The notes below the pieces were generated by a model. The model ran no database searches and was not told where the DNA came from. It saw only the letters and a list, made by a program, of their open reading frames with translations. A DNA stretch of 64,000 nt from Pseudochryseolinea flava (GTDB lineage: Bacteria; Bacteroidota; Bacteroidia; Cytophagales; Cyclobacteriaceae). This document shows positions 1 to 64,000 of the stretch, piece after piece; position 1 is the first letter of the stretch, and every line of letters starts with the position of its first letter. The stretch covers positions 186,001 to 250,000 of the forward strand of contig NZ_QMFY01000008.1 of the NCBI RefSeq assembly GCF_003286915.1. The letters are read 5' to 3'. Made by a program: the position numbers and the translations under genes.

Positions 1-14
1 ACAACGTACGCCAT
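1..14 (-). CDS. cydB: Probable first codons of cydB (cut by window edge)
   Basis: An ATG on the minus strand three bases after the cydA stop opens a frame reading Met-Ala-Tyr-Val-Val before the window ends. Known context: cydB normally follows cydA directly and encodes subunit II of cytochrome bd quinol oxidase. Only four to five codons are visible, so the call rests on position and spacing. Confidence 0.5.
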
Positions 15-17
15 AGG

Positions 18-1343
18 CTAATGATTTGATTTGTCTTCGGGTTGATCGTAAAGCAATGGAACCATTTTGATCTGCCTGTTCAATAGAAAGATTACCACCA
101 CTGTAAGCGACAGATAAATTGCTGTGAAAATGTAAAACGAGTAGGCAATGCCCGGCATCGGTGTAACGGCATCAGCGGTGCGCATCACGTTGTGAATGAT
201 CCAAGGTTGTCGACCCACTTCCGTAACTGTCCACCCGGCTTCAACGGCAATGAATCCCAATGGCGTGGCTAGTGCAAAGAGCTTGACAAACCAGCGCCTG
301 TCGAGCCATTGTTTCTTCCAGTAGCTCAAAAAGAAAATAACGGCGAGGAGCATCATGAACATACCAATGCCTACCATAATCTGAAACGCGAAGTGTGTAA
401 CCAATACGGGCGGTCTATCTTCTTTCGCAAATTTGTCGAGACCTGTCACTTCTTGATCAAAATCACCGTGCGCCAGAAAACTTAACATGCCGGGGAGCTC
501 AATCGCATAATCGATTGTTTCCGTTTCTTCATTTGGAATACCGCCAATAATAAGCGGAGCTTTCTCACTTGTATGAAAGTGTGCTTCCATAGCCGCGAGC
601 TTCGCGGGTTGTCGTACGGCGATGTCTTTCGCAGATAGATCACCACTAATCGGTTGAAGCAAAGCGGCAATCGTTCCGAATGAAGCTGCAATCTTGAAAG
701 CGCGTGTGTGGAAGTCTACATTCTTTTTCTTCAGAATCATAAACGCGTGAACACCAGCAACGGCAAAACCAGTGGCTGCGATCGCGGCAAGCGTCATGTG
801 TATGGATTGAAAGAGCCAGGCATCGTTAAACATCGCCGCGATGGGATCGATGTTTGAGTATGTACCATTGTCGAAATCAAATCCAGCGGGGCTATTCATC
901 CAAGCATTTGCCGACACAACAAGTATACCCGAGGCAAGTCCGCTGACACCCACAACCACGCCTGTAAACCAATGGAACCACGGATTGAAGCGATTCCATC
1001 CATAAAGATAAAATCCGAGTGCGATGGCCTCTATAAAGAAGGCAGTACCTTCAAGCGAAAAGGGCATCCCGAAAATTGGCCCTGCGTGTTTCATGAATTC
1101 TGGCCACAGCAGGCCGAGCTCAAAAGAAAGCATAGTACCCGATACGGCGCCAGTCGCAAAGAAAATCGCGACGCCTTTACTCCAAGCTTTGGTAAGCTGT
1201 CGATAACGGTCGTCTTTCGACTTTATCCATTTGTAATGGGAGACAGCCATGAAGAATGGCATCACCATTCCGATGCAAGCATATATAATGTGAAACCCAA
1301 GCGACAATGCCATCTGCGATCGGGCAGCGAGAAAATCGTCCAT
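18..1343 (-). CDS. cydA: Cytochrome bd quinol oxidase subunit I
   Basis: Encodes a 441-residue polytopic inner-membrane protein that oxidises quinol and reduces oxygen to water with subunit II. Seen: the N-terminal helix with the early haem-ligand histidine (ALSLGFHIIYA), the second helix FELGLLWPEF, and the family signature GRQPW followed by IIHNVMRTADA near the C-terminus. The periplasmic Q-loop region is short compared with the about 520-residue enterobacterial enzyme, as in the short-loop CydA class. I chose the ATG at 1343 (MDDFLAARSQ); a longer reading from 1367 would start inside the best -7 promoter match. The cydB start follows after three bases, so this is a cydAB operon. Expected role: respiration at low oxygen. 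Very sure of family. Confidence 0.96.
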   Translation of the reverse strand: MDDFLAARSQMALSLGFHIIYACIGMVMPFFMAVSHYKWIKSKDDRYRQLTKAWSKGVAIFFATGAVSGTMLSFELGLLWPEFMKHAGPIFGMPFSLEGTAFFIEAIALGFYLYGWNRFNPWFHWFTGVVVGVSGLASGILVVSANAWMNSPAGFDFDNGTYSNIDPIAAMFNDAWLFQSIHMTLAAIAATGFAVAGVHAFMILKKKNVDFHTRAFKIAASFGTIAALLQPISGDLSAKDIAVRQPAKLAAMEAHFHTSEKAPLIIGGIPNEETETIDYAIELPGMLSFLAHGDFDQEVTGLDKFAKEDRPPVLVTHFAFQIMVGIGMFMMLLAVIFFLSYWKKQWLDRRWFVKLFALATPLGFIAVEAGWTVTEVGRQPWIIHNVMRTADAVTPMPGIAYSFYIFTAIYLSLTVVVIFLLNRQIKMVPLLYDQPEDKSNH

Positions 1344-1366
1344 ACAGGCGGGGCGTTGTGATGTCA

Positions 1367-1374
1367 CAAATATA
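1367..1374 (-). promoter_or_regulatory. -7 promoter element of cydA
   Basis: The minus strand reads TATATTTG, a full match to the Bacteroidota -7 consensus TAnnTTTG, 23 bases upstream of the chosen cydA start. No convincing -33 TTTG was found at the usual 19-20 base spacing. Confidence 0.5.
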
Positions 1375-1504
1375 GAAGCGGAACTCGTTCGTGGAAGGAA
1401 TATTTAATTCAAATTTCGATCGATTCGGAAATTTCTACGCCAACGTTCACAATACTTTTCGGTGGCATGAGAATATTAACCTCCAACGATTGAAAAATGT
1501 GTTT

Positions 1505-1951
1505 ATGAAAACCATCGAAAAGGATTTAATTGCACGTTCGACAATCACCATTCAGGCACCTGTTGAACGCGTATGGGAAGCGTTGGTAACACCCGCGCTC
1601 GTGAAACAATACCTGCACGGAACGGATGTTGAATCGGATTGGAAAGTAGGAAGTAGTGTAATCTTCAGAGGCGAATGGAAGGGGAAGTCGTATGAAGACA
1701 AAGGTGAGATTAAAGCAATCGAAAAAAACAAAAGATTGCAATATTCATTCTGGAGTTCGCTCGCGGGAAAAGAAGATAGTCCAGCAAATTACGTGATGGT
1801 AACTTACGACTTACTTCCCACGGCACGCGGCACTGAACTTACCATTTCTGCCGATGATCCCAATGCCGACGAACAAACTAAGAAGCACATGGAGCAGAAC
1901 TGGGATATGGTTTTGCAGTCGTTACAGAAACTTCTCGAGGCGACCACATAA
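1505..1951 (+). CDS. SRPBCC/AHSA1-type ligand-binding protein
   Basis: A 148-residue soluble protein of the START/Bet v1-like superfamily. Seen: the typical opening of AHSA1-like proteins (STITIQAPVERVWEALVTP), then WKVGSSVIFRGEWKGKSYEDKGEI and a late hydrophobic helix WDMVLQSLQKLLE. The family binds hydrophobic ligands or acts as a co-chaperone-like fold; no substrate can be predicted. An upstream in-frame start at 1391 exists, but the conserved fold begins only after the Met at 1505. It converges on the FKBP gene with a shared terminator between. A second relative lies at 11301-11687. Confidence 0.85.
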   Translation: MKTIEKDLIARSTITIQAPVERVWEALVTPALVKQYLHGTDVESDWKVGSSVIFRGEWKGKSYEDKGEIKAIEKNKRLQYSFWSSLAGKEDSPANYVMVTYDLLPTARGTELTISADDPNADEQTKKHMEQNWDMVLQSLQKLLEATT

Positions 1952-1990
1952 AAAAAAGAGGCTGTTTCATCATTTGAAACAGCCTCCTGT
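1951..1990. terminator. Bidirectional intrinsic terminator
   Basis: A perfect 12-bp stem (gaggctgtttca at 1958-1969 with its complement at 1975-1986) and a five-base loop sit between two convergent genes. A run of A on the left serves as the U-tract for the minus-strand FKBP gene. Confidence 0.85.
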
Positions 1991-2007
1991 TATTTCAACG
2001 AGAAGGA

Positions 2008-2739
2008 TTAATTCACTTTGATCAACTCTACTTCGAAGACCAACACGGAGAATGGTGGAATATCTTGTCCCGCACCACGCTCGCCGTAACCAAGTTCCGA
2101 TGGAATAGTTAACAAGAATTTATCACCTTCTTTCATCAGCTGAAGCGCTTCAGTCCAACCTGGAATAACTTGCGATACACCAAAGGTAGCCGGCTCATTT
2201 CTTTCCACAGAACTATCGAATACTTTTCCATCGATGAGTTTGCCGGTGTAATGTACCGTCACTTGATCATTTGGTCCTGGCTTTTTGCCCTTTCCACTTT
2301 GTAATACTTGATACTGCAAACCAGTGGCTGTTACTTGTACACCAGCCTTTGTCTTGTTTGTTTCTAGGTATACTTTACCTGCTTCTGCAAGCTTAGCATT
2401 TCTTTTTTCTGCTTGTCCACGCATATATTCTTGTACGATTGTCATTGATTCTTCTTGTGTCATTTTAAGTGTCTTGCTTTGGAAGACATCTTTGATCGCG
2501 ATGTTGAGCGTCTCGATGTCGAGTGAGTCGCCGCCTTGAGGCTTCAGGTTTTCGGCGATTAGTACACCAAGACCATAGCTTGCTTTCTTATGCTTGTCTG
2601 TAAGTTCTGCTTCTTTCGGTTTTTTAAGTTGTTCAATCTCTGTTTTTAACGAAGCGACTTGAGCAGCCAACTCCTTTTTTGATTGCGCTCCTACTGATGC
2701 AACAACAAATAACATCAGCATGGAAAAAACTATTTTCAT
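2008..2739 (-). CDS. FKBP-type peptidyl-prolyl isomerase, Mip/FkpA-like
   Basis: A 243-residue secreted proline isomerase and likely periplasmic chaperone. Seen: a signal peptide (MKIVFSMLMLFVVASVGAQ), a coiled-coil stretch (about 20-45), an FKBP-N dimerisation region (about 48-125) with YGLGVLIAENLK, and a C-terminal FKBP domain (about 130-243) with VTVHYTGKLIDGKVFDSS, FGVSQVIPGWTEALQLM and PSELGYGERGAG. These are the active-pocket segments of the family, so the isomerase should be active. It is monocistronic by appearance, ending at the shared hairpin. Confidence 0.93.
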   Translation of the reverse strand: MKIVFSMLMLFVVASVGAQSKKELAAQVASLKTEIEQLKKPKEAELTDKHKKASYGLGVLIAENLKPQGGDSLDIETLNIAIKDVFQSKTLKMTQEESMTIVQEYMRGQAEKRNAKLAEAGKVYLETNKTKAGVQVTATGLQYQVLQSGKGKKPGPNDQVTVHYTGKLIDGKVFDSSVERNEPATFGVSQVIPGWTEALQLMKEGDKFLLTIPSELGYGERGAGQDIPPFSVLVFEVELIKVN

Positions 2740-2903
2740 AATGAATTCTTGTTAAGATGAACGGCAAATAACGTCAATTAGGATACAACTAACAAGTTGA
2801 AAAAAGAGTCTTAAACCGTGTGATGTGTAGCTACATCGACAATAGGATCACTTCACTTGTGACTTTCTACAATACCCGGCATTCTATGAAAAATTTAAAG
2901 TGT

Positions 2904-3410
2904 ATGGCGGAAATTAACTCGAACTCCAAACAGGCAGAACAATCGAAGGTGCGTTGTAAACGTACGTCACTTAAAATCGATATGACACCCATGGTGGATT
3001 TAGCATTCTTGCTGTTGACGTTTTTTATTTTAACCACCACGCTCAATAAACCGTTAGCGATGGACTTGAACATGCCGGAAGAACCGGATGAAAAGCACCC
3101 CGCACCGCCGGTCCCAGGTAAACGCGTACTCACGCTTATTCTCGGAAAGCAAGACAAAATTTTTTATTATGCAGGAATTAAGGATCCAAAAATTGAAGAG
3201 ACGAATTACAGTGCAGGTGGTCTGCGAAAGTTATTACTGAAAAAGAAACAGGAGGTGCATAACCTCGTCGTACTAATAAAGCCGTCTGAACAATCGCGCT
3301 ATCAAAACCTGGTGGATATGCTTGATGAGATATCGATCACCGGTATAAAGCACTATTATGTCACACCGATCACCGCTGTAGACAAAGATCTCATTGCATT
3401 AAAAAATTAA
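2904..3410 (+). CDS. ExbD/TolR-family biopolymer transport protein
   Basis: About 168 residues, anchored in the inner membrane by a single helix. Seen: a charged N-terminus, then IDMTPMVDLAFLLLTFFILTTTL (about residues 27-49), which holds the proton-relay aspartate (MVDLAF) expected in ExbD and TolR, followed by a proline-rich linker and a periplasmic domain. The family couples proton flow, with ExbB and TonB, to outer-membrane transport. No exbB or tonB is adjacent, so the partner lies elsewhere. The start is uncertain: Met at 2904 gives a family-like N-terminus; Met at 2886 is the alternative. Confidence 0.88.
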   Translation: MAEINSNSKQAEQSKVRCKRTSLKIDMTPMVDLAFLLLTFFILTTTLNKPLAMDLNMPEEPDEKHPAPPVPGKRVLTLILGKQDKIFYYAGIKDPKIEETNYSAGGLRKLLLKKKQEVHNLVVLIKPSEQSRYQNLVDMLDEISITGIKHYYVTPITAVDKDLIALKN

Positions 3411-3481
3411 CGTGCGGATGTAAACTAAAGCCTTCAAACAGACGAGTAAGTTTGTGGCATCGATTTTTCGCTGATCGCTAT

Positions 3482-3739
3482 ATGAAACAGACAGTTAGAA
3501 ATATCGAACACGAGATTTTGCACGAGGTGATGAATCTCATGGAGAAAACAGGATTTGAATCGTTCACGGCCGTCACTACCAGTGAAACGGACAGCGCTCC
3601 ATCAATGGAAGCAACGCTGGTGAACATTAAAAGCTTGAGCGCGCGCTATGATAAGCAAGATGCTGTGATACAGGTAAGGGCATTAATGGAGAAGTATAAT
3701 ATTCAGTTGGATGAATTGGTAGAAAATATCTCATCATGA
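3482..3739 (+). CDS. Small protein of unknown function
   Basis: An 85-residue, mostly helical, soluble-looking protein without a signal peptide or recognisable motif. Its stop overlaps the start of the next gene by four bases (ATGA), and it lies 71 bp after exbD on the same strand, so it is probably co-transcribed and translationally coupled. The sequence ends in an acidic helix (IQLDELVENISS). Function unknown; the coupling to a secreted protein is the only clue. Confidence 0.6.
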   Translation: MKQTVRNIEHEILHEVMNLMEKTGFESFTAVTTSETDSAPSMEATLVNIKSLSARYDKQDAVIQVRALMEKYNIQLDELVENISS

Positions 3740-4110
3740 AAATCATCCTGACAACCAGCTTGGTTTTGTTCTCTAGCGTATCGTTGCTCGCACAGCGCGA
3801 CCCAACTGTTCCAGATACCGTTGATGACCGCGTGGCGAACCAGGCTTCGTGGTACAATGATACGCTGCCGAACGACTTACCACCACATCGTGACAGTACG
3901 TTGGTCAATGTAAATAACCTTCCGCAAAAATTGAAGAAGGCTTTGTCTTCGAAAGATGAATACGGTGGTTGGGAGAAAGGAAAGATTTACTATGATCATC
4001 CTACCAAGATCTATAAGGTTCATATTGCCAATGGAAATGATGTTCGTATCTACGGCTTCACGCCCGATGGACATCCAGTTTCGTTTCGTGCTTTTAGAAA
4101 ACAATTTTAA
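3736..4110 (+). CDS. Secreted PepSY-like small protein (family copy 1)
   Basis: A 124-residue exported protein: signal peptide MKIILTTSLVLFSSVSLLAQ, then a linker and a single compact domain. The domain shows the pattern LPxxLKKAL, a GGWEKGKIYYD segment, YKVHIANGNDVRIYGF and a terminal PDGHPVSF. The same order of motifs occurs in the proteins at 4281-4715 and 53616-53930, so these are paralogues. They resemble the small periplasmic PepSY-like (BLIP-fold) proteins that are common in Bacteroidota, whose function is unknown. Start decided by the ATGA overlap with the upstream gene. Confidence 0.75.
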   Translation: MKIILTTSLVLFSSVSLLAQRDPTVPDTVDDRVANQASWYNDTLPNDLPPHRDSTLVNVNNLPQKLKKALSSKDEYGGWEKGKIYYDHPTKIYKVHIANGNDVRIYGFTPDGHPVSFRAFRKQF

Positions 4111-4280
4111 GGGCTGATGCAAACTGTTTCAGCGAAAACTGTGGACCTTTTCGTCAACTTCTCACAGAAGTGTGTAATAAATGACTAAACATCTCCTTGA
4201 ACTGGGCAAGATCGCGTGGCATTTTATTGTGTGTAGACATGATAGTTCAATTAATGATCAAACACAAAAATGAAATGCAT

Positions 4281-4715
4281 ATGAGAAAGATAGCAATGAC
4301 CTTAGCAGGTATGCTCTTCGTGGGATTAGCAGCTGCAAACGCACAAACGGATTCAACGCGCAAAACTCGTCCAGCAGAAGAGCCGATGGAACAAGTTTCG
4401 CCTACACCGTCGCAAAGTCAATATAGATCAGCAGACCGTGTTACTGTACCGGCGGATCAAGTGCCAAGCTCGCTAAGACAAACACTTCAAGGAAGTCAGT
4501 ACAAAGGTTGGGAAACCACACCGCTTTATCAAGACAGAAGATCGCAGGAGTATTATTTCGAGATGCCTGACGCCAACGGTACCACTAAGCGCATGTACCG
4601 ATTCGATAGAAATGGAAAAGCGATATCTGGCTCAGACATGTCGTCGCCGAAATCGAACGATGGTACAACACCATCTTCTACACCACAAGAACCAGGAACA
4701 CAACCAAAACCATAA
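4281..4715 (+). CDS. Secreted PepSY-like small protein (family copy 2)
   Basis: A 144-residue exported protein with signal peptide MRKIAMTLAGMLFVGLAAANAQ, a low-complexity linker rich in Pro, Ser and Thr, one PepSY-like domain (VPSSLRQTLQ, YKGWETTPLYQD, EYYFEM, RMYRFDRNGKAI) and a disordered Ser/Pro/Thr tail. Start chosen at the Met that opens the signal peptide; an in-frame ATG two codons earlier is equally possible. It lies 170 bp after copy 1 and ends in a strong terminator. Function unknown. Confidence 0.78.
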   Translation: MRKIAMTLAGMLFVGLAAANAQTDSTRKTRPAEEPMEQVSPTPSQSQYRSADRVTVPADQVPSSLRQTLQGSQYKGWETTPLYQDRRSQEYYFEMPDANGTTKRMYRFDRNGKAISGSDMSSPKSNDGTTPSSTPQEPGTQPKP

Positions 4716-4737
4716 CACATTGTTGATATGGAATGAA

Positions 4738-4764
4738 AGCCAGGTGCACGCACCTGGCTTTTTT
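4738..4764 (+). terminator. Intrinsic terminator
   Basis: A perfect 9-bp stem (agccaggtg at 4738-4746 pairing with cacctggct at 4751-4759), a four-base loop and a run of six T close the upstream small-protein gene. Confidence 0.9.
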
Positions 4765-4833
4765 AGTTACAGAAGAAAATGTTCATTCATCGAAGGCATG
4801 AGATTTTAATTGCACGTTGAAAAAATATAAACT

Positions 4834-5409
4834 ATGAAAACCTGTAATATGATTTTGACGCTTGCTTTTGTGTTTGCTGTTGCTGTATCGTGCGGCAAGA
4901 AAGCTGAAACCGATAGCAAAGAAGTAGCTGAAGAACAAAATGAAGAAAAGTTCGATGAGAAATCTGATGAGAAGACTGCAGAGTTTGTCGTGAACGCAGC
5001 TGATGCTGGTATGCTTGAAGTCCAACTTGGACAACTCGCGGCTTCGAACGGGACATCGCCACAAGTGAAGCAGTTCGGCCAGATGATGGTAGACGATCAT
5101 GCAAAAGTAAACGATGAGCTCAAGAGCACAGCAATATCAAAAAACATTACTGTGCCCAGCGCATTAAGTGAAAAAAGTCAGAAGGTGTATGATGATCTCG
5201 CCGCCAAAAAAGGTGAGGAGTTCGACAAAGAGTACATCGATCAAATGGTGAAAGACCATAAAGACGCTATCGACCTTTTTGAAAAACAAGCCAAGGATGG
5301 AAAAGACTCCGTGTTTGCAACGTGGGCACAAGGTAAAATTCCTTCGCTTCAGCATCACCTTGAAATTGCGGAAACTACTCAGAAAAATTTGAAAGAGAAG
5401 TCAAAGTAG
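4834..5409 (+). CDS. DUF4142-type lipoprotein
   Basis: A 191-residue lipoprotein: signal peptide ending in a lipobox (FAVAVSC, Cys20), an acidic Glu/Lys linker (about 25-50), then a four-helix ferritin-like DUF4142 domain (about 52-187). Seen in that domain: FVVNAADAGMLEVQLGQLAA, VKQFGQMMVDDHAKVNDEL and YIDQMVKDHKDAIDLFEKQA, the three hallmark helices with their conserved DH pairs. Members are often induced by stress; the biochemical role is not known. It is likely a single-gene unit, with terminators on both sides. Confidence 0.9.
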   Translation: MKTCNMILTLAFVFAVAVSCGKKAETDSKEVAEEQNEEKFDEKSDEKTAEFVVNAADAGMLEVQLGQLAASNGTSPQVKQFGQMMVDDHAKVNDELKSTAISKNITVPSALSEKSQKVYDDLAAKKGEEFDKEYIDQMVKDHKDAIDLFEKQAKDGKDSVFATWAQGKIPSLQHHLEIAETTQKNLKEKSK

Positions 5410-5425
5410 TATAAACACTAACATA

Positions 5426-5480
5426 AAACACCAGTCCGTGTATAATCGAATTGTAGGGGAGGGGCTGGTGTTTTTGTTTT
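5426..5480 (+). terminator. Intrinsic terminator with a long loop
   Basis: aaacaccag at 5426-5434 pairs with ctggtgttt at 5465-5473, with two more C-G pairs and one wobble inside. The loop is about 24 bases and a T-rich run follows. It closes the DUF4142-type lipoprotein gene. Confidence 0.65.
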
Positions 5481-5504
5481 TATTTTTATAGATGGGGAGA
5501 TAGC

Positions 5505-6842
5505 ATGAGCATTGATCTACGATTTGTAATTGTGACAGTAGCCATGGTTGTGATCGTGGGATGTCAACCGTCGAAGGAGCAGCGCGAAGCTGCCGCTGAC
5601 ATGGATACAACGGTTCAAACTAAATTTGAACAACAGGTGAATTTGCCCGCGCCGTACGCTACGAAATCGATGAAGAATTTTTCTAAAGTTATTGGGTGGA
5701 AAGTTGATCAATTCCCCAAAGCGCCCAATGGGTTCGTGGTGACGCGATTTGCGGATGGTTTATCGAACCCACGTTGGCTCTATGTAACGGATGCGGGCGA
5801 CGTATTGGTGGCGGAAGCAAACACCGAAGTGAAAGGCATCAAGAAGGTAGCAACGGAGTTAAGTGCAAAAGCAAAATCTCAGAATCTTGGTGAAAGTGCG
5901 AATCGCATTACGCTTTTGCGCGATGATGATAGCGATGGTAAAGCTGAAGTGAAACAAGTTTTACTAGACAAACTGAATCAACCTTTTGGTATGGTTGTGT
6001 TCCGCGATATGCTATACGTGGCGAACACGGATGGCGTTGTTCAATTTCCTTATTCCCGTGGCCATTCCAAGAAGATCACTGCGGCGGGTAAAAAGATCAT
6101 GGCGCTACCCGCAGGTGGCTACAATAACCATTGGACAAGGAATATCATTCTCAGCAGCGACAGCACTAAACTGTTTATTGCAGTAGGATCCGCAAGCAAT
6201 GTCGGCGAACATGGTATGGAGGAGGAGCGACGACGCGCGTGTATTCTTGAGGTTAATCTTGATGGCAGTAGCGAACGTATCTTTGCATCAGGGCTAAGAA
6301 ATCCAGTAGGCATAGCGTTGCATCCGGAAACGAAACGATTGTACGCAGCGGTAAACGAACGCGACGAATTGGGTGATGATCTTGTTCCAGATTATCTCAC
6401 TGTGGTGAAAGAAGGCGGCTTTTACGGGTGGCCTTATGCTTACTTCGGAAAAAATGAAGATCCCCGATTGAAAGGTGTAGAACCTAATTTGGTAGCGCAG
6501 AGCATAACGCCCGACGTTTCATTGGGATCACACACAGCTTCGCTTGGTTTAGCATTTAATGACCACAACAATTTTCCAAAACAATATTATCACGGAGCAT
6601 TCATCGGTCAACATGGTTCTTGGAATCGATCTGCATTGGTAGGATATAAAGTTGTATTTGTTCCATTTAAGAATGGTTTACCCGCTGGTCCACCAGAAGA
6701 TTTTCTTACCGGCTTTATCGCTGACCACGAGAAAGGTGAAGTATATGGCCGTCCTGTAGGAATCGCATTCTTACGTGATGGCGCGATGCTCGTTGCTGAC
6801 GATGCTTCCAATGTAATTTGGCACGTCGCCTACAAACCGTAG
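5505..6842 (+). CDS. Sorbosone/glucose dehydrogenase-like beta-propeller lipoprotein
   Basis: A 445-residue lipoprotein: short signal peptide with lipobox (MVVIVGCQP, Cys20), then a six-bladed propeller of the PQQ-dependent soluble glucose dehydrogenase/L-sorbosone dehydrogenase superfamily. Seen: FADGLSNPRWLYVTDAGDVLVAEANT, DKLNQPFGMVVFRDMLYVANTDG, ASGLRNPVGIALHPETKRLYAAVNERDELG and the late GQHGSWNRS and YGRPVGIAFLRDG segments. Members oxidise sugars or aldehydes with PQQ, but many Bacteroidota copies have no tested substrate. It lies 23 bp before an SDR gene on the same strand. Confidence 0.86.
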   Translation: MSIDLRFVIVTVAMVVIVGCQPSKEQREAAADMDTTVQTKFEQQVNLPAPYATKSMKNFSKVIGWKVDQFPKAPNGFVVTRFADGLSNPRWLYVTDAGDVLVAEANTEVKGIKKVATELSAKAKSQNLGESANRITLLRDDDSDGKAEVKQVLLDKLNQPFGMVVFRDMLYVANTDGVVQFPYSRGHSKKITAAGKKIMALPAGGYNNHWTRNIILSSDSTKLFIAVGSASNVGEHGMEEERRRACILEVNLDGSSERIFASGLRNPVGIALHPETKRLYAAVNERDELGDDLVPDYLTVVKEGGFYGWPYAYFGKNEDPRLKGVEPNLVAQSITPDVSLGSHTASLGLAFNDHNNFPKQYYHGAFIGQHGSWNRSALVGYKVVFVPFKNGLPAGPPEDFLTGFIADHEKGEVYGRPVGIAFLRDGAMLVADDASNVIWHVAYKP

Positions 6843-6865
6843 TTCAAAACACATTACAATAACAT

Positions 6866-7897
6866 ATGAAAGACAATAATTCGGCGTGGAGAAATATAGG
6901 TGCTTGGGCGTTGCTCGGTGCAGGTGCATATTTGGCGATACGTACAGTATATGATTATGTGAACCGATATCAACTGAAAGGTAAAGTGGTGTTGATTACT
7001 GGTGGATCGCGCGGACTAGGTCTTGTGCTTGCAAGAGCGCTCGCGGCAGAAGGGGCGAAGCTGGCGCTGTGCTCAAGAACAGCAAGTCAGTTAGGGCAAG
7101 CGCAACACGAGTTGGAGGCAGCAGGTGCGGAGGTCGTGACGTTTTGTGCTGATGTTTCCGAACGTGATCAAGTAAAACAACTCATCACAGATGTAGTCGA
7201 TCACTATGGACGAATAGATGTTCTCGTGAATAACGCGGGTATCATTCAGGTTGGTCCTGAAGAGGCGATGAGCATTGAGGATTACGAAGAGGCCATGAAA
7301 GTGAATTTCTGGTCTGCTTTATATGCTATTAAAGAAGTCGTTCCACATTTTAAGAAACAAGGTGAAGGACGAATCGTTAACATCACCTCTATTGGAGGCA
7401 AGATCGCTGTTCCTCATCTGTTACCCTATACAGCAAGTAAGTTTGCATTAGTCGGTTTGTCTGAAGGGTTACATGCTGAGCTTAGCAAAGACAACATCAA
7501 AGTTACGACGGTCGTACCGAACTTGATGCGCACCGGTAGCCCACGGAATGCTACCATCAAAGGTGACCATGAAGCAGAATATGCTTGGTTTAAACTTTCG
7601 GGATCATCAGCATTACTTTCAAGTAAAGCCGAAGCCGTTGCCCGTCGAATTGTGCAGGCTATTGAATATGAAGAAACAGAAGTCATCTTATCGGTCACGG
7701 CGAGAACTGCGGTGATGTTACAAGGTATAGCGCCGGGGCTTATCCCGACACTGATGAGTTTAGCTAACGCGATCCTCCCCGTGAATGTACACGGCGGTGA
7801 TCAAGCGCGTAAGGGTTATGAAGCAGAGTCTGAATGGTCTATCGGACCTGTGGGATCAAGAAGTGACAAAGCTGCGTTGTTGAATAATCAATTTTAG
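6866..7897 (+). CDS. Membrane-anchored short-chain dehydrogenase/reductase
   Basis: A 343-residue classical SDR. Seen: an N-terminal hydrophobic segment (about 9-27) suggesting a membrane anchor, the cofactor loop TGGSRGLG (45-52), the NNAG motif, and the catalytic Ser-Tyr-Lys set (NITSIGG, YTASK). After the catalytic core there is an extension of about 80 residues. Members are NAD(P)H-dependent oxidoreductases; the substrate is not predictable. It probably shares a transcript with the propeller lipoprotein 23 bp upstream. Confidence 0.9.
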   Translation: MKDNNSAWRNIGAWALLGAGAYLAIRTVYDYVNRYQLKGKVVLITGGSRGLGLVLARALAAEGAKLALCSRTASQLGQAQHELEAAGAEVVTFCADVSERDQVKQLITDVVDHYGRIDVLVNNAGIIQVGPEEAMSIEDYEEAMKVNFWSALYAIKEVVPHFKKQGEGRIVNITSIGGKIAVPHLLPYTASKFALVGLSEGLHAELSKDNIKVTTVVPNLMRTGSPRNATIKGDHEAEYAWFKLSGSSALLSSKAEAVARRIVQAIEYEETEVILSVTARTAVMLQGIAPGLIPTLMSLANAILPVNVHGGDQARKGYEAESEWSIGPVGSRSDKAALLNNQF

Positions 7898-8019
7898 CGT
7901 TAAGTTAAACGGATGAGGTGTTAATTCCCCATGTAATCGATGTAGTAACATAAAGTTTAAGGAAGGAAGTTGGCATTAAATTCATTTCTGTTGGATCAAG
8001 CACTTTAATCTTCGCTTTT

Positions 8020-8487
8020 ATGAAACAGACTTCAGGCTCACTCTCGACCATCGGCTCACTCGTACAAATCAATCACAAACGTTTAGCGCACTATAAACGC
8101 TCTGCTGATAAGGCAAAAGAAATAGAACTGAAACTTCTGTTCATGCGCTACGCTGTACAATCACAAGGATTTGTAAATGTGTTAAGTCGTTGGATGATGG
8201 AGTACGGCGGGAAGGTTGCTCAACAGGAAGAGGGAGGATTGGCATCGGCATGGTCGCGCATCAGAGAAACGTTGAACTCTGATTCTCGTAACCATTTGCT
8301 GTCAAGAGCAGAAATGATGGAAAGTGAAGTGCTAAGAATTTATAAAACGATTCTATCCCTTACGATTTTACCATCACCAGTTCTTCGTGACATTCAAAGT
8401 CAGTACGATGAACTTGAAAACACGGCAAGGGTGTTAAAGTCACGCCAGCAAGAGAAAATTGTGAGAGGGTTACAGGCTGCAGCATAA
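8020..8487 (+). CDS. PA2169/DUF2383-like four-helix protein
   Basis: A 155-residue soluble, helical protein. It reads like the PA2169/DUF2383 four-helix family: an early helix with INHKRLAHYKRSADKAKEIELK, a second with FMRYAVQSQGFVNVLSRWM, then LLSRAEMMESEVLRIYKTILS and a C-terminal helix QYDELENTARVLKSRQQEK. The family is a ferritin-like bundle without an assigned activity and often sits with stress genes. It stands alone, 122 bp after the SDR gene. Confidence 0.65.
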   Translation: MKQTSGSLSTIGSLVQINHKRLAHYKRSADKAKEIELKLLFMRYAVQSQGFVNVLSRWMMEYGGKVAQQEEGGLASAWSRIRETLNSDSRNHLLSRAEMMESEVLRIYKTILSLTILPSPVLRDIQSQYDELENTARVLKSRQQEKIVRGLQAAA

Positions 8488-8878
8488 ACCCAGTTCAGCT
8501 TGTCAAATTCTGATGGATGGATGGCATAGGCTCAATGGTTATGTGTGCGTGCTGATATCACACTCGGTAACATTGGCCATTTTATTCAGATGCGTTGCTG
8601 AAATGACGTATACCCGCCGTGTGTGTCTGTTGCATACATGGTATCAACCGTCCTTTCAGCGAACTTAAAGCGACCTTCTTCCACTGTAAATGTTCGAGAT
8701 CTTATGTGCTTCCTAAGGACTTGAAATATATGTTGTGAAGTGATGAGTACACGCGCCACACTTATCCATGGCAGCGCTTGCCCGCAGTTAAGTCGGGCAA
8801 GCATGCACGTTTAATTCACGTTAATAACACTACTCGCTGCACAAGCTCAAGAAGGTGTATTATCGATTACACGCGGCA
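8488..8878. other. 391-bp intergenic stretch without a convincing gene
   Basis: No recognisable protein is encoded. The only open frame (minus strand, 72 codons) shows no known motif. The region holds a perfect 9-bp inverted repeat at 8776-8802 and little else. It separates the plus-strand four-helix gene from the 3' end of surE. Confidence 0.6.
8776..8802. repeat. Perfect inverted repeat, palindromic element copy A
   Basis: gcttgcccg at 8776-8784 and its exact complement at 8794-8802 flank a nine-base loop. No T-run follows on either strand, so it is a poor terminator. Its right half resembles the palindrome at 11763-11780. Confidence 0.6.
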
Positions 8879-9619
8879 CTAACTATTCGTGTGCACGGCT
8901 AACAATTCTCTTTTCAGTTGATCTTCGTCCGTAAGATCTAGTCGTAATGGTGTGATCGATACATAACCTTGTTCAATGGCCCAACGGTCCGTGCCTTCGT
9001 CAGCGGGTTCCAACGGAATAACGGTGAACCAATAATGTTTTCTTCCCATGGGATCTATGCCCGGAACCACTTGGCCATCATATTGCCGTACAGATTGACG
9101 TGTCCACTTGATACCACGAGGCTGTGGTGGAAGGTTCACATTGACGAGCTTTGCTTCTGCATTATCTAACAGTAGTGCCAGCGACTTCTCAACATACTCT
9201 TCCAGACCTTTAAAGTCGGGCTCAGTTTTTCCGGCGGGTGTACTGAAAGCAATTCCACGCATGCCGAGGAGGACAGCTTGCTTTGCACCGGCAAGTGTAC
9301 CCGAGTGCCACATGGAGTTACCCAAGTTTGTTCCCATGTTAATACCAGATAAAACGATATCAGTTTTTGACCATAGGTGTGAGCCAAGGGCGACGCAATC
9401 CGCAGGTGTTCCATTCACGCGATAGGCTTCGATGCCTTCGAAGGTGATGGGTGATTTCTTATAAAACAACGGACGCGATGCCGTGATGGCATGTCCCATT
9501 GATGATTGTTCAACATCGGGCGCAACAATTCTCACTTCTCCAAATTTTGTCGCGGCGGCGGCAAGTGCAGCAATGCCTGGGCTGTAAATGCCGTCGTCAT
9601 TCGTTACTAGAATTCTCAT
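8879..9619 (-). CDS. surE: 5'/3'-nucleotidase SurE
   Basis: A 246-residue cytoplasmic metal-dependent phosphatase that dephosphorylates nucleoside monophosphates. Seen: the N-terminal metal site MRILVTNDDG (Asp8, Asp9), the loop SSMGHAIT, NGTPADCVALG, and SGINMGTNLGNSMWHSGT, all hallmarks of SurE. I chose the Met at 9619 because it starts exactly at the conserved N-terminus; the reading from 9706 would overlap the divergent lipid kinase. Length matches the family. It is divergent from the kinase gene with 72 bp between starts. Confidence 0.95.
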   Translation of the reverse strand: MRILVTNDDGIYSPGIAALAAAATKFGEVRIVAPDVEQSSMGHAITASRPLFYKKSPITFEGIEAYRVNGTPADCVALGSHLWSKTDIVLSGINMGTNLGNSMWHSGTLAGAKQAVLLGMRGIAFSTPAGKTEPDFKGLEEYVEKSLALLLDNAEAKLVNVNLPPQPRGIKWTRQSVRQYDGQVVPGIDPMGRKHYWFTVIPLEPADEGTDRWAIEQGYVSITPLRLDLTDEDQLKRELLAVHTNS

Positions 9620-9691
9620 AAAAGTTCTTACACTATTATTATTCCAGCGTGGTATAGGATTCTTAGATACTGCTGGCTGAAAGCACTTGAT

Positions 9692-10597
9692 ATGAAGAAA
9701 ATCCATTTATTACACAATCCTGCAGCAGGAGCGGCAGCATATGACAAAAAGCATTTAATCGAAATGATTGAGTCGGCAGGGTATAATTGTAGTTATTCAT
9801 CCACAAAAAAAGAAGGATGGAACAACATCACCGAAATACATCCCGACTTTATCGCCGTGGCTGGGGGCGATGGAACCGTACGCAAACTTGCGCGTGAACT
9901 TCTCAGCAGAAAAGTGTTGGATAGAAATTTTCCCGTAGCACTACTTCCACTCGGCACAGCCAATAACATTGCTAAGGCATTGGGTATGTATGGCACGCCC
10001 GAGAATGTTATCAAGGCATGGACAGAAGCGAAAGTTAAACGTTTTGATATCGGTCGAATTTATGGTGTAACCGATCATGAGTTTTTTCTTGAAGGTTTTG
10101 GGTACGGCGTATTCCCAACCTTGATACGCGAAATGCGCTTATTAAAAACGCCTGACGATCCCGCTGCATCGAAAAAGCTTGCGCTGAAAACGCTGTACGA
10201 TGTAATCCATTCTTTTAAAGCGCGCTATTGCGAGATTAATGTTGATGGAACTGAATATGCCGGCAAGTTTTTGTTGGCCGAAGTGATGAATGTTCGTTCC
10301 ATTGGCCCGAACCTTTACCTCGCACCCGATGCAGATCCCGGCGATGGTTTCTTCGACCTGGTCATCATTCGTGAAGAAGAACGTGAAGCATTGGCCTCTT
10401 ATGTTCACGAGAAAATACAGGGCAATGAAGTGGACGCAAATTTCACGGTGATTCGTGCACGCAATATTGAAATCGAATGGGCAGGGAAACACTTACATCT
10501 TGATGATGAAATCGTTTCGGGTGAAAAGTACAATAGGGTTTCTATCGAGATGCGCGACGGCCTACTCGAATTCTTTATGCCTTTCTGGAAAGAATAG
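9692..10597 (+). CDS. Diacylglycerol/lipid kinase family protein
   Basis: A 301-residue protein of the DAGK catalytic (YegS/DgkB/BmrU) family, which phosphorylates lipids at the membrane. Seen: the N-terminal HNPAAG, the nucleotide-binding GGDGT (58-62), PLGTANNIAKALG, and a C-terminal beta-sandwich with DGFFDLVIIR and the late HLDDEIV segment. Substrate (diacylglycerol, sphingoid base or other) cannot be told. Its stop codon abuts the stop of the convergent rhomboid gene (TAGCTA), leaving no intergenic base. Confidence 0.92.
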   Translation: MKKIHLLHNPAAGAAAYDKKHLIEMIESAGYNCSYSSTKKEGWNNITEIHPDFIAVAGGDGTVRKLARELLSRKVLDRNFPVALLPLGTANNIAKALGMYGTPENVIKAWTEAKVKRFDIGRIYGVTDHEFFLEGFGYGVFPTLIREMRLLKTPDDPAASKKLALKTLYDVIHSFKARYCEINVDGTEYAGKFLLAEVMNVRSIGPNLYLAPDADPGDGFFDLVIIREEEREALASYVHEKIQGNEVDANFTVIRARNIEIEWAGKHLHLDDEIVSGEKYNRVSIEMRDGLLEFFMPFWKE

Positions 10598-11221
10598 CTA
10601 TTGAAAAGGTGTCCAGCTTAAAATCTGCTCGATGAAATGTGGAATGCTGGGCGGGTAAAGTATTGCGCAAAACACGATACCGAACAGGGCTCCCCACAAG
10701 TGCGCATCGTGGTTGATGTTGTCGTAAGATTTTTTGGATGAATAATACGAGTAAATCACGTATAAGAATCCAAAAATGAATCCTTTCATGGGGATGAAGA
10801 AGTACAGTGAAAGCTCACCGAGTGGGTTAAATAAGATGAAAGCGAAGATGATGGCACATACACCACCTGATGCGCCGAGTGAATTGTAGCCGGGATTGTT
10901 TTTGTTTTTGAAAAATGTAGTGAAGTCGGAAACGACGATGGCCAGGATGTATAGCGCGATAAAATAAACCGTAGCAAGTTTACCAAACAGCAACGCAAAT
11001 ATGGCTTCGACAGTAGGGCCGAAGAAGTACAAGGAGATCATGTTCACGATCAGGTGCATGTGATCGCCGTGGATGAAACCTGAAGTCACAAAACGATAGT
11101 ATTCTTGTCGCGCATTGATCGTATAAGGATTCATGATCAACTTACGCATCAATTCCGCGTTGTTGAAGGCGGACATGCTAACCACAACGGTTAGACCTAT
11201 AATGATGTATGTAATTGGCAT
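10598..11221 (-). CDS. Rhomboid-family intramembrane serine protease
   Basis: A 207-residue inner-membrane protein with about six helices. Seen: the HxxxN motif of helix 2 (HMHLIVNM; His56, Asn60), the nucleophile loop GASGG (Ser118) and the catalytic histidine in HDAHLWGALFG (His174). Together they form the rhomboid dyad, so it should be active and cleave membrane-anchored substrates. I chose the Met at 11221 (MPITYIIIGL); a longer frame starting at 11314 adds 31 residues that are not rhomboid-like and would run into the divergent SRPBCC gene. Confidence 0.92.
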   Translation of the reverse strand: MPITYIIIGLTVVVSMSAFNNAELMRKLIMNPYTINARQEYYRFVTSGFIHGDHMHLIVNMISLYFFGPTVEAIFALLFGKLATVYFIALYILAIVVSDFTTFFKNKNNPGYNSLGASGGVCAIIFAFILFNPLGELSLYFFIPMKGFIFGFLYVIYSYYSSKKSYDNINHDAHLWGALFGIVFCAILYPPSIPHFIEQILSWTPFQ

Positions 11222-11300
11222 AGTAAGGATTCCACTGCAAGTATAATGACTTCGTAGCAAATATTGCTCGATCGCATCGATGGGAATTGTATCTTTGGGG

Positions 11301-11687
11301 ATGAAGTCTTTCAAGAAATATTACATTATCCCTGCTACACCTGCGGAATTGTACCTCGCGCTCACCAATCCCCTTACCATTCAACTCTGGTCTGGCGAAC
11401 CTGCGGAAATGTCGACAACACCCGGATCGGAATTTTCGCTATGGGAGGGCAGCATCGTCGGTAAGAACTTGGAGTTTGAGCAGGACAAGAAAATCGTGCA
11501 AGAATGGTATTTCGGCGATCAGCAAGAAGCTTCTATTGTTACTTTTAAACTGCACACCAATCCCAAGGGCACCTCGCTCGAATTAAATCACACCAACATC
11601 CCCGACCACGACTACGACGACATCGTTGATGGATGGGAAAATATCTACATCGCCTCCCTACAGGATTTCTACGAAGAAGGAGAATAG
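11301..11687 (+). CDS. START-like/SRPBCC protein
   Basis: A 128-residue soluble protein of the START-like/AHSA1 group. Seen: YYIIPATPAELYLALTNP, IQLWSGEPAEMSTTPGSEFSLWEGSIVG and a final helix VDGWENIYIASLQDFYEE. It is shorter than the relative at 1505-1951 and shares the same core layout. Start set at MKSFKKYY (11301); an in-frame Met seven codons earlier is possible. Divergent from the rhomboid gene. Function unknown. Confidence 0.85.
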   Translation: MKSFKKYYIIPATPAELYLALTNPLTIQLWSGEPAEMSTTPGSEFSLWEGSIVGKNLEFEQDKKIVQEWYFGDQQEASIVTFKLHTNPKGTSLELNHTNIPDHDYDDIVDGWENIYIASLQDFYEEGE

Positions 11688-11689
11688 GT

Positions 11690-11851
11690 ATCTGTTATCT
11701 GTTATCTGTTATCGGTTATCTGTTATCAGTGGGGGTTGTCGATTAAATGTTCCCGATTTTTCCCCGGGTTTAAAGCCGGGCAAAGTTTAGAGAAACAGTA
11801 TTTTTTCAGAACCGACAACAAATAACCGATAACCGCTAACGCCCCCCCCCC
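11690..11851. repeat. Inverted-repeat element with tandem octamers and a C10 tract
   Basis: Tandem copies of ctgttat(c) units occupy about 11690-11727. A 17-base arm at 11708-11724 returns as its complement at 11817-11833 with one mismatch, and ttgtcg/cgacaa pairs lie inside. A smaller palindrome (cccgg at 11763, ccggg at 11776) sits in the middle and a run of ten C (11842-11851) closes the block. No gene is encoded here. Confidence 0.7.
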
Positions 11852-11895
11852 TTGGCATTGCATTTTCTTTTCATGAGGAAAAACAAAAACAAGTC

Positions 11896-12099
11896 ATGAA
11901 AAGAATATTCTACAAAGGTATCCCTTACGAGTCGCTTGAGGTGGCGATGGATGGTAAGAAGAAATTTGCGTTGTACGAAAACAATCAATTCATCCACTTT
12001 GTGGATGTAGAGGAGATTGACAACCGGTCGCGCGTGAGTTTAATCTTGGACGACTACTATGAAACAGTGCGTTCGTCAGACAAAATGTTAACCATCTAA
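11896..12099 (+). CDS. Small hypothetical protein
   Basis: A 67-residue protein (MKRIFYKGIP start) with an alternating hydrophobic pattern suggesting a small beta-rich fold, and an acidic centre (VDVEEID). No known motif or signal peptide. It lies 63 bp ahead of the tandem universal stress protein on the same strand and may share its transcript. The start follows a purine-rich stretch. Function unknown. Confidence 0.6.
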   Translation: MKRIFYKGIPYESLEVAMDGKKKFALYENNQFIHFVDVEEIDNRSRVSLILDDYYETVRSSDKMLTI

Positions 12100-12162
12100 A
12101 TGTTCATTTGTAGAAATCGCTCTACAGACAAACGACCATCACCATTTAATCAAAAAACAGTT

Positions 12163-13020
12163 ATGAAAAAGATTCTTGTCCCAACCGATTTGTCGCCGAT
12201 TGCTGAAATGGGTGTAAAGCTCGCAGCTGAGATAGCGAAACGATCCGGCGCTATTGTTAGCCTCGTTAATTTTACAAGACATCCTTTTGGTAAGTCGTTC
12301 ACGGCGACAGGTGATATCAATTTAAAAATTGACGAGGAAGGAAATCTTTACACGTTGCAACTGCTTCAAGCGAACAAAGCGAAGCTCGATGCATTAACAC
12401 AGCAATACGGCGGCCCAGGAATTCAGTTTGAATATTCGATTGTCGACGATGAATTGAAAGATGGTATCGATAGTTATCTACAGCAGGAAAAGATCGATCT
12501 CATTGTGATGGGTACATCGGGTGAAGAATCAGCACAGGAAGCATTTACAGGAAACCATACAGAGCAAGTCATTGGAGTTTCAACGTGTCCGGTGCTATCG
12601 GTGCGCGATGGTTTCGTGATCGATAATTTTGAAAACATGGTTGTTGCTGTCGATGTAATACATGGTAATCAAGTGTCGAGCGGGTTGAATACCTTGAAAC
12701 ATTTAGCGGATTGTTTTGATGCGCATGTACATTTGGTTCATGTGCGCGACCGAGCTTCAGATTCTCCTCCCGTGTTAGATGAGTATTTCAAATCGATGGC
12801 CGAAGCAGCGGGTTTAAAACATTACTTTGTTACAGTGTTGGAGGGTGACGACCCAGCGGAAGCCGTGATTGGTTTTGCGCGTGATGTTAAAGCAGGGCTT
12901 ATTGCCGTTATCAAGAACAGCAAAGACGGCATCTTTAGAATCTTTTCTAATCACTTCTCCGATAGACTCGTGAAAGAAGTAGGTCGCCCTGTGTTCACGT
13001 ACAATCTGCAGAACGCGTAA
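12163..13020 (+). CDS. Tandem universal stress protein (UspA family)
   Basis: A 285-residue cytoplasmic protein made of two Usp domains (about 1-145 and 150-285). Seen in domain 1: MKKILVPTDLSPIAEMGVKLAAEIAKRSG, IDLIVMGTSG and TEQVIGVSTCPVLSV, an approximate ATP-binding G-2x-G-9x-G(S/T) signature; domain 2 has VVAVDVIHG, LIAVIKNSKDG and a degenerate nucleotide loop. Tandem Usps respond to stress or energy state in other bacteria. Start chosen at the Met that begins the first beta-strand; the in-frame start at 12100 adds an unrelated leader. Confidence 0.9.
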   Translation: MKKILVPTDLSPIAEMGVKLAAEIAKRSGAIVSLVNFTRHPFGKSFTATGDINLKIDEEGNLYTLQLLQANKAKLDALTQQYGGPGIQFEYSIVDDELKDGIDSYLQQEKIDLIVMGTSGEESAQEAFTGNHTEQVIGVSTCPVLSVRDGFVIDNFENMVVAVDVIHGNQVSSGLNTLKHLADCFDAHVHLVHVRDRASDSPPVLDEYFKSMAEAAGLKHYFVTVLEGDDPAEAVIGFARDVKAGLIAVIKNSKDGIFRIFSNHFSDRLVKEVGRPVFTYNLQNA

Positions 13021-13033
13021 GCGCAATTGCAAA

Positions 13034-13240
13034 TTAAGGTTGAAGTTTCCGGATATTGTTTTTGCGGATTCTCACTTTGATATGTGTTATCAGATCGAGC
13101 AATACGCCAATGGAAGTGCATCCGCCAATGAACACAAAAAATAGTCCAAGGTTCTGGTTAAAGGGCAACTGCTGCACGCCCATCATTATCACGATCACAA
13201 CGCCTAAGATGGCCAGTCCGAAGACTTTAACGCTTTGCAT
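13034..13240 (-). CDS. Small two-helix membrane protein
   Basis: A 68-residue protein with two hydrophobic segments (about 5-22 and 30-48) and a basic C-terminal tail (KVRIRKNNIRKLQ). No known family is recognised. It is convergent with the Usp gene, 13 bp between stops. Hypothetical but with a plausible membrane-protein composition. Confidence 0.5.
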   Translation of the reverse strand: MQSVKVFGLAILGVVIVIMMGVQQLPFNQNLGLFFVFIGGCTSIGVLLDLITHIKVRIRKNNIRKLQP

Positions 13241-13533
13241 ATAGAGGTGTATTTGCTTACAAGATTACAACACTCTTTACAACGTTGCGAGGTGAGTTTA
13301 TCGTAGAACTTACATGTCAACATTTTATTTCAGCAGCATTGCGAGCGACAATACTTTCAGCTTTCGAATCAATTTTTGCGTGGATTTCAAAGGCGTAACG
13401 GAGAGGCTATCCGTAGAATTACGCAAATTGGGGAATTGCACTAAGGAGAAGGCGTGACGGTTTAATTAAAAATCGTTGAATTTATGACGAGTATCTTTTA
13501 GATGCTGCTGAGCGGAATAGCGCTCGTCCTTTG
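13241..13533. other. Intergenic stretch, no gene seen
   Basis: No coding frame is convincing. The one structured spot is a possible two-stem fold at 13393-13424 (gcgtaa with ttacgc outside, cgga with tccg inside). Nothing else can be supported. Confidence 0.5.
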
Positions 13534-13782
13534 CTATGCGGCGAAATGTTGCTTTAACACGCGGGCTACGTCATCAATCGCATCGGCGTAGGAACGGTAG
13601 ATTTTTACGCGGAACTGCTCGTCTACCGAAGGGAAGTATTCTTTTTTGCCATGTTCATTCTGAACAGTGAGGAATACCCAAAATCCATTTTGAATCGGCA
13701 CGCTCAGTAATTTTTGAAGAAATCCATCAACATTGTGCACAGCGATATCGATCAGGAAATTGTCAAATTTAATGGAAGCCAT
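13534..13782 (-). CDS. Small hypothetical protein
   Basis: An 82-residue soluble protein (MASIKFDNFLIDIAV). Alternating strand-like segments with LQKLLSVPIQNGFWVFLTVQNEHGK and a final amphipathic helix (YADAIDDVARVLKQHF). No recognised family. It lies downstream of the MaoC gene on the same strand, but a strong terminator stands between them, so it probably has its own promoter. Confidence 0.6.
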   Translation of the reverse strand: MASIKFDNFLIDIAVHNVDGFLQKLLSVPIQNGFWVFLTVQNEHGKKEYFPSVDEQFRVKIYRSYADAIDDVARVLKQHFAA

Positions 13783-13851
13783 GTGCTTTCTTTTTCAAGC
13801 AACTATTAAAAACAGGATGCCATTCGCCTGGCGCCATGAAATGGCGTCATT

Positions 13852-13893
13852 AAAAAAAAAGTGTAGAATAATTCTTCATTATTCTACACTTTA
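13852..13893 (-). terminator. Intrinsic terminator of the MaoC gene
   Basis: On the minus strand a 13-bp stem (13860-13872 with 13878-13890) and a five-base loop are followed by a run of eight or more T, directly behind the MaoC gene. Confidence 0.85.
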
Positions 13894-13903
13894 TCAACAC
13901 TTT

Positions 13904-14365
13904 TTAATTGAAGTGATACAGGAATATAATGGTGGCGGTAAATGCAGGCTTTGGATTGTCTTTAATTTCCAAAGTAGCATCAAGTTGCGCTTTTGTTATG
14001 CCACGTAAGTTCACTAGCGAGGCAAGGTTAACACGAAGACGTACTTCGCTGTCGACTAGTACAGGTTGCGCGAATTTCAGTTTCTCGACGCCATAGTTAA
14101 TCAACATCTTGTAGTTTTGGATGTCCGCAATTTGCTCCCATAAGTGCGGCGTAAGCGATACGGCCATGTAACCATGGGCAATCGTTTTTCCGAAAGGCCC
14201 GGCCGCAGCACGCACCGGGTCAGTGTGTATCCACTGATGATCATTGGTTGCTTCAGCAAATTGATTGATCTTCTCTTGCGTTACTTTGATGTACTCCGAT
14301 ACGCCGAGTTCTTTTCCGACGTAAGCTTGAAATTCTTCGAAACTCCTAACGACAATTTTTGCCAT
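13904..14365 (-). CDS. MaoC-like (R)-specific enoyl hydratase/dehydratase
   Basis: A 153-residue single hot-dog protein. Seen: VTQEKINQFAEATNDHQWIHTDPVRA, which holds the hydratase-2 motif (Asp, His within NDHQWIHTDP), then FGKTIAHGYMAVSLTPHL. The family hydrates trans-2-enoyl thioesters. Length fits single-domain bacterial members. Start chosen at MAKIVVRSFEEF; the frame from 14446 carries a non-homologous leader overlapping the promoter region of the divergent gene. Likely monocistronic with its own terminator. Confidence 0.92.
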   Translation of the reverse strand: MAKIVVRSFEEFQAYVGKELGVSEYIKVTQEKINQFAEATNDHQWIHTDPVRAAAGPFGKTIAHGYMAVSLTPHLWEQIADIQNYKMLINYGVEKLKFAQPVLVDSEVRLRVNLASLVNLRGITKAQLDATLEIKDNPKPAFTATIIFLYHFN

Positions 14366-14460
14366 GGTAAGGGATGCGTGTTTTTTATTCGACCTTAAAA
14401 ATACAATTATACCGGTATATGCGAACAATTTTGTAGGAAAGTGCAATTTTTCGACCTTTC

Positions 14461-14991
14461 ATGATGCATAATCCCATCGCGCATTGGTCGCCCTCATTCA
14501 GAAAAACGGTGTTACTTTACTTCGGTGGCCTAAACCTGGGAACGATCTGGGTGATGATCAGCATCTCGCAGGTGCTGCAGCCGCATAGTATCATTGACTT
14601 TGAACTCGCTGGAACTTTCCATCGTGCACAACAAATCCTGTCTACTTGGCAAGAGAATAACGCGATGAATGCCTTGTTTTTTCTCCTTGGCTTCGATTAC
14701 TTTTTTATCATCACCTACAGCGTAGGATTATGGTTTGCCTGTCTTCATGTGGCGTCTAAGTACCACGGAAAGTTTCAGGTGTTTTTGGTCGTGTTAGCTT
14801 GGCTTCAACCGTTGGCAGGTTTACTTGATGCTGTTGAAAATGGCGCGCTCTACCATCTCGCATCTGGTTCAACGGATCAGATGCTTCCGGCAGTAGCGAA
14901 GTTCACAGCTATTCCGAAATTCGTGATCGCGTTGGCGGGTGTAATCTTCTGGATAGGATGTAGCTTCATCAGCAGTGCTAAGAAGAATTAG
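14461..14991 (+). CDS. Polytopic membrane protein of unknown function
   Basis: A 176-residue inner-membrane protein with about four helices: near 18-38, 72-95 (FFLLGFDYFFIITYSVGLWFA), 102-120 and 150-170. No enzyme motif is visible. It is divergent from the MaoC gene and convergent with the next gene. Function unknown. Confidence 0.7.
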   Translation: MMHNPIAHWSPSFRKTVLLYFGGLNLGTIWVMISISQVLQPHSIIDFELAGTFHRAQQILSTWQENNAMNALFFLLGFDYFFIITYSVGLWFACLHVASKYHGKFQVFLVVLAWLQPLAGLLDAVENGALYHLASGSTDQMLPAVAKFTAIPKFVIALAGVIFWIGCSFISSAKKN

Positions 14992-15009
14992 TGTAGGGAA
15001 ACGCAGTAC

Positions 15010-16221
15010 CTACTGTTTACCAAATTGCTTTTCAAGACTTTCATCCTGTTCAAGATCTTTTTTGATGCGCTCCTCTAATGGCGTATCGTCGATGATGGTG
15101 TAACTTTTCCAAAACGCTGCATCATAGCGAAAAGGCACCGATTCCAAACTCTGCTCCATCTGCATGGGGGCAAAACTCGTAAACGAGGTGAGATCGGGCT
15201 GCAGATTTAACTTGGTAACAACATAGTGGTGATTGATTTCGAATTGCTGGAATCTCTCGCCAGAGATTTTATTGATGTAGTTGATTACGATAACGATGTG
15301 CTGCGACTTGAGATAATACTTCCCTTCAAATTGCTCGTACAGGGTTGTTAACGTTTTCCGCAGAGGATGTCCGCGCAGCAACGGATTGAACGGTACGGGC
15401 CAGTTTATCTCACCATCACGCTGTGCATCATAATCCTCTTCTAGCCGAATCACTGCATAGTCGTCGGCCTTGATGTACACGCGCTCTGGAATAAGTTTGA
15501 TTCGATTCGTCCACTGGATCACATATACTTTGTCGCCATTCAGGTAAGTATCGGGAAGCCTTTTTGTGGGGTTTCGTTTTACTTTTTTTGGACCGTTAAT
15601 AACAAAATCTTGCTGGAATAAGTGAAGAAAAAGATTCTGATTGTCCCAGAAGGCGTTACTTGGATGGGTGAATTTTTTCGTGCGACGAAGTTGATCTAAT
15701 CGTACCTTCCCTTGTTTGCCATCGCCTTTGTAAAATACGGTCATGGCGCTTTCCACCAATGAAACATAGCGATCATCGGAGCGTTGGATTTCGCGGTAGA
15801 ATCCTTCCGTCGTATAGGGTTTCGTCGGATAGTTCATTTTGTATCGCTTAAAAGCGCGACGTAAAATTTCTTCCGCCGTTATGGTGTCCTCAACCACCAC
15901 GGTTTCCAGATATTGTGTTGCTTGTTTCAAGCGAACTGTAAGTGCTTCATTTTGTTTTATTTTTTTGAGAACAATTTTAAAAGCATCGTACCCGATCATT
16001 GAGACTTGCAGCGTATCGCCTTCATGATAGTTGGTAAGATGTAGTTGAAACGCGCCTTCGAGATTACACACCGTTCCTTGCGGATGGTGAAGAAGCATGA
16101 TTGATGCGTAGGGCAACGCTGTTCCGGAATATTGATCAACTACACGTCCGTGGATCGTCGTCTTTTGTTGACCGTAAATGCCGCCGCCGAAAAGCATGAG
16201 TGAAAGAAAGAAGTAATTCAT
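15010..16221 (-). CDS. Secreted protein with carboxypeptidase-regulatory-like domain
   Basis: A 403-residue exported protein. Seen: a signal peptide (MNYFFLSLMLFGGGIYGQ), a CarboxypepD_reg-like beta-sandwich (about 21-105: IHGRVVDQYSGTALPYASIMLL, NLEGAFQLHL, VSMIGYDAF), then a long region beginning EILRRAFKRYKMNYPTKPYTTEGFYRE, typical of Bacteroidota DUF5686-like envelope proteins but without the C-terminal barrel. Start at 16221 is the Met of the signal peptide. A 20-bp palindrome lies 79 bp upstream. Substrate or partner unknown. Confidence 0.85.
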   Translation of the reverse strand: MNYFFLSLMLFGGGIYGQQKTTIHGRVVDQYSGTALPYASIMLLHHPQGTVCNLEGAFQLHLTNYHEGDTLQVSMIGYDAFKIVLKKIKQNEALTVRLKQATQYLETVVVEDTITAEEILRRAFKRYKMNYPTKPYTTEGFYREIQRSDDRYVSLVESAMTVFYKGDGKQGKVRLDQLRRTKKFTHPSNAFWDNQNLFLHLFQQDFVINGPKKVKRNPTKRLPDTYLNGDKVYVIQWTNRIKLIPERVYIKADDYAVIRLEEDYDAQRDGEINWPVPFNPLLRGHPLRKTLTTLYEQFEGKYYLKSQHIVIVINYINKISGERFQQFEINHHYVVTKLNLQPDLTSFTSFAPMQMEQSLESVPFRYDAAFWKSYTIIDDTPLEERIKKDLEQDESLEKQFGKQ

Positions 16222-16299
16222 ACGGTAGTTACAATTAAATGATTGGTGTATGCGCTGACGATAATTGGCGCAAGTTGACGCTAACACCTATCTGAATCA

Positions 16300-16319
16300 T
16301 CTCAAATCTAGATTTGAGA
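16300..16319. repeat. Perfect 20-bp palindrome
   Basis: tctcaaatct followed directly by agatttgaga: a perfect dyad with no loop, between the 3' end of the AraC-type regulator and the 5' end of the next minus-strand gene. It looks more like a protein-binding operator than a terminator because no T-run follows. Confidence 0.6.
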
Positions 16320-16321
16320 AC

Positions 16322-17446
16322 TTATTTCTGTATATCTGCGGCTTTTTTAGTATGCAGCGCGATAAATTCTGACGGCGAGCACTGGACAATACTTTTAAAT
16401 GCGCGTTGAAAAGTTGCCTGCGAATTGAATCCACATTCCAATGCAATGCCTGCAATGGTAAGGTGGTCATCTTGATGGGACAGCAATCTTTCTTTGATAT
16501 CGGCCACGCGATAATTATTCACAAAGTCGTTGAAGGATTGACCAATATGTTGATTCACAACGGCAGAGATCATCTTTTGCGGCATCTGTAGGTGCGTGGC
16601 TACTTTTGCTACTGTGAGGGCAGGATCTTGGTATAACTTATCAACCGACATGGCTTTTCGCAGAAGATGCTCACAGTTTTCGGCGAGTTTCGAATCGATG
16701 GCTGCCGTTGCTTTCGCCGTTTTTTCGAATACAATTTTCTTACGGTGATATCCCGCAAAGCTGATCCAATACACCAGTAGTACGAGCATCATTTCAATGG
16801 GATAATATTGTATGTCCTGTGGATCGTCCCACGAAAGCAATCGCGGTAGTACGATGGTAATCACCCAAGTGACGGCAATTAAAATCATCGACCACAAAAG
16901 CTGCTTTGCCCATGTATCGGCAATTGCTTGCCCAGTGTCTGTCTGAGTTCGGCTACGTCGCGCAAATTTAAAATATTGACGACTCATGTTTAGATACACG
17001 AGAAAAGCGACCAGACTCATGGGTTCTGTAAAAGTCGCGAACCAAACTTCGATAGAATACAACGTTACCGTTAAATAACTTTTGCTCGATAGCGCATGCC
17101 AATGAAGGAAGAATAAGATTATTCTGAAAAGTCCGAGTGCAAAAACGGGAGAAAAATGTAGCGCTACGGATTTACATGAAATTGTTTTTTCAGGTTCGCG
17201 TAATAGGCGCAGATAAAAGTACAAACATGGCCCTGCAGCGAAGATAACGACGAACGGAAAGAGTGAGAAGAAGAGAAAGTCATGACCGCTGCTCCAGCTA
17301 TAAGTTTCGAGTCCGTTGTAGGCTAATACGAAGAGGAACCCAGCGAGAAACTTTGTTCCTGGGTGTGCTTTAGAAAAGAAAAGAATGATCGATAGAATAA
17401 ATCCTTGAAGTGCGCCGAGTAGAATAATCGTATTGAGGATTTCCAT
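16322..17446 (-). CDS. Membrane-anchored AraC-family regulator
   Basis: A 374-residue protein: an N-terminal membrane part with about seven helices (1-235) and a C-terminal AraC DNA-binding domain (about 265-370). Seen: two helix-turn-helix units, LTVAKVATHLQMPQKMISAVVNQ and LTIAGIALECGFNSQATFQRAFKS, followed by PSEFI. This 7TM-AraC design is common in Bacteroidota and presumably senses a membrane or external signal. The nearest same-strand gene downstream (15010-16221) is a candidate target, with a palindrome between. Confidence 0.93.
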   Translation of the reverse strand: MEILNTIILLGALQGFILSIILFFSKAHPGTKFLAGFLFVLAYNGLETYSWSSGHDFLFFSLFPFVVIFAAGPCLYFYLRLLREPEKTISCKSVALHFSPVFALGLFRIILFFLHWHALSSKSYLTVTLYSIEVWFATFTEPMSLVAFLVYLNMSRQYFKFARRSRTQTDTGQAIADTWAKQLLWSMILIAVTWVITIVLPRLLSWDDPQDIQYYPIEMMLVLLVYWISFAGYHRKKIVFEKTAKATAAIDSKLAENCEHLLRKAMSVDKLYQDPALTVAKVATHLQMPQKMISAVVNQHIGQSFNDFVNNYRVADIKERLLSHQDDHLTIAGIALECGFNSQATFQRAFKSIVQCSPSEFIALHTKKAADIQK

Positions 17447-17517
17447 CTAGTGAATAACGCGTTTTTCGTGTTAAAAATTGGCGGGAACACATAAAAAGTG
17501 ACGGGTATAAATGCAAA

Positions 17518-17539
17518 GAGCGACCTGTTAAAGTCGCTC
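17518..17539 (-). terminator. Weak hairpin terminator
   Basis: gagcgac at 17518-17524 pairs with gtcgctc at 17533-17539 around an eight-base loop, just past the DUF4397-type gene. The T-run behind it on the minus strand is only three bases. Confidence 0.5.
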
Positions 17540-17561
17540 CTTGTTACAACGGTTACCCTAC

Positions 17562-18266
17562 TTAATCGTTCGCCACTACCTGAACGCTCAACGTATTTGT
17601 ATTTCCCTGTGGTGGCGTTTTATAGCCACGGCTAATGATGGTATAATATCTGCCAGGTTGAAGCGTAATCTCGCCTGACGTCAATACTTCATCGTCGGTG
17701 TCAGCGTTTTTCATAACGACCTTCAATTTGCGCGCAGTAACTTCTTTGAAAACTGATCCTTCTTTGTAATCAAGTGCGGCAAAAGTATTTTCAGCATCAC
17801 CTTCAAAGGCAACATCAATTTGATCGACGTCTGGTGAGAGTTGCATAAACCGCACCATGGCTTTACCAGCATTTGGAACATTGGCTGTATCGGTTGTGAC
17901 AACCGTTTCTATGTTCTCATTATGATTGATTACGAACACAGAATAAGTTGTGTTGTTTTTTAACAGCAACGTTGTGTCGACTAAAGTGTTACTGCCATTC
18001 TTAAATTTGAAATGACGATTTCCCGTGTAGAAATTTAAGTACCCGGAAAAATGTGTGTAATCTAAAGGCGCGTTTAAAAAACTTTTTTCATCGACCGTTA
18101 CGGTAACTTGCGGCGCACTTGGCGATGCATTATAAAACGATACTTGCGCTGGTGAAGGATAAGGGGTATTGTCGTTGTCATCTACAAAATCTGAACACGC
18201 TGCCAATCCTCCCGCAAATCCAATCACACACAGCCCATAGACGAGCGTTCTCTGAATTTTTCTCAT
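17562..18266 (-). CDS. DUF4397-type lipoprotein
   Basis: A 234-residue lipoprotein with signal peptide and lipobox (GGLAAC, Cys24), then two Ig-like beta-sandwich repeats. Repeat 1 begins VSFYNASPSAPQVTVTVD and repeat 2 VRFMQLSPDVDQIDVAF, both matching the DUF4397 opening pattern, with a closing LQPGRYYTIISRG. These are surface or periplasmic proteins without an assigned function. The motif after the lipidated Cys (SDFVDDNDN) is acidic, which in Bacteroidota can favour surface export (inference). Confidence 0.85.
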   Translation of the reverse strand: MRKIQRTLVYGLCVIGFAGGLAACSDFVDDNDNTPYPSPAQVSFYNASPSAPQVTVTVDEKSFLNAPLDYTHFSGYLNFYTGNRHFKFKNGSNTLVDTTLLLKNNTTYSVFVINHNENIETVVTTDTANVPNAGKAMVRFMQLSPDVDQIDVAFEGDAENTFAALDYKEGSVFKEVTARKLKVVMKNADTDDEVLTSGEITLQPGRYYTIISRGYKTPPQGNTNTLSVQVVAND

Positions 18267-18495
18267 GATTTCTCCTGCTATTTGTTAATGAATTAAAAAT
18301 TAATCCGTCTTGGTGAGGCGGATTTGAGCATTTAGACACTCAATCGTTGTAACGGGTTGTAAAAGGCGGTGAAATCTTTTCGTTTCGTTGACGTGGTTTT
18401 CGTTGAACTAAGTTTAACGATCGAAAAACAAAATATTGTTTGAAGCAGTCGGCAAATTTTTGACCATTGGTCTCAATACTCTTAGCACGGTTGAT

Positions 18496-18503
18496 TACCT
18501 TTG
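18496..18503 (+). promoter_or_regulatory. -7 promoter element of the beta-helix lipoprotein gene
   Basis: TACCTTTG matches TAnnTTTG, 30 bases before the chosen start at 18533. It argues against a start at 18467. Confidence 0.4.
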
Positions 18504-18532
18504 AGGTTCATTCCCAATTGACTTTACTTTTT

Positions 18533-19972
18533 ATGAAACGTGTGTTACCCCTATTTGCAATATTGCTGCTTGCTTATTGTACTTCTGAAGATGCAGTCAG
18601 TGTGTCGCCTGATGAAGTGTATGAGTTTCGGCAAGGATGTACGGTGCCACTATCGGAAAATTATGATCCAGAAGCACAAGTTGATAACGGAAGTTGCAAG
18701 CCAGTAACCTGCGAGAACTGCACCTACGTAGTACCCGCTAATAAAGTGATGATTGACGGCGCCGTGTTGAAAATAGAAGCAGGCGATGTAATCTGTCTCA
18801 ACTCAGGTACTTCATATCTAAATCTGAGTTTTAAAAATTTGAAAGGAACAGAAGCGAAACCCATCATTATTGTCAATTGTGGTGGCGTGGCAACGCTGAA
18901 CGCTACGGGAAAAGAATACGGTATAAAAACGGAAGCTTGTACCAATTTTAAAATTGTTGGCGTTGGTAGCGGTGGCTCTCCCTACGGTATAAAGGTGAAA
19001 GGCTCAAAACTTGGATTGCAATTAATTGGCCTCAGTAACTTCTTTGAGATATCAGGACTTGAAGTTTTTAATAATGGTGGCGCGGGTATCATGGCTAAGA
19101 CTGATCCGAGTTGCAGTGACGATGCGGCAACGCGTGGAAACTTCGTTATGAAAAATGTAAAGATCCATCACAACTATGTACACGATGTGGGTACGGAAGG
19201 ACTTTACATTGGGCATTCAGGTTATGTTTCAGGAATTACCTGTAGCGGAAATAAAGTACTGCCACACGAGCTTCACAACGTGAAGATTTTTCAGAATGTG
19301 GTGAAGAATACTGGATGGGATGGTATTCAACTAGGATGCGCTACACAAGGTGCCGAAGTTTATAACAATACCATTGAAGATTTTGGTGTGTTGAATAAGT
19401 CTTCACAGTGGAGTGGAATTCAATTGGGTGAAGGCACGAATGGCTTGTGCTATAATAACTTCATAAGAAATGGTGTTGGGCAGGGCATTATCGCGCTTGG
19501 ATTAGGGAACGCAACGATGTACAACAACCTGATCATCGGCGCAGGCAAGCAGGGAATTTTTGCCGACCTGAGAGGGGATGGTCCTTTTGGTCCTGGCTAT
19601 AAGATTTTGAATAACACGATTGTGAAGTCAGGTGGCGATGGTATTAACATCTATGCAGCGAAAGTGACAAACAAAAATGTGATCATCAATAACCTGATTG
19701 TCGATCCGGGCACTTATGGTACCTATGGTAGCAACACGGGTAAAGCATTTATTAATAATGGTTCGCCAGGCGATATTACCAATAACTATTATGCGGAGTC
19801 TGAAGGGCTTGCCAAATTCAAAGATGCTGGCGTAAGCGACTATCGTCTGCAAGAATCTTCACCTGCACGCGATGCCGGCAGAGATGTGTCGGCCTTCGGT
19901 GTGAAGAAAGATTTTATGGGTAATGCGCGTCCGAATGGATCTGCATATGATATCGGAGCATTTGAATTTTAG
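18533..19972 (+). CDS. Right-handed beta-helix lipoprotein
   Basis: A 479-residue exported protein. Seen: signal peptide with lipobox (LLLAYC, Cys16), a cysteine-rich stretch CTVPLSENYDPEAQVDNGSC (about 34-54) of the kind found in Bacteroidota secreted proteins, then many parallel beta-helix coils with NNxIxxxGxxGI patterns (for example NNTIEDFG, NNFIRNGVGQGI, NNLIIGAGKQGIF, NNTIVKSGGDGINIY), and a closing ARDAGRD/YDIGAFEF end segment. The fold suggests polysaccharide binding or lyase activity; no catalytic triad can be named. The 3' end overlaps the next gene by 26 bp. Confidence 0.88.
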   Translation: MKRVLPLFAILLLAYCTSEDAVSVSPDEVYEFRQGCTVPLSENYDPEAQVDNGSCKPVTCENCTYVVPANKVMIDGAVLKIEAGDVICLNSGTSYLNLSFKNLKGTEAKPIIIVNCGGVATLNATGKEYGIKTEACTNFKIVGVGSGGSPYGIKVKGSKLGLQLIGLSNFFEISGLEVFNNGGAGIMAKTDPSCSDDAATRGNFVMKNVKIHHNYVHDVGTEGLYIGHSGYVSGITCSGNKVLPHELHNVKIFQNVVKNTGWDGIQLGCATQGAEVYNNTIEDFGVLNKSSQWSGIQLGEGTNGLCYNNFIRNGVGQGIIALGLGNATMYNNLIIGAGKQGIFADLRGDGPFGPGYKILNNTIVKSGGDGINIYAAKVTNKNVIINNLIVDPGTYGTYGSNTGKAFINNGSPGDITNNYYAESEGLAKFKDAGVSDYRLQESSPARDAGRDVSAFGVKKDFMGNARPNGSAYDIGAFEF

Positions 19973-20579
19973 CCCTGTGAAGAAACGTGGAAGCAAAGGT
20001 TTACTAGTGCTGGTTTTGATATTGGTAGGTGTTGCTTGTCAATCGTCAAAATCGTCAGAGCAAAGCGTAGGTAGAAATGTAACAAAGCCCGTTAGCGCTC
20101 ATGTCGATGACGAGGCGTTCAATAGATTGAATACAATATTGTTTGAAGATTTTCTTAACGATAATTATGGTCCTCATGCTATTCGAGCGAATGAAGGGCA
20201 TATGGTACTCGATTCAGAAAGTTATCAGTCTTATCTAAAGCTTATCAACATCTTCGACCAATCTTTTATTGAAGCTGAGATGATGCGCATACAGCCTTGT
20301 AGCGCGGCGTTGGATACGCTCAAATTTACGGGCGAGATAGAAGCGGAGTGGGCGCCCGAAGTTTGTGCTTTTGATATTCTATACTGGATTGGCGGTCATG
20401 AAAAGCCAGACGGTTTCGAGGTAAAGGATTTGAAGATTGAGGAAGCTGACGCTGTATCGACAATGGTTTTCTTTGATAATTCCGACAACGTGCAGTTACC
20501 CAGGGCGGGCAGCATCATGATTGAGTATAGAAAACAAAACGACGGCTGGAAAATATTGAAGCTTGGCAAGTCACGTTAA
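19947..20579 (+). CDS. Lipoprotein of unknown function
   Basis: A 210-residue lipoprotein: basic N-terminus, hydrophobic stretch LLVLVLILVGVAC with a lipidation Cys, then a Ser-rich linker and a globular domain. No family is recognised; the end (GSIMIEYRKQNDGWKILKLGKSR) resembles NTF2-like closing strands. Its start overlaps the beta-helix gene by 26 bp in another frame, so both are likely coupled in translation. Earlier in-frame Mets at 19923 and 19935 are less likely because they lengthen the cytoplasmic leader. Confidence 0.7.
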   Translation: MISEHLNFSPVKKRGSKGLLVLVLILVGVACQSSKSSEQSVGRNVTKPVSAHVDDEAFNRLNTILFEDFLNDNYGPHAIRANEGHMVLDSESYQSYLKLINIFDQSFIEAEMMRIQPCSAALDTLKFTGEIEAEWAPEVCAFDILYWIGGHEKPDGFEVKDLKIEEADAVSTMVFFDNSDNVQLPRAGSIMIEYRKQNDGWKILKLGKSR

Positions 20580-20598
20580 CGGGAATAATAAGATCACC

Positions 20599-21978
20599 AT
20601 GGTGCGAAAAATCTTTCGATACATTCTATACTTTTTCCTTGTCGTGATCGCGGCACTTGTGGTCTTTCTTGCAATTTCGATTGGTCCGGTAGACCGAACG
20701 CTGCCAGAAGATCATGCATACTACGCGGAAATGCTGAACAGCATCGAAACGCAGAGCCCTAAAGAAGGTCATGCATATCGCGTTGGGTATGCGAAGGAGA
20801 ATTTCACGCCGAGCAAACCAACATCGTTGGCAGGCTATGGCAATCGATGGGGCAAAGTTTATGAAAGCGTAGCCGATTCAATTTACATCCGCGCGTTGGT
20901 GATCGATAACGGTATTTCAAAAGTCGCTATTGTGAGTGCAGACTTGTTGCTGATGCCGCCCACTGTGCGCGAGCGGTTATCAGAAATTCTTCCTGAGATT
21001 GGGTTCTCCCTTGATAATACATTTCTCGGTGCTACACATACACACAACAGCATTGGAAATTGGGGTGAAGGTGCGGCAGGTTTTATTTACGGCCCCTACG
21101 AGGAGGAAGTTGTTTACTTCATCGCTGAGAAAATAAAAACATGTATTGCGCGTGCCGCCGGTGACCTCGTGGCCGCAAAAGTTAAACATGGCGTACTGCC
21201 AATCGATGCACCAGTTAAAAATAGATTGACCAAAAATGGTCCAGTAGATTCTCTGTTACGTGCTATCGAAGTAGTTCGCGCCGACAGCGTCAAACTGCTT
21301 ATGATGAGCTATACTGCGCATGCAACCTGTCTCTTTTCGAAAGACCTGATTTTATCACGCGATTATCCTGGCGAACTTGTCGATGAGATGGAATCTCGCG
21401 GATACACCTTCGCCATGTTTATGGCCGGCAGTGTTGGCAGTCATGGTTGTAATCCACCCAAGTTTGGAGAGCCGTGTATCGATTGGATTGCCGACGAAAT
21501 TGCCGACGATATTCAGGCGGCGTCAAGCTGGATGAAACCGCTGCACGATACAGCATTGCTACTCTATCGTGTACCGTTGCATCTGGGCAACTCACAAGCG
21601 AAAATAGGGAAGGGGTGGAAAATCAGAGACTGGCTTTTTTCGGCCGCAGTGGGTGAGTATCAACCGTATCTTTCGGCACTTCGAATTGGCGATGTCGTGA
21701 TGTTGGGAACACCGTGTGATTTTTCGGGAGAGTTTAATGCGCATATCGATACCGTTGCACATGAACACGGACTTTCACCTATCGTGACGAGTTTTAATGG
21801 CGGGTACATCGGTTACGTAACGCCATTAAAGTATTACGACGAAGATCATTTTGAAACGCAGTTGATGAATTGGTATGGCCCGGGCACAGGCGAGTACCTT
21901 GTGGCGTGCATCGACAGGATGATTGATGCTGTGGATGGGAAGAATGATCCAGTAAAAACGGCAATAGATGCTCACTAA
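20599..21978 (+). CDS. Neutral/alkaline ceramidase N-terminal-domain protein
   Basis: A 459-residue protein with one N-terminal helix (about 4-26), probably a membrane anchor with the enzyme outside. Seen: RVGYAKENFTPSKPTSLAGYGNR, IRALVIDNGISKVAIVSADLLLMP, GATHTHNSIGNW (Zn-type histidines), MSYTAHATCLF and MAGSVGSHGCNPP, all elements of the neutral ceramidase N-terminal domain. The C-terminal Ig-like domain of full ceramidases is absent. Hydrolysis of an amide lipid or a glycan-linked substrate is plausible; Bacteroidota sphingolipids make this context sensible (inference). Start at 20599 follows the upstream stop by 19 bp. Confidence 0.87.
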   Translation: MVRKIFRYILYFFLVVIAALVVFLAISIGPVDRTLPEDHAYYAEMLNSIETQSPKEGHAYRVGYAKENFTPSKPTSLAGYGNRWGKVYESVADSIYIRALVIDNGISKVAIVSADLLLMPPTVRERLSEILPEIGFSLDNTFLGATHTHNSIGNWGEGAAGFIYGPYEEEVVYFIAEKIKTCIARAAGDLVAAKVKHGVLPIDAPVKNRLTKNGPVDSLLRAIEVVRADSVKLLMMSYTAHATCLFSKDLILSRDYPGELVDEMESRGYTFAMFMAGSVGSHGCNPPKFGEPCIDWIADEIADDIQAASSWMKPLHDTALLLYRVPLHLGNSQAKIGKGWKIRDWLFSAAVGEYQPYLSALRIGDVVMLGTPCDFSGEFNAHIDTVAHEHGLSPIVTSFNGGYIGYVTPLKYYDEDHFETQLMNWYGPGTGEYLVACIDRMIDAVDGKNDPVKTAIDAH

Positions 21979-22044
21979 TACCTCCACCAATCTCCAGCCC
22001 CAGTCGCTATAAGCAACTGGAAACTGGTGTTGGAGTCATTCGAT

Positions 22045-22455
22045 TTACGCCAACGTTGCGTTCAGCGTAATCTTTGTATTCAATAATTTTGAGATCGGGC
22101 AATTCTCTTTTGCATCAGCGGCAGCAGCTTGGAATTTTTCTGGCGTGATGCCAGGAACTTTTGCTGTAAGGGTAAGCACAGATTCAGTGATTACACCATT
22201 TTCGAAAGTGATGCTACAGTCTGTAGTGAGTTCGTCAGCGGTGAATCCAGCTTCGTTCAATACAAAGCTTAACTTCATCGTGAAGCATCCTGAGTGCGCC
22301 GCGGCGATCAGTTCTTCTGGATTTGTACCCACGCCTTCAGCGAAACGTGAATTGAATGAATATTGTGTCTTATTCAGTACAGTGCTCTGTGTGGTTAAAT
22401 GGCCATTACCTTCTTTGCCAGAACCTTTCCAAACAGCGGTTGCTTTTCTTTTCAT
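22045..22455 (-). CDS. OsmC-family peroxiredoxin
   Basis: A 136-residue cytoplasmic thiol peroxidase of the OsmC type that reduces organic hydroperoxides. Seen: RFAEGVGTNPEELIAAAHSGCF with the peroxidatic Cys57 and the second Cys119 in ENCPISKLL, at the expected spacing. The conserved LIAAAHSGCFTM helix is intact. It is divergent from the pigment locus and probably not part of it. Confidence 0.94.
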   Translation of the reverse strand: MKRKATAVWKGSGKEGNGHLTTQSTVLNKTQYSFNSRFAEGVGTNPEELIAAAHSGCFTMKLSFVLNEAGFTADELTTDCSITFENGVITESVLTLTAKVPGITPEKFQAAAADAKENCPISKLLNTKITLNATLA

Positions 22456-22581
22456 ATCAGGATTTTTTAAACGTTAAGGCGACGAATTTCGACCAAGTAG
22501 CCCAGCATTGCAAGGAAATGGCGTTTTTTGGTGGAAATTGATCACTGATGTGGGTACGTGCTACATGAAAAACTTGAAGAC

Positions 22582-22605
22582 CCGAACACCTGAACACTTG
22601 AACAC
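22582..22605. repeat. Three tandem 8-bp repeats upstream of the ammonia-lyase promoter
   Basis: ccgaacac, ctgaacac and ttgaacac follow each other without a gap, ending six bases before the -7 element. They may be an operator or a simple microsatellite. Confidence 0.55.
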
Positions 22606-22611
22606 TTTATC

Positions 22612-22619
22612 TATTTTTG
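22612..22619 (+). promoter_or_regulatory. -7 promoter element of the pigment locus
   Basis: TATTTTTG matches TAnnTTTG, 25 bases before the ammonia-lyase start at 22644. No good TTTG lies at the usual -33 distance; the tandem octamers occupy that place. Confidence 0.5.
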
Positions 22620-22643
22620 CCGCTTATTAAAATTTCAGCGTTA

Positions 22644-24185
22644 ATGATCACCGTAGGGAACAAAAGATTGGCCGTCGCAGATTTCGAAAAAGTACTTTAT
22701 CAACAGGCGCCAGTACAGATCGACGCGGCCTCCCTGGCAAAAGTAAACGCGAACTTCGAATTCCTCACGCGCTACGCCCAAGACAAAGTTATCTACGGTA
22801 TCAACACGGGACTTGGTCCGATGGCGCAGTATAAAATAGACGAGCGCGACCAACATCAGCTTCAGTATAACCTTGTGCGAAGCCATAGCGCCGGAGCTGG
22901 AGCTTTATTCGCTGAAGATCTTTCAAGAGCAACGATGCTTGCACGCCTCAATAGTGTGATGCAAGCTGCTTCGGGTATTCACCCTTCGGCTGCGACATTG
23001 TTGCAAACACTGCTGAATAAAAAAATATCGGCCTGCATCTTTGAGCGAGGCGGTGTTGGCGCAAGTGGCGACTTGGTTCAACTCGCACACCTCGCGTTGA
23101 ATTTGCTGGGCGAGGGAGAGGTGCTTTTCGAAGGAAAAATACAATCGACAAAAGATGTTTTTCAACACCAACAAATAGAACCCTTGCAAGTATATCTGCG
23201 CGAAGGTCTGGGGTTGATGAATGGAACGTCAGCAATGACCGGCGTCGGAATGGTGAATATCATTCATGCCCGTTATTTACTAGGATGCTCGATCGTGCTG
23301 TCGAGTATTGCTAACGAACTCATGAAGTCGTTTGATGATCATTTCTCTTTTGAGTTGAATCACGTGAAACTACATCCAGGACAAACGCGTGTTGCCGAAA
23401 TGATGCGTGAACTCTTAGGCGATAGTAAGTTGGTTCGAAAGCGTCCTGATCATCTCTATCACAGAAAAATTACAGAAGCTGTATTCACGGATAAAGTGCA
23501 GGAGTATTATTCGCTGCGTTGCATCCCGCAAATTCTCGGTCCAGTATACGACACTCTGATGGAGGTGCAAACTGTTCTGGAAAACGAAGTGAATTCTGCT
23601 AACGATAATCCGGTGATCGATCACGAACGTGAGAATGTATATCACGGCGGAAACTTCCACGGCGATTATGTTTCGCTGGCAATGGACAAACTCAAAATTG
23701 CTACCGTAAAACTGTCGATGTTGTCGGAGCGTCAATTAAATTATTTGCTGAACGATAAGCTTAATCAGAAACTTCCATCATTCTTGAACATGGGGGTACT
23801 TGGCTTAAACTTTGGTTTACAGGGGATGCAGTTTATGGCAACGTCAACAACAGCCGAAAATCAAACGTTGGCGTTCCCAATGTATGTTCATAGTATTTCA
23901 AACAATAACGACAATCAAGATATCGTGAGCATGGGATGTAATGCAGCGCTGATCACGAAGAAAGTAATCGATAATAGCTTCGATGTATTGGCAGTCCAAT
24001 TGTTGGCCTTGATGCAAGCAATAGATTACTTGAAATGTCAAACACGTTTGTCTTCATTCACCACAAAAGTGTATGAAGAAGTACGCGCGATTACACCACC
24101 CATTTTGGAGGACAAGCCGCGTTACAACGAAATCAAAGAGATCAGAAATTACCTTGTTCGATTAGGAGCAACTATAAAATTATAA
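22644..24185 (+). CDS. Aromatic amino acid ammonia-lyase (tyrosine/histidine type)
   Basis: A 513-residue cytoplasmic enzyme that removes ammonia from an aromatic amino acid; in this pathway it should turn tyrosine into 4-coumarate, the starter of the aryl polyene. Seen: VIYGINTGLGPMAQY, the MIO-forming Ala140-Ser141-Gly142 in GGVGASGDLVQL, the conserved EVNSANDNPVID, YHGGNFHGDY and SNNNDNQDIVSMG. The substrate-selectivity doublet is Ser80-His81 (LVRSHSAG). This is usual in histidine lyases, but from memory the proven tyrosine lyase of Flavobacterium johnsoniae has the same pattern. Start chosen at MITVGNKR, 25 bp after the -7 element. A FabG gene follows after three bases. Confidence 0.93.
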   Translation: MITVGNKRLAVADFEKVLYQQAPVQIDAASLAKVNANFEFLTRYAQDKVIYGINTGLGPMAQYKIDERDQHQLQYNLVRSHSAGAGALFAEDLSRATMLARLNSVMQAASGIHPSAATLLQTLLNKKISACIFERGGVGASGDLVQLAHLALNLLGEGEVLFEGKIQSTKDVFQHQQIEPLQVYLREGLGLMNGTSAMTGVGMVNIIHARYLLGCSIVLSSIANELMKSFDDHFSFELNHVKLHPGQTRVAEMMRELLGDSKLVRKRPDHLYHRKITEAVFTDKVQEYYSLRCIPQILGPVYDTLMEVQTVLENEVNSANDNPVIDHERENVYHGGNFHGDYVSLAMDKLKIATVKLSMLSERQLNYLLNDKLNQKLPSFLNMGVLGLNFGLQGMQFMATSTTAENQTLAFPMYVHSISNNNDNQDIVSMGCNAALITKKVIDNSFDVLAVQLLALMQAIDYLKCQTRLSSFTTKVYEEVRAITPPILEDKPRYNEIKEIRNYLVRLGATIKL

Positions 24186-24188
24186 GAC

Positions 24189-24914
24189 ATGAAGTACGCA
24201 TTGGTTACGGGTGGTTCACGTGGTATTGGTCGCGCGGTATGTATCAAGTTAGCGCAGCAGGGGTACAACGTACTCATCAATTATAAAAGTAACGAGGCCG
24301 AAGCCTTGAAGACAAAAGCACTTGTGGAAGAGAACAATGTCGACGGCGTGTTGTTGCAATTTGATGTAAGCAAGAAAGAGGAGGTAGAGTCGGTTCTTGG
24401 TGGATGGGTTTCAGCAAACAGCGATAAAGTAATTGAAGTGTTGATCAACAATGCCGGTGTTCGGCAAGACGCGTTGATGATTTGGATGAACGATGATCAA
24501 TGGAACGATGTGTTGGGATCGAGTTTGAATGGTTTCTATCACGTCACGAAGGCGGTGATCAATGGCATGCTCACCAAACGCTATGGACGGATTGTTAATG
24601 TAGTGTCGTTGTCGGGAACGAAGGGAATGCCAGGGCAGACAAATTATTCGGCCGCAAAGGCGGGCGTGATTGGCGCGACCAAGGCCCTCGCGCAAGAAGT
24701 AGCACGCCGCAATGTAACGGTTAATGCAGTAGCACCCGGCTTTGTTCGCACCGATATGACAACGGGATTAAACGAGGCCGAATTGAAGAAATTAATTCCG
24801 ATGCAACGGTTTGGGGAAGCCGAAGAGGTAGCCGATGCAATTATGTTTTTAGCCTCACCAAAGGCATCGTATATCACAGGAACGGTCATGCATATCAGCG
24901 GCGGATTATCGTAA
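24189..24914 (+). CDS. 3-oxoacyl-ACP reductase (FabG family)
   Basis: A 241-residue NADPH-dependent SDR that reduces the 3-keto group of the growing ACP-bound chain. Seen: the cofactor loop TGGSRGIG (7-14), NNAG (87-90), the catalytic Tyr153 and Lys157 in NYSAAK, and the family end segment GxVxxISGGLS. Length and motifs match FabG exactly. It is the only ketoreductase in the locus and therefore should serve every elongation round. It starts three bases after the ammonia-lyase stop. Confidence 0.94.
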   Translation: MKYALVTGGSRGIGRAVCIKLAQQGYNVLINYKSNEAEALKTKALVEENNVDGVLLQFDVSKKEEVESVLGGWVSANSDKVIEVLINNAGVRQDALMIWMNDDQWNDVLGSSLNGFYHVTKAVINGMLTKRYGRIVNVVSLSGTKGMPGQTNYSAAKAGVIGATKALAQEVARRNVTVNAVAPGFVRTDMTTGLNEAELKKLIPMQRFGEAEEVADAIMFLASPKASYITGTVMHISGGLS

Positions 24915-24968
24915 CAAGGAAGAAAATAACTGGGACGTCGTTTGGCTGATATTATAGATTAATAATTC

Positions 24969-24976
24969 TATTTTTG
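24969..24976 (+). promoter_or_regulatory. Internal -7 promoter element before the ketosynthase block
   Basis: TATTTTTG matches TAnnTTTG inside the only larger gap (121 bp) of the locus. A TTTG at 24941-24944 lies 24 bases upstream, a little farther than the usual 19-20. Confidence 0.45.
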
Positions 24977-25035
24977 TAGCTACGGACCCATGCAACCACC
25001 CAATTGGATGCATTTTCTACGAACTATTTGCTTAC

Positions 25036-26259
25036 ATGAACAGAGTTGTAATCACCGGGCTTGGGATTTATTCCTGCATAGGAAAGAATCTTGATGAAGT
25101 AAGGGATTCCCTTTACAATGGAAAGTCTGGTATCGTTTTAGATCCAAAGCGGAAAGAAATGGGCTATCGCTCAGGACTGACCGGCTTTGTGGAGCGCCCT
25201 ATTTTAAAGGGTGTGCTCGACCGCCGTGCACGCATCATGTTGCCGGAGCAGGGCGAATATGCCTATTTGGCCACCGTTGAGGCACTTAAACAAGCTAAGA
25301 TTGAGCAAGATTTCATCGATAAATATGAGTTGGGCATTATCTACGGAAACGACAGTTCAGCCCAACCAGTAATAGAAGCTACGGACATCATTCGTGAGAA
25401 AAAAGACACCATGCTTGTGGGGTCTGGCTCTGTTTTTCAGGCGCTAAATTCTACAGTGTCCATGAACCTAGCGACGATATTCAGACTAAAAGGCGTGAAC
25501 TTTACCGTGAGCGCAGCCTGTGCGAGCGGATCGCATGCTATCGGACTTGGGTACATGTTCATTCGTGAGGGCATGCAAGATCTTATCATTTGCGGTGGAG
25601 CACAGGAAACGAATATTTATTCGATGGGTAATTTCGATGCCCTCGGCGCTTTTTCAATACGCGAAGATAGCCCGGCCACAGCGTCACGTCCTTTTGACAA
25701 ACACCGCGATGGACTGGTGCCGAGTGGAGGAGCTGCCACGGTGATACTCGAAAGCCTCGAATCAGCGCAGAAACGCGGGGCAAACATCCTTGGCGAAGTT
25801 ATCGGATATGGTTTTTCATCAAATGGTGAACATATTTCAAATCCAAGTGTTCAAGGACCAGCTCGGTCTCTGCGGATGGCGTTGAAAAATGCTGGGTTGA
25901 AAGCGGCTGATATCGATTACATCAATGCGCATGCTACATCAACACCAGCAGGCGATGCAAGCGAGGCTAGCGCTATCGCCGACGTTTTCGAAGCTGAAAA
26001 AACACCTGTTAGCTCTACCAAGTCAATGACCGGGCACGAATGTTGGATGGCAGGAGCAAGTGAAATTGTTTACTCGACATTGATGATGCAGCACTCATTT
26101 GTGGCGCCAAACATCAACTTCGAAACCCCAGACGAACACTCTGCGCGGTTAAACATTGCAGCGAAAACATTGAATAAAAATATTGATGTATTTTTGTCAA
26201 ATTCTTTTGGATTTGGCGGCACAAATTCAACATTAATTGTAAAAAAGTGGAGCAAGTAG
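25036..26259 (+). CDS. Beta-ketoacyl-ACP synthase 1 (active)
   Basis: A 407-residue condensing enzyme of the KAS I/II type. Seen: the nucleophile Cys162 in SAACASGSHAIG, His299 in NAHATSTPAGD and Lys329/His334 in STKSMTGHE, so the Cys-His-His set is complete. It should extend the aryl starter or intermediate chains by malonyl-ACP units. The next gene, an ACP, starts two bases after its stop, which suggests that they work together. Start ATG at 25036 opens directly with the conserved VVITGLGIYS strand. Confidence 0.94.
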   Translation: MNRVVITGLGIYSCIGKNLDEVRDSLYNGKSGIVLDPKRKEMGYRSGLTGFVERPILKGVLDRRARIMLPEQGEYAYLATVEALKQAKIEQDFIDKYELGIIYGNDSSAQPVIEATDIIREKKDTMLVGSGSVFQALNSTVSMNLATIFRLKGVNFTVSAACASGSHAIGLGYMFIREGMQDLIICGGAQETNIYSMGNFDALGAFSIREDSPATASRPFDKHRDGLVPSGGAATVILESLESAQKRGANILGEVIGYGFSSNGEHISNPSVQGPARSLRMALKNAGLKAADIDYINAHATSTPAGDASEASAIADVFEAEKTPVSSTKSMTGHECWMAGASEIVYSTLMMQHSFVAPNINFETPDEHSARLNIAAKTLNKNIDVFLSNSFGFGGTNSTLIVKKWSK

Positions 26260-26261
26260 TA

Positions 26262-26519
26262 ATGGACAAGGCTAGCATTATCGAAAAAATCAACGGTTTC
26301 CTGGTGGAGGAATTTGAAGTGGATGCGGAAAAAATTACGCCCGAAGCTAACCTTCGTGAAACGCTCGAACTCGACAGCCTCGACTATATCGATCTGGTTG
26401 TGGTAATTGAAACAAACTTCGGTTTTAAAGTGAAACCTGAAGACTTCTTGACCATCGCGACGTTTCAGAATTTTTACGACTACGTGATCAGCAAAGTTTC
26501 TGAGAAAGTAACGTCTTAG
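26262..26519 (+). CDS. Acyl carrier protein 1
   Basis: An 85-residue acidic four-helix carrier. Seen: the phosphopantetheine attachment Ser39 in LELDSLDYIDLV, and the acidic helix 2 that docks with partner enzymes. The polyene chain should be carried on this Ser as a thioester. Start chosen two bases after the ketosynthase stop; an in-frame ATG at 26247 would overlap that gene. A second, different ACP lies at 31881-32138. Confidence 0.93.
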   Translation: MDKASIIEKINGFLVEEFEVDAEKITPEANLRETLELDSLDYIDLVVVIETNFGFKVKPEDFLTIATFQNFYDYVISKVSEKVTS

Positions 26520-26521
26520 GC

Positions 26522-27409
26522 ATGCCTGAATGGCAAGGTAAATCGCGCGGAAATAAGTTAGGATACAAAATCTTTATTGTTGTCTGCAATACAGTGGGCC
26601 TAAAGCCTGCTTACTTGCTACTTCGGTTTGTCGCACTTTACTACTTCCTGTTCTCCCGGAAATCGTCAACAAATATTTATCAGTACTTTCGGCATCGCCT
26701 GAAATTTTCATGGCTTAAGTCTGTGGTGAATGTGTATCGGAACTACTACCGATTTGGTCAAACGCTGTTGGATAAAATTGTTGTAAGTGCAGGGATGTCG
26801 AAACCATTCACTTTTCATTTTGATGGTGAAGAAAACTTACAAGAATTCGGGAGCATCGGTAAAGGTGGTATTCTCTTAAGTGCCCATGTCGGCAATTGGG
26901 AAGTTGCAGGCAACTTTTTGCAGCGATTGAATACGCGCGTGAATGTAGTCATGTTCGACGGCGAACATCAACAAATAAAGGAATACATCGATGAAGTTAC
27001 GGGTGGAAAGAAGTTCCACATCATCGTTATCAAAGAAGATATGTCGCACGTCTACGCGATTGCCGAAGCACTACAACGCAATGAAGTAATCTGTATTCAT
27101 GCAGACCGTTTCCTACCGGGAAACAAAACGAAACGTTGTCGCTTCTTGGGCGAAGACGCTTCATTTCCATTAGGACCTTTTCAGATTGCTGCGGGATTTT
27201 CGGTACCCGTCGCCATCACCTTTGCTTTCAAAGAAACGGCCTCGCATTACCATTTCTTCGGAGGCAAACCGATGCAACGTCTCGACGACGAGTCCAAAGC
27301 AATGTTCTCCGAGCGACTGCTCACAACATTTGTGAGCGACCTCGAAACAAAAATAAAGATGTATCCAGAACAGTGGTTTAACTACTACAACTTCTGGCAA
27401 AAAGAATAA
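26522..27409 (+). CDS. LpxL/HtrB-family acyltransferase
   Basis: A 295-residue protein of the lipid A late acyltransferase family. Seen: an N-terminal hydrophobic region (about 16-45), the catalytic His122-Glu127 in HVGNWE, and the downstream IHADRFLPG and FPLGPFQIAAGF blocks that shape the acceptor site. Family enzymes move an acyl chain from ACP to a lipid. In aryl-polyene clusters such acyltransferases are thought to attach the polyene to a lipid anchor; that role is inferred here. It lies two bases after the ACP gene. Confidence 0.92.
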   Translation: MPEWQGKSRGNKLGYKIFIVVCNTVGLKPAYLLLRFVALYYFLFSRKSSTNIYQYFRHRLKFSWLKSVVNVYRNYYRFGQTLLDKIVVSAGMSKPFTFHFDGEENLQEFGSIGKGGILLSAHVGNWEVAGNFLQRLNTRVNVVMFDGEHQQIKEYIDEVTGGKKFHIIVIKEDMSHVYAIAEALQRNEVICIHADRFLPGNKTKRCRFLGEDASFPLGPFQIAAGFSVPVAITFAFKETASHYHFFGGKPMQRLDDESKAMFSERLLTTFVSDLETKIKMYPEQWFNYYNFWQKE

Positions 27410-27422
27410 AATTTATCGCGCT

Positions 27423-27845
27423 ATGTTGGCAAACCAGCATACCATACTTCAATACCTGCCCCAACGTCCACCCATTCAGATGGTTCATAACCTTCTGGAG
27501 GTGACCGATAGCCATGCCGTTACAGCACTTAGCATTACGAGCGACAATATCTTCACCGAAAATGGATCATTATCGGAGCCCGGCATTATCGAAAATATCG
27601 CGCAAACTGCTGCGGCTCATGCAGGCTATTATTACATCAGCCAAAATATGCCCGTCCCGATAGGATTTATTGCCGCGATCCGAAACTTACAAATCTATGA
27701 TCGCCCCGTTGTCGGCGCGACCATTACAACAACGGTCACCATAACGAACAAAGTACTAGACATTACAATTGTTGAAGGAATTGTTACGCTGGCAGATCGC
27801 ACACTCTGTTCCTGCGAAATGCGGATATTTACGAAATCCCAATAA
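27423..27845 (+). CDS. 3-hydroxyacyl-ACP dehydratase, hot-dog fold (ApeP-like)
   Basis: A 140-residue hot-dog protein. Seen: YLPQRPPIQMVHNLLEV with His22 and SEPGIIENIAQTAAAHAG with Glu57, the His/Glu pair expected for a working dehydratase of the ApeP/FabZ-like type. It should remove water from 3-hydroxyacyl-ACP to give the conjugated double bonds. A second dehydratase in the locus (36428-36790) lacks this Glu, so this copy may carry most of the catalysis or pair with the other. Confidence 0.88.
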   Translation: MLANQHTILQYLPQRPPIQMVHNLLEVTDSHAVTALSITSDNIFTENGSLSEPGIIENIAQTAAAHAGYYYISQNMPVPIGFIAAIRNLQIYDRPVVGATITTTVTITNKVLDITIVEGIVTLADRTLCSCEMRIFTKSQ

Positions 27846-27852
27846 AAACGAT

Positions 27853-28497
27853 ATGAGATACAGTTTCACATTAGTCTTGATGCTTATCACGAAAGTGCTC
27901 GTGGCTCAGAATTTTACGCCTCAAGATGTATTCAAGAATGAGAATATGATTACGTGGCTAGGGATCGACTTTTCTAAAGCAAAAATTTTGGAAGATGCAG
28001 CACACCTGGCTACAGAAAAAGATATTCAGGGCTTCATGTTTAATATCAATGCATTAATGCTTTCTGAAAAACATAAATTCGACATCACCGGCGCACTGGA
28101 TAGAGACTCTGTGATCAACGCCATTGACATCAGCGTCCAGAAAAATAAATCACTTACGGCAATGGACTTGCGTATCCAGTCGGTAGAGGTTCCGCCCGTG
28201 TTAAAGCGTGCCGAACTCGATGCGATTGTGAAGTCGTACGACTTTAAAGGGCTCGAAGGTATTGGCGTGATGTTCAACATCGACCAATTCAATAAACACA
28301 TTGGCAAAGGAACGATGTGGGTAACGTTTGTGGATATGAAATCTAAAAGCATACTTTTCGCAGACCACTTCAGCTGTGTAGCAAAGGGTTTTGGAATGAG
28401 AAATTTTTGGGCTTCGACCATTTACGGAACGATCAAGGATATGAAGCGTGGCACGTATAATTTCTGGCGTAAAAAATATAAGAAAGGTGGCGAATAA
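27853..28497 (+). CDS. Exported protein of unknown function in the pigment operon
   Basis: A 214-residue protein with signal peptide MRYSFTLVLMLITKVLVAQ and a globular domain with alternating strands (VMFNIDQFNKHIGKGTMWVTFVDMKSKSILFADHF) and a basic C-terminus. No known family is recognised. It stands between the dehydratase and the thioesterase in an unbroken operon, so a periplasmic or outer-membrane step of pigment handling is likely (inference). Start is the Met of the signal peptide, seven bases after the previous stop. Confidence 0.75.
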   Translation: MRYSFTLVLMLITKVLVAQNFTPQDVFKNENMITWLGIDFSKAKILEDAAHLATEKDIQGFMFNINALMLSEKHKFDITGALDRDSVINAIDISVQKNKSLTAMDLRIQSVEVPPVLKRAELDAIVKSYDFKGLEGIGVMFNIDQFNKHIGKGTMWVTFVDMKSKSILFADHFSCVAKGFGMRNFWASTIYGTIKDMKRGTYNFWRKKYKKGGE

Positions 28498-28501
28498 GAT
28501 A

Positions 28502-28912
28502 TTGTCATACCGCACAGATATTCCTGTACGCTTTAATGAAGCAGACCCGCTTGGAGTGGTGTGGCATGGCCATTATTTACGTTACTTTGAAGACGGCCGC
28601 GAGGCGTTTGGAAAAGAATACGGACTCGCGTATTTGGATTTTTATCATCACGGACTAGCCGTTCCCGTTGTTTCCGCGCATTGCGATTACAAGCGTCCGC
28701 TTCGCTATGGTGATAGCATGATTGTAGAAACGATTTACGAATCTACGCCCGCGGCGAAGTTGATTTTTCACTACAAGATTTTCAGCAAACAACAGCAGGA
28801 ATTAATAGCGACGGGTACGACCACACAAGTTTTTGTTGATGTAAAAACATTTGATCTTCATCTCACCATGCCTCCTTTTTTTGAGGGATGGCGCAACCAG
28901 CGGGGTGTGTAG
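28502..28912 (+). CDS. 4HBT-type acyl thioesterase
   Basis: A 136-residue hot-dog thioesterase. Seen: YRTDIPVRFNEADPLGVVWHGHYLRYFEDGREAFG, with the catalytic Asp of ADPLGVV, and DYKRPLRYGD. It should release chains from ACP or edit wrong intermediates. The start is a judgement: no ATG fits. TTG at 28502, four bases after the previous stop, gives the family-typical N-terminus; GTG at 28487 or 28448 would overlap the upstream gene. Frame and family are certain, the start is not. Confidence 0.85.
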   Translation: MSYRTDIPVRFNEADPLGVVWHGHYLRYFEDGREAFGKEYGLAYLDFYHHGLAVPVVSAHCDYKRPLRYGDSMIVETIYESTPAAKLIFHYKIFSKQQQELIATGTTTQVFVDVKTFDLHLTMPPFFEGWRNQRGV

Positions 28913-28914
28913 CC

Positions 28915-30006
28915 ATGAGCGATGTTTGGATCATTTCGGATAGCATTATTTCACCCTTGGGAAACTCAAGTGTTGAGAACTATGATGCTGTACGGAAAGG
29001 GCAATCGGGAATAAAATTCCATGAGACATCCACGCTTAGTAAAACACCTATTCACGCATCGCTGATAACCACGGAAGCAAATCTCCCCTTTACACGTTTT
29101 GAAAGTATTGCCGTTGACGCCGTTGCAAATGCTATCGATGGACTTGTACTCCCGCGCGACAAAACGATTTTTATTCTGTCGACAACGAAGGGTAACATCG
29201 AATTGATCGACTCGAATCCAAAGCATGCACGTATAGGACTTAATGAATCTGCCAAATTTATTGCAACCCATTTCGGTTTTACACATACACAAGTTGTCTC
29301 GAATGCTTGTATTTCGGGATCACTTGCCTTGCTTGTCGCGCAACGCATGTTGGCTGCACAACAATTCGATCACGCGGTGGTAGTGGCAGCAGAGGTGCTG
29401 AGCAAATTCATTGTCTCCGGATTCCAGAGCTTACACGCACTGAGTCCTGATGCATGTCGTCCTTTTGACCATGCGCGTACAGGCATTTCGTTGGGTGAGG
29501 CTGCAGCTGCCGTTGTTTTATCGACTACAAAAGGAAAAAGAAATCTTCGCTTGGCGGGGGGAGGTTTGAGCAACGATGCAAACCACATTTCTGGGCCATC
29601 CAGAACGGGTAAAGAACTTTCGGTCGCGATTGATCACGCGTTGAATTCAAGCAAGGTCTCGACGACGGAAATTGATTTTATTTCTGCGCACGGAACGGCA
29701 ACGATATTCAATGATGAAATGGAAGCGAAAGCTTTTAGTCACTCAAATATTCAACATGCGCCGTTGCATAGTTTGAAAGGATATTTTGGACACACACTCG
29801 GAGCGGCAGGCGTGGTGGAGAGCATCATCGCGATGCATGCACTGGAACAAAACGAACTCATTCCGTCAATGGGATTTGAATCGTCAGGTGTTTCTGTTCC
29901 GGTGAATGTGGTTAAGAAATTGGAGCGCCGTACATTGAACAGGGTGTTAAAAACTGCCTCCGGATTCGGTGGATGTAATGCGGCAATCATACTAGAAAAA
30001 ATTTAA
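28915..30006 (+). CDS. Beta-ketoacyl synthase 2 (active, short)
   Basis: A 363-residue ketosynthase, shorter than KS 1 and KS 3. Seen: nucleophile Cys132 in SNACISGSLAL, His259 in SAHGTATIFNDE and His293 in GYFGHTLGAAG, so the triad is complete. The N-terminal part before the nucleophile is about 30 residues shorter than in KS 1. Start at MSDVWIIS, two bases after the thioesterase stop. Which chain-length step it serves cannot be told. Confidence 0.92.
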   Translation: MSDVWIISDSIISPLGNSSVENYDAVRKGQSGIKFHETSTLSKTPIHASLITTEANLPFTRFESIAVDAVANAIDGLVLPRDKTIFILSTTKGNIELIDSNPKHARIGLNESAKFIATHFGFTHTQVVSNACISGSLALLVAQRMLAAQQFDHAVVVAAEVLSKFIVSGFQSLHALSPDACRPFDHARTGISLGEAAAAVVLSTTKGKRNLRLAGGGLSNDANHISGPSRTGKELSVAIDHALNSSKVSTTEIDFISAHGTATIFNDEMEAKAFSHSNIQHAPLHSLKGYFGHTLGAAGVVESIIAMHALEQNELIPSMGFESSGVSVPVNVVKKLERRTLNRVLKTASGFGGCNAAIILEKI

Positions 30007-30019
30007 GAAGATATATTCG

Positions 30020-31273
30020 ATGAAGAAACACGAAACAGATGTATTGGTAATCGGAGCAGGCCCGGCAGGAAGTATCGCTGCGGCGATGATTCATAAAGCC
30101 GGTTATAACGTGATGGTGGTTGAACGGGAAAAGTTTCCGCGGTTCGTCATTGGAGAAAGTCTGCTTCCACGTTGCATGGAAGTGCTCTCGGATGCCGAAC
30201 TTCTCGAAGCCGTTAAGCGCGAGAAGTTCCAGGAAAAATTTGGAGCAAAGTTTATGCGCGGCGAAAATGAAGTCGCGGACTATAATTTCGCAGATCAATT
30301 CACGAAGGGCTGGAATTGGACATGGCAGGTTCCGCGTGCATCATTCGATTTAGCGTTGGCAACAGAAGTAGCCGCGAAAGGTGTACCGGTTTCTTTTGAA
30401 ACCACAGTAACAGATATTAAGATCATGGATGACGAAAGCTCCATCACTACTGTGCAAACTAAGGAAGGCATTACAGAAGAGATTGCTGCAAAGTTCATTG
30501 TCGATGCGAGTGGTTATGGTCGTGTTATACCACGGTTGTTCAAGCTTGATAAACCCTCATCGCTCGATCCGCGCAAAGCATTATTCGCACACCTTGCAGA
30601 TCCCAATCGCGATAATTTCGATGAGCCCAACAGAATCATCATCGTTTCTTATGCCCCTGGAACTTGGGTGTGGGTAATTCCATTCTCCAATGGAAATACG
30701 TCCGTTGGATTCGTGGGCAGTCATGACTTCTTCGAACAATACAAAGGTTCAATAGAAGAACAATACAATACGTTGATCGAGGATCATCCTTATCTACGAA
30801 AACGATTTGGAAGCGCCACACGTATTTTCGAGCCACGTAAACTCGAATCGTGGTCGTCCATATCGGAGAAATTCCATGGCAAAGGCTATGTTCTCACCGG
30901 AAATGTTACTGAATTTTTAGATCCGATCTTTTCATCAGGCGTCATGTTTGCCACGGTATCAAGTCACCTGGCGAGTAAACTTGTTATTCGTAAACTCGAT
31001 GGAAAGGAAGTTGAATGGGAGAAGGATTACACGCACGTTTTGCAAAGCGGCGTCGATACCTTTCGCGCATTTGTAACAGCATGGTACGATGGTACACTCG
31101 AGAAGATTTTCTATACCAAGAATCCCGATCCATTGATTAAACGTCAGATCTGTTCCGTGTTGGCTGGCTACGTGTGGGATCTGGAAAATCCTTTCGTAAA
31201 AGAACCCACGGTGGCCCTAAAGCGCCTCGTAAAATATATTGACGTACGCGAAAAATTTGCACCGCAGTCGTAA
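30020..31273 (+). CDS. Flavin-dependent oxidoreductase, halogenase-like
   Basis: A 417-residue FAD enzyme. Seen: the FAD loop GAGPAG (12-17), GESLLPRCMEVL (45-56) and WVWVIP at 216-221, which fits the WxWxIP motif that marks flavin-dependent halogenases; Lys73 and Lys77 lie where the halogenase catalytic lysine is expected (near 75-79). Known: several flexirubin-type pigments carry chlorine on the phenol ring, so ring halogenation of the carrier-bound aryl starter is the favoured role. A plain hydroxylase or geranylgeranyl-reductase-like activity is the alternative. It starts 13 bp after KS 2. Confidence 0.8.
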   Translation: MKKHETDVLVIGAGPAGSIAAAMIHKAGYNVMVVEREKFPRFVIGESLLPRCMEVLSDAELLEAVKREKFQEKFGAKFMRGENEVADYNFADQFTKGWNWTWQVPRASFDLALATEVAAKGVPVSFETTVTDIKIMDDESSITTVQTKEGITEEIAAKFIVDASGYGRVIPRLFKLDKPSSLDPRKALFAHLADPNRDNFDEPNRIIIVSYAPGTWVWVIPFSNGNTSVGFVGSHDFFEQYKGSIEEQYNTLIEDHPYLRKRFGSATRIFEPRKLESWSSISEKFHGKGYVLTGNVTEFLDPIFSSGVMFATVSSHLASKLVIRKLDGKEVEWEKDYTHVLQSGVDTFRAFVTAWYDGTLEKIFYTKNPDPLIKRQICSVLAGYVWDLENPFVKEPTVALKRLVKYIDVREKFAPQS

Positions 31274-31276
31274 ACA

Positions 31277-31876
31277 ATGAACTTCATTTCAGGTTATAGT
31301 AGAATTCATCAAGGTAGGTTGATAACACCGAAAGAGACTACCGTTTTTGCGGCGGCTGACTTTCACGACTTTCTTGAAAAAGCCTATGATCAACTCGCTT
31401 TGGCCTATCCCAAGTTTTACAAGATGGATCCGCTGTCTAGGCTCGGGGTGCTGGCTTCTGAGATTTTACTACGTGAAACGCCTGTGTCGAACTATCTTCC
31501 TGACGAAGTAGCGGTGGTGTTGTCCAATGCTGAGGCTAGTTTGGATACGGATCTACGATACCAGGCAACCATTGCTACCGCGCCGAGCCCGTCGCTGTTT
31601 GTGTATACGCTGGCGAACGTATCGATGGGCGAGATTTGCATTCGTCATGGCTTGAAAGGTGAAAATGCTTTTTTTGTTTCGCCGTCGTTCGATCCGCAGT
31701 GGATGTCGCGTTATGTAGATTTGATCATGATGCAAGATCAGGTGAAAGCGTGCGTGGCGGGATGGCTGAATGTATTGAGCGATCGGTACGATGTTTTCTT
31801 ATATTTGGTAGAAAAACAAAAACGTGGGCTCTCAGAGATTCACTCGGCAGAGACGCTCGCGAGATTATATCAATAG
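31277..31876 (+). CDS. Half-length ketosynthase-like protein
   Basis: A 199-residue protein that resembles only the N-terminal half of a condensing enzyme: DPLSRLGVLASEILL, VAVVLSNAEASLDTDLRY, SPSLFVYTLANVSMGEICIRHGLKGE, then DLIMMQDQVKACVAGWLNVL. Where ketosynthases carry the nucleophile Cys none is present. Similar short proteins occur in flexirubin/aryl-polyene clusters (from memory). It may be a structural partner of KS 3 or KS 4. The gene starts three bases after the oxidoreductase stop and runs into ACP 2. Confidence 0.7.
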   Translation: MNFISGYSRIHQGRLITPKETTVFAAADFHDFLEKAYDQLALAYPKFYKMDPLSRLGVLASEILLRETPVSNYLPDEVAVVLSNAEASLDTDLRYQATIATAPSPSLFVYTLANVSMGEICIRHGLKGENAFFVSPSFDPQWMSRYVDLIMMQDQVKACVAGWLNVLSDRYDVFLYLVEKQKRGLSEIHSAETLARLYQ

Positions 31877-31880
31877 AATT

Positions 31881-32138
31881 ATGGAAAAGTTGATGGCCGA
31901 TCTGAAGGTTCAGATCATTGAAGCGCTGAATTTGAAGCACCTGAAACCTGAAGATATTGGTGACGATCAACCTCTGTTTGTGGAGGGGTTGGGATTGGAT
32001 TCGATCGACGCACTGGAGCTTATTGTGTTGTTGCAACAGAAGCACAATACAAAGATTGCGAATGCCCAAGATGGCCCGACAATTTTTAAGTCCGTTCGAA
32101 CGATGGCTCAGTATATTCAAGATCATAAATCATCATAG
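31881..32138 (+). CDS. Acyl carrier protein 2
   Basis: An 85-residue carrier with the attachment Ser41 in GLGLDSIDALELIVLL. It differs from ACP 1 in a more basic N-terminus and C-terminus (KVQIIEALNLKHLKPED, SVRTMAQYIQDHK). The neighbouring KS 3 starts two bases after its stop, so ACP 2 probably serves the KS 3/KS 4 pair, whereas ACP 1 goes with KS 1. Start at 31881; the Met four codons later is possible. Confidence 0.92.
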   Translation: MEKLMADLKVQIIEALNLKHLKPEDIGDDQPLFVEGLGLDSIDALELIVLLQQKHNTKIANAQDGPTIFKSVRTMAQYIQDHKSS

Positions 32139-32140
32139 CG

Positions 32141-33337
32141 TTGGGTGCACCGGTACATGTTGCAGGCACAGGTGTAATTTCGGCAATCGGAAATACAACG
32201 ATGGAATGCTTTGCAGCATTGAAGCAACACGTATCGGGAATAGCGCCACTCACTTCCCTAAACTCGATTCATAAGGGGGTACTGCCTGTAGGGGAAGTTA
32301 AATTGTCCAATGAACAACTTGCAGAAAACGTTGGCGTAGACAAAACGCTCAACCGTACGGCGTTGCTTGGTATACATGCAGCGAAAGAAGCAATTGCCCA
32401 TGCGGAGTTTGATATCCACCGGTGGAGGACAGGTTTTATCTCGGCTACTACCGTTGGCGGTATGGACAAGTCTGAAATATTTTTTCCACCTTTTTTAGTT
32501 GATCCAACGCAAGGAAAATTACGCGATGTGATCTACCACGGCTGTGGGGCGACCACCGATTTGATTACAGCTGCGCTTGGCATTACAGGCTTCACGTCGA
32601 CGATCAATACGGCGTGCTCTTCGTCCGTGAATTCAATTATGTTGGGCGCGCGACTGATCCAGCATGGCATACTCGATGTGGTCGTGGCAGGAGGTACAGA
32701 TGCACTCACGGTGTTTACGTTGAACGGCTTTAAAAGCTTAATGATTCTCGACGACAACCTTTGCAGACCTTTTGATGCGTCACGCACGGGCTTAAATCTC
32801 GGTGAAGGTGCCGGATTTGTTGTTTTGGTTTCCGATAAAGTTTTAGAAGAAGAATATTTAGAAAGTCTGGCGATCGTATCAGGTTTTGCCAATACGAATG
32901 ATGCCTTTCATCAAACAGCATCATCACCCGACGGTCGAGGATCATTCGCTGCAATGCAACAAGCACTGACCATGGCGGATCTTTTGCCATCAGAAATAGA
33001 TTACATCAATTTGCATGGCACAGGTACGCAGAACAATGACTTGTCAGAAGGAACTGCCATCAAGCGATTGTTCGGTGATGCATATCCAGCACTCAGTTCA
33101 ACCAAGAGCATGACGGGCCACACCCTCGGCGCGTGTGGTGGTATTGAAACCGTGTTTTCTGTTCTGGCATTGCAACACCAATGTGTATTTCCCAACCTCA
33201 GGTTTGAACAAGCCATACCTGAAGTAGGGATTATACCACAAAAGAAATTTGAGTCCATCGCGGTGCGACATGCCATGAGCAACTCGTTTGGCTTTGGCGG
33301 AAATTGTTCGTCGATTATATTTTCCCAAGGCAGATGA
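32141..33337 (+). CDS. Beta-ketoacyl-ACP synthase 3 (active; TTG start)
   Basis: A 398-residue condensing enzyme. Seen: nucleophile Cys159 in NTACSSSVNS, His292 in NLHGTGTQNND and His327 in SMTGHTLGACGG. The gene begins with TTG two bases after the ACP 2 stop; the first in-frame ATG comes 20 codons later and would cut off the conserved first strand (VHVAGTGVISAIG). It overlaps KS 4 by four bases (ATGA), the gene order of a KS/chain-length-factor heterodimer. Confidence 0.92.
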   Translation: MGAPVHVAGTGVISAIGNTTMECFAALKQHVSGIAPLTSLNSIHKGVLPVGEVKLSNEQLAENVGVDKTLNRTALLGIHAAKEAIAHAEFDIHRWRTGFISATTVGGMDKSEIFFPPFLVDPTQGKLRDVIYHGCGATTDLITAALGITGFTSTINTACSSSVNSIMLGARLIQHGILDVVVAGGTDALTVFTLNGFKSLMILDDNLCRPFDASRTGLNLGEGAGFVVLVSDKVLEEEYLESLAIVSGFANTNDAFHQTASSPDGRGSFAAMQQALTMADLLPSEIDYINLHGTGTQNNDLSEGTAIKRLFGDAYPALSSTKSMTGHTLGACGGIETVFSVLALQHQCVFPNLRFEQAIPEVGIIPQKKFESIAVRHAMSNSFGFGGNCSSIIFSQGR

Positions 33338-34407
33338 AAGCATACATTAAAGGCATCGGAAATATTTCGCCACAACAAACTTGGGGATATAATAATTTCC
33401 TAGATCCACCACTTGAATATCATCGTAATGATTTGATGGCCGTGGAGCCGGACTATTCGCAATGGATCAATCCACAGCAACTTCGACGCATGAGCCGCGT
33501 GATCAAGATGGGCGTAACGTCGGCACTCATGGCCCTTAAAGATGCTGAGTTAGAAAAGCCAGATGCAATCATTACAGGAACGGGTTATGGATGCGTTCAA
33601 GATACAACGTCGTTTCTAACGAAGATTACCGACTTCAATGAGCAAGCGTTAAATCCAACACCGTTCATTCAGTCGACACACAATACGATTGGGTCGCAGA
33701 TAGCCTTGCTATTACAATGTCACGGGTACAATCAAACTTATGTTCATGGTGCGTTTTCTTTCGAGCACGCACTATTGGATGCATTGATGTCGCTGCAAGA
33801 GAATTCCGCGCAATCCATTCTTGTTGGCGGTGTGGATGAGTTGACGCAAATTAGTCATGCAATTCATACGCGATTTGATAAGTATCGTCGTGAAGTAAAA
33901 AGCACCCTCACATTATTCGATGCTGCGGAAGCAGGAACCGTTGCCGGTGAGGGCGCAGCGTACTTTGTTTTATCTGGAAAAGACGACACGCAAACGAAAG
34001 CGTGTATCCATGCCGTTGATACACTGTTTCAACCTGTTCAAGAAACATTACTCGCGTGGATAGAGTCTTTTGTCAGAGATCGGATCAATATTCCCTTCGA
34101 AGATATAGACCTGGTACTGCTTGGAAAAAGCGGCGATGAAAAAGCAGATAAACAAATCGATCTCATGGCAAAGACATATTTTCCAGGAGCATCTTTAGGT
34201 GTGTACAAACATCTTTGCGGCGAGCACAGTGTGTCTTCATCCTTTGCCCTAGCGCTGGCCACAGAGATTTTGTTGAGTCAACATATTCCGGAGCCGGTTA
34301 TTCACAAGGCGGTGTCGCGACCAATTAGAAATGTATTGATTTATAACCCTTACTTTTATCAACATCACTCACTCATATTTCTAACAGAATGCCACGACAT
34401 AAAGTAG
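33334..34407 (+). CDS. Ketosynthase homologue without catalytic residues (chain-length-factor-like)
   Basis: A 357-residue thiolase-fold protein. Aligned by eye with KS 3, the nucleophile position is Phe141 (HGAFSFEHALLD), the first His region reads LLGKSGDEKAD and the second KHLCGEHSVSSS, so all three catalytic residues are lost while FDAAEAGTVAGEGAAYFVL and ITGTGYGCVQDTTSFL are kept. By analogy with ApeC and other chain-length factors it should form a heterodimer with KS 3 and set chain length. Start by ATGA overlap with KS 3. Confidence 0.85.
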   Translation: MKAYIKGIGNISPQQTWGYNNFLDPPLEYHRNDLMAVEPDYSQWINPQQLRRMSRVIKMGVTSALMALKDAELEKPDAIITGTGYGCVQDTTSFLTKITDFNEQALNPTPFIQSTHNTIGSQIALLLQCHGYNQTYVHGAFSFEHALLDALMSLQENSAQSILVGGVDELTQISHAIHTRFDKYRREVKSTLTLFDAAEAGTVAGEGAAYFVLSGKDDTQTKACIHAVDTLFQPVQETLLAWIESFVRDRINIPFEDIDLVLLGKSGDEKADKQIDLMAKTYFPGASLGVYKHLCGEHSVSSSFALALATEILLSQHIPEPVIHKAVSRPIRNVLIYNPYFYQHHSLIFLTECHDIK

Positions 34408-35159
34408 TTGACCTTCTGTTTTTAGTGGTCCTTGGTATGATGATGATCGCGGAAATGATCACAGACATTCCTTGGATATGGTACGCAGTGCTTGTAGCGT
34501 TTTATATAGCGTTATGTTCTTTCGGAGCGTTTATTTTATCCATGCAATTTTTTACACGCGTACGATGGAAGGGTGATGTAGACTCAAATGCTATCGCGAT
34601 AACCTTCGATGATGGTCCGGTAGACCGTACTGCAGGTATTTTAAAGATTCTGGGTGAACACCAGGTGCCGGCTACATTCTTTTGTATTGGGTCACGAATA
34701 GAAGGGAATGAAGCGCTACTACTTCAAATCAATAATGCGGGACATCTAATCGGTAATCATAGTTTTTATCATGGTAAGACCTTTGACTTGATGTCCGCAC
34801 AAAGTGTGATCAATGAGTTGACCAATACGGATCGAAAGATCGAGTCGGTAATCGGTAAGCGGCCGCGCTATTTTCGTCCCCCTTATGGGGTCACCAATCC
34901 CATGATCGGAAAAGCAGTCGAAGAACTTGGCCACACCGTAGTTGGGTGGAACGTTCGATCGTTTGATACAATCACGAAAGATCCGGCAAGATTATTGAAA
35001 CGCGTCACCAAGGATTTGAAGGGCGGTGATGTCGTGTTGTTTCATGATTACTGCGAATCCACCCAGCAAATCCTAGGCGAGTTTATTACGATGGCACATC
35101 AAAAAGGCCTGCGTATTATCTCCCTCGACGCATTATTAAATGAAAAAGCTTATCGGTAA
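34389..35159 (+). CDS. NodB-type polysaccharide deacetylase, membrane anchored
   Basis: A 256-residue protein: two N-terminal helices (about 7-23 and 28-50) then a NodB domain. Seen: the metal-site TFDDGP (72-77), His124/His128 in HSFYH, RPPYG (163-167) and GGDVVLFHD. All motifs of an active metal-dependent deacetylase are intact. Removing acetyl groups from a glycan or lipid-linked sugar on the outer face of the inner membrane is expected; a link to a glycan carrier of the pigment is inference. It overlaps KS 4 by 19 bp. Confidence 0.9.
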   Translation: MPRHKVVDLLFLVVLGMMMIAEMITDIPWIWYAVLVAFYIALCSFGAFILSMQFFTRVRWKGDVDSNAIAITFDDGPVDRTAGILKILGEHQVPATFFCIGSRIEGNEALLLQINNAGHLIGNHSFYHGKTFDLMSAQSVINELTNTDRKIESVIGKRPRYFRPPYGVTNPMIGKAVEELGHTVVGWNVRSFDTITKDPARLLKRVTKDLKGGDVVLFHDYCESTQQILGEFITMAHQKGLRIISLDALLNEKAYR

Positions 35160-35168
35160 ATTTACCGG

Positions 35169-35834
35169 ATGAAACGCCTGAAAGCCTCCAAAATTTCCGT
35201 TGCCTTGCTGTGGTTGTTCTGTTGGTCGTTCTACTCCACAGACGCACAAGCATTCGAAGACTATCCGGGGTTTTCGCCGCTTTCGAACATCGTGCAATTT
35301 AAAGCTCAATTTAAAGAGGCATCTGCGAAAATTCAGTCAGTAAAAAGTGAGTTCATCCAAGAAAAGACACTTTTTGCACTCACGGAAAATATTACCTCAC
35401 AAGGGAAGTTTTGGTTCAAACGCACCAATAAAGTCCGCCTTGATTATACCACGCCGTTTACTTATAGAATGATTATTAATGGCGATAAAGTTCTGGTGAA
35501 GGATGACCACAAAGAGAATCGTATTAACGTGCGCTCGAACAAGCTTTTTCAACAGATCAACAAGATCATGCTTGATTGCATTCAAGGAACAATTTTGGAT
35601 AGCAAAGATTTTACAAGCCGTGTTTTCGAAAACGAAAAGGGATACTTGCTTGAACTCAGTCCTGTTAACAAGAGCTTAAAAGATTTCTTCCGCAATATTG
35701 TACTGGTGATCGAAAAAAAGGATTACTCGGTACGTTCGATGTCTTTGAATGAACCATCAGGCGATAAGACTGTTATTACATTCACGAACAAATCTTTAAA
35801 CACACAGCTTCAGGATGAAATTTTTACTTTTTAG
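35169..35834 (+). CDS. LolA-family outer-membrane lipoprotein carrier
   Basis: A 221-residue periplasmic protein: long signal peptide (to about residue 28, STDAQA), then a LolA-like half-barrel: KIQSVKSEFIQEKTLFALTENITSQGKFWFKRTNKVRLDYTTP and INGDKVLVKDD. LolA copies within aryl-polyene clusters are thought to move the lipid-like product across the periplasm instead of ordinary lipoproteins. It overlaps the next lipoprotein gene by 20 bp. Confidence 0.9.
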   Translation: MKRLKASKISVALLWLFCWSFYSTDAQAFEDYPGFSPLSNIVQFKAQFKEASAKIQSVKSEFIQEKTLFALTENITSQGKFWFKRTNKVRLDYTTPFTYRMIINGDKVLVKDDHKENRINVRSNKLFQQINKIMLDCIQGTILDSKDFTSRVFENEKGYLLELSPVNKSLKDFFRNIVLVIEKKDYSVRSMSLNEPSGDKTVITFTNKSLNTQLQDEIFTF

Positions 35835-36441
35835 TACGAGTATCCTGGCCTTGTCGTGTGCCGCGCCTTATAAAGCCTTAAAGTCCGTTCCTGTAGATCA
35901 AACATGTGTTGATAAATTTAGACCGCAAGGAATTGCCACATCGTGGTACAGCGCTGGCGTTGATGTGGTTGGCAAACATTTAAGTGGCCTGCTCTTGATC
36001 AAGCAAATGCCCGACGAATCGCAGCGTGTGGTATTTACGAGCGAGACTGGCGTTACGTTTTTTGATTTTGAATTTAAAGCAGGAACATTCCAAGTGAAGC
36101 AGGCAATTCCACAGCTGCGAAGAAAAGTGGTCATCAATACGCTGAGAAAAGATTTCGAAACTTTATTAGCGATACCGTTTCAGCAACAGACGATTGATGC
36201 TTCGGTGTTGGGAGATGAAAGCTTTTATGGCGTAACCACAATTGGAGAAGAAAGAGCTTTTTTCGTAACGGACGATGCGTGCTCAGTATTGAAGCGCGTG
36301 GAGGTTGGATCAAAGAAACCATTGTTCTCGATCGTTAGTTCTGGCGCCAGTCCACGTGAGCCGGAAACAATCGCCATCCAACATCATACGTTCAACATGG
36401 TTATTAATCTAAAAAAAATAACACGGCATGTTACGGAATAA
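35815..36441 (+). CDS. Lipoprotein of the pigment operon, unknown function
   Basis: A 208-residue lipoprotein with a short signal peptide and lipobox (ILALSC, Cys15). The rest is beta-rich with VVGKHLSGLLLIKQMPDESQRVVFTSETGVTFFDFEF. It may correspond in position to the DUF3261-type lipoprotein of proteobacterial aryl-polyene clusters, also beside LolA, but the sequence cannot be matched by eye. Together with LolA it could be the outer-membrane acceptor. It overlaps both neighbours (20 and 14 bp). Confidence 0.78.
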   Translation: MKFLLFSTSILALSCAAPYKALKSVPVDQTCVDKFRPQGIATSWYSAGVDVVGKHLSGLLLIKQMPDESQRVVFTSETGVTFFDFEFKAGTFQVKQAIPQLRRKVVINTLRKDFETLLAIPFQQQTIDASVLGDESFYGVTTIGEERAFFVTDDACSVLKRVEVGSKKPLFSIVSSGASPREPETIAIQHHTFNMVINLKKITRHVTE

Positions 36442-36790
36442 ATTTTACGACGCAGTGCCGGTGATGAAAGATGGTGAGATCACGGCGACAGTTACTTTTC
36501 AAAAAGACCATCCTGTTTTTGCTGGCCATTTTCCCGGTAACCCTGTAGTCCCCGGCGTATGTATGATTCAGATCGTTCGTGAATTGCTAGAAGATAGCTT
36601 GAATATGCAACTACAATTACGTACGGGTGATAATATCAAATTCCTGAATGTTATTAATCCCATTGATACACCTGCGGTAGTTGCCAGTATCCATACCGTT
36701 GTAACGGATGATGGGGTAGAAGTGCAAGCGACATTCTCTCAGGCGACAGTCTCTTATTTTAAATTCAAAGGCTCCTTTGTAAAACTATAG
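36428..36790 (+). CDS. ApeI/FabZ-like hot-dog protein with altered catalytic Glu
   Basis: A 120-residue protein with the FabZ signature HPVFAGHFPGNPVVPGV. His34 is present, but the residue that aligns with the catalytic Glu of FabZ is Gln48 (GVCMIQIV). Similar changes occur in the ApeI group, so this may be a dedicated partner of the other dehydratase or work on special substrates. Expected role: dehydration or recognition of 3-hydroxyacyl-ACP. It overlaps the lipoprotein gene by 14 bp and precedes the glycosyltransferase by one base. Confidence 0.85.
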   Translation: MLRNKFYDAVPVMKDGEITATVTFQKDHPVFAGHFPGNPVVPGVCMIQIVRELLEDSLNMQLQLRTGDNIKFLNVINPIDTPAVVASIHTVVTDDGVEVQATFSQATVSYFKFKGSFVKL

Positions 36791-36791
36791 C

Positions 36792-37958
36792 ATGAATTAC
36801 AAAGAACTATTTCTGCAGAAAAAGATTTGCGTGTTGATTCCAACCTACAATAACGCGCAGACACTCGAACGTGTTTTGCAGGAAGTTCTTCATTATACCC
36901 ATCAAGTAATTGTCGTGAATGATGGATCGACAGATGGTACATCACAAATTCTTGCGCGGTATAAGCAAGTAAAAGTCGTAGGCTACGACAAGAATGTTGG
37001 GAAAGGATTTGCGCTTCGTAAGGGATTAAAAGCTGCATTCGATGAAGGTTATCACTACGCCATTAGCATAGATTCCGATGGTCAACATTATGCCGATGAC
37101 CTACCACAGTTTGTTAACAAGTTAAAAACGCATCCTGAAGCAATCATCATCGGCGCGCGCAATATGGATCAGGCAAGCGTTCCCGGTAAAAGTAGTTTCG
37201 GAAATAAGTTTTCAAACTTTTGGTTCAAGTTTGAAACAGGTATTGTTATGAGCGATACGCAAAGCGGGTATCGGCTGTATCCTGTGGTGCTATTGAATGA
37301 TATTACATTCTTAACGCGCAAGTACGAATTTGAAATTGAAGTCATCGTGCGTGCTGCATGGAAGGGTATTGCAGTGACGGAAGTGCCAGTGAAAGTGTTT
37401 TACCCTGAAAAGGAGAAGCGGATAACACATTTTCGTCCATTTAAGGATTTTTCACGCATCAGTGTTTTGAATACGGTGCTCGTGACCATAGCACTATTGT
37501 ATATTAAGCCGCGCGATTTTGTGCGTAGCTTCAGAGGCAAAAGTTTTTGGTCGACGGTCAAGCTTATACTTTTTGATCCGTCCGAATCTGCCGAGCGCAA
37601 GGCCATTTCGGTGGCGTTTGGAATCTTTATGGGCATCGTTCCGATTTGGGGTTTCCAATTGTTGGTAGCAATACCAACGGCGATAGCATTGCGCTTCAAT
37701 AAAGCGCTGGTCATCCTTGCAGCCAACATCAGTATTCCGCCGATGATTCCATTGATTTTGTTTTTGAGTCATCTCACAGGCGCGCTGTGGATGGGTGAGG
37801 ATGCTGTGGAAATTTCCTTCAATCACGAACTTTCATTGGAATTATTTCGCGATAGCTTTTTTCAATATGTGATTGGTGCAGTAACACTCGCCGTCGCTGC
37901 AGGCGTGCTGTTTGGTATAGTCACGTATGGCCTCCTCAAAATTTTTCAAAAACGGTAA
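36792..37958 (+). CDS. GT2 glycosyltransferase with C-terminal DUF2062
   Basis: A 388-residue inner-membrane protein. Seen: GT-A fold GT2 domain (about 10-235) with LIPTYNNAQTL, VVNDGSTDGT (41-50) and the metal site in SIDSDGQH (92-99), then a membrane part with a DUF2062 domain (about 265-385: AISVAFGIFMGIVPIWGFQLLVAIPTAIALRFN). It resembles dolichol-phosphate-sugar synthase-like enzymes that load a polyprenyl carrier. The same GT2-DUF2062 type occurs in aryl-polyene clusters. Its stop overlaps the next start (TAATG). Confidence 0.9.
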   Translation: MNYKELFLQKKICVLIPTYNNAQTLERVLQEVLHYTHQVIVVNDGSTDGTSQILARYKQVKVVGYDKNVGKGFALRKGLKAAFDEGYHYAISIDSDGQHYADDLPQFVNKLKTHPEAIIIGARNMDQASVPGKSSFGNKFSNFWFKFETGIVMSDTQSGYRLYPVVLLNDITFLTRKYEFEIEVIVRAAWKGIAVTEVPVKVFYPEKEKRITHFRPFKDFSRISVLNTVLVTIALLYIKPRDFVRSFRGKSFWSTVKLILFDPSESAERKAISVAFGIFMGIVPIWGFQLLVAIPTAIALRFNKALVILAANISIPPMIPLILFLSHLTGALWMGEDAVEISFNHELSLELFRDSFFQYVIGAVTLAVAAGVLFGIVTYGLLKIFQKR

Positions 37959-40900
37959 TGGAAGCGCTATTCGTAAGGCTATATCGTTTCTTCAAGCATC
38001 GTCACCGAATTTTCTGGGCGATATTTATTTCGGTGTTTGCACTGTTTGGGGTGTTGGCATCGCGAATAGAATTTGAAGAAGACATCACACACTTTTTTCC
38101 CGACGACAAACGCGTTGAGAAACTGAACTACATTTTTCAGCATTCTTCAATGGCAGAACGCGTTGTTGTAATGGTCTCCATCGCAGATAGTAGTCAGAGA
38201 GCAAATGCTGACAGTCTTGTCTCGGCGACGCAACGCCTTGTCGCGGATTTAGACACGACATTGGCAATTTATCATCCAACAATCACGGCGCAAGTTGATG
38301 ATCAAAAAATCTTGGCGATATTCGATGTCATTCAGAACAATCTACCTGTCTTCCTGACGAAAGATGACTACGCAATACTCGATTCTATGACCTCGCCTGC
38401 AGGTAGTCGACAGGCATTGCGCAGCACGTATAAGCAATTGATCTCTCCCTCGGGGGTTGCGCTTAAAAGGATGCTTGTCGAGGATCCGATGGGTTTTTCT
38501 TTTTTAGTCTTGAAGAAGCTCAGTCAACTTCAATACGACGAAAATTTTGAGTTGTATGACAGCTACATTGTTACACGCGATCATCGTCATCTAATTTTTT
38601 TCATCCAGCCACAGGCAAAGGCGAACGATACGGGTAAGAATGCTCATCTCGTGGATGACCTGCGTGTTTGTTTAAAGCGGAGCAATACAAATAGTAGCGC
38701 TACACTGGCGTCGGCGTTTGGCGCTACCGTTGTAGCCGTAGATAACGCCGAGCAAATTCGTTTCGATACGCAACTTACGCTCTCTATTTTGATCGTGCTG
38801 ATCGCGGGATTTATTTTGTGGTTCTTCCGTCGTAAGCGCGTGATGCTTTTGATTATGGTACCCGTAATATTTGGTGCGCTGTTTTCATTGGCGTGTATCT
38901 ATCTCATGAAAGGTATTGTTTCCACGCTAGCGCTTGCTGCAGGATCGATCATATTAGGCATAGCAATTAATTATGCGCTGCATTTTTTGGTTCACCTTCG
39001 ACATCATCCCGACAAGGAACAAGTAATCAAGGACCTTGTGCGACCGATGTTGCTAGGAAGTACAACGACGGTTCTGGCATTTTTTAGTCTTCAGTTCACC
39101 AATGCAACAATCCTTCGCGATGTTGGTTTGTTTGCTGGCTTTAGCTTGATTGGCGCAGCGTTATGTTCGCTGATCTTTCTACCGCACCTCATTTCCGTTG
39201 CGGCCTATCGCGAGAATATTATTGAACGCGCTTTCTCGCGCATCGGATCACCGCATAAAGTATGGATTGTGATCATCGCGATTGTTACGCCCGTGCTGTT
39301 GTATTTCGCTTCGGATGTAAAGTTTTTGAAGGATATGTCGGCGCTGAATTTTATGCAGCAAGACACCAAAGATGCGCAGGCCAGACTTGAAACGATTAAC
39401 CCTGCATCGATGAACACGGTGTATGTTTCGGCTGAAGGCAAAAACTTGCAAGAAGCTTTACGGCGACACGAACAAGCCGTGCCGACACTTGATAGCTTGA
39501 AAGCGGCCGGTTTAATAAAACGATATCATGCAGTATCGTCTTTTTTGCTGTCGGATTCGCTGCAAGCACAACGCATTCAACAATGGAACAAGTATTGGAG
39601 CGCCGAGAAAAAATCAATGCTTCTCGCAAACACTGCTGATGAGGGAAGGAAACTTAAATTCAACGATGCTATTTTAAGCAAGATTGATACGATCGTCAAT
39701 AAGCAGTACAGTGAGCTCGATAAACCCGCCTTTGCTTTGTTGCAGCAAACTTTCTTTCAAGATAATATCATTGATAATCCCGGTCGGGCTTTAGTTGTTT
39801 CATTGGTGAATGTTCCGCAAGCACGAAATAAGGAATTGATAGACGTGATGCAGCACACACCTGCGCATGGTGCAGATCGACAAATGCTTACTAATTTGTT
39901 TGTTGAATTCGTTCATGATGATTTTAACTTTATTGTTTTTTTTACTTCGATATTAGTATTTGTCGTATTGCTAATTTCAACAGGTAGAATCGAAATTACG
40001 TTGATCACATTTTTGCCGATGTTGGTTACTTGGATTTGGATATTGGGCATCATGGCATTGGTCGGTATTGAATTCAACATCATCAACGTGATGATATCGA
40101 CTTTTATTTTTGGTCTCGGTGATGACTACAGCATTTTCGTCATGGACGGACTGCAACAAGAATACAAGACCGGGAAGAAGACCATGTCTTCCGTACGGAC
40201 ATCTATTTTTCTGTCAGCGGTTACGACGATATGTGGTTTGGGCGTGCTCATCTTTGCAAAACATCCTGCCTTATGGTCAATCGCGGTAATTGCCATCATT
40301 GGGATCGTATGTGTGTTCTTGATGTCGCAGACGTTAGAGCCGTTTATATTTCATTGGCTCATTACGAAAAGAACAAAACGTGGACTTCCGCCAATGACTT
40401 TTGTTGGTGTTGTGTTTACGATCATTACCTACGGAATTTTTGTGATGGGATCATTTGCACTCACGATCATAGGCGTAATCTTGAAAGTCATTCCGTTCGG
40501 AGGGCCGAAGAAGCAATTGATGTATCATCGCTTGATTAGCTTCTGCAATTGGTTAATTCTCACTGTATCGTTGAATAAGGTAACCGTTACGGAACGAAAC
40601 GACAAAATGTTTGAGCAACCATCGATCATCATTGCGAATCATAGTTCCTTCTTGGATATTCTGATCACGACGATGTTACATCCAAAGTTGATTTTACTAA
40701 CCAATAAATGGGTTTACAATTCTCCCATATTTGGCGGTGTGGTTCGGATGGCTGGATATTATGAAGTAACAGAAGGTGCGGAAGAGAGCATTGATCACTT
40801 GCGTAAAAAAGTGGGTGAAGGATTTTCTATCGTCGTATTTCCAGAAGGTACCCGTTCGGAGAACGGAAAGCTCAATCGGTTTCACAAAGGTGCGTTCTTC

Positions 40901-41794
40901 TTGGCTGAAAAATTGGATTTGCCGATAAGGCCATTGCTGATTCACGGCGCGAATACATCGATACCAAAGTCAACCATCTACGTGTTCCCGACAGATATCA
41001 CATTAAAATTTTTGCCGTTAGTTGCAACCTCCGATATGCATTATGGAGTGACGTATTCTGAACGAACCAAATCGATTAGTAAGCATTTCAAATCATCCTA
41101 TCAAGAATTCAAGGCATCGAAAGAAACGCCGCGATGGTTCTATCGAAAACTGATCAGCAACTACCTCTACAAAGGTCCAGTGTTGGAATGGTATGCGCGG
41201 ATAAAAGTGAAGCTTGAAGATAACTATGCATTCTTCGACGAGCTTGTTCCAAAGAAAGGGACGGTGCTCGATCTTGGTTGTGGCTACGGATTTTTGTCCT
41301 ACATGTTGCAATTCCGATCGGAGGAGCGAATAATCACGGGTGTCGACTACGATGACGACAAGATTTCTGTGGCGCAGAACGGTTTTGCAAAGGGCGCTAC
41401 GTTAAACTTCTTCTGCGCGGATGTTACGGAATATCCGTTGTCGAATTATGATGTGATATTCGTCAATGACGTTTTGCACTATTTGCATCGCGAGGCGCAA
41501 TTTGATTTCCTAGAACGCTGTGTTGCTGCGTTAAACCCAGGAGGTAAGATTGTGGTGAGAGATGGGAATGCCGATTTGCAGGAACGTCATCAAGGAACGA
41601 AGCTTTCAGAGTTGTTCTCAGTAAGTTTGTTGGGGTTCAACAAATCAACACAAGCGTTAACGTTCATTTCCGGAAAGGAAGTCACCGCATTTGCTTCGGC
41701 GCGGGGATGGAAGCTTGAGGTATTTGATCAAACTAAGTTAACTTCAAATATTATTTTTGTCATTTCAAAAGACGCTGGACATGGAACCGTATGA
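37958..41794 (+). CDS. MMPL/RND exporter fused to PlsC acyltransferase and methyltransferase
   Basis: A 1278-residue fusion. Part 1 (about 1-850) is an MMPL/RND-type exporter with an N-terminal helix, a large periplasmic loop, a helix cluster near 270-430, a second loop and a second cluster near 645-840. Part 2 (about 885-1075) is a PlsC-type acyltransferase with NHSSFLD (894-900) and FPEGTR (961-966). Part 3 (about 1085-1278) is a SAM methyltransferase with VLDLGCGYG (1103-1111). No stop or frameshift breaks the frame. The exporter probably moves the pigment, the two enzymes act at the cytoplasmic face. Aryl-polyene loci usually have these as separate genes. Confidence 0.92.
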   Translation: MEALFVRLYRFFKHRHRIFWAIFISVFALFGVLASRIEFEEDITHFFPDDKRVEKLNYIFQHSSMAERVVVMVSIADSSQRANADSLVSATQRLVADLDTTLAIYHPTITAQVDDQKILAIFDVIQNNLPVFLTKDDYAILDSMTSPAGSRQALRSTYKQLISPSGVALKRMLVEDPMGFSFLVLKKLSQLQYDENFELYDSYIVTRDHRHLIFFIQPQAKANDTGKNAHLVDDLRVCLKRSNTNSSATLASAFGATVVAVDNAEQIRFDTQLTLSILIVLIAGFILWFFRRKRVMLLIMVPVIFGALFSLACIYLMKGIVSTLALAAGSIILGIAINYALHFLVHLRHHPDKEQVIKDLVRPMLLGSTTTVLAFFSLQFTNATILRDVGLFAGFSLIGAALCSLIFLPHLISVAAYRENIIERAFSRIGSPHKVWIVIIAIVTPVLLYFASDVKFLKDMSALNFMQQDTKDAQARLETINPASMNTVYVSAEGKNLQEALRRHEQAVPTLDSLKAAGLIKRYHAVSSFLLSDSLQAQRIQQWNKYWSAEKKSMLLANTADEGRKLKFNDAILSKIDTIVNKQYSELDKPAFALLQQTFFQDNIIDNPGRALVVSLVNVPQARNKELIDVMQHTPAHGADRQMLTNLFVEFVHDDFNFIVFFTSILVFVVLLISTGRIEITLITFLPMLVTWIWILGIMALVGIEFNIINVMISTFIFGLGDDYSIFVMDGLQQEYKTGKKTMSSVRTSIFLSAVTTICGLGVLIFAKHPALWSIAVIAIIGIVCVFLMSQTLEPFIFHWLITKRTKRGLPPMTFVGVVFTIITYGIFVMGSFALTIIGVILKVIPFGGPKKQLMYHRLISFCNWLILTVSLNKVTVTERNDKMFEQPSIIIANHSSFLDILITTMLHPKLILLTNKWVYNSPIFGGVVRMAGYYEVTEGAEESIDHLRKKVGEGFSIVVFPEGTRSENGKLNRFHKGAFFLAEKLDLPIRPLLIHGANTSIPKSTIYVFPTDITLKFLPLVATSDMHYGVTYSERTKSISKHFKSSYQEFKASKETPRWFYRKLISNYLYKGPVLEWYARIKVKLEDNYAFFDELVPKKGTVLDLGCGYGFLSYMLQFRSEERIITGVDYDDDKISVAQNGFAKGATLNFFCADVTEYPLSNYDVIFVNDVLHYLHREAQFDFLERCVAALNPGGKIVVRDGNADLQERHQGTKLSELFSVSLLGFNKSTQALTFISGKEVTAFASARGWKLEVFDQTKLTSNIIFVISKDAGHGTV

Positions 41795-43286
41795 TGTAGT
41801 AATTATTGGTAGTGGACTTGGAGGACTTGCGTGTGGAACCATTCTCGCGAAGGAAGGATATAAGGTTTGTGTTATCGAGAAGAATAAGCAGATCGGTGGT
41901 AATCTGCAAACCTTTGTTCGCGATGGTGTGGTGTTCGATTCAGGCGTGCATTATGTTGGTGGGTTAGATCAAGGACAGAATTTGTACCTTCTCTTCAAGT
42001 ACATGGGTATTATGGACAAGCTTAAACTTCGGAAGCTTGACGATGATGTATTTGATGCGATCTTATTCGATGGTGATCCGGTAGTTTATAAATATGCTCA
42101 GGGGTATGAGCGGTTCATTCAAGTTTTGGCAGAACAATTTCCAGGTGAGGAAGAAGCGCTTAGAAAATATTGTGACGGTATAAAAGAAGTTTGTACTAAG
42201 TTTCCTTTGTATAACCTGCGTCATGGAGATTACTTCGATAAGGTCGGTGCGTTGGAAATCGATACGCAAGCTTTTCTTGAGTCGATCACAGACAATAAAA
42301 AACTTCAGAGTGTGCTAGCAGGAACGAGTTTGCTGTACGCAGGGGAGCCTGATAAAACACCGTTGTATGTACATGCGCTTGTGTTAAATAGTTACATTGA
42401 AAGCTCGTGGCGTTTCATTGACGGCGGTTCACAAATTGCGCGATTACTTTCGCGTCAGATTGTAGCGGCAGGTGGAAAGATTATCACACGCAAACAAATC
42501 GTGAAGCTTCATGAAGAAGACGGCAAGATTGCGTACGCCGAAGCAAAAACTGGTGAGCGTTACTACGGACATCGCTTTATTTCAAATGTCCATCCCGTGA
42601 AGACAATGGAGATGACAGATAGCGACAAGATTAAAAAAGCTTTTCGAACGCGTCTTAAGAGCCTCGAGAATTCGATCTCCGTTTTCTATGTAAACGTGGT
42701 GTTGAAGCCCAAGTCGATGAAATATGTAAATCACAATTACTACTATTTCCGCGCAAATGATGCTTGGTCTGTATTGAAATATACAGACGAGACATGGCCA
42801 ACAGGGTATGCGCTGTACTATTCGGCTTCAGAAGATGTTGAATATGCAGAAGGCATTACCTTGATGACATATATGCGTTTTGACGAAGTTGAAAAATGGC
42901 AACATACTTTTAATACAGTGTCTTTTGAAGGCGATCGGGGCGCAGATTACGAAGCCTTTAAGAAAGAGAAGTCTGAGAAACTATTCGATTTAGTAGAAGA
43001 AAGATTTCCTGGTTTTAAGGATTGCATTCAATCATACTATACGGCTACGCCATTGTCGGTGCGTGATTACATTGGTACGGACGACGGCTCTTTGTATGGA
43101 ATCGTAAAAGATTATCGCGAACCCATGCGCACCTTTATTTCGCCACGCACAAAGGTTCCTAATCTCTTCATGACCGGACAGAATCTAAATTTGCATGGTG
43201 TTCTTGGTGTTTCGGTGAGTGCTGTGTTGACTTGCTCGGAGATGCTTGGGATTGATTACATTCTTAACAAGATCCGAAATGCTTAA
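41781..43286 (+). CDS. CrtISO/RetSat-like FAD oxidoreductase
   Basis: A 501-residue FAD/NAD(P)-binding enzyme of the phytoene desaturase superfamily, closest in feel to carotenoid isomerase and retinol saturase. Seen: VVIIGSGLGGLACG (6-19), IEKNKQIGGNLQTFVRDGVVFDSGVHYVGG, and the C-terminal FAD segment LFMTGQNLNLHGVLGVSVSAV. It may isomerise, desaturate or reduce the polyene. Start at MEPYDVV, which overlaps the fusion gene by 14 bp. Substrate is inferred from context only. Confidence 0.9.
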   Translation: MEPYDVVIIGSGLGGLACGTILAKEGYKVCVIEKNKQIGGNLQTFVRDGVVFDSGVHYVGGLDQGQNLYLLFKYMGIMDKLKLRKLDDDVFDAILFDGDPVVYKYAQGYERFIQVLAEQFPGEEEALRKYCDGIKEVCTKFPLYNLRHGDYFDKVGALEIDTQAFLESITDNKKLQSVLAGTSLLYAGEPDKTPLYVHALVLNSYIESSWRFIDGGSQIARLLSRQIVAAGGKIITRKQIVKLHEEDGKIAYAEAKTGERYYGHRFISNVHPVKTMEMTDSDKIKKAFRTRLKSLENSISVFYVNVVLKPKSMKYVNHNYYYFRANDAWSVLKYTDETWPTGYALYYSASEDVEYAEGITLMTYMRFDEVEKWQHTFNTVSFEGDRGADYEAFKKEKSEKLFDLVEERFPGFKDCIQSYYTATPLSVRDYIGTDDGSLYGIVKDYREPMRTFISPRTKVPNLFMTGQNLNLHGVLGVSVSAVLTCSEMLGIDYILNKIRNA

Positions 43287-44946
43287 ACGCATTGTAAAAA
43301 TAATATCAACGTTATTGGGTGTTATGGTGGCGCTTGTGCTCATCATGATGATCTATGTTCGCGTCGTGTCATCGACGGATCCGCCGGCGGCTGCAGTACA
43401 ACAACTTGAGTCGATGAAGGTTGATAAACCCGTGGCTACTTCCGATGGGTTAATGACGTATGGAGATAGCTGGTTTAGAAAAAGCGAAACCGGATTTTAC
43501 GAACTCTACGTGGAGGGTGATGCGCTTAGCCGAGGCGTTGCGGCAGGTCAATTGACGCAGTCTCTGGTCCAGTATCAAGAGAAAGTGTTCAATGATCAAA
43601 TTGAGAAACTGGTGCCTTCACCAATTTATCGCGAGTGTCTTCGGTATTTTGTCGGGTGGTTCAACAGGGACCTCGATGAATATGTAGATGAAGAATTCAA
43701 AACGGAGATCTATGGAATTTCTCAAGTGTCTTCCCACGATTACGACTATATCGCACCGGCATATCAACGCATTTTGAATTATCATGGCGCGCATGACATC
43801 GGACATGCATTACAAAATATGGCGCTGGTAGGATGTACCTCTTTTGGTACTTGGGGAAATGACTCCGAAGATGGCTCTCTCATCATCGGTCGTAATTTTG
43901 ATTTCTTCGTGGGTGAAGAATTCGCGAAGAACAAGATCATTGCTTTCTACAAGCCTAGCAACGGATATCCTTTTATGATGGTGACCTTTGGTGGCATGAC
44001 CGGTGTGTTGTCGGGTATGAACGTTGCCGGTTTGACTGTTACCATTAACGCTGCGAAATCTGATATTCCATCCGGCGCCGCTACACCTGTGTCGCTTGTT
44101 GCGCGCGAAATTTTGCAGTACGCAACAACCATTGAAGAAGCCTATGCGATTGCTCAGAAACGAAAGATGTTCGTCGCTGAGAGCTTCTTGATCGGGTCGG
44201 CTAAGGATCATCGCGCTGCTGTCATTGAGAAAGATACCGAACAGACTTCCTTGTATGAATCGAACCAGGAACGTATCGTTTGCACCAATCATTTTCAGAG
44301 CGCTACGCTTGGCAATACTGTTGTCAATCAGGAACACATTAATGCGAGTGCATCCAAATACAGGTACGAACGTGTGGAAGAGTTGATTCGTAAGAATGAA
44401 AAAAATACTGTTGCGAAAACAGTACAACTACTCCGTGATCAGAGGGGAAAGGCTGATGCTGAAATAGGACTGGGGAACGAAAAAGCAATCAATCAATTGA
44501 TTGCCCATCACAGTATTATTTTTCAACCTGAAAAAGGTTTGGTTTGGATTTCAGCAAATCGGTATCAGCTGGGTAAATTCGTTTGCTACGATTTGAATAA
44601 AGTATTTGCTACACAGAAAACGAGCAATGCTGAGATCTATGAAAAGGATAAGACATTTGCGGAAGATTCTTTTCTTCAGAGCGATGCGTTTGAAAAGTTC
44701 ATGAAGGTGGAACGTTACCGATTTCCTTTTAATGAACGCAGCGACTTAGATCCACAAGCAATTGTTCAAAGTAACCCGCAGGCCTATCACGCTTACATGT
44801 TTAGCGGTGATGTTTATTTTCAGCGGGAAGATTATTCAAACGCCGTGAGGATGTATGAGCTTGCGCTGACGAAAGAGATCGCTACACAGGGAGAACGTGA
44901 TCACATCGAGAAAAATCTGATCAAAGCAAAAGAGATGAATCGATGA
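43279..44946 (+). CDS. C45-type Ntn-hydrolase acyltransferase/hydrolase with C-terminal TPR
   Basis: A 555-residue protein with an N-terminal helix (about 4-28) and a domain of the acyl-CoA:6-aminopenicillanate acyltransferase/C45 family. Seen: the nucleophile Cys186 in VGCTSFGTWG, IIGRNFDF, GMTGVLSGMNVAGLTVTINA and IVCTNHF. The Cys would become N-terminal by self-cleavage. The last 60 residues read as a TPR-like pair (QAYHAYMFSGDVYFQREDYSNAVRMYELAL). It may form or cleave an amide or ester on the pigment outside the cytoplasm. It overlaps both neighbours (8 and 4 bp). Confidence 0.86.
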   Translation: MLKRIVKIISTLLGVMVALVLIMMIYVRVVSSTDPPAAAVQQLESMKVDKPVATSDGLMTYGDSWFRKSETGFYELYVEGDALSRGVAAGQLTQSLVQYQEKVFNDQIEKLVPSPIYRECLRYFVGWFNRDLDEYVDEEFKTEIYGISQVSSHDYDYIAPAYQRILNYHGAHDIGHALQNMALVGCTSFGTWGNDSEDGSLIIGRNFDFFVGEEFAKNKIIAFYKPSNGYPFMMVTFGGMTGVLSGMNVAGLTVTINAAKSDIPSGAATPVSLVAREILQYATTIEEAYAIAQKRKMFVAESFLIGSAKDHRAAVIEKDTEQTSLYESNQERIVCTNHFQSATLGNTVVNQEHINASASKYRYERVEELIRKNEKNTVAKTVQLLRDQRGKADAEIGLGNEKAINQLIAHHSIIFQPEKGLVWISANRYQLGKFVCYDLNKVFATQKTSNAEIYEKDKTFAEDSFLQSDAFEKFMKVERYRFPFNERSDLDPQAIVQSNPQAYHAYMFSGDVYFQREDYSNAVRMYELALTKEIATQGERDHIEKNLIKAKEMNR

Positions 44947-45317
44947 TTGTTGGAAACGGTATCGATATGGTTGAAGTGAAACGCATTGCAGATAAAATCG
45001 CTCGTGATACCGGATTTCGGGAAGTTGTTTTTTCTACGGCGGAAATCAACTATTGTGAAAAAGCTTTGAAGAAAGCAGAACATTATGCTGCGCGGTTTGC
45101 TGCGAAGGAAGCGTTTCTGAAAGCAAGTGGATTGGGGTTGACGGCGGGCCACGAACTTCATTTGATCGAGGTAGCATCAGATTCTTTAGGAAAGCCATCG
45201 ATTGTACTGGGAGGGAAGTTTAAGCAACTTGCCGAAGAGAATGGATGGAATAAAATACATGTTTCACTTACACACGTGGCGGCATTTGCAATGGCCTTTG
45301 TAATTATTGAACGATGA
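44943..45317 (+). CDS. acpS: Holo-ACP synthase (4'-phosphopantetheinyl transferase)
   Basis: A 124-residue AcpS-type enzyme that transfers phosphopantetheine from CoA to the ACP serine. Seen: GNGIDMVEVKRI with the metal ligand Asp8, and AARFAAKEAFLKA with Glu56, at the spacing of the family; HVSLTHVAAFAMAFVIIE closes the fold. Being inside the operon it most likely primes ACP 1 and ACP 2. It is coupled by ATGA overlaps on both sides. Whether it is also the only AcpS of the cell cannot be seen here. Confidence 0.93.
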   Translation: MIVGNGIDMVEVKRIADKIARDTGFREVVFSTAEINYCEKALKKAEHYAARFAAKEAFLKASGLGLTAGHELHLIEVASDSLGKPSIVLGGKFKQLAEENGWNKIHVSLTHVAAFAMAFVIIER

Positions 45318-46618
45318 ACTTAACGCCGGATATTGAATTTGCTTCTGCTCACGATATTGCCGCAATGCAGTATGAAAAATTGACGGCACTGCTAAGTTAT
45401 CTTCAAACGCATTCTCCATTTTATCAACGTCATTTTAGTAAGCACGCAATCGATCTCAACGCGGTAAAAAGCATTGCCGATTTGGCCTCTATAACGCCCG
45501 TTACGAAAGATGATCTCCAGCGCGAGAATTGGGATTTCATTTGTGTTCCGCGACATAAGATCGTAGAATATACAAGTACTTCTGGAACACTCGGGAAACC
45601 TGTAACGGTACCCCTATCTGCCAATGATATTAAACGATTGGCATACAATGAGGCGATTTCTTTTGCGTGTGCCGATGGTGATAAACACGATCTCTACCAG
45701 CTCATGTTAACCATGGACCGGCAGTTTATGGCTGGGCTCGCTTACTTTGAAGGCATTCGTCAACTCGGTGCAGGCTTAATTCGCGTAGGTCCTGGCTTGC
45801 CGGCGATGCAATGGGAAGTGATACATCGTCTCCAGCCAACGGCGATTGTAGCTGTCCCTTCATTTGTTGTGAAGCTGTTGGAGTATGCCGTGCAGCATGG
45901 TATTGACCCTAATAAAACGAGTGTCAAAAAAGTTATCTGTATTGGTGAAAGTATTCGAACCGCAGACTTGTCATTAAATGCGCTCGGGCAAAAAATTACC
46001 GCGCAATGGAATGTAGTATTGTTTGGAACCTACGCCGCTACTGAGATGCAGACGGCTTTTCCTGAATGTAGGCATGGCCGGGGAGGGCATCTTCATCCTG
46101 AGCTGATTATTGTTGAGATTCTCGACGACGATAATAATGTTGTGAAACCAGGCCAAGCGGGAGAGGTAACCATCACAACACTTGGCGTTGAAGCAATGCC
46201 ATTGTTGCGATACAAGACAGGAGACATTGCAAAAGCATTTGTCGAACCATGTGCTTGCGGAAGGAATACAATACGCCTTAGTCCGGTGCTGGGGCGAAAA
46301 CAGCATATGTTAAAGGTGAAAGGGACGACACTTTTTCCGCCAGCGATCTTTGAAGTATTGAATAAGACGCGTGGTGTTCGCGATTATGTTGTTGAAGTAA
46401 CGGATAGTGCGCTGGGCACAGATGAACTTATGATTTATGTTTTGGCCGAGGAAGAAAATGAACCAGTTTCAAAACAATTGCTGTCGGCATTTCAGTCGCA
46501 GTTGCGTGTAGTGCCTGCGTTGCAATTTGTGGATCCGCGGGCGTTGGAAGAATTGCAGGGTGTTGGTACAAATCGGAAGGTGAGTCGCTTTATGGATAGA
46601 AGGTCTATAAACAAATGA
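45314..46618 (+). CDS. PaaK-like adenylate-forming ligase
   Basis: A 434-residue enzyme of the phenylacetate-CoA ligase type. Seen: THSPFYQRHF, the nucleotide loop TSTSGTLGKP (87-96), FGTYAATEMQTAFPEC, LLRYKTGDIAKAF, CACGR and the C-terminal AMP-binding domain with VKGTTLFPPAIFEVL. It should activate the ammonia-lyase product (4-coumarate or similar) and load it on CoA or ACP, giving the starter for the ketosynthases. It is the last gene of the operon, coupled to acpS by ATGA. The gene faces a convergent neighbour 46 bp away. Confidence 0.9.
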   Translation: MNLTPDIEFASAHDIAAMQYEKLTALLSYLQTHSPFYQRHFSKHAIDLNAVKSIADLASITPVTKDDLQRENWDFICVPRHKIVEYTSTSGTLGKPVTVPLSANDIKRLAYNEAISFACADGDKHDLYQLMLTMDRQFMAGLAYFEGIRQLGAGLIRVGPGLPAMQWEVIHRLQPTAIVAVPSFVVKLLEYAVQHGIDPNKTSVKKVICIGESIRTADLSLNALGQKITAQWNVVLFGTYAATEMQTAFPECRHGRGGHLHPELIIVEILDDDNNVVKPGQAGEVTITTLGVEAMPLLRYKTGDIAKAFVEPCACGRNTIRLSPVLGRKQHMLKVKGTTLFPPAIFEVLNKTRGVRDYVVEVTDSALGTDELMIYVLAEEENEPVSKQLLSAFQSQLRVVPALQFVDPRALEELQGVGTNRKVSRFMDRRSINK

Positions 46619-46664
46619 TGCCGGCATAACCGGCACCATCTGCTATCTAAATTTGCTCACTAAA

Positions 46665-47411
46665 TTATCCAACTTCTTTTTCAAGTTCGTCAATTTTTTG
46701 CTGCGCTTCAGACTTTCCTAAAGAGTAAGAAAGTTTGTAAAGCTCAAGCGCTTCACGTCTAGTTTCTTTTTTCTTCTTAGGCGCAAACTTCGTTCTGTCA
46801 GCAGCAGTTTCAAGTGCTTGTGCTTGTGCAAAGTACATGTCTGCCTGAGTTAAGCGTGATTGCGTGTTGATTTCTTCAACCTTTGTTTCGAGGTTAGCAA
46901 CATCTTGCTCACGCATCTTGATCGTTTCTGTGTTCATGTTGATCAAAGAATCTTTCTGATTTACAGACGCTGTCAAGTTCGCGTTTTCACCACGCATTCT
47001 TTCTACTTCAGTTTGAAGTGCAGCGATTTGAGCCGTGCTGGCTTCAAGATCAGCTTTCAAACGCTTGATGGTAGCAGAGTATCCAGAGGATGAAGCTTTA
47101 GAAGATTTTACAGACTTTTCAAGTTCTGCAATCTTCGCTTGTGTTTCTCTGATGTGGTTGTTGATGCTCTTCAATCGTCCAGAATAGTCTTTGTAAGAAG
47201 TGCCTTCAACAACATCCGTTCTCAGAAGTTGTCTGCTTGCGTCAATAGAATCGATCAGAACACCGACTTCATTAAGTTGCTGAGCAGTTTGTTGGCTCAC
47301 TTGAAGTTCAGTACGTAACGAATCGACTTCGGCATGGAGTCTTGCCTTTTCTTCTCTATCACAGCTCCAGAGCATTGCAATCAGTGGCAATGCAAAGATG
47401 AGTTTCTTCAT
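46665..47411 (-). CDS. Coiled-coil lipoprotein
   Basis: A 248-residue lipoprotein with lipobox (IAMLWSC, Cys17) and nearly continuous coiled coil from about 20 to 200 (heptads such as VDSLRTELQVSQQTAQQLNEV and LKADLEASTAQIAALQTEVERM), ending in a TPR-like helical pair (ALELYKLSYSLGKSEAQQKIDEL). No enzyme motif. Likely a periplasmic structural or scaffold protein. It converges on the pigment operon and lacks a clear terminator in the 46-bp gap. Confidence 0.8.
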   Translation of the reverse strand: MKKLIFALPLIAMLWSCDREEKARLHAEVDSLRTELQVSQQTAQQLNEVGVLIDSIDASRQLLRTDVVEGTSYKDYSGRLKSINNHIRETQAKIAELEKSVKSSKASSSGYSATIKRLKADLEASTAQIAALQTEVERMRGENANLTASVNQKDSLINMNTETIKMREQDVANLETKVEEINTQSRLTQADMYFAQAQALETAADRTKFAPKKKKETRREALELYKLSYSLGKSEAQQKIDELEKEVG

Positions 47412-47666
47412 ATTGTTAAGTTTTAATTTCTACTACCCTTTGCAAATGAGACAGCAGGGGGCCATACTTTTTCATTTTCGGGGATAAACAGTCGATCATG
47501 GCGATGAATTAACCCGCTCCCTCGAATTTTTAGATTTTGCTCAGAATCCTTTGTAGAAATTTTCCCCACCTTGAGTATAAATTTTGTTGAACCAAACATC
47601 CAAATTCTTGTCCGCCTGTTTTTCGATACTCCAATTTTCTACTCTATTTTTACCCAAACATTCAAT

Positions 47667-48917
47667 ATGAAGCTCAAAACCACGGGCGCCCTAACGGCCA
47701 TTACCCTCGTTTCTTCAATGGCCTTTGGTCAAACCGTAAAGGATTTAGGAGAAGTATCGGCAACCGCACACAATGTCGCTGTCACCGTAAATCCAAAGAA
47801 TCCACAAAATATCATTGCTGCTACCGGTGGCGCCATACATTATAGTATCGACGGCGGCCAGAATTGGACGAAATCATTGTCGGAAGCATTGGGTGTTGGA
47901 GCGCCTGTAGTGGTTGCCAATGTAAAGGGCGACGCACACTATCTTCATACAGAACAAACGGCGAGTGGTTCCAGTGTTATCTTTTGCCATGCATCATCCG
48001 ATGGTGGAAAAACTTGGAGTGAACCCATTGCCGTAACAGACCCTCAACAGAAGGATCGCCGGATGCCTTGGGCTATTTATGATGGTAAAGAAAATTTATA
48101 TGTATCCTGGACGGAGTTCGATAAATATGGAAGTGATGATGCAAATTGTCAGTCGCGTATCATGCTTTCGCGCTCGTCGAGTGGAAAGAAATGGGGTGAT
48201 CCGATCGAAATTTCTCAGACACCCGGCAATTGTGTCGACGATAAAAGTGCTGTAGCGGGAAGTATGCCGGCTGCAGGTATCGATGGAAAGATGTTCGTAG
48301 GATGGTCGCAAGGTGATCGCGTGATGGTAGATCGTTCTTTCGATGGCGGTCTTTGGCTCTCGAACGATATTCCGGCCATCCAACAAAGATCCGGTAGAAA
48401 AATAGAAATCCCCGACCTGGGACCGACGAATGGCAAAGCGTTAATTGTATCCGACCGCGGTAAGAGTGAGCAACGCGGATTGTTGTATGTTGTATTTGCA
48501 GATCAACGGTATGGCAAAACCACCACCGATATTTATTTCACACGCTCCGTCAACTTCGGTGATCTTTGGATATCGCCAGAGAAAGTAACGCCGAAATTAG
48601 AAGGCGTGCATCACCAATTCTTACCCTGGGCAACCATTGATCAAAGCACTGGCTTTTTATACATCGTTTATTACGAAATGGACGAAGATGGCTTGATACA
48701 TGTAAAACTATCGTGGTCAAATGATGCCGGGATCAGCTTTAAAACACTATCGCTTACCAGCGCACCCATTCATTTGCCCTCAGGATATACGCCGGAGTAT
48801 ATCAACGTATCGGCCCACAAGGGAGTGGTAAGCACCATTTGGTTACAAGACGAGAACGGAAAAAGCGTAGCCAAAGTAGCCACCGTGAAGTATGAAGATC
48901 TAGCGAAGAATCAGTAG
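47667..48917 (+). CDS. Secreted sialidase/BNR-type beta-propeller protein
   Basis: A 416-residue exported protein with signal peptide MKLKTTGALTAITLVSSMAFGQ and a sialidase-fold propeller. Seen: Asp-box repeats (SIDGGQNW, SSDGGKTW, SNDAGISF) and LYVVFADQRYG. The catalytic Arg triad and Tyr of true sialidases cannot be assigned, so enzymatic activity is open. Start at the Met of the signal peptide; an in-frame ATG-rich leader from 47571 is not a signal peptide. Convergent with the DsbA-like gene. Confidence 0.85.
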   Translation: MKLKTTGALTAITLVSSMAFGQTVKDLGEVSATAHNVAVTVNPKNPQNIIAATGGAIHYSIDGGQNWTKSLSEALGVGAPVVVANVKGDAHYLHTEQTASGSSVIFCHASSDGGKTWSEPIAVTDPQQKDRRMPWAIYDGKENLYVSWTEFDKYGSDDANCQSRIMLSRSSSGKKWGDPIEISQTPGNCVDDKSAVAGSMPAAGIDGKMFVGWSQGDRVMVDRSFDGGLWLSNDIPAIQQRSGRKIEIPDLGPTNGKALIVSDRGKSEQRGLLYVVFADQRYGKTTTDIYFTRSVNFGDLWISPEKVTPKLEGVHHQFLPWATIDQSTGFLYIVYYEMDEDGLIHVKLSWSNDAGISFKTLSLTSAPIHLPSGYTPEYINVSAHKGVVSTIWLQDENGKSVAKVATVKYEDLAKNQ

Positions 48918-48961
48918 TTGTCGCGTAGTACCTTCACCCTACAACAACTACTGAAAATTAT

Positions 48962-49660
48962 TTAGCAATTCTTGCCGTCGACATCACAAGCGTCGCCAGT
49001 GATTGCGACCTCGCTTTCAGCATGAATTTCTTGAAATGCTTTTACAAAAGTTTCGGAAGCCTGTGCGCCGGAAACTCCATACTTATTGTTGATGATGTAG
49101 AACGGCACACCCGTGATGCCAAGTTTGCTTAATTCTTTCTCGGCAAGTGATATTTGTTGAATTGCCTGCGGACTTGCAAAGATGTCAGGGTCCGCGGCAT
49201 TCACAAGGCCAACTGATTTTGCTATTTCGCGCAGTGTGTTTTTGTTCGTGAGATCGACACCATCCGTAAAGTAGGCGTTAAATAAAGCTTCCATCACTTC
49301 GAGATGTTTGCCCTCAAGCTTTGCGAGTTGAACGATGCTATGTAGCATTCTTGTGTTGGGCGACGTAGTTTGCTTATCATAATCGAACGTTAATCCTTCT
49401 TGGGCTGCAACATTGGTTACATTTCCCGTAAGCTGTTCGTAGCGGGCTTCGCTCCCAAACTTATCAATAAGGTGTTCTTTCTGATTAACACCTTCTACCG
49501 GTGTATTTGGATTGAGCTCAAAAGGATGATACTCCACTTCAAATTGAAATTTGTCAGCTAGCTGATGCATGGCCTTTTCAAGTCGGCGCTTACCAATGTA
49601 GCACCATGGGCAAACGATGTCGGAAACTATATCGATTTTAATGGTTGGTTTCGTGTTCAT
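48962..49660 (-). CDS. DsbA-family oxidoreductase, FrnE-like
   Basis: A 232-residue cytoplasmic thioredoxin-fold protein of the FrnE/2-hydroxychromene isomerase-like group. Seen: IDIVSDIVCPWCYIGKRRLEKAM with Cys17-Cys20 (CPWC), the insert helical domain, and the cis-Pro region GITGVPFYIINNKYGVSGAQ. No signal peptide, so it acts in the cytoplasm, perhaps in polyketide-type isomerisation or redox stress as in FrnE relatives. A Cys-containing tail (GDACDVDGKNC) is unusual. Confidence 0.93.
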   Translation of the reverse strand: MNTKPTIKIDIVSDIVCPWCYIGKRRLEKAMHQLADKFQFEVEYHPFELNPNTPVEGVNQKEHLIDKFGSEARYEQLTGNVTNVAAQEGLTFDYDKQTTSPNTRMLHSIVQLAKLEGKHLEVMEALFNAYFTDGVDLTNKNTLREIAKSVGLVNAADPDIFASPQAIQQISLAEKELSKLGITGVPFYIINNKYGVSGAQASETFVKAFQEIHAESEVAITGDACDVDGKNC

Positions 49661-49765
49661 GTAAATGTTTTAAGTGCAAACAGGGCGACGCTTTTTTTAG
49701 TTCTTGCCTGGTGAGGCGGTTCGGAAAAGCGCATAATTCCCAGTCATTTTCTCGCAGATTCTCCT

Positions 49766-49773
49766 TATTTTTG
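49766..49773 (+). promoter_or_regulatory. -7 promoter element of ahcY
   Basis: TATTTTTG matches TAnnTTTG, 75 bases upstream of the ahcY start. The -33 partner is unclear. Confidence 0.4.
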
Positions 49774-49848
49774 TCGCTGCTTACTAACAAAAAGTCCCTC
49801 TGGACGTTGTAGAAGCAAGGTTCCGGAAAAAGCAAAAAACATAAGAAC

Positions 49849-51156
49849 ATGACGGTTGACGAAAAATTGAAATTCAAGGTTAAAGACCTTTCATTGGCTG
49901 CCTGGGGTCGTAAAGAGATTACCCTTGCTGAGGCTGAAATGCCGGGTTTAATGGCAATTCGTGAAGAATTTGGCAAACAGCAGCCTTTAAAAGGCGCGCG
50001 TATCGCGGGTTGCTTGCACATGACCATCCAAACTGCAGTGTTGATTGAAACATTGATCGCCCTTGGAGCAGAAGTGTCTTGGTCTTCTTGTAACATCTTC
50101 TCTACGCAAGATCACGCGGCTGCGGCCATTGCTGCTGCTGGTATTCCAGTGTACGCTTGGAAAGGTATGAACGAACAGGAATTTGACTGGTGTATTGAAC
50201 AAACACTTTTCGCTTTCAAAGACGGCAAACCTTTGAACATGATCCTCGACGATGGTGGTGACCTTACCAACATGGTTCTTGATCGTTTCCCAGAACTTGT
50301 AAAAGATATTCGTGGTATCTCGGAAGAAACAACCACTGGCGTTCATCGCTTGATCGAACGTATGAACAATGGAAAACTTCCTATTCCAGCGATCAATATC
50401 AATGACTCTGTAACAAAATCTAAATTCGATAATAAGTACGGTTGTAAAGAATCTCTCGTAGATGCGATTCGTCGTGCAACAGATGTGATGATGGCCGGTA
50501 AAGTTGCTGTTGTCGCTGGTTATGGCGATGTAGGAAAAGGTTCTGCGGCGTCTCTACGCGGTGCGGGTGCGCGTGTAATCGTTACTGAAATCGATCCGAT
50601 CTGCGCGCTGCAAGCGGCGATGGACGGATATGCCGTGAAGAAAATGGACGATGCTGTTAAAGAAGCGGATATCGTGGTGACGGCGACAGGTAACTTTGGC
50701 ATTGTGTTGGCACGCCACTTCGAATCGATGAAAGATAAAACGATCGTATGTAATATCGGTCACTTCGATAATGAGATCGACGTAGCATGGTTGAATAAAA
50801 ATGCAGCGAAGGATGAAGTTAAGCCACAAGTAGATCTTTATACATTGAAGAATGGCCGTCAAGTTATTCTGCTTGCAGAAGGACGCCTTGTGAACCTTGG
50901 TTGTGCAACAGGTCACCCTTCATTTGTAATGTCGAACTCGTTTACAAACCAAACGCTTGCACAGCTTGAACTTTGGAACAACTCAAACAAGTATGAGAAT
51001 AAAGTTTACATGTTGCCGAAGCACTTGGATGAGAAAGTTGCAAGACTTCACTTGAAGAAAATCGGCGTTGAGCTTGATGAACTCACAGGTGATCAAGCTA
51101 AATATATTGGCGTTGAAGTGAAAGGTCCTTTCAAGCCAGATTACTACCGCTATTAA
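49849..51156 (+). CDS. ahcY: Adenosylhomocysteinase
   Basis: A 435-residue cytoplasmic enzyme that splits S-adenosylhomocysteine into homocysteine and adenosine and so keeps SAM methylation running. Seen: [39 protein letters not shown], the NAD loop [27 protein letters not shown] and the C-terminal KPDYYRY. All catalytic blocks are intact and the length is that of the common bacterial form. Monocistronic with its own -7 element and terminator. Confidence 0.97.
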
Positions 51157-51208
51157 TGCAAGCCTCTCGTCGCACGTTTGTGGCGATGCGCGAAATGCAA
51201 ATTCATAT

Positions 51209-51243
51209 AAAGGCTCTGTTGAAAGACAGGGCCTTTCTTTTTA
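51209..51243 (+). terminator. Intrinsic terminator of ahcY
   Basis: aaaggctctg at 51209-51218 pairs with cagggccttt at 51227-51236 (one G-U), eight-base loop, then a T-rich run. Confidence 0.85.
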
Positions 51244-51378
51244 TAGCCTTCTTCGTGAACGCAGGAACCCCGGCGCTTTTGTGCGGAAATGCACATACGA
51301 ATAACGATTAACGCAGCATTTCCTGGCAAGATATTCGCATCTAACCAGGCTTCATAGGATGCTAGAAGGCATTTCCTT

Positions 51379-51386
51379 TATATTTG
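51379..51386 (+). promoter_or_regulatory. -7 promoter element of a small secreted-protein gene
   Basis: TATATTTG matches TAnnTTTG, 18 bases before the Met at 51405, which supports that start over one at 51384. Confidence 0.45.
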
Positions 51387-51404
51387 AGCACGAACAACGA
51401 AACC

Positions 51405-51710
51405 ATGCGGAACCTTTTAACCCTTGCTGCCGTCGCAGCTTTCATCCTTCTCACCGGATTCAAGACACCCCAGGAAAATATTGAATTCATTTGCATGAAA
51501 ACGCACAAGGCTTCGAACACTTGTCACTTCAACTTTAAGATCGATGGAGCTAAATATCGGTACGTCGATATCGGGTGCCGATACAACAAAAAAACCGATG
51601 AAGTAATTGCCGGTGTTAAGGAAGGTACCATCGCCCTTTCTAAAGATTGGAAAATAGAATGTCCAGAGCCAAAGGAAAAGAAAGAAGACGGCGCGAGTAA
51701 ATCGTTCTAA
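51405..51710 (+). CDS. Small exported protein with four cysteines
   Basis: A 101-residue protein with a signal peptide-like N-terminus (MRNLLTLAAVAAFILLTGF) and a short domain containing four Cys (in FICMKTH, NTCHFNF, IGCRYN, IECPEP), possibly two disulfides, and a charged tail. No known family. It is preceded by a good -7 element and is convergent with the anti-sigma gene. Function unknown. Confidence 0.65.
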   Translation: MRNLLTLAAVAAFILLTGFKTPQENIEFICMKTHKASNTCHFNFKIDGAKYRYVDIGCRYNKKTDEVIAGVKEGTIALSKDWKIECPEPKEKKEDGASKSF

Positions 51711-51739
51711 CAAGAACGCGTTGCTATTTTTAGCCGACA

Positions 51740-52249
51740 CTATGCGGACACTCTCCGCTTCGTAAACAATGGTTTTAGTATCGTTCGGTCTAACACAATA
51801 AAGCCTATGATTAAGTTCAGGGCGAGTATAACATTCATGATCAGTTTTCCATTGATACTGATCTCAGGTAGTATACCCTGGGGAACGTTAAGGTGATCAA
51901 GGTCTAATGTTGTTGTTTCGTTAAATACTCCCTGCGATACGAGCACGATGGCAATCGCCATGGTAAGCAATACACCGCATAATAGAAAAATTCCTTTCCA
52001 GATCGATGGTTGTGCTAAGGAGGCTGAACCATTCACTTTGTTCATGACCACATGCGTGAAGTTGCTGGGCGGATCAGACAGCGCTGGTCCAGCAAGCATG
52101 CTGTGGATCAGTTTAGCTTCTTCATACTGCGCCTTTAATGACGCTGACAATTCAATTTCTGTCATTAATCTTTTTGCCTGCTCTGGAGATAGTGTGCCAT
52201 CCAGCAAGGAAAAGATTCGATCATCATAGGTATTGTCCAGATCTTTCAT
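51740..52249 (-). CDS. Putative anti-sigma factor, membrane protein
   Basis: A 169-residue protein with an N-terminal helical cytoplasmic region (YDDRIFSLLDGTLSPEQAKRLMTEIE, the pattern of anti-sigma domains without the zinc ligands) and two helices (about 84-105 and 135-155). It starts two bases after the stop of the ECF sigma gene, the normal layout of a sigma/anti-sigma pair. Role by context: hold the sigma factor at the membrane until a signal arrives. Confidence 0.8.
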   Translation of the reverse strand: MKDLDNTYDDRIFSLLDGTLSPEQAKRLMTEIELSASLKAQYEEAKLIHSMLAGPALSDPPSNFTHVVMNKVNGSASLAQPSIWKGIFLLCGVLLTMAIAIVLVSQGVFNETTTLDLDHLNVPQGILPEISINGKLIMNVILALNLIIGFIVLDRTILKPLFTKRRVSA

Positions 52250-52251
52250 AA

Positions 52252-52809
52252 CTATAAAGTTAATGCTTCTTTGCTCAGTATTAATTTTAGCTCTTCTGCC
52301 AATTTTTGACGGGCTCTGTGAATCCTAACTTTCATTGTGTTTGTCGGTAGTCCCGTAATCTCTCCGATTTCTTCCAGCGAAAATTCATCCAGATAAAATA
52401 ACGACAGTGCCGTACGGTCTTGGTCGTTGAGTTTGGTGAGGGCCAATGACAAGTATTTTTGTTTATCGTCACGCTCCAGCGTGCTTTCTACATCGGCGGA
52501 ATCGTGGATTACCGTGTGCTCAATATCTTGAAAGTTTGCCTTCTGCTTTCGCTTGTACGAGATGGCCGTATTAAAAACGATCCTGTAAAACCATGTTGAG
52601 AATTTTGCTTCACGGTTAAACTTGACCAAGTGGTGATATGCTTTCACGAACGAATCCTGCGCCGCTTCTTCTGCTTCGCCGCGATCTTGCAAAATTTTTA
52701 GCGCAATGGTAAATGCGTACCGTTTATGCTTATCCACCAGCTCGGCGAAAACATGCTGCTCTCCGGCAAGTACCCTGTCGATTAAAATTAAATCCGGATC
52801 GTTGGTCAT
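52252..52809 (-). CDS. ECF-type sigma-70 factor
   Basis: A 185-residue RNA polymerase sigma factor. Seen: region 2 (about 15-85) with FAELVDKHKRYAFTIALKILQDRGEAEEAAQDSFVKAYHHL and FSTWFYRIVFNTAISYKRK, and region 4 (about 120-175) with LNDQDRTALSLFYLDEFSLEEIGEITGLPTNTMKVRIHRARQKL. Both DNA/polymerase contact blocks are complete. Followed directly by the anti-sigma gene. The regulon is not visible. Confidence 0.95.
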   Translation of the reverse strand: MTNDPDLILIDRVLAGEQHVFAELVDKHKRYAFTIALKILQDRGEAEEAAQDSFVKAYHHLVKFNREAKFSTWFYRIVFNTAISYKRKQKANFQDIEHTVIHDSADVESTLERDDKQKYLSLALTKLNDQDRTALSLFYLDEFSLEEIGEITGLPTNTMKVRIHRARQKLAEELKLILSKEALTL

Positions 52810-52986
52810 GACACGGCTTTGACGCGCTTTGTTCTATTCAAGTTACAGGCGTTACGTCAAGTTTCACAGATATTTTAATTGTATTGTAGACTTATGTTAA
52901 AACCATTCTCATATTATTTTTTTTCGAGTTCGGTAACCTGTTCTAATTTCACGACGTCAAAGCGGCATAATTAAACACTATTTACC

Positions 52987-53331
52987 ATGGATGTAGCAGT
53001 TTTAGGGACGATGATTCCCATCATTTTGATTATCGGTGCCGTGATCATGATCATCTATCTTAGAAAGTATCAGAATGAAGAAAGAATGGCGCTCATTGAA
53101 AAAGGGCTAAGTGCAGATCTCATTCAGCTCAAGAATCTCACGAATACTTCGTTTCCGCTTCGCGCGTCGCTCTTACTTATTGGAGCTGGTATTGGTATGC
53201 TCATGGGGCATGTGTTGGAATCGTCAACAGACATGGATGCTCCTGTTGCTTATTTCTCGATGCTGTTCATCTTCGGCGGAATTGGTCTCGGTGTTGCGTA
53301 CATCATTGAAGAAAAGAAAGCAAAAACGTAG
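52987..53331 (+). CDS. DUF6249-like membrane protein
   Basis: A 114-residue membrane protein: one N-terminal helix (about 7-26), a cytoplasmic segment with KYQNEERMALIEKGLSADLI, and two more helices (about 57-75 and 85-106). The layout and the ERMALIEKG motif match DUF6249-like proteins, often placed beside ECF sigma factors. It is divergent from the sigma/anti-sigma pair and could be one of its targets (inference). Confidence 0.8.
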   Translation: MDVAVLGTMIPIILIIGAVIMIIYLRKYQNEERMALIEKGLSADLIQLKNLTNTSFPLRASLLLIGAGIGMLMGHVLESSTDMDAPVAYFSMLFIFGGIGLGVAYIIEEKKAKT

Positions 53332-53463
53332 TCAACGTTTACTAGAAAATTTATAAATGAAACTCGCTTCGTTCTCGAAGGGAGTTTTTCCCATGGTAAA
53401 ACGGATACATAGGGAGTAGTAGCCGACGGTCAACAGATACTGCCGGGCAACATTTCCAACACA

Positions 53464-53482
53464 TTGTAGAAAGTGTCTACAA
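53464..53482. repeat. Short inverted repeat upstream of a secreted-protein gene
   Basis: ttgtaga and tctacaa (7 bp each, perfect) are separated by five bases. It may be a regulator site; no terminator features follow. Confidence 0.35.
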
Positions 53483-53615
53483 CTTTTACACGAAAGTAAT
53501 TTGATAAGATCCTCTAAACTGTTGACGAACAATGGTTTTGAATATTAACGCATGCTTTGGCATCATGCTTATTAGTAATGATGAAAACAAAATGTTTAAT
53601 CAAAACCATAAAAGA

Positions 53616-53930
53616 ATGAAAAAGTTAGTGTTCGCTATGATGGCATTCGGTGCTAGTGTTGTTGCAGTTCAAGCGCAAGAAAGTCCAGCACCTGAATCAG
53701 CTGCTCCTTCAACTGCTGCAGTTGCAACCCAAGATGAGAAAGTGAAAATCAAAGCTGAAGAACTTCCTGAAGCTGTGAAAAAAACACTCGAAGCACAAGA
53801 ATATAAAGGATGGTTGATCAACGCGGCTTATCATGTTAAATCAACAGATACATATGAAGTTGAATTGAAAAATGGTGCTGAAACCAAAACTTTCAAATTC
53901 GACAAAGAAGGTAAAAAGAAAGAAGACTAA
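53616..53930 (+). CDS. Secreted PepSY-like small protein (family copy 3)
   Basis: A 104-residue exported protein: signal peptide MKKLVFAMMAFGASVVAVQA, a Pro/Ala/Ser linker and one PepSY-like domain (IKAEELPEAVKKTLEA, YKGWLINAAYHV, YEVELKNGAETKTFKFDKEGKK). Same motif order as the proteins at 3736-4110 and 4281-4715. It is monocistronic and ends in a strong terminator directly before the response regulator. Function unknown. Confidence 0.8.
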   Translation: MKKLVFAMMAFGASVVAVQAQESPAPESAAPSTAAVATQDEKVKIKAEELPEAVKKTLEAQEYKGWLINAAYHVKSTDTYEVELKNGAETKTFKFDKEGKKKED

Positions 53931-53961
53931 TAAGTATTCTTAACCTGTGAGCAAACAAGTC

Positions 53962-53998
53962 AGAAAGCTGGAAGAATATTCCAGCTTTCTTTTTATTT
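53962..53998 (+). terminator. Intrinsic terminator
   Basis: A perfect 12-bp stem (53962-53973 with 53979-53990), five-base loop and T-rich run end the PepSY-like gene 13 bp before the response regulator start. Confidence 0.9.
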
Positions 53999-54010
53999 TC
54001 AGCCGAAATT

Positions 54011-55357
54011 ATGGCTGAAATCTTACTTATCGAAGACGATCTAACCTTCACACGTATCCTGGAGGGTTTTCTCTCTAAACACGGTTTTCAAGTAACGTCC
54101 CATCACAACGGGAAAGAGGGCTTGAAAGCGTTTGCATCAAAATCATTTAAGCTCGTCCTCCTCGACTATCGACTGCCCGATACTACTGGATTGGATATTC
54201 TTCAAGACATCAAGAAGGAAGGAAGTGATGTGCCAGTCATCATCATGACGAGCTTCTCAGATATTCGCACGGCAGTTAAAGCGATTAAAGTAGGCGCCTT
54301 TGAATATATCACCAAACCTGTAAACCCCGACGAGCTTTTGATGGTGGTTAGGCAGGCGCTGAAGAACGAAAAGATTGTCACACCCGAAAAGAAAACCGCC
54401 GTTGATAGCAAACAATTTGTCGAAGGCACAAGTGTAGTTGCAAAACAGCTTCATGAGCATGTTCGCCTCGTGGCGCCAACAAACATGTCGGTCGTTATCG
54501 AGGGAGAGAGCGGAACCGGCAAAGAAAATGTAGCACGATCAATCCATCGGTTAAGCCAACGTGCAAAAGGGCCATTCGTCGCTGTAGACTGTGGCGCGCT
54601 GTCGAAGGACCTCGCGGCGAGCGAATTGTTTGGACATGTGAAAGGTGCGTTTACCGGTGCGATGAACGATAAGAACGGTCAGTTTCTTGAAGCCAATGGC
54701 GGAACTTTGTTTTTGGATGAAGTGGGAAACCTCTCATACGAAGTTCAAGTGAAACTACTGCGTGCTATTCAGGAACGTATTATCACACCGATTGGTAGTA
54801 ATAAAGAAATTCATGTGGATGTTCGCATTATCACGGCAACGAATGATGACCTCGCTGAAAGTGTTAAGCGTGGCCAATTCCGCGAAGATCTTTACCATCG
54901 TATAAATGAATTTATGTTGCGTGTGCCTCCCTTGCGCGAACGTGGCGACGATCTGATTGAATTCCTAAACTTCTTTCGCAGCGCGGCGAACCAGGAACTT
55001 GGTAGAAAAGTGGTGCGCTTCGACGATCAGGTGATGAATATTTTGAAAAATTACGACTGGCCTGGTAATCTTCGAGAATTGAGAAATGTTGTCAAGCGTT
55101 CAGTGCTTCTCACGCAGGGCGATCATGTGTTGATTGAAACGCTCCCGATAGAAATGTTGGATGCCGTTAGAAATCCTGCGCCGAAAACGCCAACAGCACC
55201 GATCTACGATTTGAAGGCGTTACAGGAGTCTCAGGAAAAGGAGATGATCATCAAAACGCTTCAAGAAGTGCGGTACAACAAATCCAAAGCTGCAAGAATA
55301 TTAAACATCGACAGGAAGACGTTGTACTTGAAAATGGAGAAGTACAATATAGAATAA
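54011..55357 (+). CDS. Sigma-54-dependent response regulator (NtrC family)
   Basis: A 448-residue regulator with three parts: receiver (about 1-120) with phospho-acceptor Asp52 in LLDYRLPDTTG, AAA+ sigma-54 interaction domain (about 140-370) with GESGTGKE, GAFTGA (212-217), GTLFLDEVGNL and a sensor segment DLYHRINEF, and a Fis-type helix-turn-helix at the end (NKSKAARILNIDRKTLYLKM). It activates sigma-54 promoters after phosphorylation. The convergent hybrid kinase next door is the natural partner by position. Confidence 0.96.
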   Translation: MAEILLIEDDLTFTRILEGFLSKHGFQVTSHHNGKEGLKAFASKSFKLVLLDYRLPDTTGLDILQDIKKEGSDVPVIIMTSFSDIRTAVKAIKVGAFEYITKPVNPDELLMVVRQALKNEKIVTPEKKTAVDSKQFVEGTSVVAKQLHEHVRLVAPTNMSVVIEGESGTGKENVARSIHRLSQRAKGPFVAVDCGALSKDLAASELFGHVKGAFTGAMNDKNGQFLEANGGTLFLDEVGNLSYEVQVKLLRAIQERIITPIGSNKEIHVDVRIITATNDDLAESVKRGQFREDLYHRINEFMLRVPPLRERGDDLIEFLNFFRSAANQELGRKVVRFDDQVMNILKNYDWPGNLRELRNVVKRSVLLTQGDHVLIETLPIEMLDAVRNPAPKTPTAPIYDLKALQESQEKEMIIKTLQEVRYNKSKAARILNIDRKTLYLKMEKYNIE

Positions 55358-55379
55358 CAATCGTGTGATCTTGGCTCGC

Positions 55380-57902
55380 CTAGAGTTTACTTTCGGCGAG
55401 CATCAATTGTTTTACTTCTTCGACTAACTTCCTAACAAGTTCTTCGCTGTGGCGAATGTCATTCAACATCGCGGCGAGGTTTTCGCCTTGATCAATTCGT
55501 TTCTCAATTCGGTGAAGTTTGTCCGAAATATGTCGAGCGCCCATTTGACCGATGCGGCCTGTAAGTTTGTGCACAGTCTCGCGAATGGTGCCGATATCAT
55601 GCGACGCAATAGCATTCGTTAATTTATGGTGATCACTGGATGTGTCGACGATAAATTGATTGATTACGGAATGGAAAAGTTCGTCATCGTCGAAGGTCAT
55701 TTTTCGAAGCGCGGCAACGTCAATGGATGATGATCTCTCTACTTCTGCTGGCTTTTCATCTACGGTATGGCCAAGTAATGCTATGAGATCTTCTTCGTGA
55801 AACGGTTTCGATAGCACTTTGTCAAAGCCTTGCGATAATAATTCTTCCTGTTCTTCTGGTAATACGTGCGCTGTCAGTGCGATGTATTGAACGCGGTTAC
55901 CGTATATTTTCTTCAGTGCTGAACACAATTCAATGCCGTTAATCCGTGGCATCCTGATATCCATCATGAAATGTGTGACGCGCTCATCTTTCTTTTCTTG
56001 AAGCAGTTTTTCGGCTTCATTATAAAGGTCATGCTCGATGTTGAACTTACTTAAAATCAGGCCGCATAATCGGAGGATCATGGCATCGTCATCGACAGCG
56101 ATCACCTTGCCAACAAAATGGTCAGGCTTGGCAGGCGTTGTGTTTTTAGCCGTTGGTTTTCTTGTCACAGCTTTTTCAAAGATAAGTTCTACAGAAAATG
56201 TAGAACCTTGACCGGGCGCGCTACTGATGGTGAGATTCCCGTCTTGTGATTCAATCAGCGATTTTACAATCGTAAGTCCTAACCCCGTGCCCCCGTATTG
56301 TCGGGCAATGGAAGTGTTCGCTTGCTCAAACTGATTGAAGATCTTCGAGAGGTCTTCTGCTTTGATACCAATGCCAGTGTCGACGATGTCGAAACGACAT
56401 TTTACGCTATTTAAATTCGGAATGGTTTTCAGATGAAGTTTCACAAATCCCTTGTGTGTAAACTTTATCGCATTGCCGAGGAGATTGTAAAGAATTTGTC
56501 GTAATCGAAAGGAGTCGCCACGAAGCGCGTAGTCTTGATCGCTTTCCAATTCGAGGAGAAACGTAAGTTTTTTCTTTTCGGCCTGGATACGCATCGCCGC
56601 AGTCACTTCGTGTATCACTGATTGAAGACTAAAATCTTCTTTTTCGAAAGTGAGATTACCGGAGGCGATCCTGCTGTAGTCGAGCACTTCGTTCACAATA
56701 TGTAACAGGTGTTCTGATGAGCTGTGAATAGCGTCAACGGCCTCGCGATCGATCGCCTTTTGTTGTTTGATGTGCTCTGCATATCCGATAATAGATTGCA
56801 AGGGCGTACGAATCTCATGGCTCATGTTGGCGAGAAATCGCTGCTTAACCAAACTCAATTCTTCGGCTTCGTCTTTCGCTTTTTCGAGTTGATCTTTATA
56901 AAAGTTGCTTTTGGTAATGTCGATCCAGATCAGATAGATTACAAACGCAGTGCCCAGAAATAAGATCAATACGAGTATCACAATTCGTCCGATACTTTTA
57001 TTCATCAAGTTTGCAGCATGATCATTTTGTGACCTCATCTTTACAAGTTCTTCGTTCTCCACTTGATGCAGAATGCTGAGAAGTTCACTAATGAAAAGCG
57101 TATTGGCATGAATCACTTCTAGTTCTTGGCGAAGAAGTTTTCTGTTCTGTGTTCGCTGATCGGTCTCGAGATCGTACATGATTTTCTCAACTTCCTCGAG
57201 TGCTTTATTCTGGCGTGCTACGGCAACCGTATCGACAGTAACGCTTAACTCTTCCTGCACTTTTATATTGGTGGTTTCAGTAGCAGGCTCGTTCTTTTTC
57301 TTACCCCCGAAAAGCTTCGAGAAAAATCCTCGATCATCTTTTTTATCCGCCATCGTGTCTGGAAGAAACGTGGTGATTGTTTTCTTCTGTGTCGTTACAA
57401 CGTTAGTGTCTATTTCAATCTTCTTGTCATTGATGATGTTCGAAAGGGTATCGATTCGTCGTGATAGATTGGTGTTTGACGCAAGGAGTGACTTCTGTCG
57501 CAGATAAGAGAAAAATGCTTTATCTCTTCTCCGGAATACATCTTTCATCGATACAATTCGCTGACGTTGTACGCTGTCCCAATCCATCAAGCTTAGCGAA
57601 TCAATTAATCCGAGAAGTTCATTTGATTCATTTAAAAAAACGCGATGCGGTTTCTTTGGATTTTTGATCGCGTCGGCACGCTGTAATTGATCTAATGTGG
57701 TAATTTCTTGAAACACACGATTTAGAGCGCCGAGTTTCTCGTTAGGAACCGAGAGCTCATCGACGGTGTCCATAACATCGTTGAAGGCGTAGCGTGCAAT
57801 GCCTAGCGCCAGTAGAATAGCGACGAAGGTGAGCGTAAATCCGATCAAGATTTTACGCTGCATGGAGGATGATGAGTAAATTTTTTCTTTTGTCGACTGC
57901 AC
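55380..57902 (-). CDS. Hybrid sensor histidine kinase with receiver and HPt domains
   Basis: An 840-residue membrane kinase: helix near 17-36, a long coiled sensor region (about 40-305) containing a Lys-rich insert, second helix near 308-328, HisKA with His362 (MSHEIRTPLQSI), HATPase (DTGIGI, GGTGLGL), receiver with Asp648 (MMDIRMPRINGIEL) and a C-terminal HPt with His778 (RETVHKLTGRIG). A complete phosphorelay except for the final response regulator. Met14 is a possible alternative start. The 3' end faces the sigma-54 regulator with 22 bp between stops. Confidence 0.94.
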   Translation of the reverse strand: MQSTKEKIYSSSSMQRKILIGFTLTFVAILLALGIARYAFNDVMDTVDELSVPNEKLGALNRVFQEITTLDQLQRADAIKNPKKPHRVFLNESNELLGLIDSLSLMDWDSVQRQRIVSMKDVFRRRDKAFFSYLRQKSLLASNTNLSRRIDTLSNIINDKKIEIDTNVVTTQKKTITTFLPDTMADKKDDRGFFSKLFGGKKKNEPATETTNIKVQEELSVTVDTVAVARQNKALEEVEKIMYDLETDQRTQNRKLLRQELEVIHANTLFISELLSILHQVENEELVKMRSQNDHAANLMNKSIGRIVILVLILFLGTAFVIYLIWIDITKSNFYKDQLEKAKDEAEELSLVKQRFLANMSHEIRTPLQSIIGYAEHIKQQKAIDREAVDAIHSSSEHLLHIVNEVLDYSRIASGNLTFEKEDFSLQSVIHEVTAAMRIQAEKKKLTFLLELESDQDYALRGDSFRLRQILYNLLGNAIKFTHKGFVKLHLKTIPNLNSVKCRFDIVDTGIGIKAEDLSKIFNQFEQANTSIARQYGGTGLGLTIVKSLIESQDGNLTISSAPGQGSTFSVELIFEKAVTRKPTAKNTTPAKPDHFVGKVIAVDDDAMILRLCGLILSKFNIEHDLYNEAEKLLQEKKDERVTHFMMDIRMPRINGIELCSALKKIYGNRVQYIALTAHVLPEEQEELLSQGFDKVLSKPFHEEDLIALLGHTVDEKPAEVERSSSIDVAALRKMTFDDDELFHSVINQFIVDTSSDHHKLTNAIASHDIGTIRETVHKLTGRIGQMGARHISDKLHRIEKRIDQGENLAAMLNDIRHSEELVRKLVEEVKQLMLAESKL

Positions 57903-58117
57903 AGGAACAGGATCGTGGTTATGACATGCTAAAATTTAATGCCGGCTTCTCGTACGATGTGTTAACGTGAAATTGCACAAACGTTTTGATATTCAATACA
58001 TATTCTTCGACGCGAGCAGATAGTTATCGATAATCGATGGATATCCATTCATCAAGCGCCCGGTATCAAACGCCGAAAGGATATCCTAGTAGAGAGAAAA
58101 AAAATGTAACTTCCAAT

Positions 58118-58534
58118 ATGCGTGCTTTTCTCTTCCTCTTGGTGATGGGTATCGTGAATGTGTTGCATGCCCAACAAATCGCTCCCGACGAGATCAGGAA
58201 GAGTATCTATTTCGGCGGCGGGAGTTATGATATCGATGGAGAGCAAGTCAACGATCTATTGTTTTGGCTCGATTCTATTCCGAACGCATTAGAGAAATAT
58301 CAAATACACTTGATCAGTCACACCGATCCCATCGGCGGGAAACAGTACAATGAGTGGCTTTCACAAAAGCGAAGTGAGGCTGTTCAAAATGTGCTTCTCT
58401 ACAATCAAATTCCCGAGCATAAGATCACCATTAAAGATTGGGGGCTCGATAATCCGGTATATAGCAACGACTCGTGGTCAGGCATGCAAATGAACAGGAG
58501 GGTGGATGTTATTTTATATCCTATCGTGTTCTAA
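58118..58534 (+). CDS. Small OmpA-like protein
   Basis: A 138-residue exported protein: signal peptide MRAFLFLLVMGIVNVLHAQ, then an OmpA-C peptidoglycan-binding domain (about 25-138). Seen: IYFGGGSYDIDGEQVNDLLFWL, IHLISHTDPIGGKQYNEWLSQKRSEAV (the HTD and the Arg of the binding site) and NRRVDVILY at the end. No barrel or lipobox, so it may be soluble in the periplasm. Start at the signal-peptide Met; a leader from 58037 is not conserved-looking. Confidence 0.85.
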   Translation: MRAFLFLLVMGIVNVLHAQQIAPDEIRKSIYFGGGSYDIDGEQVNDLLFWLDSIPNALEKYQIHLISHTDPIGGKQYNEWLSQKRSEAVQNVLLYNQIPEHKITIKDWGLDNPVYSNDSWSGMQMNRRVDVILYPIVF

Positions 58535-58876
58535 GGTTGATTGAATCTAGCTAAATGGAATCAGTGTCCGGAGAAATTTTTCATAGCAGCCCAAAAACCG
58601 GATCGCACTCTACTCTTATCAACTTTTTGAACGTTCTACTGAGTCCGTCTGATTAATTCATGCATAGTAGCTAAATGGTGCAAGCTTCGAGGAAATCAAC
58701 TGTCCTATACCGGACACTAAATCACATTACCGGACGAGTCGAACTATTACAAAACCGCGTTTTTTCGCATCTTACAAGGAATTTCCATTGGCACTATTGT
58801 TGGCTACCGGATGACTGGCCGGAATTGTTTCCGGGTGGGATCACAATAAAATACCACATTATTTAACCGCAAGTAC
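58535..58876. other. 342-bp intergenic stretch rich in CCGGA motifs
   Basis: No convincing gene. The stretch has at least six ccgga/tccgg motifs, three of them closely spaced near 58807-58836, and two copies of tagctaaatgg (about 58551 and 58670). It is the promoter region of the ABC ATPase/TolC pair. Confidence 0.5.
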
Positions 58877-59563
58877 ATGATCAAATTACGCGACATCGAC
58901 AAGTACGTAGACTCCCGTTTTCAACGCACGTTCATTTTAAAAGGTGTAAACCTTGATGTAGAGCAGGGTGAGTTTCTAACCATTATGGGCCCTAGCGGCG
59001 CAGGTAAATCGACGCTCATGAACATCATCGGTATGCTTGATGAACCTTCAGCAGGTGAGTATTACTTTTTCGATGAGCCGGTGCATAAAATGAAGGAGAA
59101 GCAAAAGTCGGATATGCACAAAAACTATATCGGATTCATCTTCCAAGCCTATCACCTCATCGATGAACTAACGGTATATGAAAATATCGAAACGCCATTG
59201 CTTTATAAAGGTGTAAGTGGAAGTCAGCGCAAGAGTATGGTAGCTGAGATGTTGGATCGTTTCAACATGGTTGCCAAGAAAGATCTTTTCCCTGAGCAAC
59301 TTAGTGGTGGACAACAGCAGTTGGTGGGTATTGCGCGCGCTATTGTCGGACAACCCAAGCTACTGCTTGCCGATGAGCCAACGGGGAACTTGCATTCCGA
59401 CCAAGGCAAACAGATCATGGAGATCTTTAAGAAGTTAAATGACGAAGGTATTACCATCATTCAAGTAACCCACTCGGAAGAAAATGCACGTTACGGTAAA
59501 CGAATTATCCGTGTCGGTGATGGTGCAGTGGTAGCAGATGAACAAGTAAATGTAAATGTTTAA
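58877..59563 (+). CDS. ABC transporter ATP-binding protein, MacB/LolD type
   Basis: A 228-residue ATPase. Seen: Walker A GPSGAGKS (38-45), Q-loop FIFQAYHLID, signature LSGGQ (142-146), Walker B LLLADEP (162-168) and the switch His in VTHSEE. It is the MacB/LolD subfamily, which energises export of lipoproteins, peptides or drugs with an FtsX-like permease. No permease or membrane-fusion gene lies beside it; a TolC gene follows after three bases. Confidence 0.94.
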   Translation: MIKLRDIDKYVDSRFQRTFILKGVNLDVEQGEFLTIMGPSGAGKSTLMNIIGMLDEPSAGEYYFFDEPVHKMKEKQKSDMHKNYIGFIFQAYHLIDELTVYENIETPLLYKGVSGSQRKSMVAEMLDRFNMVAKKDLFPEQLSGGQQQLVGIARAIVGQPKLLLADEPTGNLHSDQGKQIMEIFKKLNDEGITIIQVTHSEENARYGKRIIRVGDGAVVADEQVNVNV

Positions 59564-59566
59564 ATA

Positions 59567-60952
59567 ATGAAGGGGTTTATAACGGGTATCGGATTGTCGT
59601 TTTGCGTTGCCGTGGCTTCGTATGGTCAAGCTGCGCAAGACACGACGCAGTTGTTAACATTTGACGAAGCGGTGAAGATTGGCTTGATGAATAGCGTGAC
59701 GCTGAATCAGGAGCGGAACAATCTCCGTGCTTCACAAGTAGCGAAAACATCTGCGCTGGCGTCGCTCGGGCCATCGGTGAGTTTAAACGGAAGCGCGCGT
59801 CGCGTGGATGGTAACTCGTTCGATCAGCAACAAGGACGCGCTGTGAATGGTATCCGTGATAATATTTCTGTATCGCTCGATGCTGAGATAACATTATTCC
59901 AGGGATTCAATTCTTTGTATACTTTGAAACAAAACGCCAAGCTTGTTGATGCGCAAGCGTACTTTGTAAAACGAACTTCGCAAGACGTAATCAACACCGT
60001 TTCAAATCAATACCTGCAAGTATTACTCGACTTGGAACTTTATCGCATCGCTAAAGAAAACTTTGACGTGCAAGATCGACAGCTCGAACAGATCCGTGGG
60101 TTTGTAGAAGCCGGAAGTCGTGCCCCAGTCGATGAGTTAAATCAAGAAGCACTGACAAAAGCTGCGGAGTTGGTGATGGTGCAAGCAGAGATTACACTGA
60201 ACAACGATAAGGCATTGCTGACGCAATCACTTCTGGCTGATCCGTTCGATGAATTTAAGGTAGCTAAACCAAGCTGGGACATTAACACGATCAGTAACGT
60301 CGATCTTTCTCCAGACCATATGTTGCAAACGGCAAAGATTCATCGGGCCGACTATCTTCGCGCGGAGCGTACAGAAAGCGCTAGACGATATGGGATGAGA
60401 GCAACGCAAGGCGTGTTGATGCCGCGTGTTTATGCTTTCGGAAGTTATGGTACGGCGTACAACTATGTTTATGGAATCCCTGATTCTGTGCGCCGTAATA
60501 ATGAAGGTATCAATCGTCCTTGGCGCGATCAGTTTCAAACCGATAACATCTATAAAGTCTACGGCGTTGGAATTAATATCCCGTTGTTCAATGGTTTTCA
60601 AACACGTGCCAATGTAGTTCAACAACGTGTAAACTATGAAAACAGTCAATTGGCAACCAAGAATGCAGAGATTCAATTGAAGACGGATATCCAGCGCGCG
60701 CGCAGAAATTTTGAGGGCGCGCAGAAGTCGTACGTTGTAAGCCAAGATCAATTGAAAGCCGCGGAAGAAGCGTATCGTTTAGAACAAGAGCGATATAATC
60801 TCGGGATCACAAACCTGGTTGAATATTCAACGGCAAATCGCGCATTTGTTCAGGCACAAACGAACTTCGCACAGGCGGAGTATCGACTACTCTTTCAAAA
60901 GATTCAGGTGGAATACGCACTGGGCACGTTGAAAATTGAAGATTTTCAGTAG
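59567..60952 (+). CDS. TolC-family outer-membrane channel protein
   Basis: A 461-residue exported protein with signal peptide (to about residue 23, SYGQAA) and two OEP repeats of long helices and short strands. Seen: LLTFDEAVKIGLMNSVTLNQERNNLRASQ, typical of the first helix, and LEQERYNLGITNLVEYSTANRAFVQAQTNFAQAEYRLL, typical of the last. It forms the outer-membrane duct of a tripartite exporter. Operon with the ABC ATPase; terminator downstream. Confidence 0.93.
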   Translation: MKGFITGIGLSFCVAVASYGQAAQDTTQLLTFDEAVKIGLMNSVTLNQERNNLRASQVAKTSALASLGPSVSLNGSARRVDGNSFDQQQGRAVNGIRDNISVSLDAEITLFQGFNSLYTLKQNAKLVDAQAYFVKRTSQDVINTVSNQYLQVLLDLELYRIAKENFDVQDRQLEQIRGFVEAGSRAPVDELNQEALTKAAELVMVQAEITLNNDKALLTQSLLADPFDEFKVAKPSWDINTISNVDLSPDHMLQTAKIHRADYLRAERTESARRYGMRATQGVLMPRVYAFGSYGTAYNYVYGIPDSVRRNNEGINRPWRDQFQTDNIYKVYGVGINIPLFNGFQTRANVVQQRVNYENSQLATKNAEIQLKTDIQRARRNFEGAQKSYVVSQDQLKAAEEAYRLEQERYNLGITNLVEYSTANRAFVQAQTNFAQAEYRLLFQKIQVEYALGTLKIEDFQ

Positions 60953-60988
60953 GCTCGTGTTCAGGTCATTTTCGATTTAAAAGTTTAC

Positions 60989-61013
60989 AAGCCGGGTAAC
61001 TCCGGCTTTTTTT
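60989..61013 (+). terminator. Intrinsic terminator of the ABC/TolC operon
   Basis: aagccgg at 60989-60995 pairs with ccggctt at 61002-61008, six-base loop, followed by seven T. Confidence 0.88.
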
Positions 61014-61216
61014 GTGGCGCTGGTTCTTGCAAATTCGTCCAAAAAGCGGCCTGACAAGGTGGCGTGTCTTCACGGAAACCTGACTCTGGATACGGTGTAG
61101 CTTCGGTCTGGTTACGGTGTCAGTATGGTATCCTATGGTCTAGTGGACGTCAGTAGCCAGGTGGCCAGAAGCCAGTAGCCTTTCCTAGCTTATTCTCCTG
61201 ATAGTCAAAACAAAAC
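61014..61216. other. Non-coding stretch upstream of rpsA
   Basis: No gene is supported. Short direct repeats are present (tacggtgt twice near 61100-61125, cagtagcc twice near 61152-61180). Nothing else can be assigned. Confidence 0.5.
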
Positions 61217-61247
61217 TTTATCAAATTCTCATTTTTTATTAATTTTG
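61217..61247 (+). promoter_or_regulatory. Promoter of rpsA
   Basis: TTTA at 61217-61220, 19 bases, then TAATTTTG at 61240-61247. This is the best -33/-7 pair in the window for a protein gene (TTTG-N19-TAnnTTTG with one mismatch). A leader of about 95 bases would follow. Confidence 0.65.
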
Positions 61248-61350
61248 CCCCCCTGTCTTCACAGGCAGGCTGTTCCGGAGGTACTGGGCAGGCAATCAAC
61301 CAAATTTGTAGCAGTAAGCCCGGCTGTTGCATGTAAAAAGGGCGCCAAAA

Positions 61351-63363
61351 ATGGCAAAATCACAAGCTCCTGCAGGAGGTAAAGGACCTCGTAAACCTGC
61401 AGATTCTAAAGGACCTGTAAAAGGACCGCAAAAAGCACAAGGATCTAAGTCAGATTCAGACGAAGAAGATCCATTGGCTGAGATCAAAAATCTCAACAAA
61501 GAAGAGATCGGTTCAGACGCAATTCCATTGTCTGAATTGAAAAAAGCAAAGTACGAAAAGCAGATCCCTGGCGAGTTCGACTTTGAAGCATTTGGTTCTA
61601 AAGGCTTCGGAGAAGGATACTCTAAAGACAAGCGCTCTGAAATGGAGAAACTTTACTCTGGCACTGTAACAACAGTAAACACAGGTGAAGTTGTTTCAGG
61701 TGTTGTTGTAGGTATCAACGATCGCGACGTGATCTTGAACATTGGATTCAAATCAGATGGTCTTGTACCATTGGCTGAATTCAAAGACATGACTAATCTT
61801 AAGATTGGTGATGTTGTTGATTTGTTCATCGAAGAGCGTGAAGACGCTATGGGACAACTCGTTCTCAGCCGCAGAAAAGCGAAGCTGGTAAAAGGATGGG
61901 AATATGTTCAGAAAGCTTTGGACAAAGACGAAGTTATCGAAGGTTTTGTAAAACGCAGAACAAAAGGTGGTCTTATCGTGGATGTATTCGGAATCGAGGC
62001 ATTCTTGCCGGGTTCTCAGATCGACGTGAAGCCTATCCGCGATTTCGATATCTATGTTAACAAGAACATCGAAGTGAAAGTTGTGAAAATCAACTACACG
62101 AACGATAACGTAGTAGTATCGCATAAAGTCCTCATCGAGAAAGATCTCGAACAACAGAAGGCAGCGATCCTTACAAACCTCGAGAAAGGTCAAGTACTCG
62201 AAGGTGTGATCAAGAATATGACTAACTTCGGTGTGTTCATCGATCTTGGTGGTGTAGACGGATTGCTCCACATTACAGACATTTCATGGGGTCGTATCAA
62301 CCATCCTGAAGAAGTTCTCAAGCTCGATCAAACTGTTAAAGTTGTTGTGCTTGACTTCGATGAAGACAAGAAGAGAATTTCTCTTGGTATGAAGCAACTT
62401 ACTGCTCATCCTTGGGATTCACTTCCTGCTGATATCCAGGTTGGTTCTAAAGTTAAAGGCAAGATCGTTAACGTTGCTGATTATGGCGCGTTCCTCGAGC
62501 TTCAGCCTGGTGTTGAAGGCTTGATCCACGTAAGTGAGATGAGCTGGTCACAACACTTACGCAATCCACAAGACTTCATGAAAGTTGCAGATGAAGTTGA
62601 AGCTGTAGTATTGACACTCGATCGCGATGAGCGTAAGATGTCACTCGGCATCAAACAACTTACTGAAGATCCTTGGACACGTCAAGACGTCCTCAGCAAA
62701 TACGCTGTTGGAACGAAACATAAAGGTATCGTTCGTAACCTTACAAACTTCGGTCTCTTCATCGAGCTTGAAGAAGGTATCGACGGACTTGTTCACGTAT
62801 CAGACCTTAGCTGGACGAAGAAGATCAAACATCCTTCTGAGTTCGTAAAAGTAGGCGAGACGATGGAAGTACAAGTGCTTGAGCTCGATGCTGCTAACCG
62901 CAGACTTGCGCTTAGCCATAAGCACCTCGAAGAAAACCCTTGGGATACTTTCGAGACTGTATTTACAATCGGATCAGTTCACAAGGCAACCATCATCAAC
63001 AAGAACGACAAAGGCGCTGTGCTTGAGTTACCTTACGGTATCGAAGGCTTCGTAGCAGCGAAGAACCTCGCGAAAGAAGATAATGGCAAAGCTGAAGTAG
63101 GTGAGTCACTTGATTTCAAAGTGTCTGAGTTCTCTAAAGATGACAGAAGAATCGTTCTTTCACACAAGGCGATGTGGTCTGCAGAAGAAGAGAAACCTGC
63201 AGCAGCAGCTGCGAACAAAGGCGGTGCAGGTAAGAAAGCACCTTCTAAAGGCAGCACGATCCAGTCTATTAACCAACAAAGTGAAAAATCTACGTTGGGA
63301 GATCTCGATGCACTTGCAGCATTGAGAGACAAGATGTCTGGCGGCGAGTCAAAATCAGAATAA
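61351..63363 (+). CDS. rpsA: 30S ribosomal protein S1
   Basis: A 670-residue RNA-binding ribosomal protein that brings mRNA to the 30S subunit, important where Shine-Dalgarno signals are weak. Seen: a charged, Lys/Ala/Gly/Pro-rich N-terminal extension (1-100), six S1 OB-fold repeats between about 100 and 605 (for example GVFIDLGGVDGLLHITDISW, GAFLELQPGVEGLIHVSEMSW, GLFIELEEGIDGLVHVSDLSW) and an Ala/Gly/Lys-rich tail. The N-terminal extension is longer than in E. coli S1, as usual in Bacteroidota. ATG at 61351 chosen; a TTG eight codons earlier is less likely. Confidence 0.97.
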   Translation: MAKSQAPAGGKGPRKPADSKGPVKGPQKAQGSKSDSDEEDPLAEIKNLNKEEIGSDAIPLSELKKAKYEKQIPGEFDFEAFGSKGFGEGYSKDKRSEMEKLYSGTVTTVNTGEVVSGVVVGINDRDVILNIGFKSDGLVPLAEFKDMTNLKIGDVVDLFIEEREDAMGQLVLSRRKAKLVKGWEYVQKALDKDEVIEGFVKRRTKGGLIVDVFGIEAFLPGSQIDVKPIRDFDIYVNKNIEVKVVKINYTNDNVVVSHKVLIEKDLEQQKAAILTNLEKGQVLEGVIKNMTNFGVFIDLGGVDGLLHITDISWGRINHPEEVLKLDQTVKVVVLDFDEDKKRISLGMKQLTAHPWDSLPADIQVGSKVKGKIVNVADYGAFLELQPGVEGLIHVSEMSWSQHLRNPQDFMKVADEVEAVVLTLDRDERKMSLGIKQLTEDPWTRQDVLSKYAVGTKHKGIVRNLTNFGLFIELEEGIDGLVHVSDLSWTKKIKHPSEFVKVGETMEVQVLELDAANRRLALSHKHLEENPWDTFETVFTIGSVHKATIINKNDKGAVLELPYGIEGFVAAKNLAKEDNGKAEVGESLDFKVSEFSKDDRRIVLSHKAMWSAEEEKPAAAAANKGGAGKKAPSKGSTIQSINQQSEKSTLGDLDALAALRDKMSGGESKSE

Positions 63364-63381
63364 TTCGTTTTGATTTATATG

Positions 63382-63414
63382 AAAAGGTGGCCTAATAAGC
63401 CACCTTTTTCTTTT
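63382..63414 (+). terminator. Intrinsic terminator of rpsA
   Basis: aaaaggtggc at 63382-63391 pairs with gccacctttt at 63399-63408, seven-base loop, T-rich run. Confidence 0.9.
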
Positions 63415-63421
63415 GTTGCCG

Positions 63422-63451
63422 TTGTAAACACAATTGATTTTTATAGTTTTG
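63422..63451 (+). promoter_or_regulatory. Promoter of tRNA-Cys
   Basis: TTG at 63422-63424, 19 bases, then TAGTTTTG at 63444-63451, an almost ideal Bacteroidota promoter about 73 bases upstream of the mature tRNA 5' end. Confidence 0.6.
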
Positions 63452-63524
63452 CACACTGTTTAAATGCCAGTCGGCGCATTTCTACACGAAGCTCGAAGCT
63501 AATATCTCGAAGCTTATTTAAAAT

Positions 63525-63595
63525 GGTCTCGTGGCCGAGCGGCTAGGCAGAGCTCTGCAAAAGCTTGTACAGCGGTTCGAATCCGCTCGAGACCT
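63525..63595 (+). tRNA. tRNA-Cys (GCA)
   Basis: A full cloverleaf: acceptor ggtctcg with cgagacc, D-arm gcc-gagcggcta-ggc, anticodon stem gagct/agctt around loop ctgcaaa with anticodon GCA at 63557-63559, and T-arm agcgg-ttcgaat-ccgct, discriminator U. The CCA end is not encoded. A terminator follows two bases later. Confidence 0.96.
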
Positions 63596-63596
63596 C

Positions 63597-63623
63597 AAAG
63601 TCATCCGAAAGGATGACTTTTTT
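63597..63623 (+). terminator. Terminator of tRNA-Cys
   Basis: aaagtcatcc at 63597-63606 pairs perfectly with ggatgacttt at 63611-63620 around a GAAA loop, then a T-run. Confidence 0.9.
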
Positions 63624-63680
63624 ATTTGCAAGAAATTCGCGGTTCGTCCCGATAGCTATCGGGACCGCTTGAGACCTCAA
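63621..63680. repeat. tRNA-Cys 3'-half remnant, tandem unit 1
   Basis: A 60-bp unit that starts with a tgcaa segment like the tRNA-Cys anticodon loop, then gcggttcg (T-arm left side), an 18-bp palindrome at 63647-63664, and ccgcttgagacctcaa (T-arm right side plus acceptor tail). It repeats almost exactly at 63682-63741. Confidence 0.8.
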
Positions 63681-63681
63681 T

Positions 63682-63741
63682 TTTATTTGCAAGAAATTCG
63701 CGGTTCGTCCCGATAGCTATCGGGACCGCTCAAGACCTCAA
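63682..63741. repeat. tRNA-Cys 3'-half remnant, tandem unit 2
   Basis: Second copy of the 60-bp unit, one base after the first, with two substitutions near the acceptor tail. Palindrome at 63708-63725. Confidence 0.8.
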
Positions 63742-63743
63742 GG

Positions 63744-63774
63744 AAAGTCAACTCAGGAATGGATTGACTTTTTT
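63744..63774 (+). terminator. Terminator-like hairpin behind unit 2
   Basis: aaagtcaa at 63744-63751 pairs with ttgacttt at 63764-63771 followed by T. Nearly the same sequence recurs at 63958-63988. Confidence 0.7.
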
Positions 63775-63797
63775 GTTTTAAGATCGGTTAAGGGATA

Positions 63798-63869
63798 GCT
63801 GCGAGCTTTGAGTTTCGAGCTGCGAGTTTTTAGAGGCTGCGAGGTTTGAGTTTCGAGCTGCGAGTTTTT
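63798..63869. repeat. 34-bp direct repeat pair
   Basis: 63798-63831 and 63836-63869 are the same 34 bases except for one C/G change. Each copy itself holds two gctgcgag-type words. No coding potential. Confidence 0.75.
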
Positions 63870-63897
63870 TTTTTCGTGGCTGAGGGCTATGCGAGTA

Positions 63898-63952
63898 CTC
63901 GTGGAAAAAGCTTGTGCAGTGGTTTCCCGATTGCTATCGGGACTTGAGACCT
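63898..63952 (+). pseudogene. tRNA-Cys pseudogene, internally deleted
   Basis: ctcgtgg (5' acceptor/junction of tRNA-Cys) is joined directly to aaaaagcttgtgcagtggtt (anticodon 3' arm, variable region, T-arm) so the D-arm and most of the anticodon arm are missing. The T-loop is replaced by the palindrome (one mismatch, 63925-63942), and the tail is cttgagacct. It cannot fold as a tRNA. Confidence 0.7.
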
Positions 63953-63957
63953 CGAGG

Positions 63958-63988
63958 AAGTCAACTCAGGAATGGGTTGACTTTTTTT
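63958..63988 (+). terminator. Terminator-like hairpin behind the tRNA pseudogene
   Basis: aagtcaac at 63958-63965 pairs with gttgactt at 63976-63983, then seven T. It is a duplicate of the hairpin at 63744-63774. Confidence 0.75.
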
Positions 63989-64000
63989 GTTTTGAAATTG

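Follow-up and report, generated by a model that had tools for sequence, protein, structure and literature searches.

Tandem tRNA-Cys tails with T-loop palindromes in Pseudochryseolinea flava and their probable relation to tRNA-linked GIY-YIG cassettes of Bacteroidota

SegB of phage T6 is a GIY-YIG homing endonuclease that cuts inside tRNA genes. In its description, the motif RAWTSGAAC is given for 23 of 83 sites, and a segment comprising tRNA and segB is amplified through the junction between the segB 3' end and tRNA sequence (PMC13096335). By our own reading, the motif is the reverse complement of the T-loop sequence GTTCSAWTY. Genomic islands located at tRNA 3' ends are also accompanied by duplicated tRNA 3' fragments, and displaced att fragments end with the full 3' end of the tRNA. 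Short dispersed palindromic hairpins that insert into RNA genes are known, and the double-hairpin elements of mitochondria are short dispersed hairpins inserted in genes. The REP or palindromic-unit repeats and the Rickettsia palindromic elements have the same character (PMC3733652 for the former).

The window, i.e. the whole stretch of 64,000 nucleotides that was analysed, contains an array of incomplete tRNA-Cys copies behind an intact tRNA-Cys gene, which itself has an S1-domain gene upstream. We hold with moderate confidence that this array, which has no ORF, descends from tRNA-homing GIY-YIG cassettes of Bacteroidota as a relic or a non-autonomous form; DNA cutting by such cassettes would be SegB-like. 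The tRNA gene and its terminator are followed by units 1 and 2, a terminator, a dispersed repeat, unit 3 and a last terminator, as given below with the basis of each assignment in brackets.

63525-63596, plus strand: intact tRNA-Cys gene, anticodon GCA (ARAGORN, Rfam)
63598-63623, plus strand: terminator of the tRNA-Cys gene, hairpin and T run (sequence)
63620-63680, plus strand: unit 1, with a possible anticodon-side trace, the T arm and the acceptor 3' strand (sequence, alignment)
63647-63664, no strand: palindrome TCCCGATAGCTATCGGGA in the T loop of unit 1 (sequence, hairpin fold)
63681-63741, plus strand: unit 2, tandem copy of unit 1 (sequence)
63708-63725, no strand: palindrome in the T loop of unit 2 (sequence)
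63745-63774, plus strand: terminator after unit 2 (sequence, fold)
63798-63869, no strand: dispersed repeat GCTGCGAGCTTTGAGTTTCGAGCTGCGAGTTTTT, two copies, not specific to the array system (sequence)
63874-63957, plus strand: unit 3, nearly full-length tRNA-Cys pseudogene with a T-loop palindrome (alignments)
63925-63942, no strand: palindrome TCCCGATTGCTATCGGGA in the T loop of unit 3 (sequence)
63958-63986, plus strand: terminator after unit 3 (sequence)

The first-pass annotation had described an intact tRNA-Cys gene followed by two 60-bp units and a longer third copy. The gene and the array are real, and units 1 and 2 measure 61 bp each, with 97% identity. The two nearly identical hairpins that it mentioned are the terminators after units 2 and 3, which share 91% identity over their common 35 nt (63745-63779 and 63958-63992). 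It had mistaken the motif ctcgtgg for a tRNA 5' half fused to the anticodon arm; the motif lies at 63899 within an alignment of unit 3 to tRNA-Cys that runs almost end to end from 63874 (TCGTGGCTGAGGGCTA...) and scores 42, against a maximum of 21 in five shuffles. What had been overlooked is an 18-nt palindrome that stands in place of the T loop in all three copies. In units 1 and 2 it takes the place of exactly nucleotides 58-60, changing GCGGTTCG-AAT-CCGC to GCGGTTCG-TCCCGATAGCTATCGGGA-CCGC, and the T loop of unit 3 is more degenerate (GTGGTT-palindrome-CTTGAG). With up to two mismatches the palindrome has three sites in the 64 kb, compared with a mean of 0.11 in shuffled sequences, none of 100 of which reached three. 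The T loop of the intact tRNA-Cys, GTTCGAATC at 63575, fits GTTCSAWTY in a motif search, and the motif is absent from units 1-3.

Beyond position 64000, where the first-pass annotation had proposed to count further units, one more clear tRNA-Cys copy was found 7.7 kb downstream of the tRNA (about 8269-8322 of the extended region L025, score 40), adjoining a dispersed GAGTTTCGAGCTGCGAG repeat; a second, weaker stretch near 1156 of L025 scored 20, no better than shuffles. The only Rfam match in L025 1-8600 was tRNA, with no group I intron RNA and no other family. The GCTGCGAGCTTTGAGTTTCGAGCTGCGAG repeat at 63798-63869 of the window is scattered through the P. flava genome and its congeners.

Behind the tRNA-Cys of four of five congeners (G148, G151, G074 and G127), no array was present in the 700 nt that were read. 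The fifth congener, G149, has tail-plus-terminator units of about 115 bp behind its tRNA-Cys, lacking this palindrome and any ORF, which run to a contig end and resume at the start of another contig. Closely similar tRNA-Cys units in a Cyclobacteriaceae MAG (L064) carry the palindrome. The G149 tandem units (L180, L181) contain an inverted copy of the anticodon arm that forms a fold-back, possibly a repair scar, and the L064 unit is similar. G074 carries a tRNA-Cys tail, with its T loop intact and a terminator, at a distance of 29.5 kb from its tRNA-Cys gene (L182, G074:C6:1567500-1569500).

The P. flava genome (G000, 6.54 Mb) has 14 distinct palindrome sites, 13 forward and one reverse only. 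Nine are derived from tRNAs, comprising three Cys, three Leu, one Arg and two in tRNA-Leu-like sequence with no called intact tRNA. Units away from tRNA-Cys had been named in the first-pass annotation as the sign of a general repeat family. The palindrome by itself does occur more widely, with five of its 14 sites outside tRNA sequence, but the partial tRNA copies match their local tRNA. Seven of the 42 tRNAs have a partial local copy of at least 35 bits, and at this threshold there are 12 same-locus and no cross-locus matches. The Cys and Arg-ACG copies score 31-32 bits (Cys 31), under the best cross-locus match of 33.7; the low score of the Cys copy arises because the hairpin interrupts the alignment. 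Some partial copies precede the intact tRNA (Arg-CCG, Met at L197 and Thr-GGT). GTTCSAWTY is present in 18 of the 39 distinct tRNAs of this genome. At L212 (G000:C43:408500-412500) there are sequences resembling tRNA-Leu that have long variable regions and palindromes in the D loop, and ARAGORN and Rfam found no intact tRNA at this locus.

The palindrome of the window also occurs in the two tRNA-Leu(CAA) cassettes of this genome, once exactly and once with one change. A full cassette follows an intact tRNA gene and consists of the tRNA terminator, a GIY-YIG gene of 80-110 aa, a tRNA remnant with a perfect hairpin in place of a loop, the tRNA 3' end and a terminator, and is often found in tandem. 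The stop codon of many cassettes directly adjoins tRNA sequence or falls inside it (judged by reading, uncounted). All seven small GIY-YIG domains of P. flava, a count that leaves out two proteins with long frames (598 and 459 aa), are associated with tRNAs; six are 34-508 nt behind a tRNA on the same strand, and the seventh belongs to an array of tRNA-Pro remnants that stands at the end of a contig. The genes located between a tRNA terminator and a remnant belong to Leu-CAA (two genes, encoding identical proteins), Pro-TGG, Glu and Met (C46), those of Glu and Met (C46) with an internal stop each, and one further gene follows another tRNA-Met with no remnant seen. Both cassette proteins that were scanned match PF01541, and the catalytic Y, G, R and E are invariant in 35 of 35 cassette proteins.

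The linkage to tRNAs extends beyond P. flava. In 23 genomes, this one included, 29 of 50 small GIY-YIG matches have a same-strand tRNA within 1000 nt upstream, compared with a chance expectation of 0.16 calculated from at least 821 tRNAs in 129 Mb with rounded genome sizes. The gap is 35-90 nt in 16 of the 29 and at most 508 nt. No tRNA was found beside long GIY-YIG genes at the 11 loci examined. For the other 21 small matches, the 1 kb upstream contains no tRNA; as judged by reading, four or more of these (L256, L263, L269 and L277) are nonetheless followed by tRNA remnants, and most others are not. In a sample of 61 genomes of the phylum, a tRNA lies upstream of 8 of 31 matches, among the 29 loci listed, and the remaining matches have lower HMM scores, a split that is partly circular because the HMM seeds are mostly tRNA-linked. 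Twenty further regions, a non-random sample picked by hand and partly for tandem pairs, have a tRNA on the ORF strand in 14 cases, downstream in at least two of them. As a check for introns, 20 GIY-YIG loci with no called upstream tRNA were compared with Rfam and gave no match. A relative in Sinorhizobium meliloti (plasmid collection) is located beside hflX, and ARAGORN called no tRNA in the surrounding 3.2 kb. The palindrome scans did not make use of the nuclease, yet 15 of their 83 loci, own-genome loci excluded, contain 19 GIY-YIG ORFs, all upstream on the same strand, and the nearest ORF ends between -12 and 111 nt from the matched GGTTCG.

Hairpins of at least 6 bp follow 25 of 33 tRNA-linked ORFs and 2 of 13 unlinked ORFs, at loci not selected by palindrome, and 17 of 52 intact tRNAs contain one as well; at a threshold of 8 bp, the corresponding values are 9 of 33, 2 of 13 and 1 of 52. 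No hairpin of at least 6 bp was present in the scanned stretch for 16 of 53 tRNA-linked ORFs, a set in which nine loci with no called upstream tRNA were classed as linked by reading of the remnant, five of them in the 33-ORF subset. As judged by reading, most Val, Met and Pro cassettes have the hairpin in the anticodon arm; in Asn it occupies the variable region, in Leu-CAA the D and T loops and in Glu of G006 the T loop. Since the hairpins of many isotypes lie in the anticodon, variable or D loop, a single T-loop motif is insufficient for all of them. A hairpin or remnant was not seen in the Asp (G003), Val (G005) and Met (L203) cassettes, the Asp and Val ones being those that lack the hairpin. 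The stem sequence differs among isotypes (TCCGCC, TGGCGC, CCCCGCC). Tandem growth is evident in L321 (G210:C34:5500-11500), where eight cassettes of about 364 bp each, all with a GIY-YIG gene and a hairpin tRNA, follow one another; the stem TCCGCC/GGCGGA after each ORF is constant and its loop is CTA, TAA or TTA.

A scan of named genomes for GGTTCG followed by the palindrome gave 92 matches in 80 loci among the matches listed, 63 of them in Bacteroidota (62 scored, one incomplete). These loci were selected by the T-loop palindrome and are unusable for statistics of hairpin position. Among the matches listed, 38 of the 62 scored in Bacteroidota have a tail like that of a same-strand tRNA 87-938 nt upstream, compared with none of 29 in other or unassigned phyla. 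The isotypes of the 38 tails, again among the matches listed, are Leu (17), Met (5), Ala (4), Cys (4), Gly (3), Val (2) and Pro, Asn and Tyr (one each). The exact pattern is uncommon, occurring in 4 of 148 genomes of the P. flava family and in none of the reversed controls. Replacement of the palindrome by AAT gave an ARAGORN tRNA call in 7 of 98 matches, a test of little use because most remnants are partial. Inverted palindrome centres had been considered as a trace of cruciform processing; this was dropped, as single mutations from AGCT explain the loop variants equally well, and the scan of the centres had fixed stems and is uninformative on stem conservation. A dense tRNA array of Chryseolinea (L036 / L055) has tRNA genes with palindromes in the D loop, in the T loop and inside a called tRNA-Gly; these palindrome-bearing genes are either dead or encode tRNAs with extra hairpins. 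One Chloroflexi MAG has a dispersed repeat of GTGGGTTCG and palindrome, after which TTAACCCACC comes in most copies, and no match to a tRNA was seen in the vicinity (L060, L062, L074, L079, L084, L085, L109, L110, L114 and L115).

The nuclease lineages largely track the tRNA isotype. A tree of 61 rows in nine isotype groups, built on 96-97 columns with many forks open, requires 14 isotype changes, whereas shuffled labels require 38.6 on average and none of 200 shuffles was as low. With one row per locus and tRNA-linked loci only (n = 35), 12 changes are required, compared with a shuffled mean of 21.7 and a minimum of 18 in 500. The Met, Asp and Asn rows need two to three changes and the two Pro rows are ungrouped. 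Loci named Chitinophaga, Pedobacter and Flavobacteriales fall in the Leu lineage together with P. flava. The isotype clades could equally have arisen by vertical inheritance combined with loss. Most of the ten pairs tested are under purifying selection, with dN/dS of 0.08-0.27 in seven, saturation in two and 1.36 in one. Cassettes are present or absent at orthologous tRNA loci. Among six genomes of the genus compared at tRNA-Val(TAC), G074 has two cassettes with a 363-bp period, G151 has one, G148 has an ORF-less hairpin remnant, and G127, G149 and P. flava have none; G150, outside this comparison, has a Val-type ORF too. This series of cassettes, an ORF-less remnant and empty loci is the best evidence that ORF-less tails like those of the window can derive from cassettes.

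The cassettes resemble SegB and the free-standing GIY-YIG endonucleases of T-even phages in the catalytic domain and the position of the gene beside tRNAs, and they have a junction similar to that between the nuclease 3' end and tRNA through which the SegB segment is amplified (PMC13096335). Unlike SegB, they are chromosomal, belong to Bacteroidota, encode only 80-110 aa, lie between a terminator and a hairpin tRNA remnant, and have palindromes in place of tRNA loops; that they cut DNA is proposed by analogy. When one cassette protein was compared by tblastn with 50,697 phage records, no match was obtained at E 1e-3, and three cassette proteins had no match in PHROGs. The case for kinship with SegB accordingly comes from the fold family and from behaviour. 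The profile search gave no PF01541 match on the window contig C47, the array of the window contains no nuclease ORF, and no nuclease gene was found beside any tRNA-Cys, so the link between the window and the cassettes is one of architecture and palindrome. We file the array of the window as an ORF-less relative of tRNA-linked GIY-YIG cassettes, which may work like SegB.

Each nuclease would cut its own tRNA gene, or alleles that lack the cassette. Repair would then join the ORF 3' end to tRNA sequence and copy the segment, as reported for T6 SegB, and in the downstream copy the hairpin would mark the site of cutting and destroy it. Arrays of tail and terminator like that of the window would be what is left once the ORF has been lost. 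The presumed target is kept in the intact upstream tRNAs, so that self-cutting would have to be weak or need something else.

The first-pass annotation was right that tRNA tail and terminator were repeatedly duplicated, and the process is recurrent. Plain tandem duplication followed by decay, with no nuclease involved and the palindromes as later chance insertions, is nevertheless unlikely. It fits the joint duplication of tails and terminators, the missing ORF in the window and the units of G149, which have neither palindrome nor ORF, but GIY-YIG ORFs adjoin such tails far above chance, and in 39 of the 62 scored Bacteroidota matches among those listed, which lie behind tRNAs of several isotypes, the palindrome is flanked by T-stem halves that still pair (4 or 5 of 5 pairs). 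It is rather improbable that the palindrome itself is mobile, in the manner of REP or Rickettsia palindromic elements, entering tRNA-derived loops and being tolerated only in non-functional copies. The same palindrome is found in many isotypes and loops and in non-tRNA repeats, the tRNA-Cys unit exists without it in G149 and with it in L064, and P. flava has three Y1-transposase-domain matches. However, none of the three is near a listed site (exact pattern only), the hairpin stems vary by isotype and the ORFs would be unexplained. The hairpins also differ from REP, Rickettsia and mitochondrial ones in their tie to tRNA-derived copies at most P. flava sites (9 of 14), in their loop positions and in their tie to nuclease cassettes.

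Two further explanations carry little weight. Hairpin tails that function as host RNAs, either tRNA-like decoys or 3' processing signals, would agree with the predicted fold, in which T stem and palindrome form one extended hairpin of -14.6 kcal/mol vs. -4.7 kcal/mol for the intact T arm, and with the constant stem and varying loop of the eight G210 units. Nevertheless this is very unlikely, as four of the five congeners lack the array in the 700 nt read behind tRNA-Cys, the units vary and decay, and no Rfam family other than tRNA was matched. Footprints of tyrosine-recombinase islands or phages integrating in the tRNA 3' end are the most improbable source, although the tails finish with a complete tRNA 3' end like displaced att fragments. 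Pfam found no integrase or casposase in nine downstream ORFs within about 13 kb, one of which had no match at all; a search for such a gene had been proposed in the first-pass annotation. The start points within the tRNA differ among the tail copies, unlike fixed att cores, and the array has very short tandem units and a loop hairpin, with GIY-YIG ORFs in related arrays in place of an integrase. The proposal of element footprints came close in pointing to action on the tRNA, but the indicated partner is a small GIY-YIG cassette.

If the cassette origin of the array is correct, many Bacteroidota would bear hidden minimal selfish elements on essential tRNA genes, one tRNA per nuclease lineage, as a chromosomal counterpart to the phage SegB amplification. 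No description of tRNA-linked GIY-YIG cassettes or of the palindrome was found among the matches listed from openly licensed PMC full text. More tentatively, the isotype-specific cassettes could represent a phylum-wide and apparently undescribed class of minimal mobile elements, for which the tRNA gene is the landing site and possibly the promoter. Their ends would be copies of the tRNA in which hairpins have taken over the loops, either as structural recognition sites or as scars that resist cleavage, and arrays that lack the ORF would be mobilised in trans. The cassette origin of the array, if correct, would also account for the recurrent tRNA pseudogene arrays and for palindromes at tRNA loops, and the cut site of the cognate nuclease would be predictable from the position of the hairpin in the remnant.
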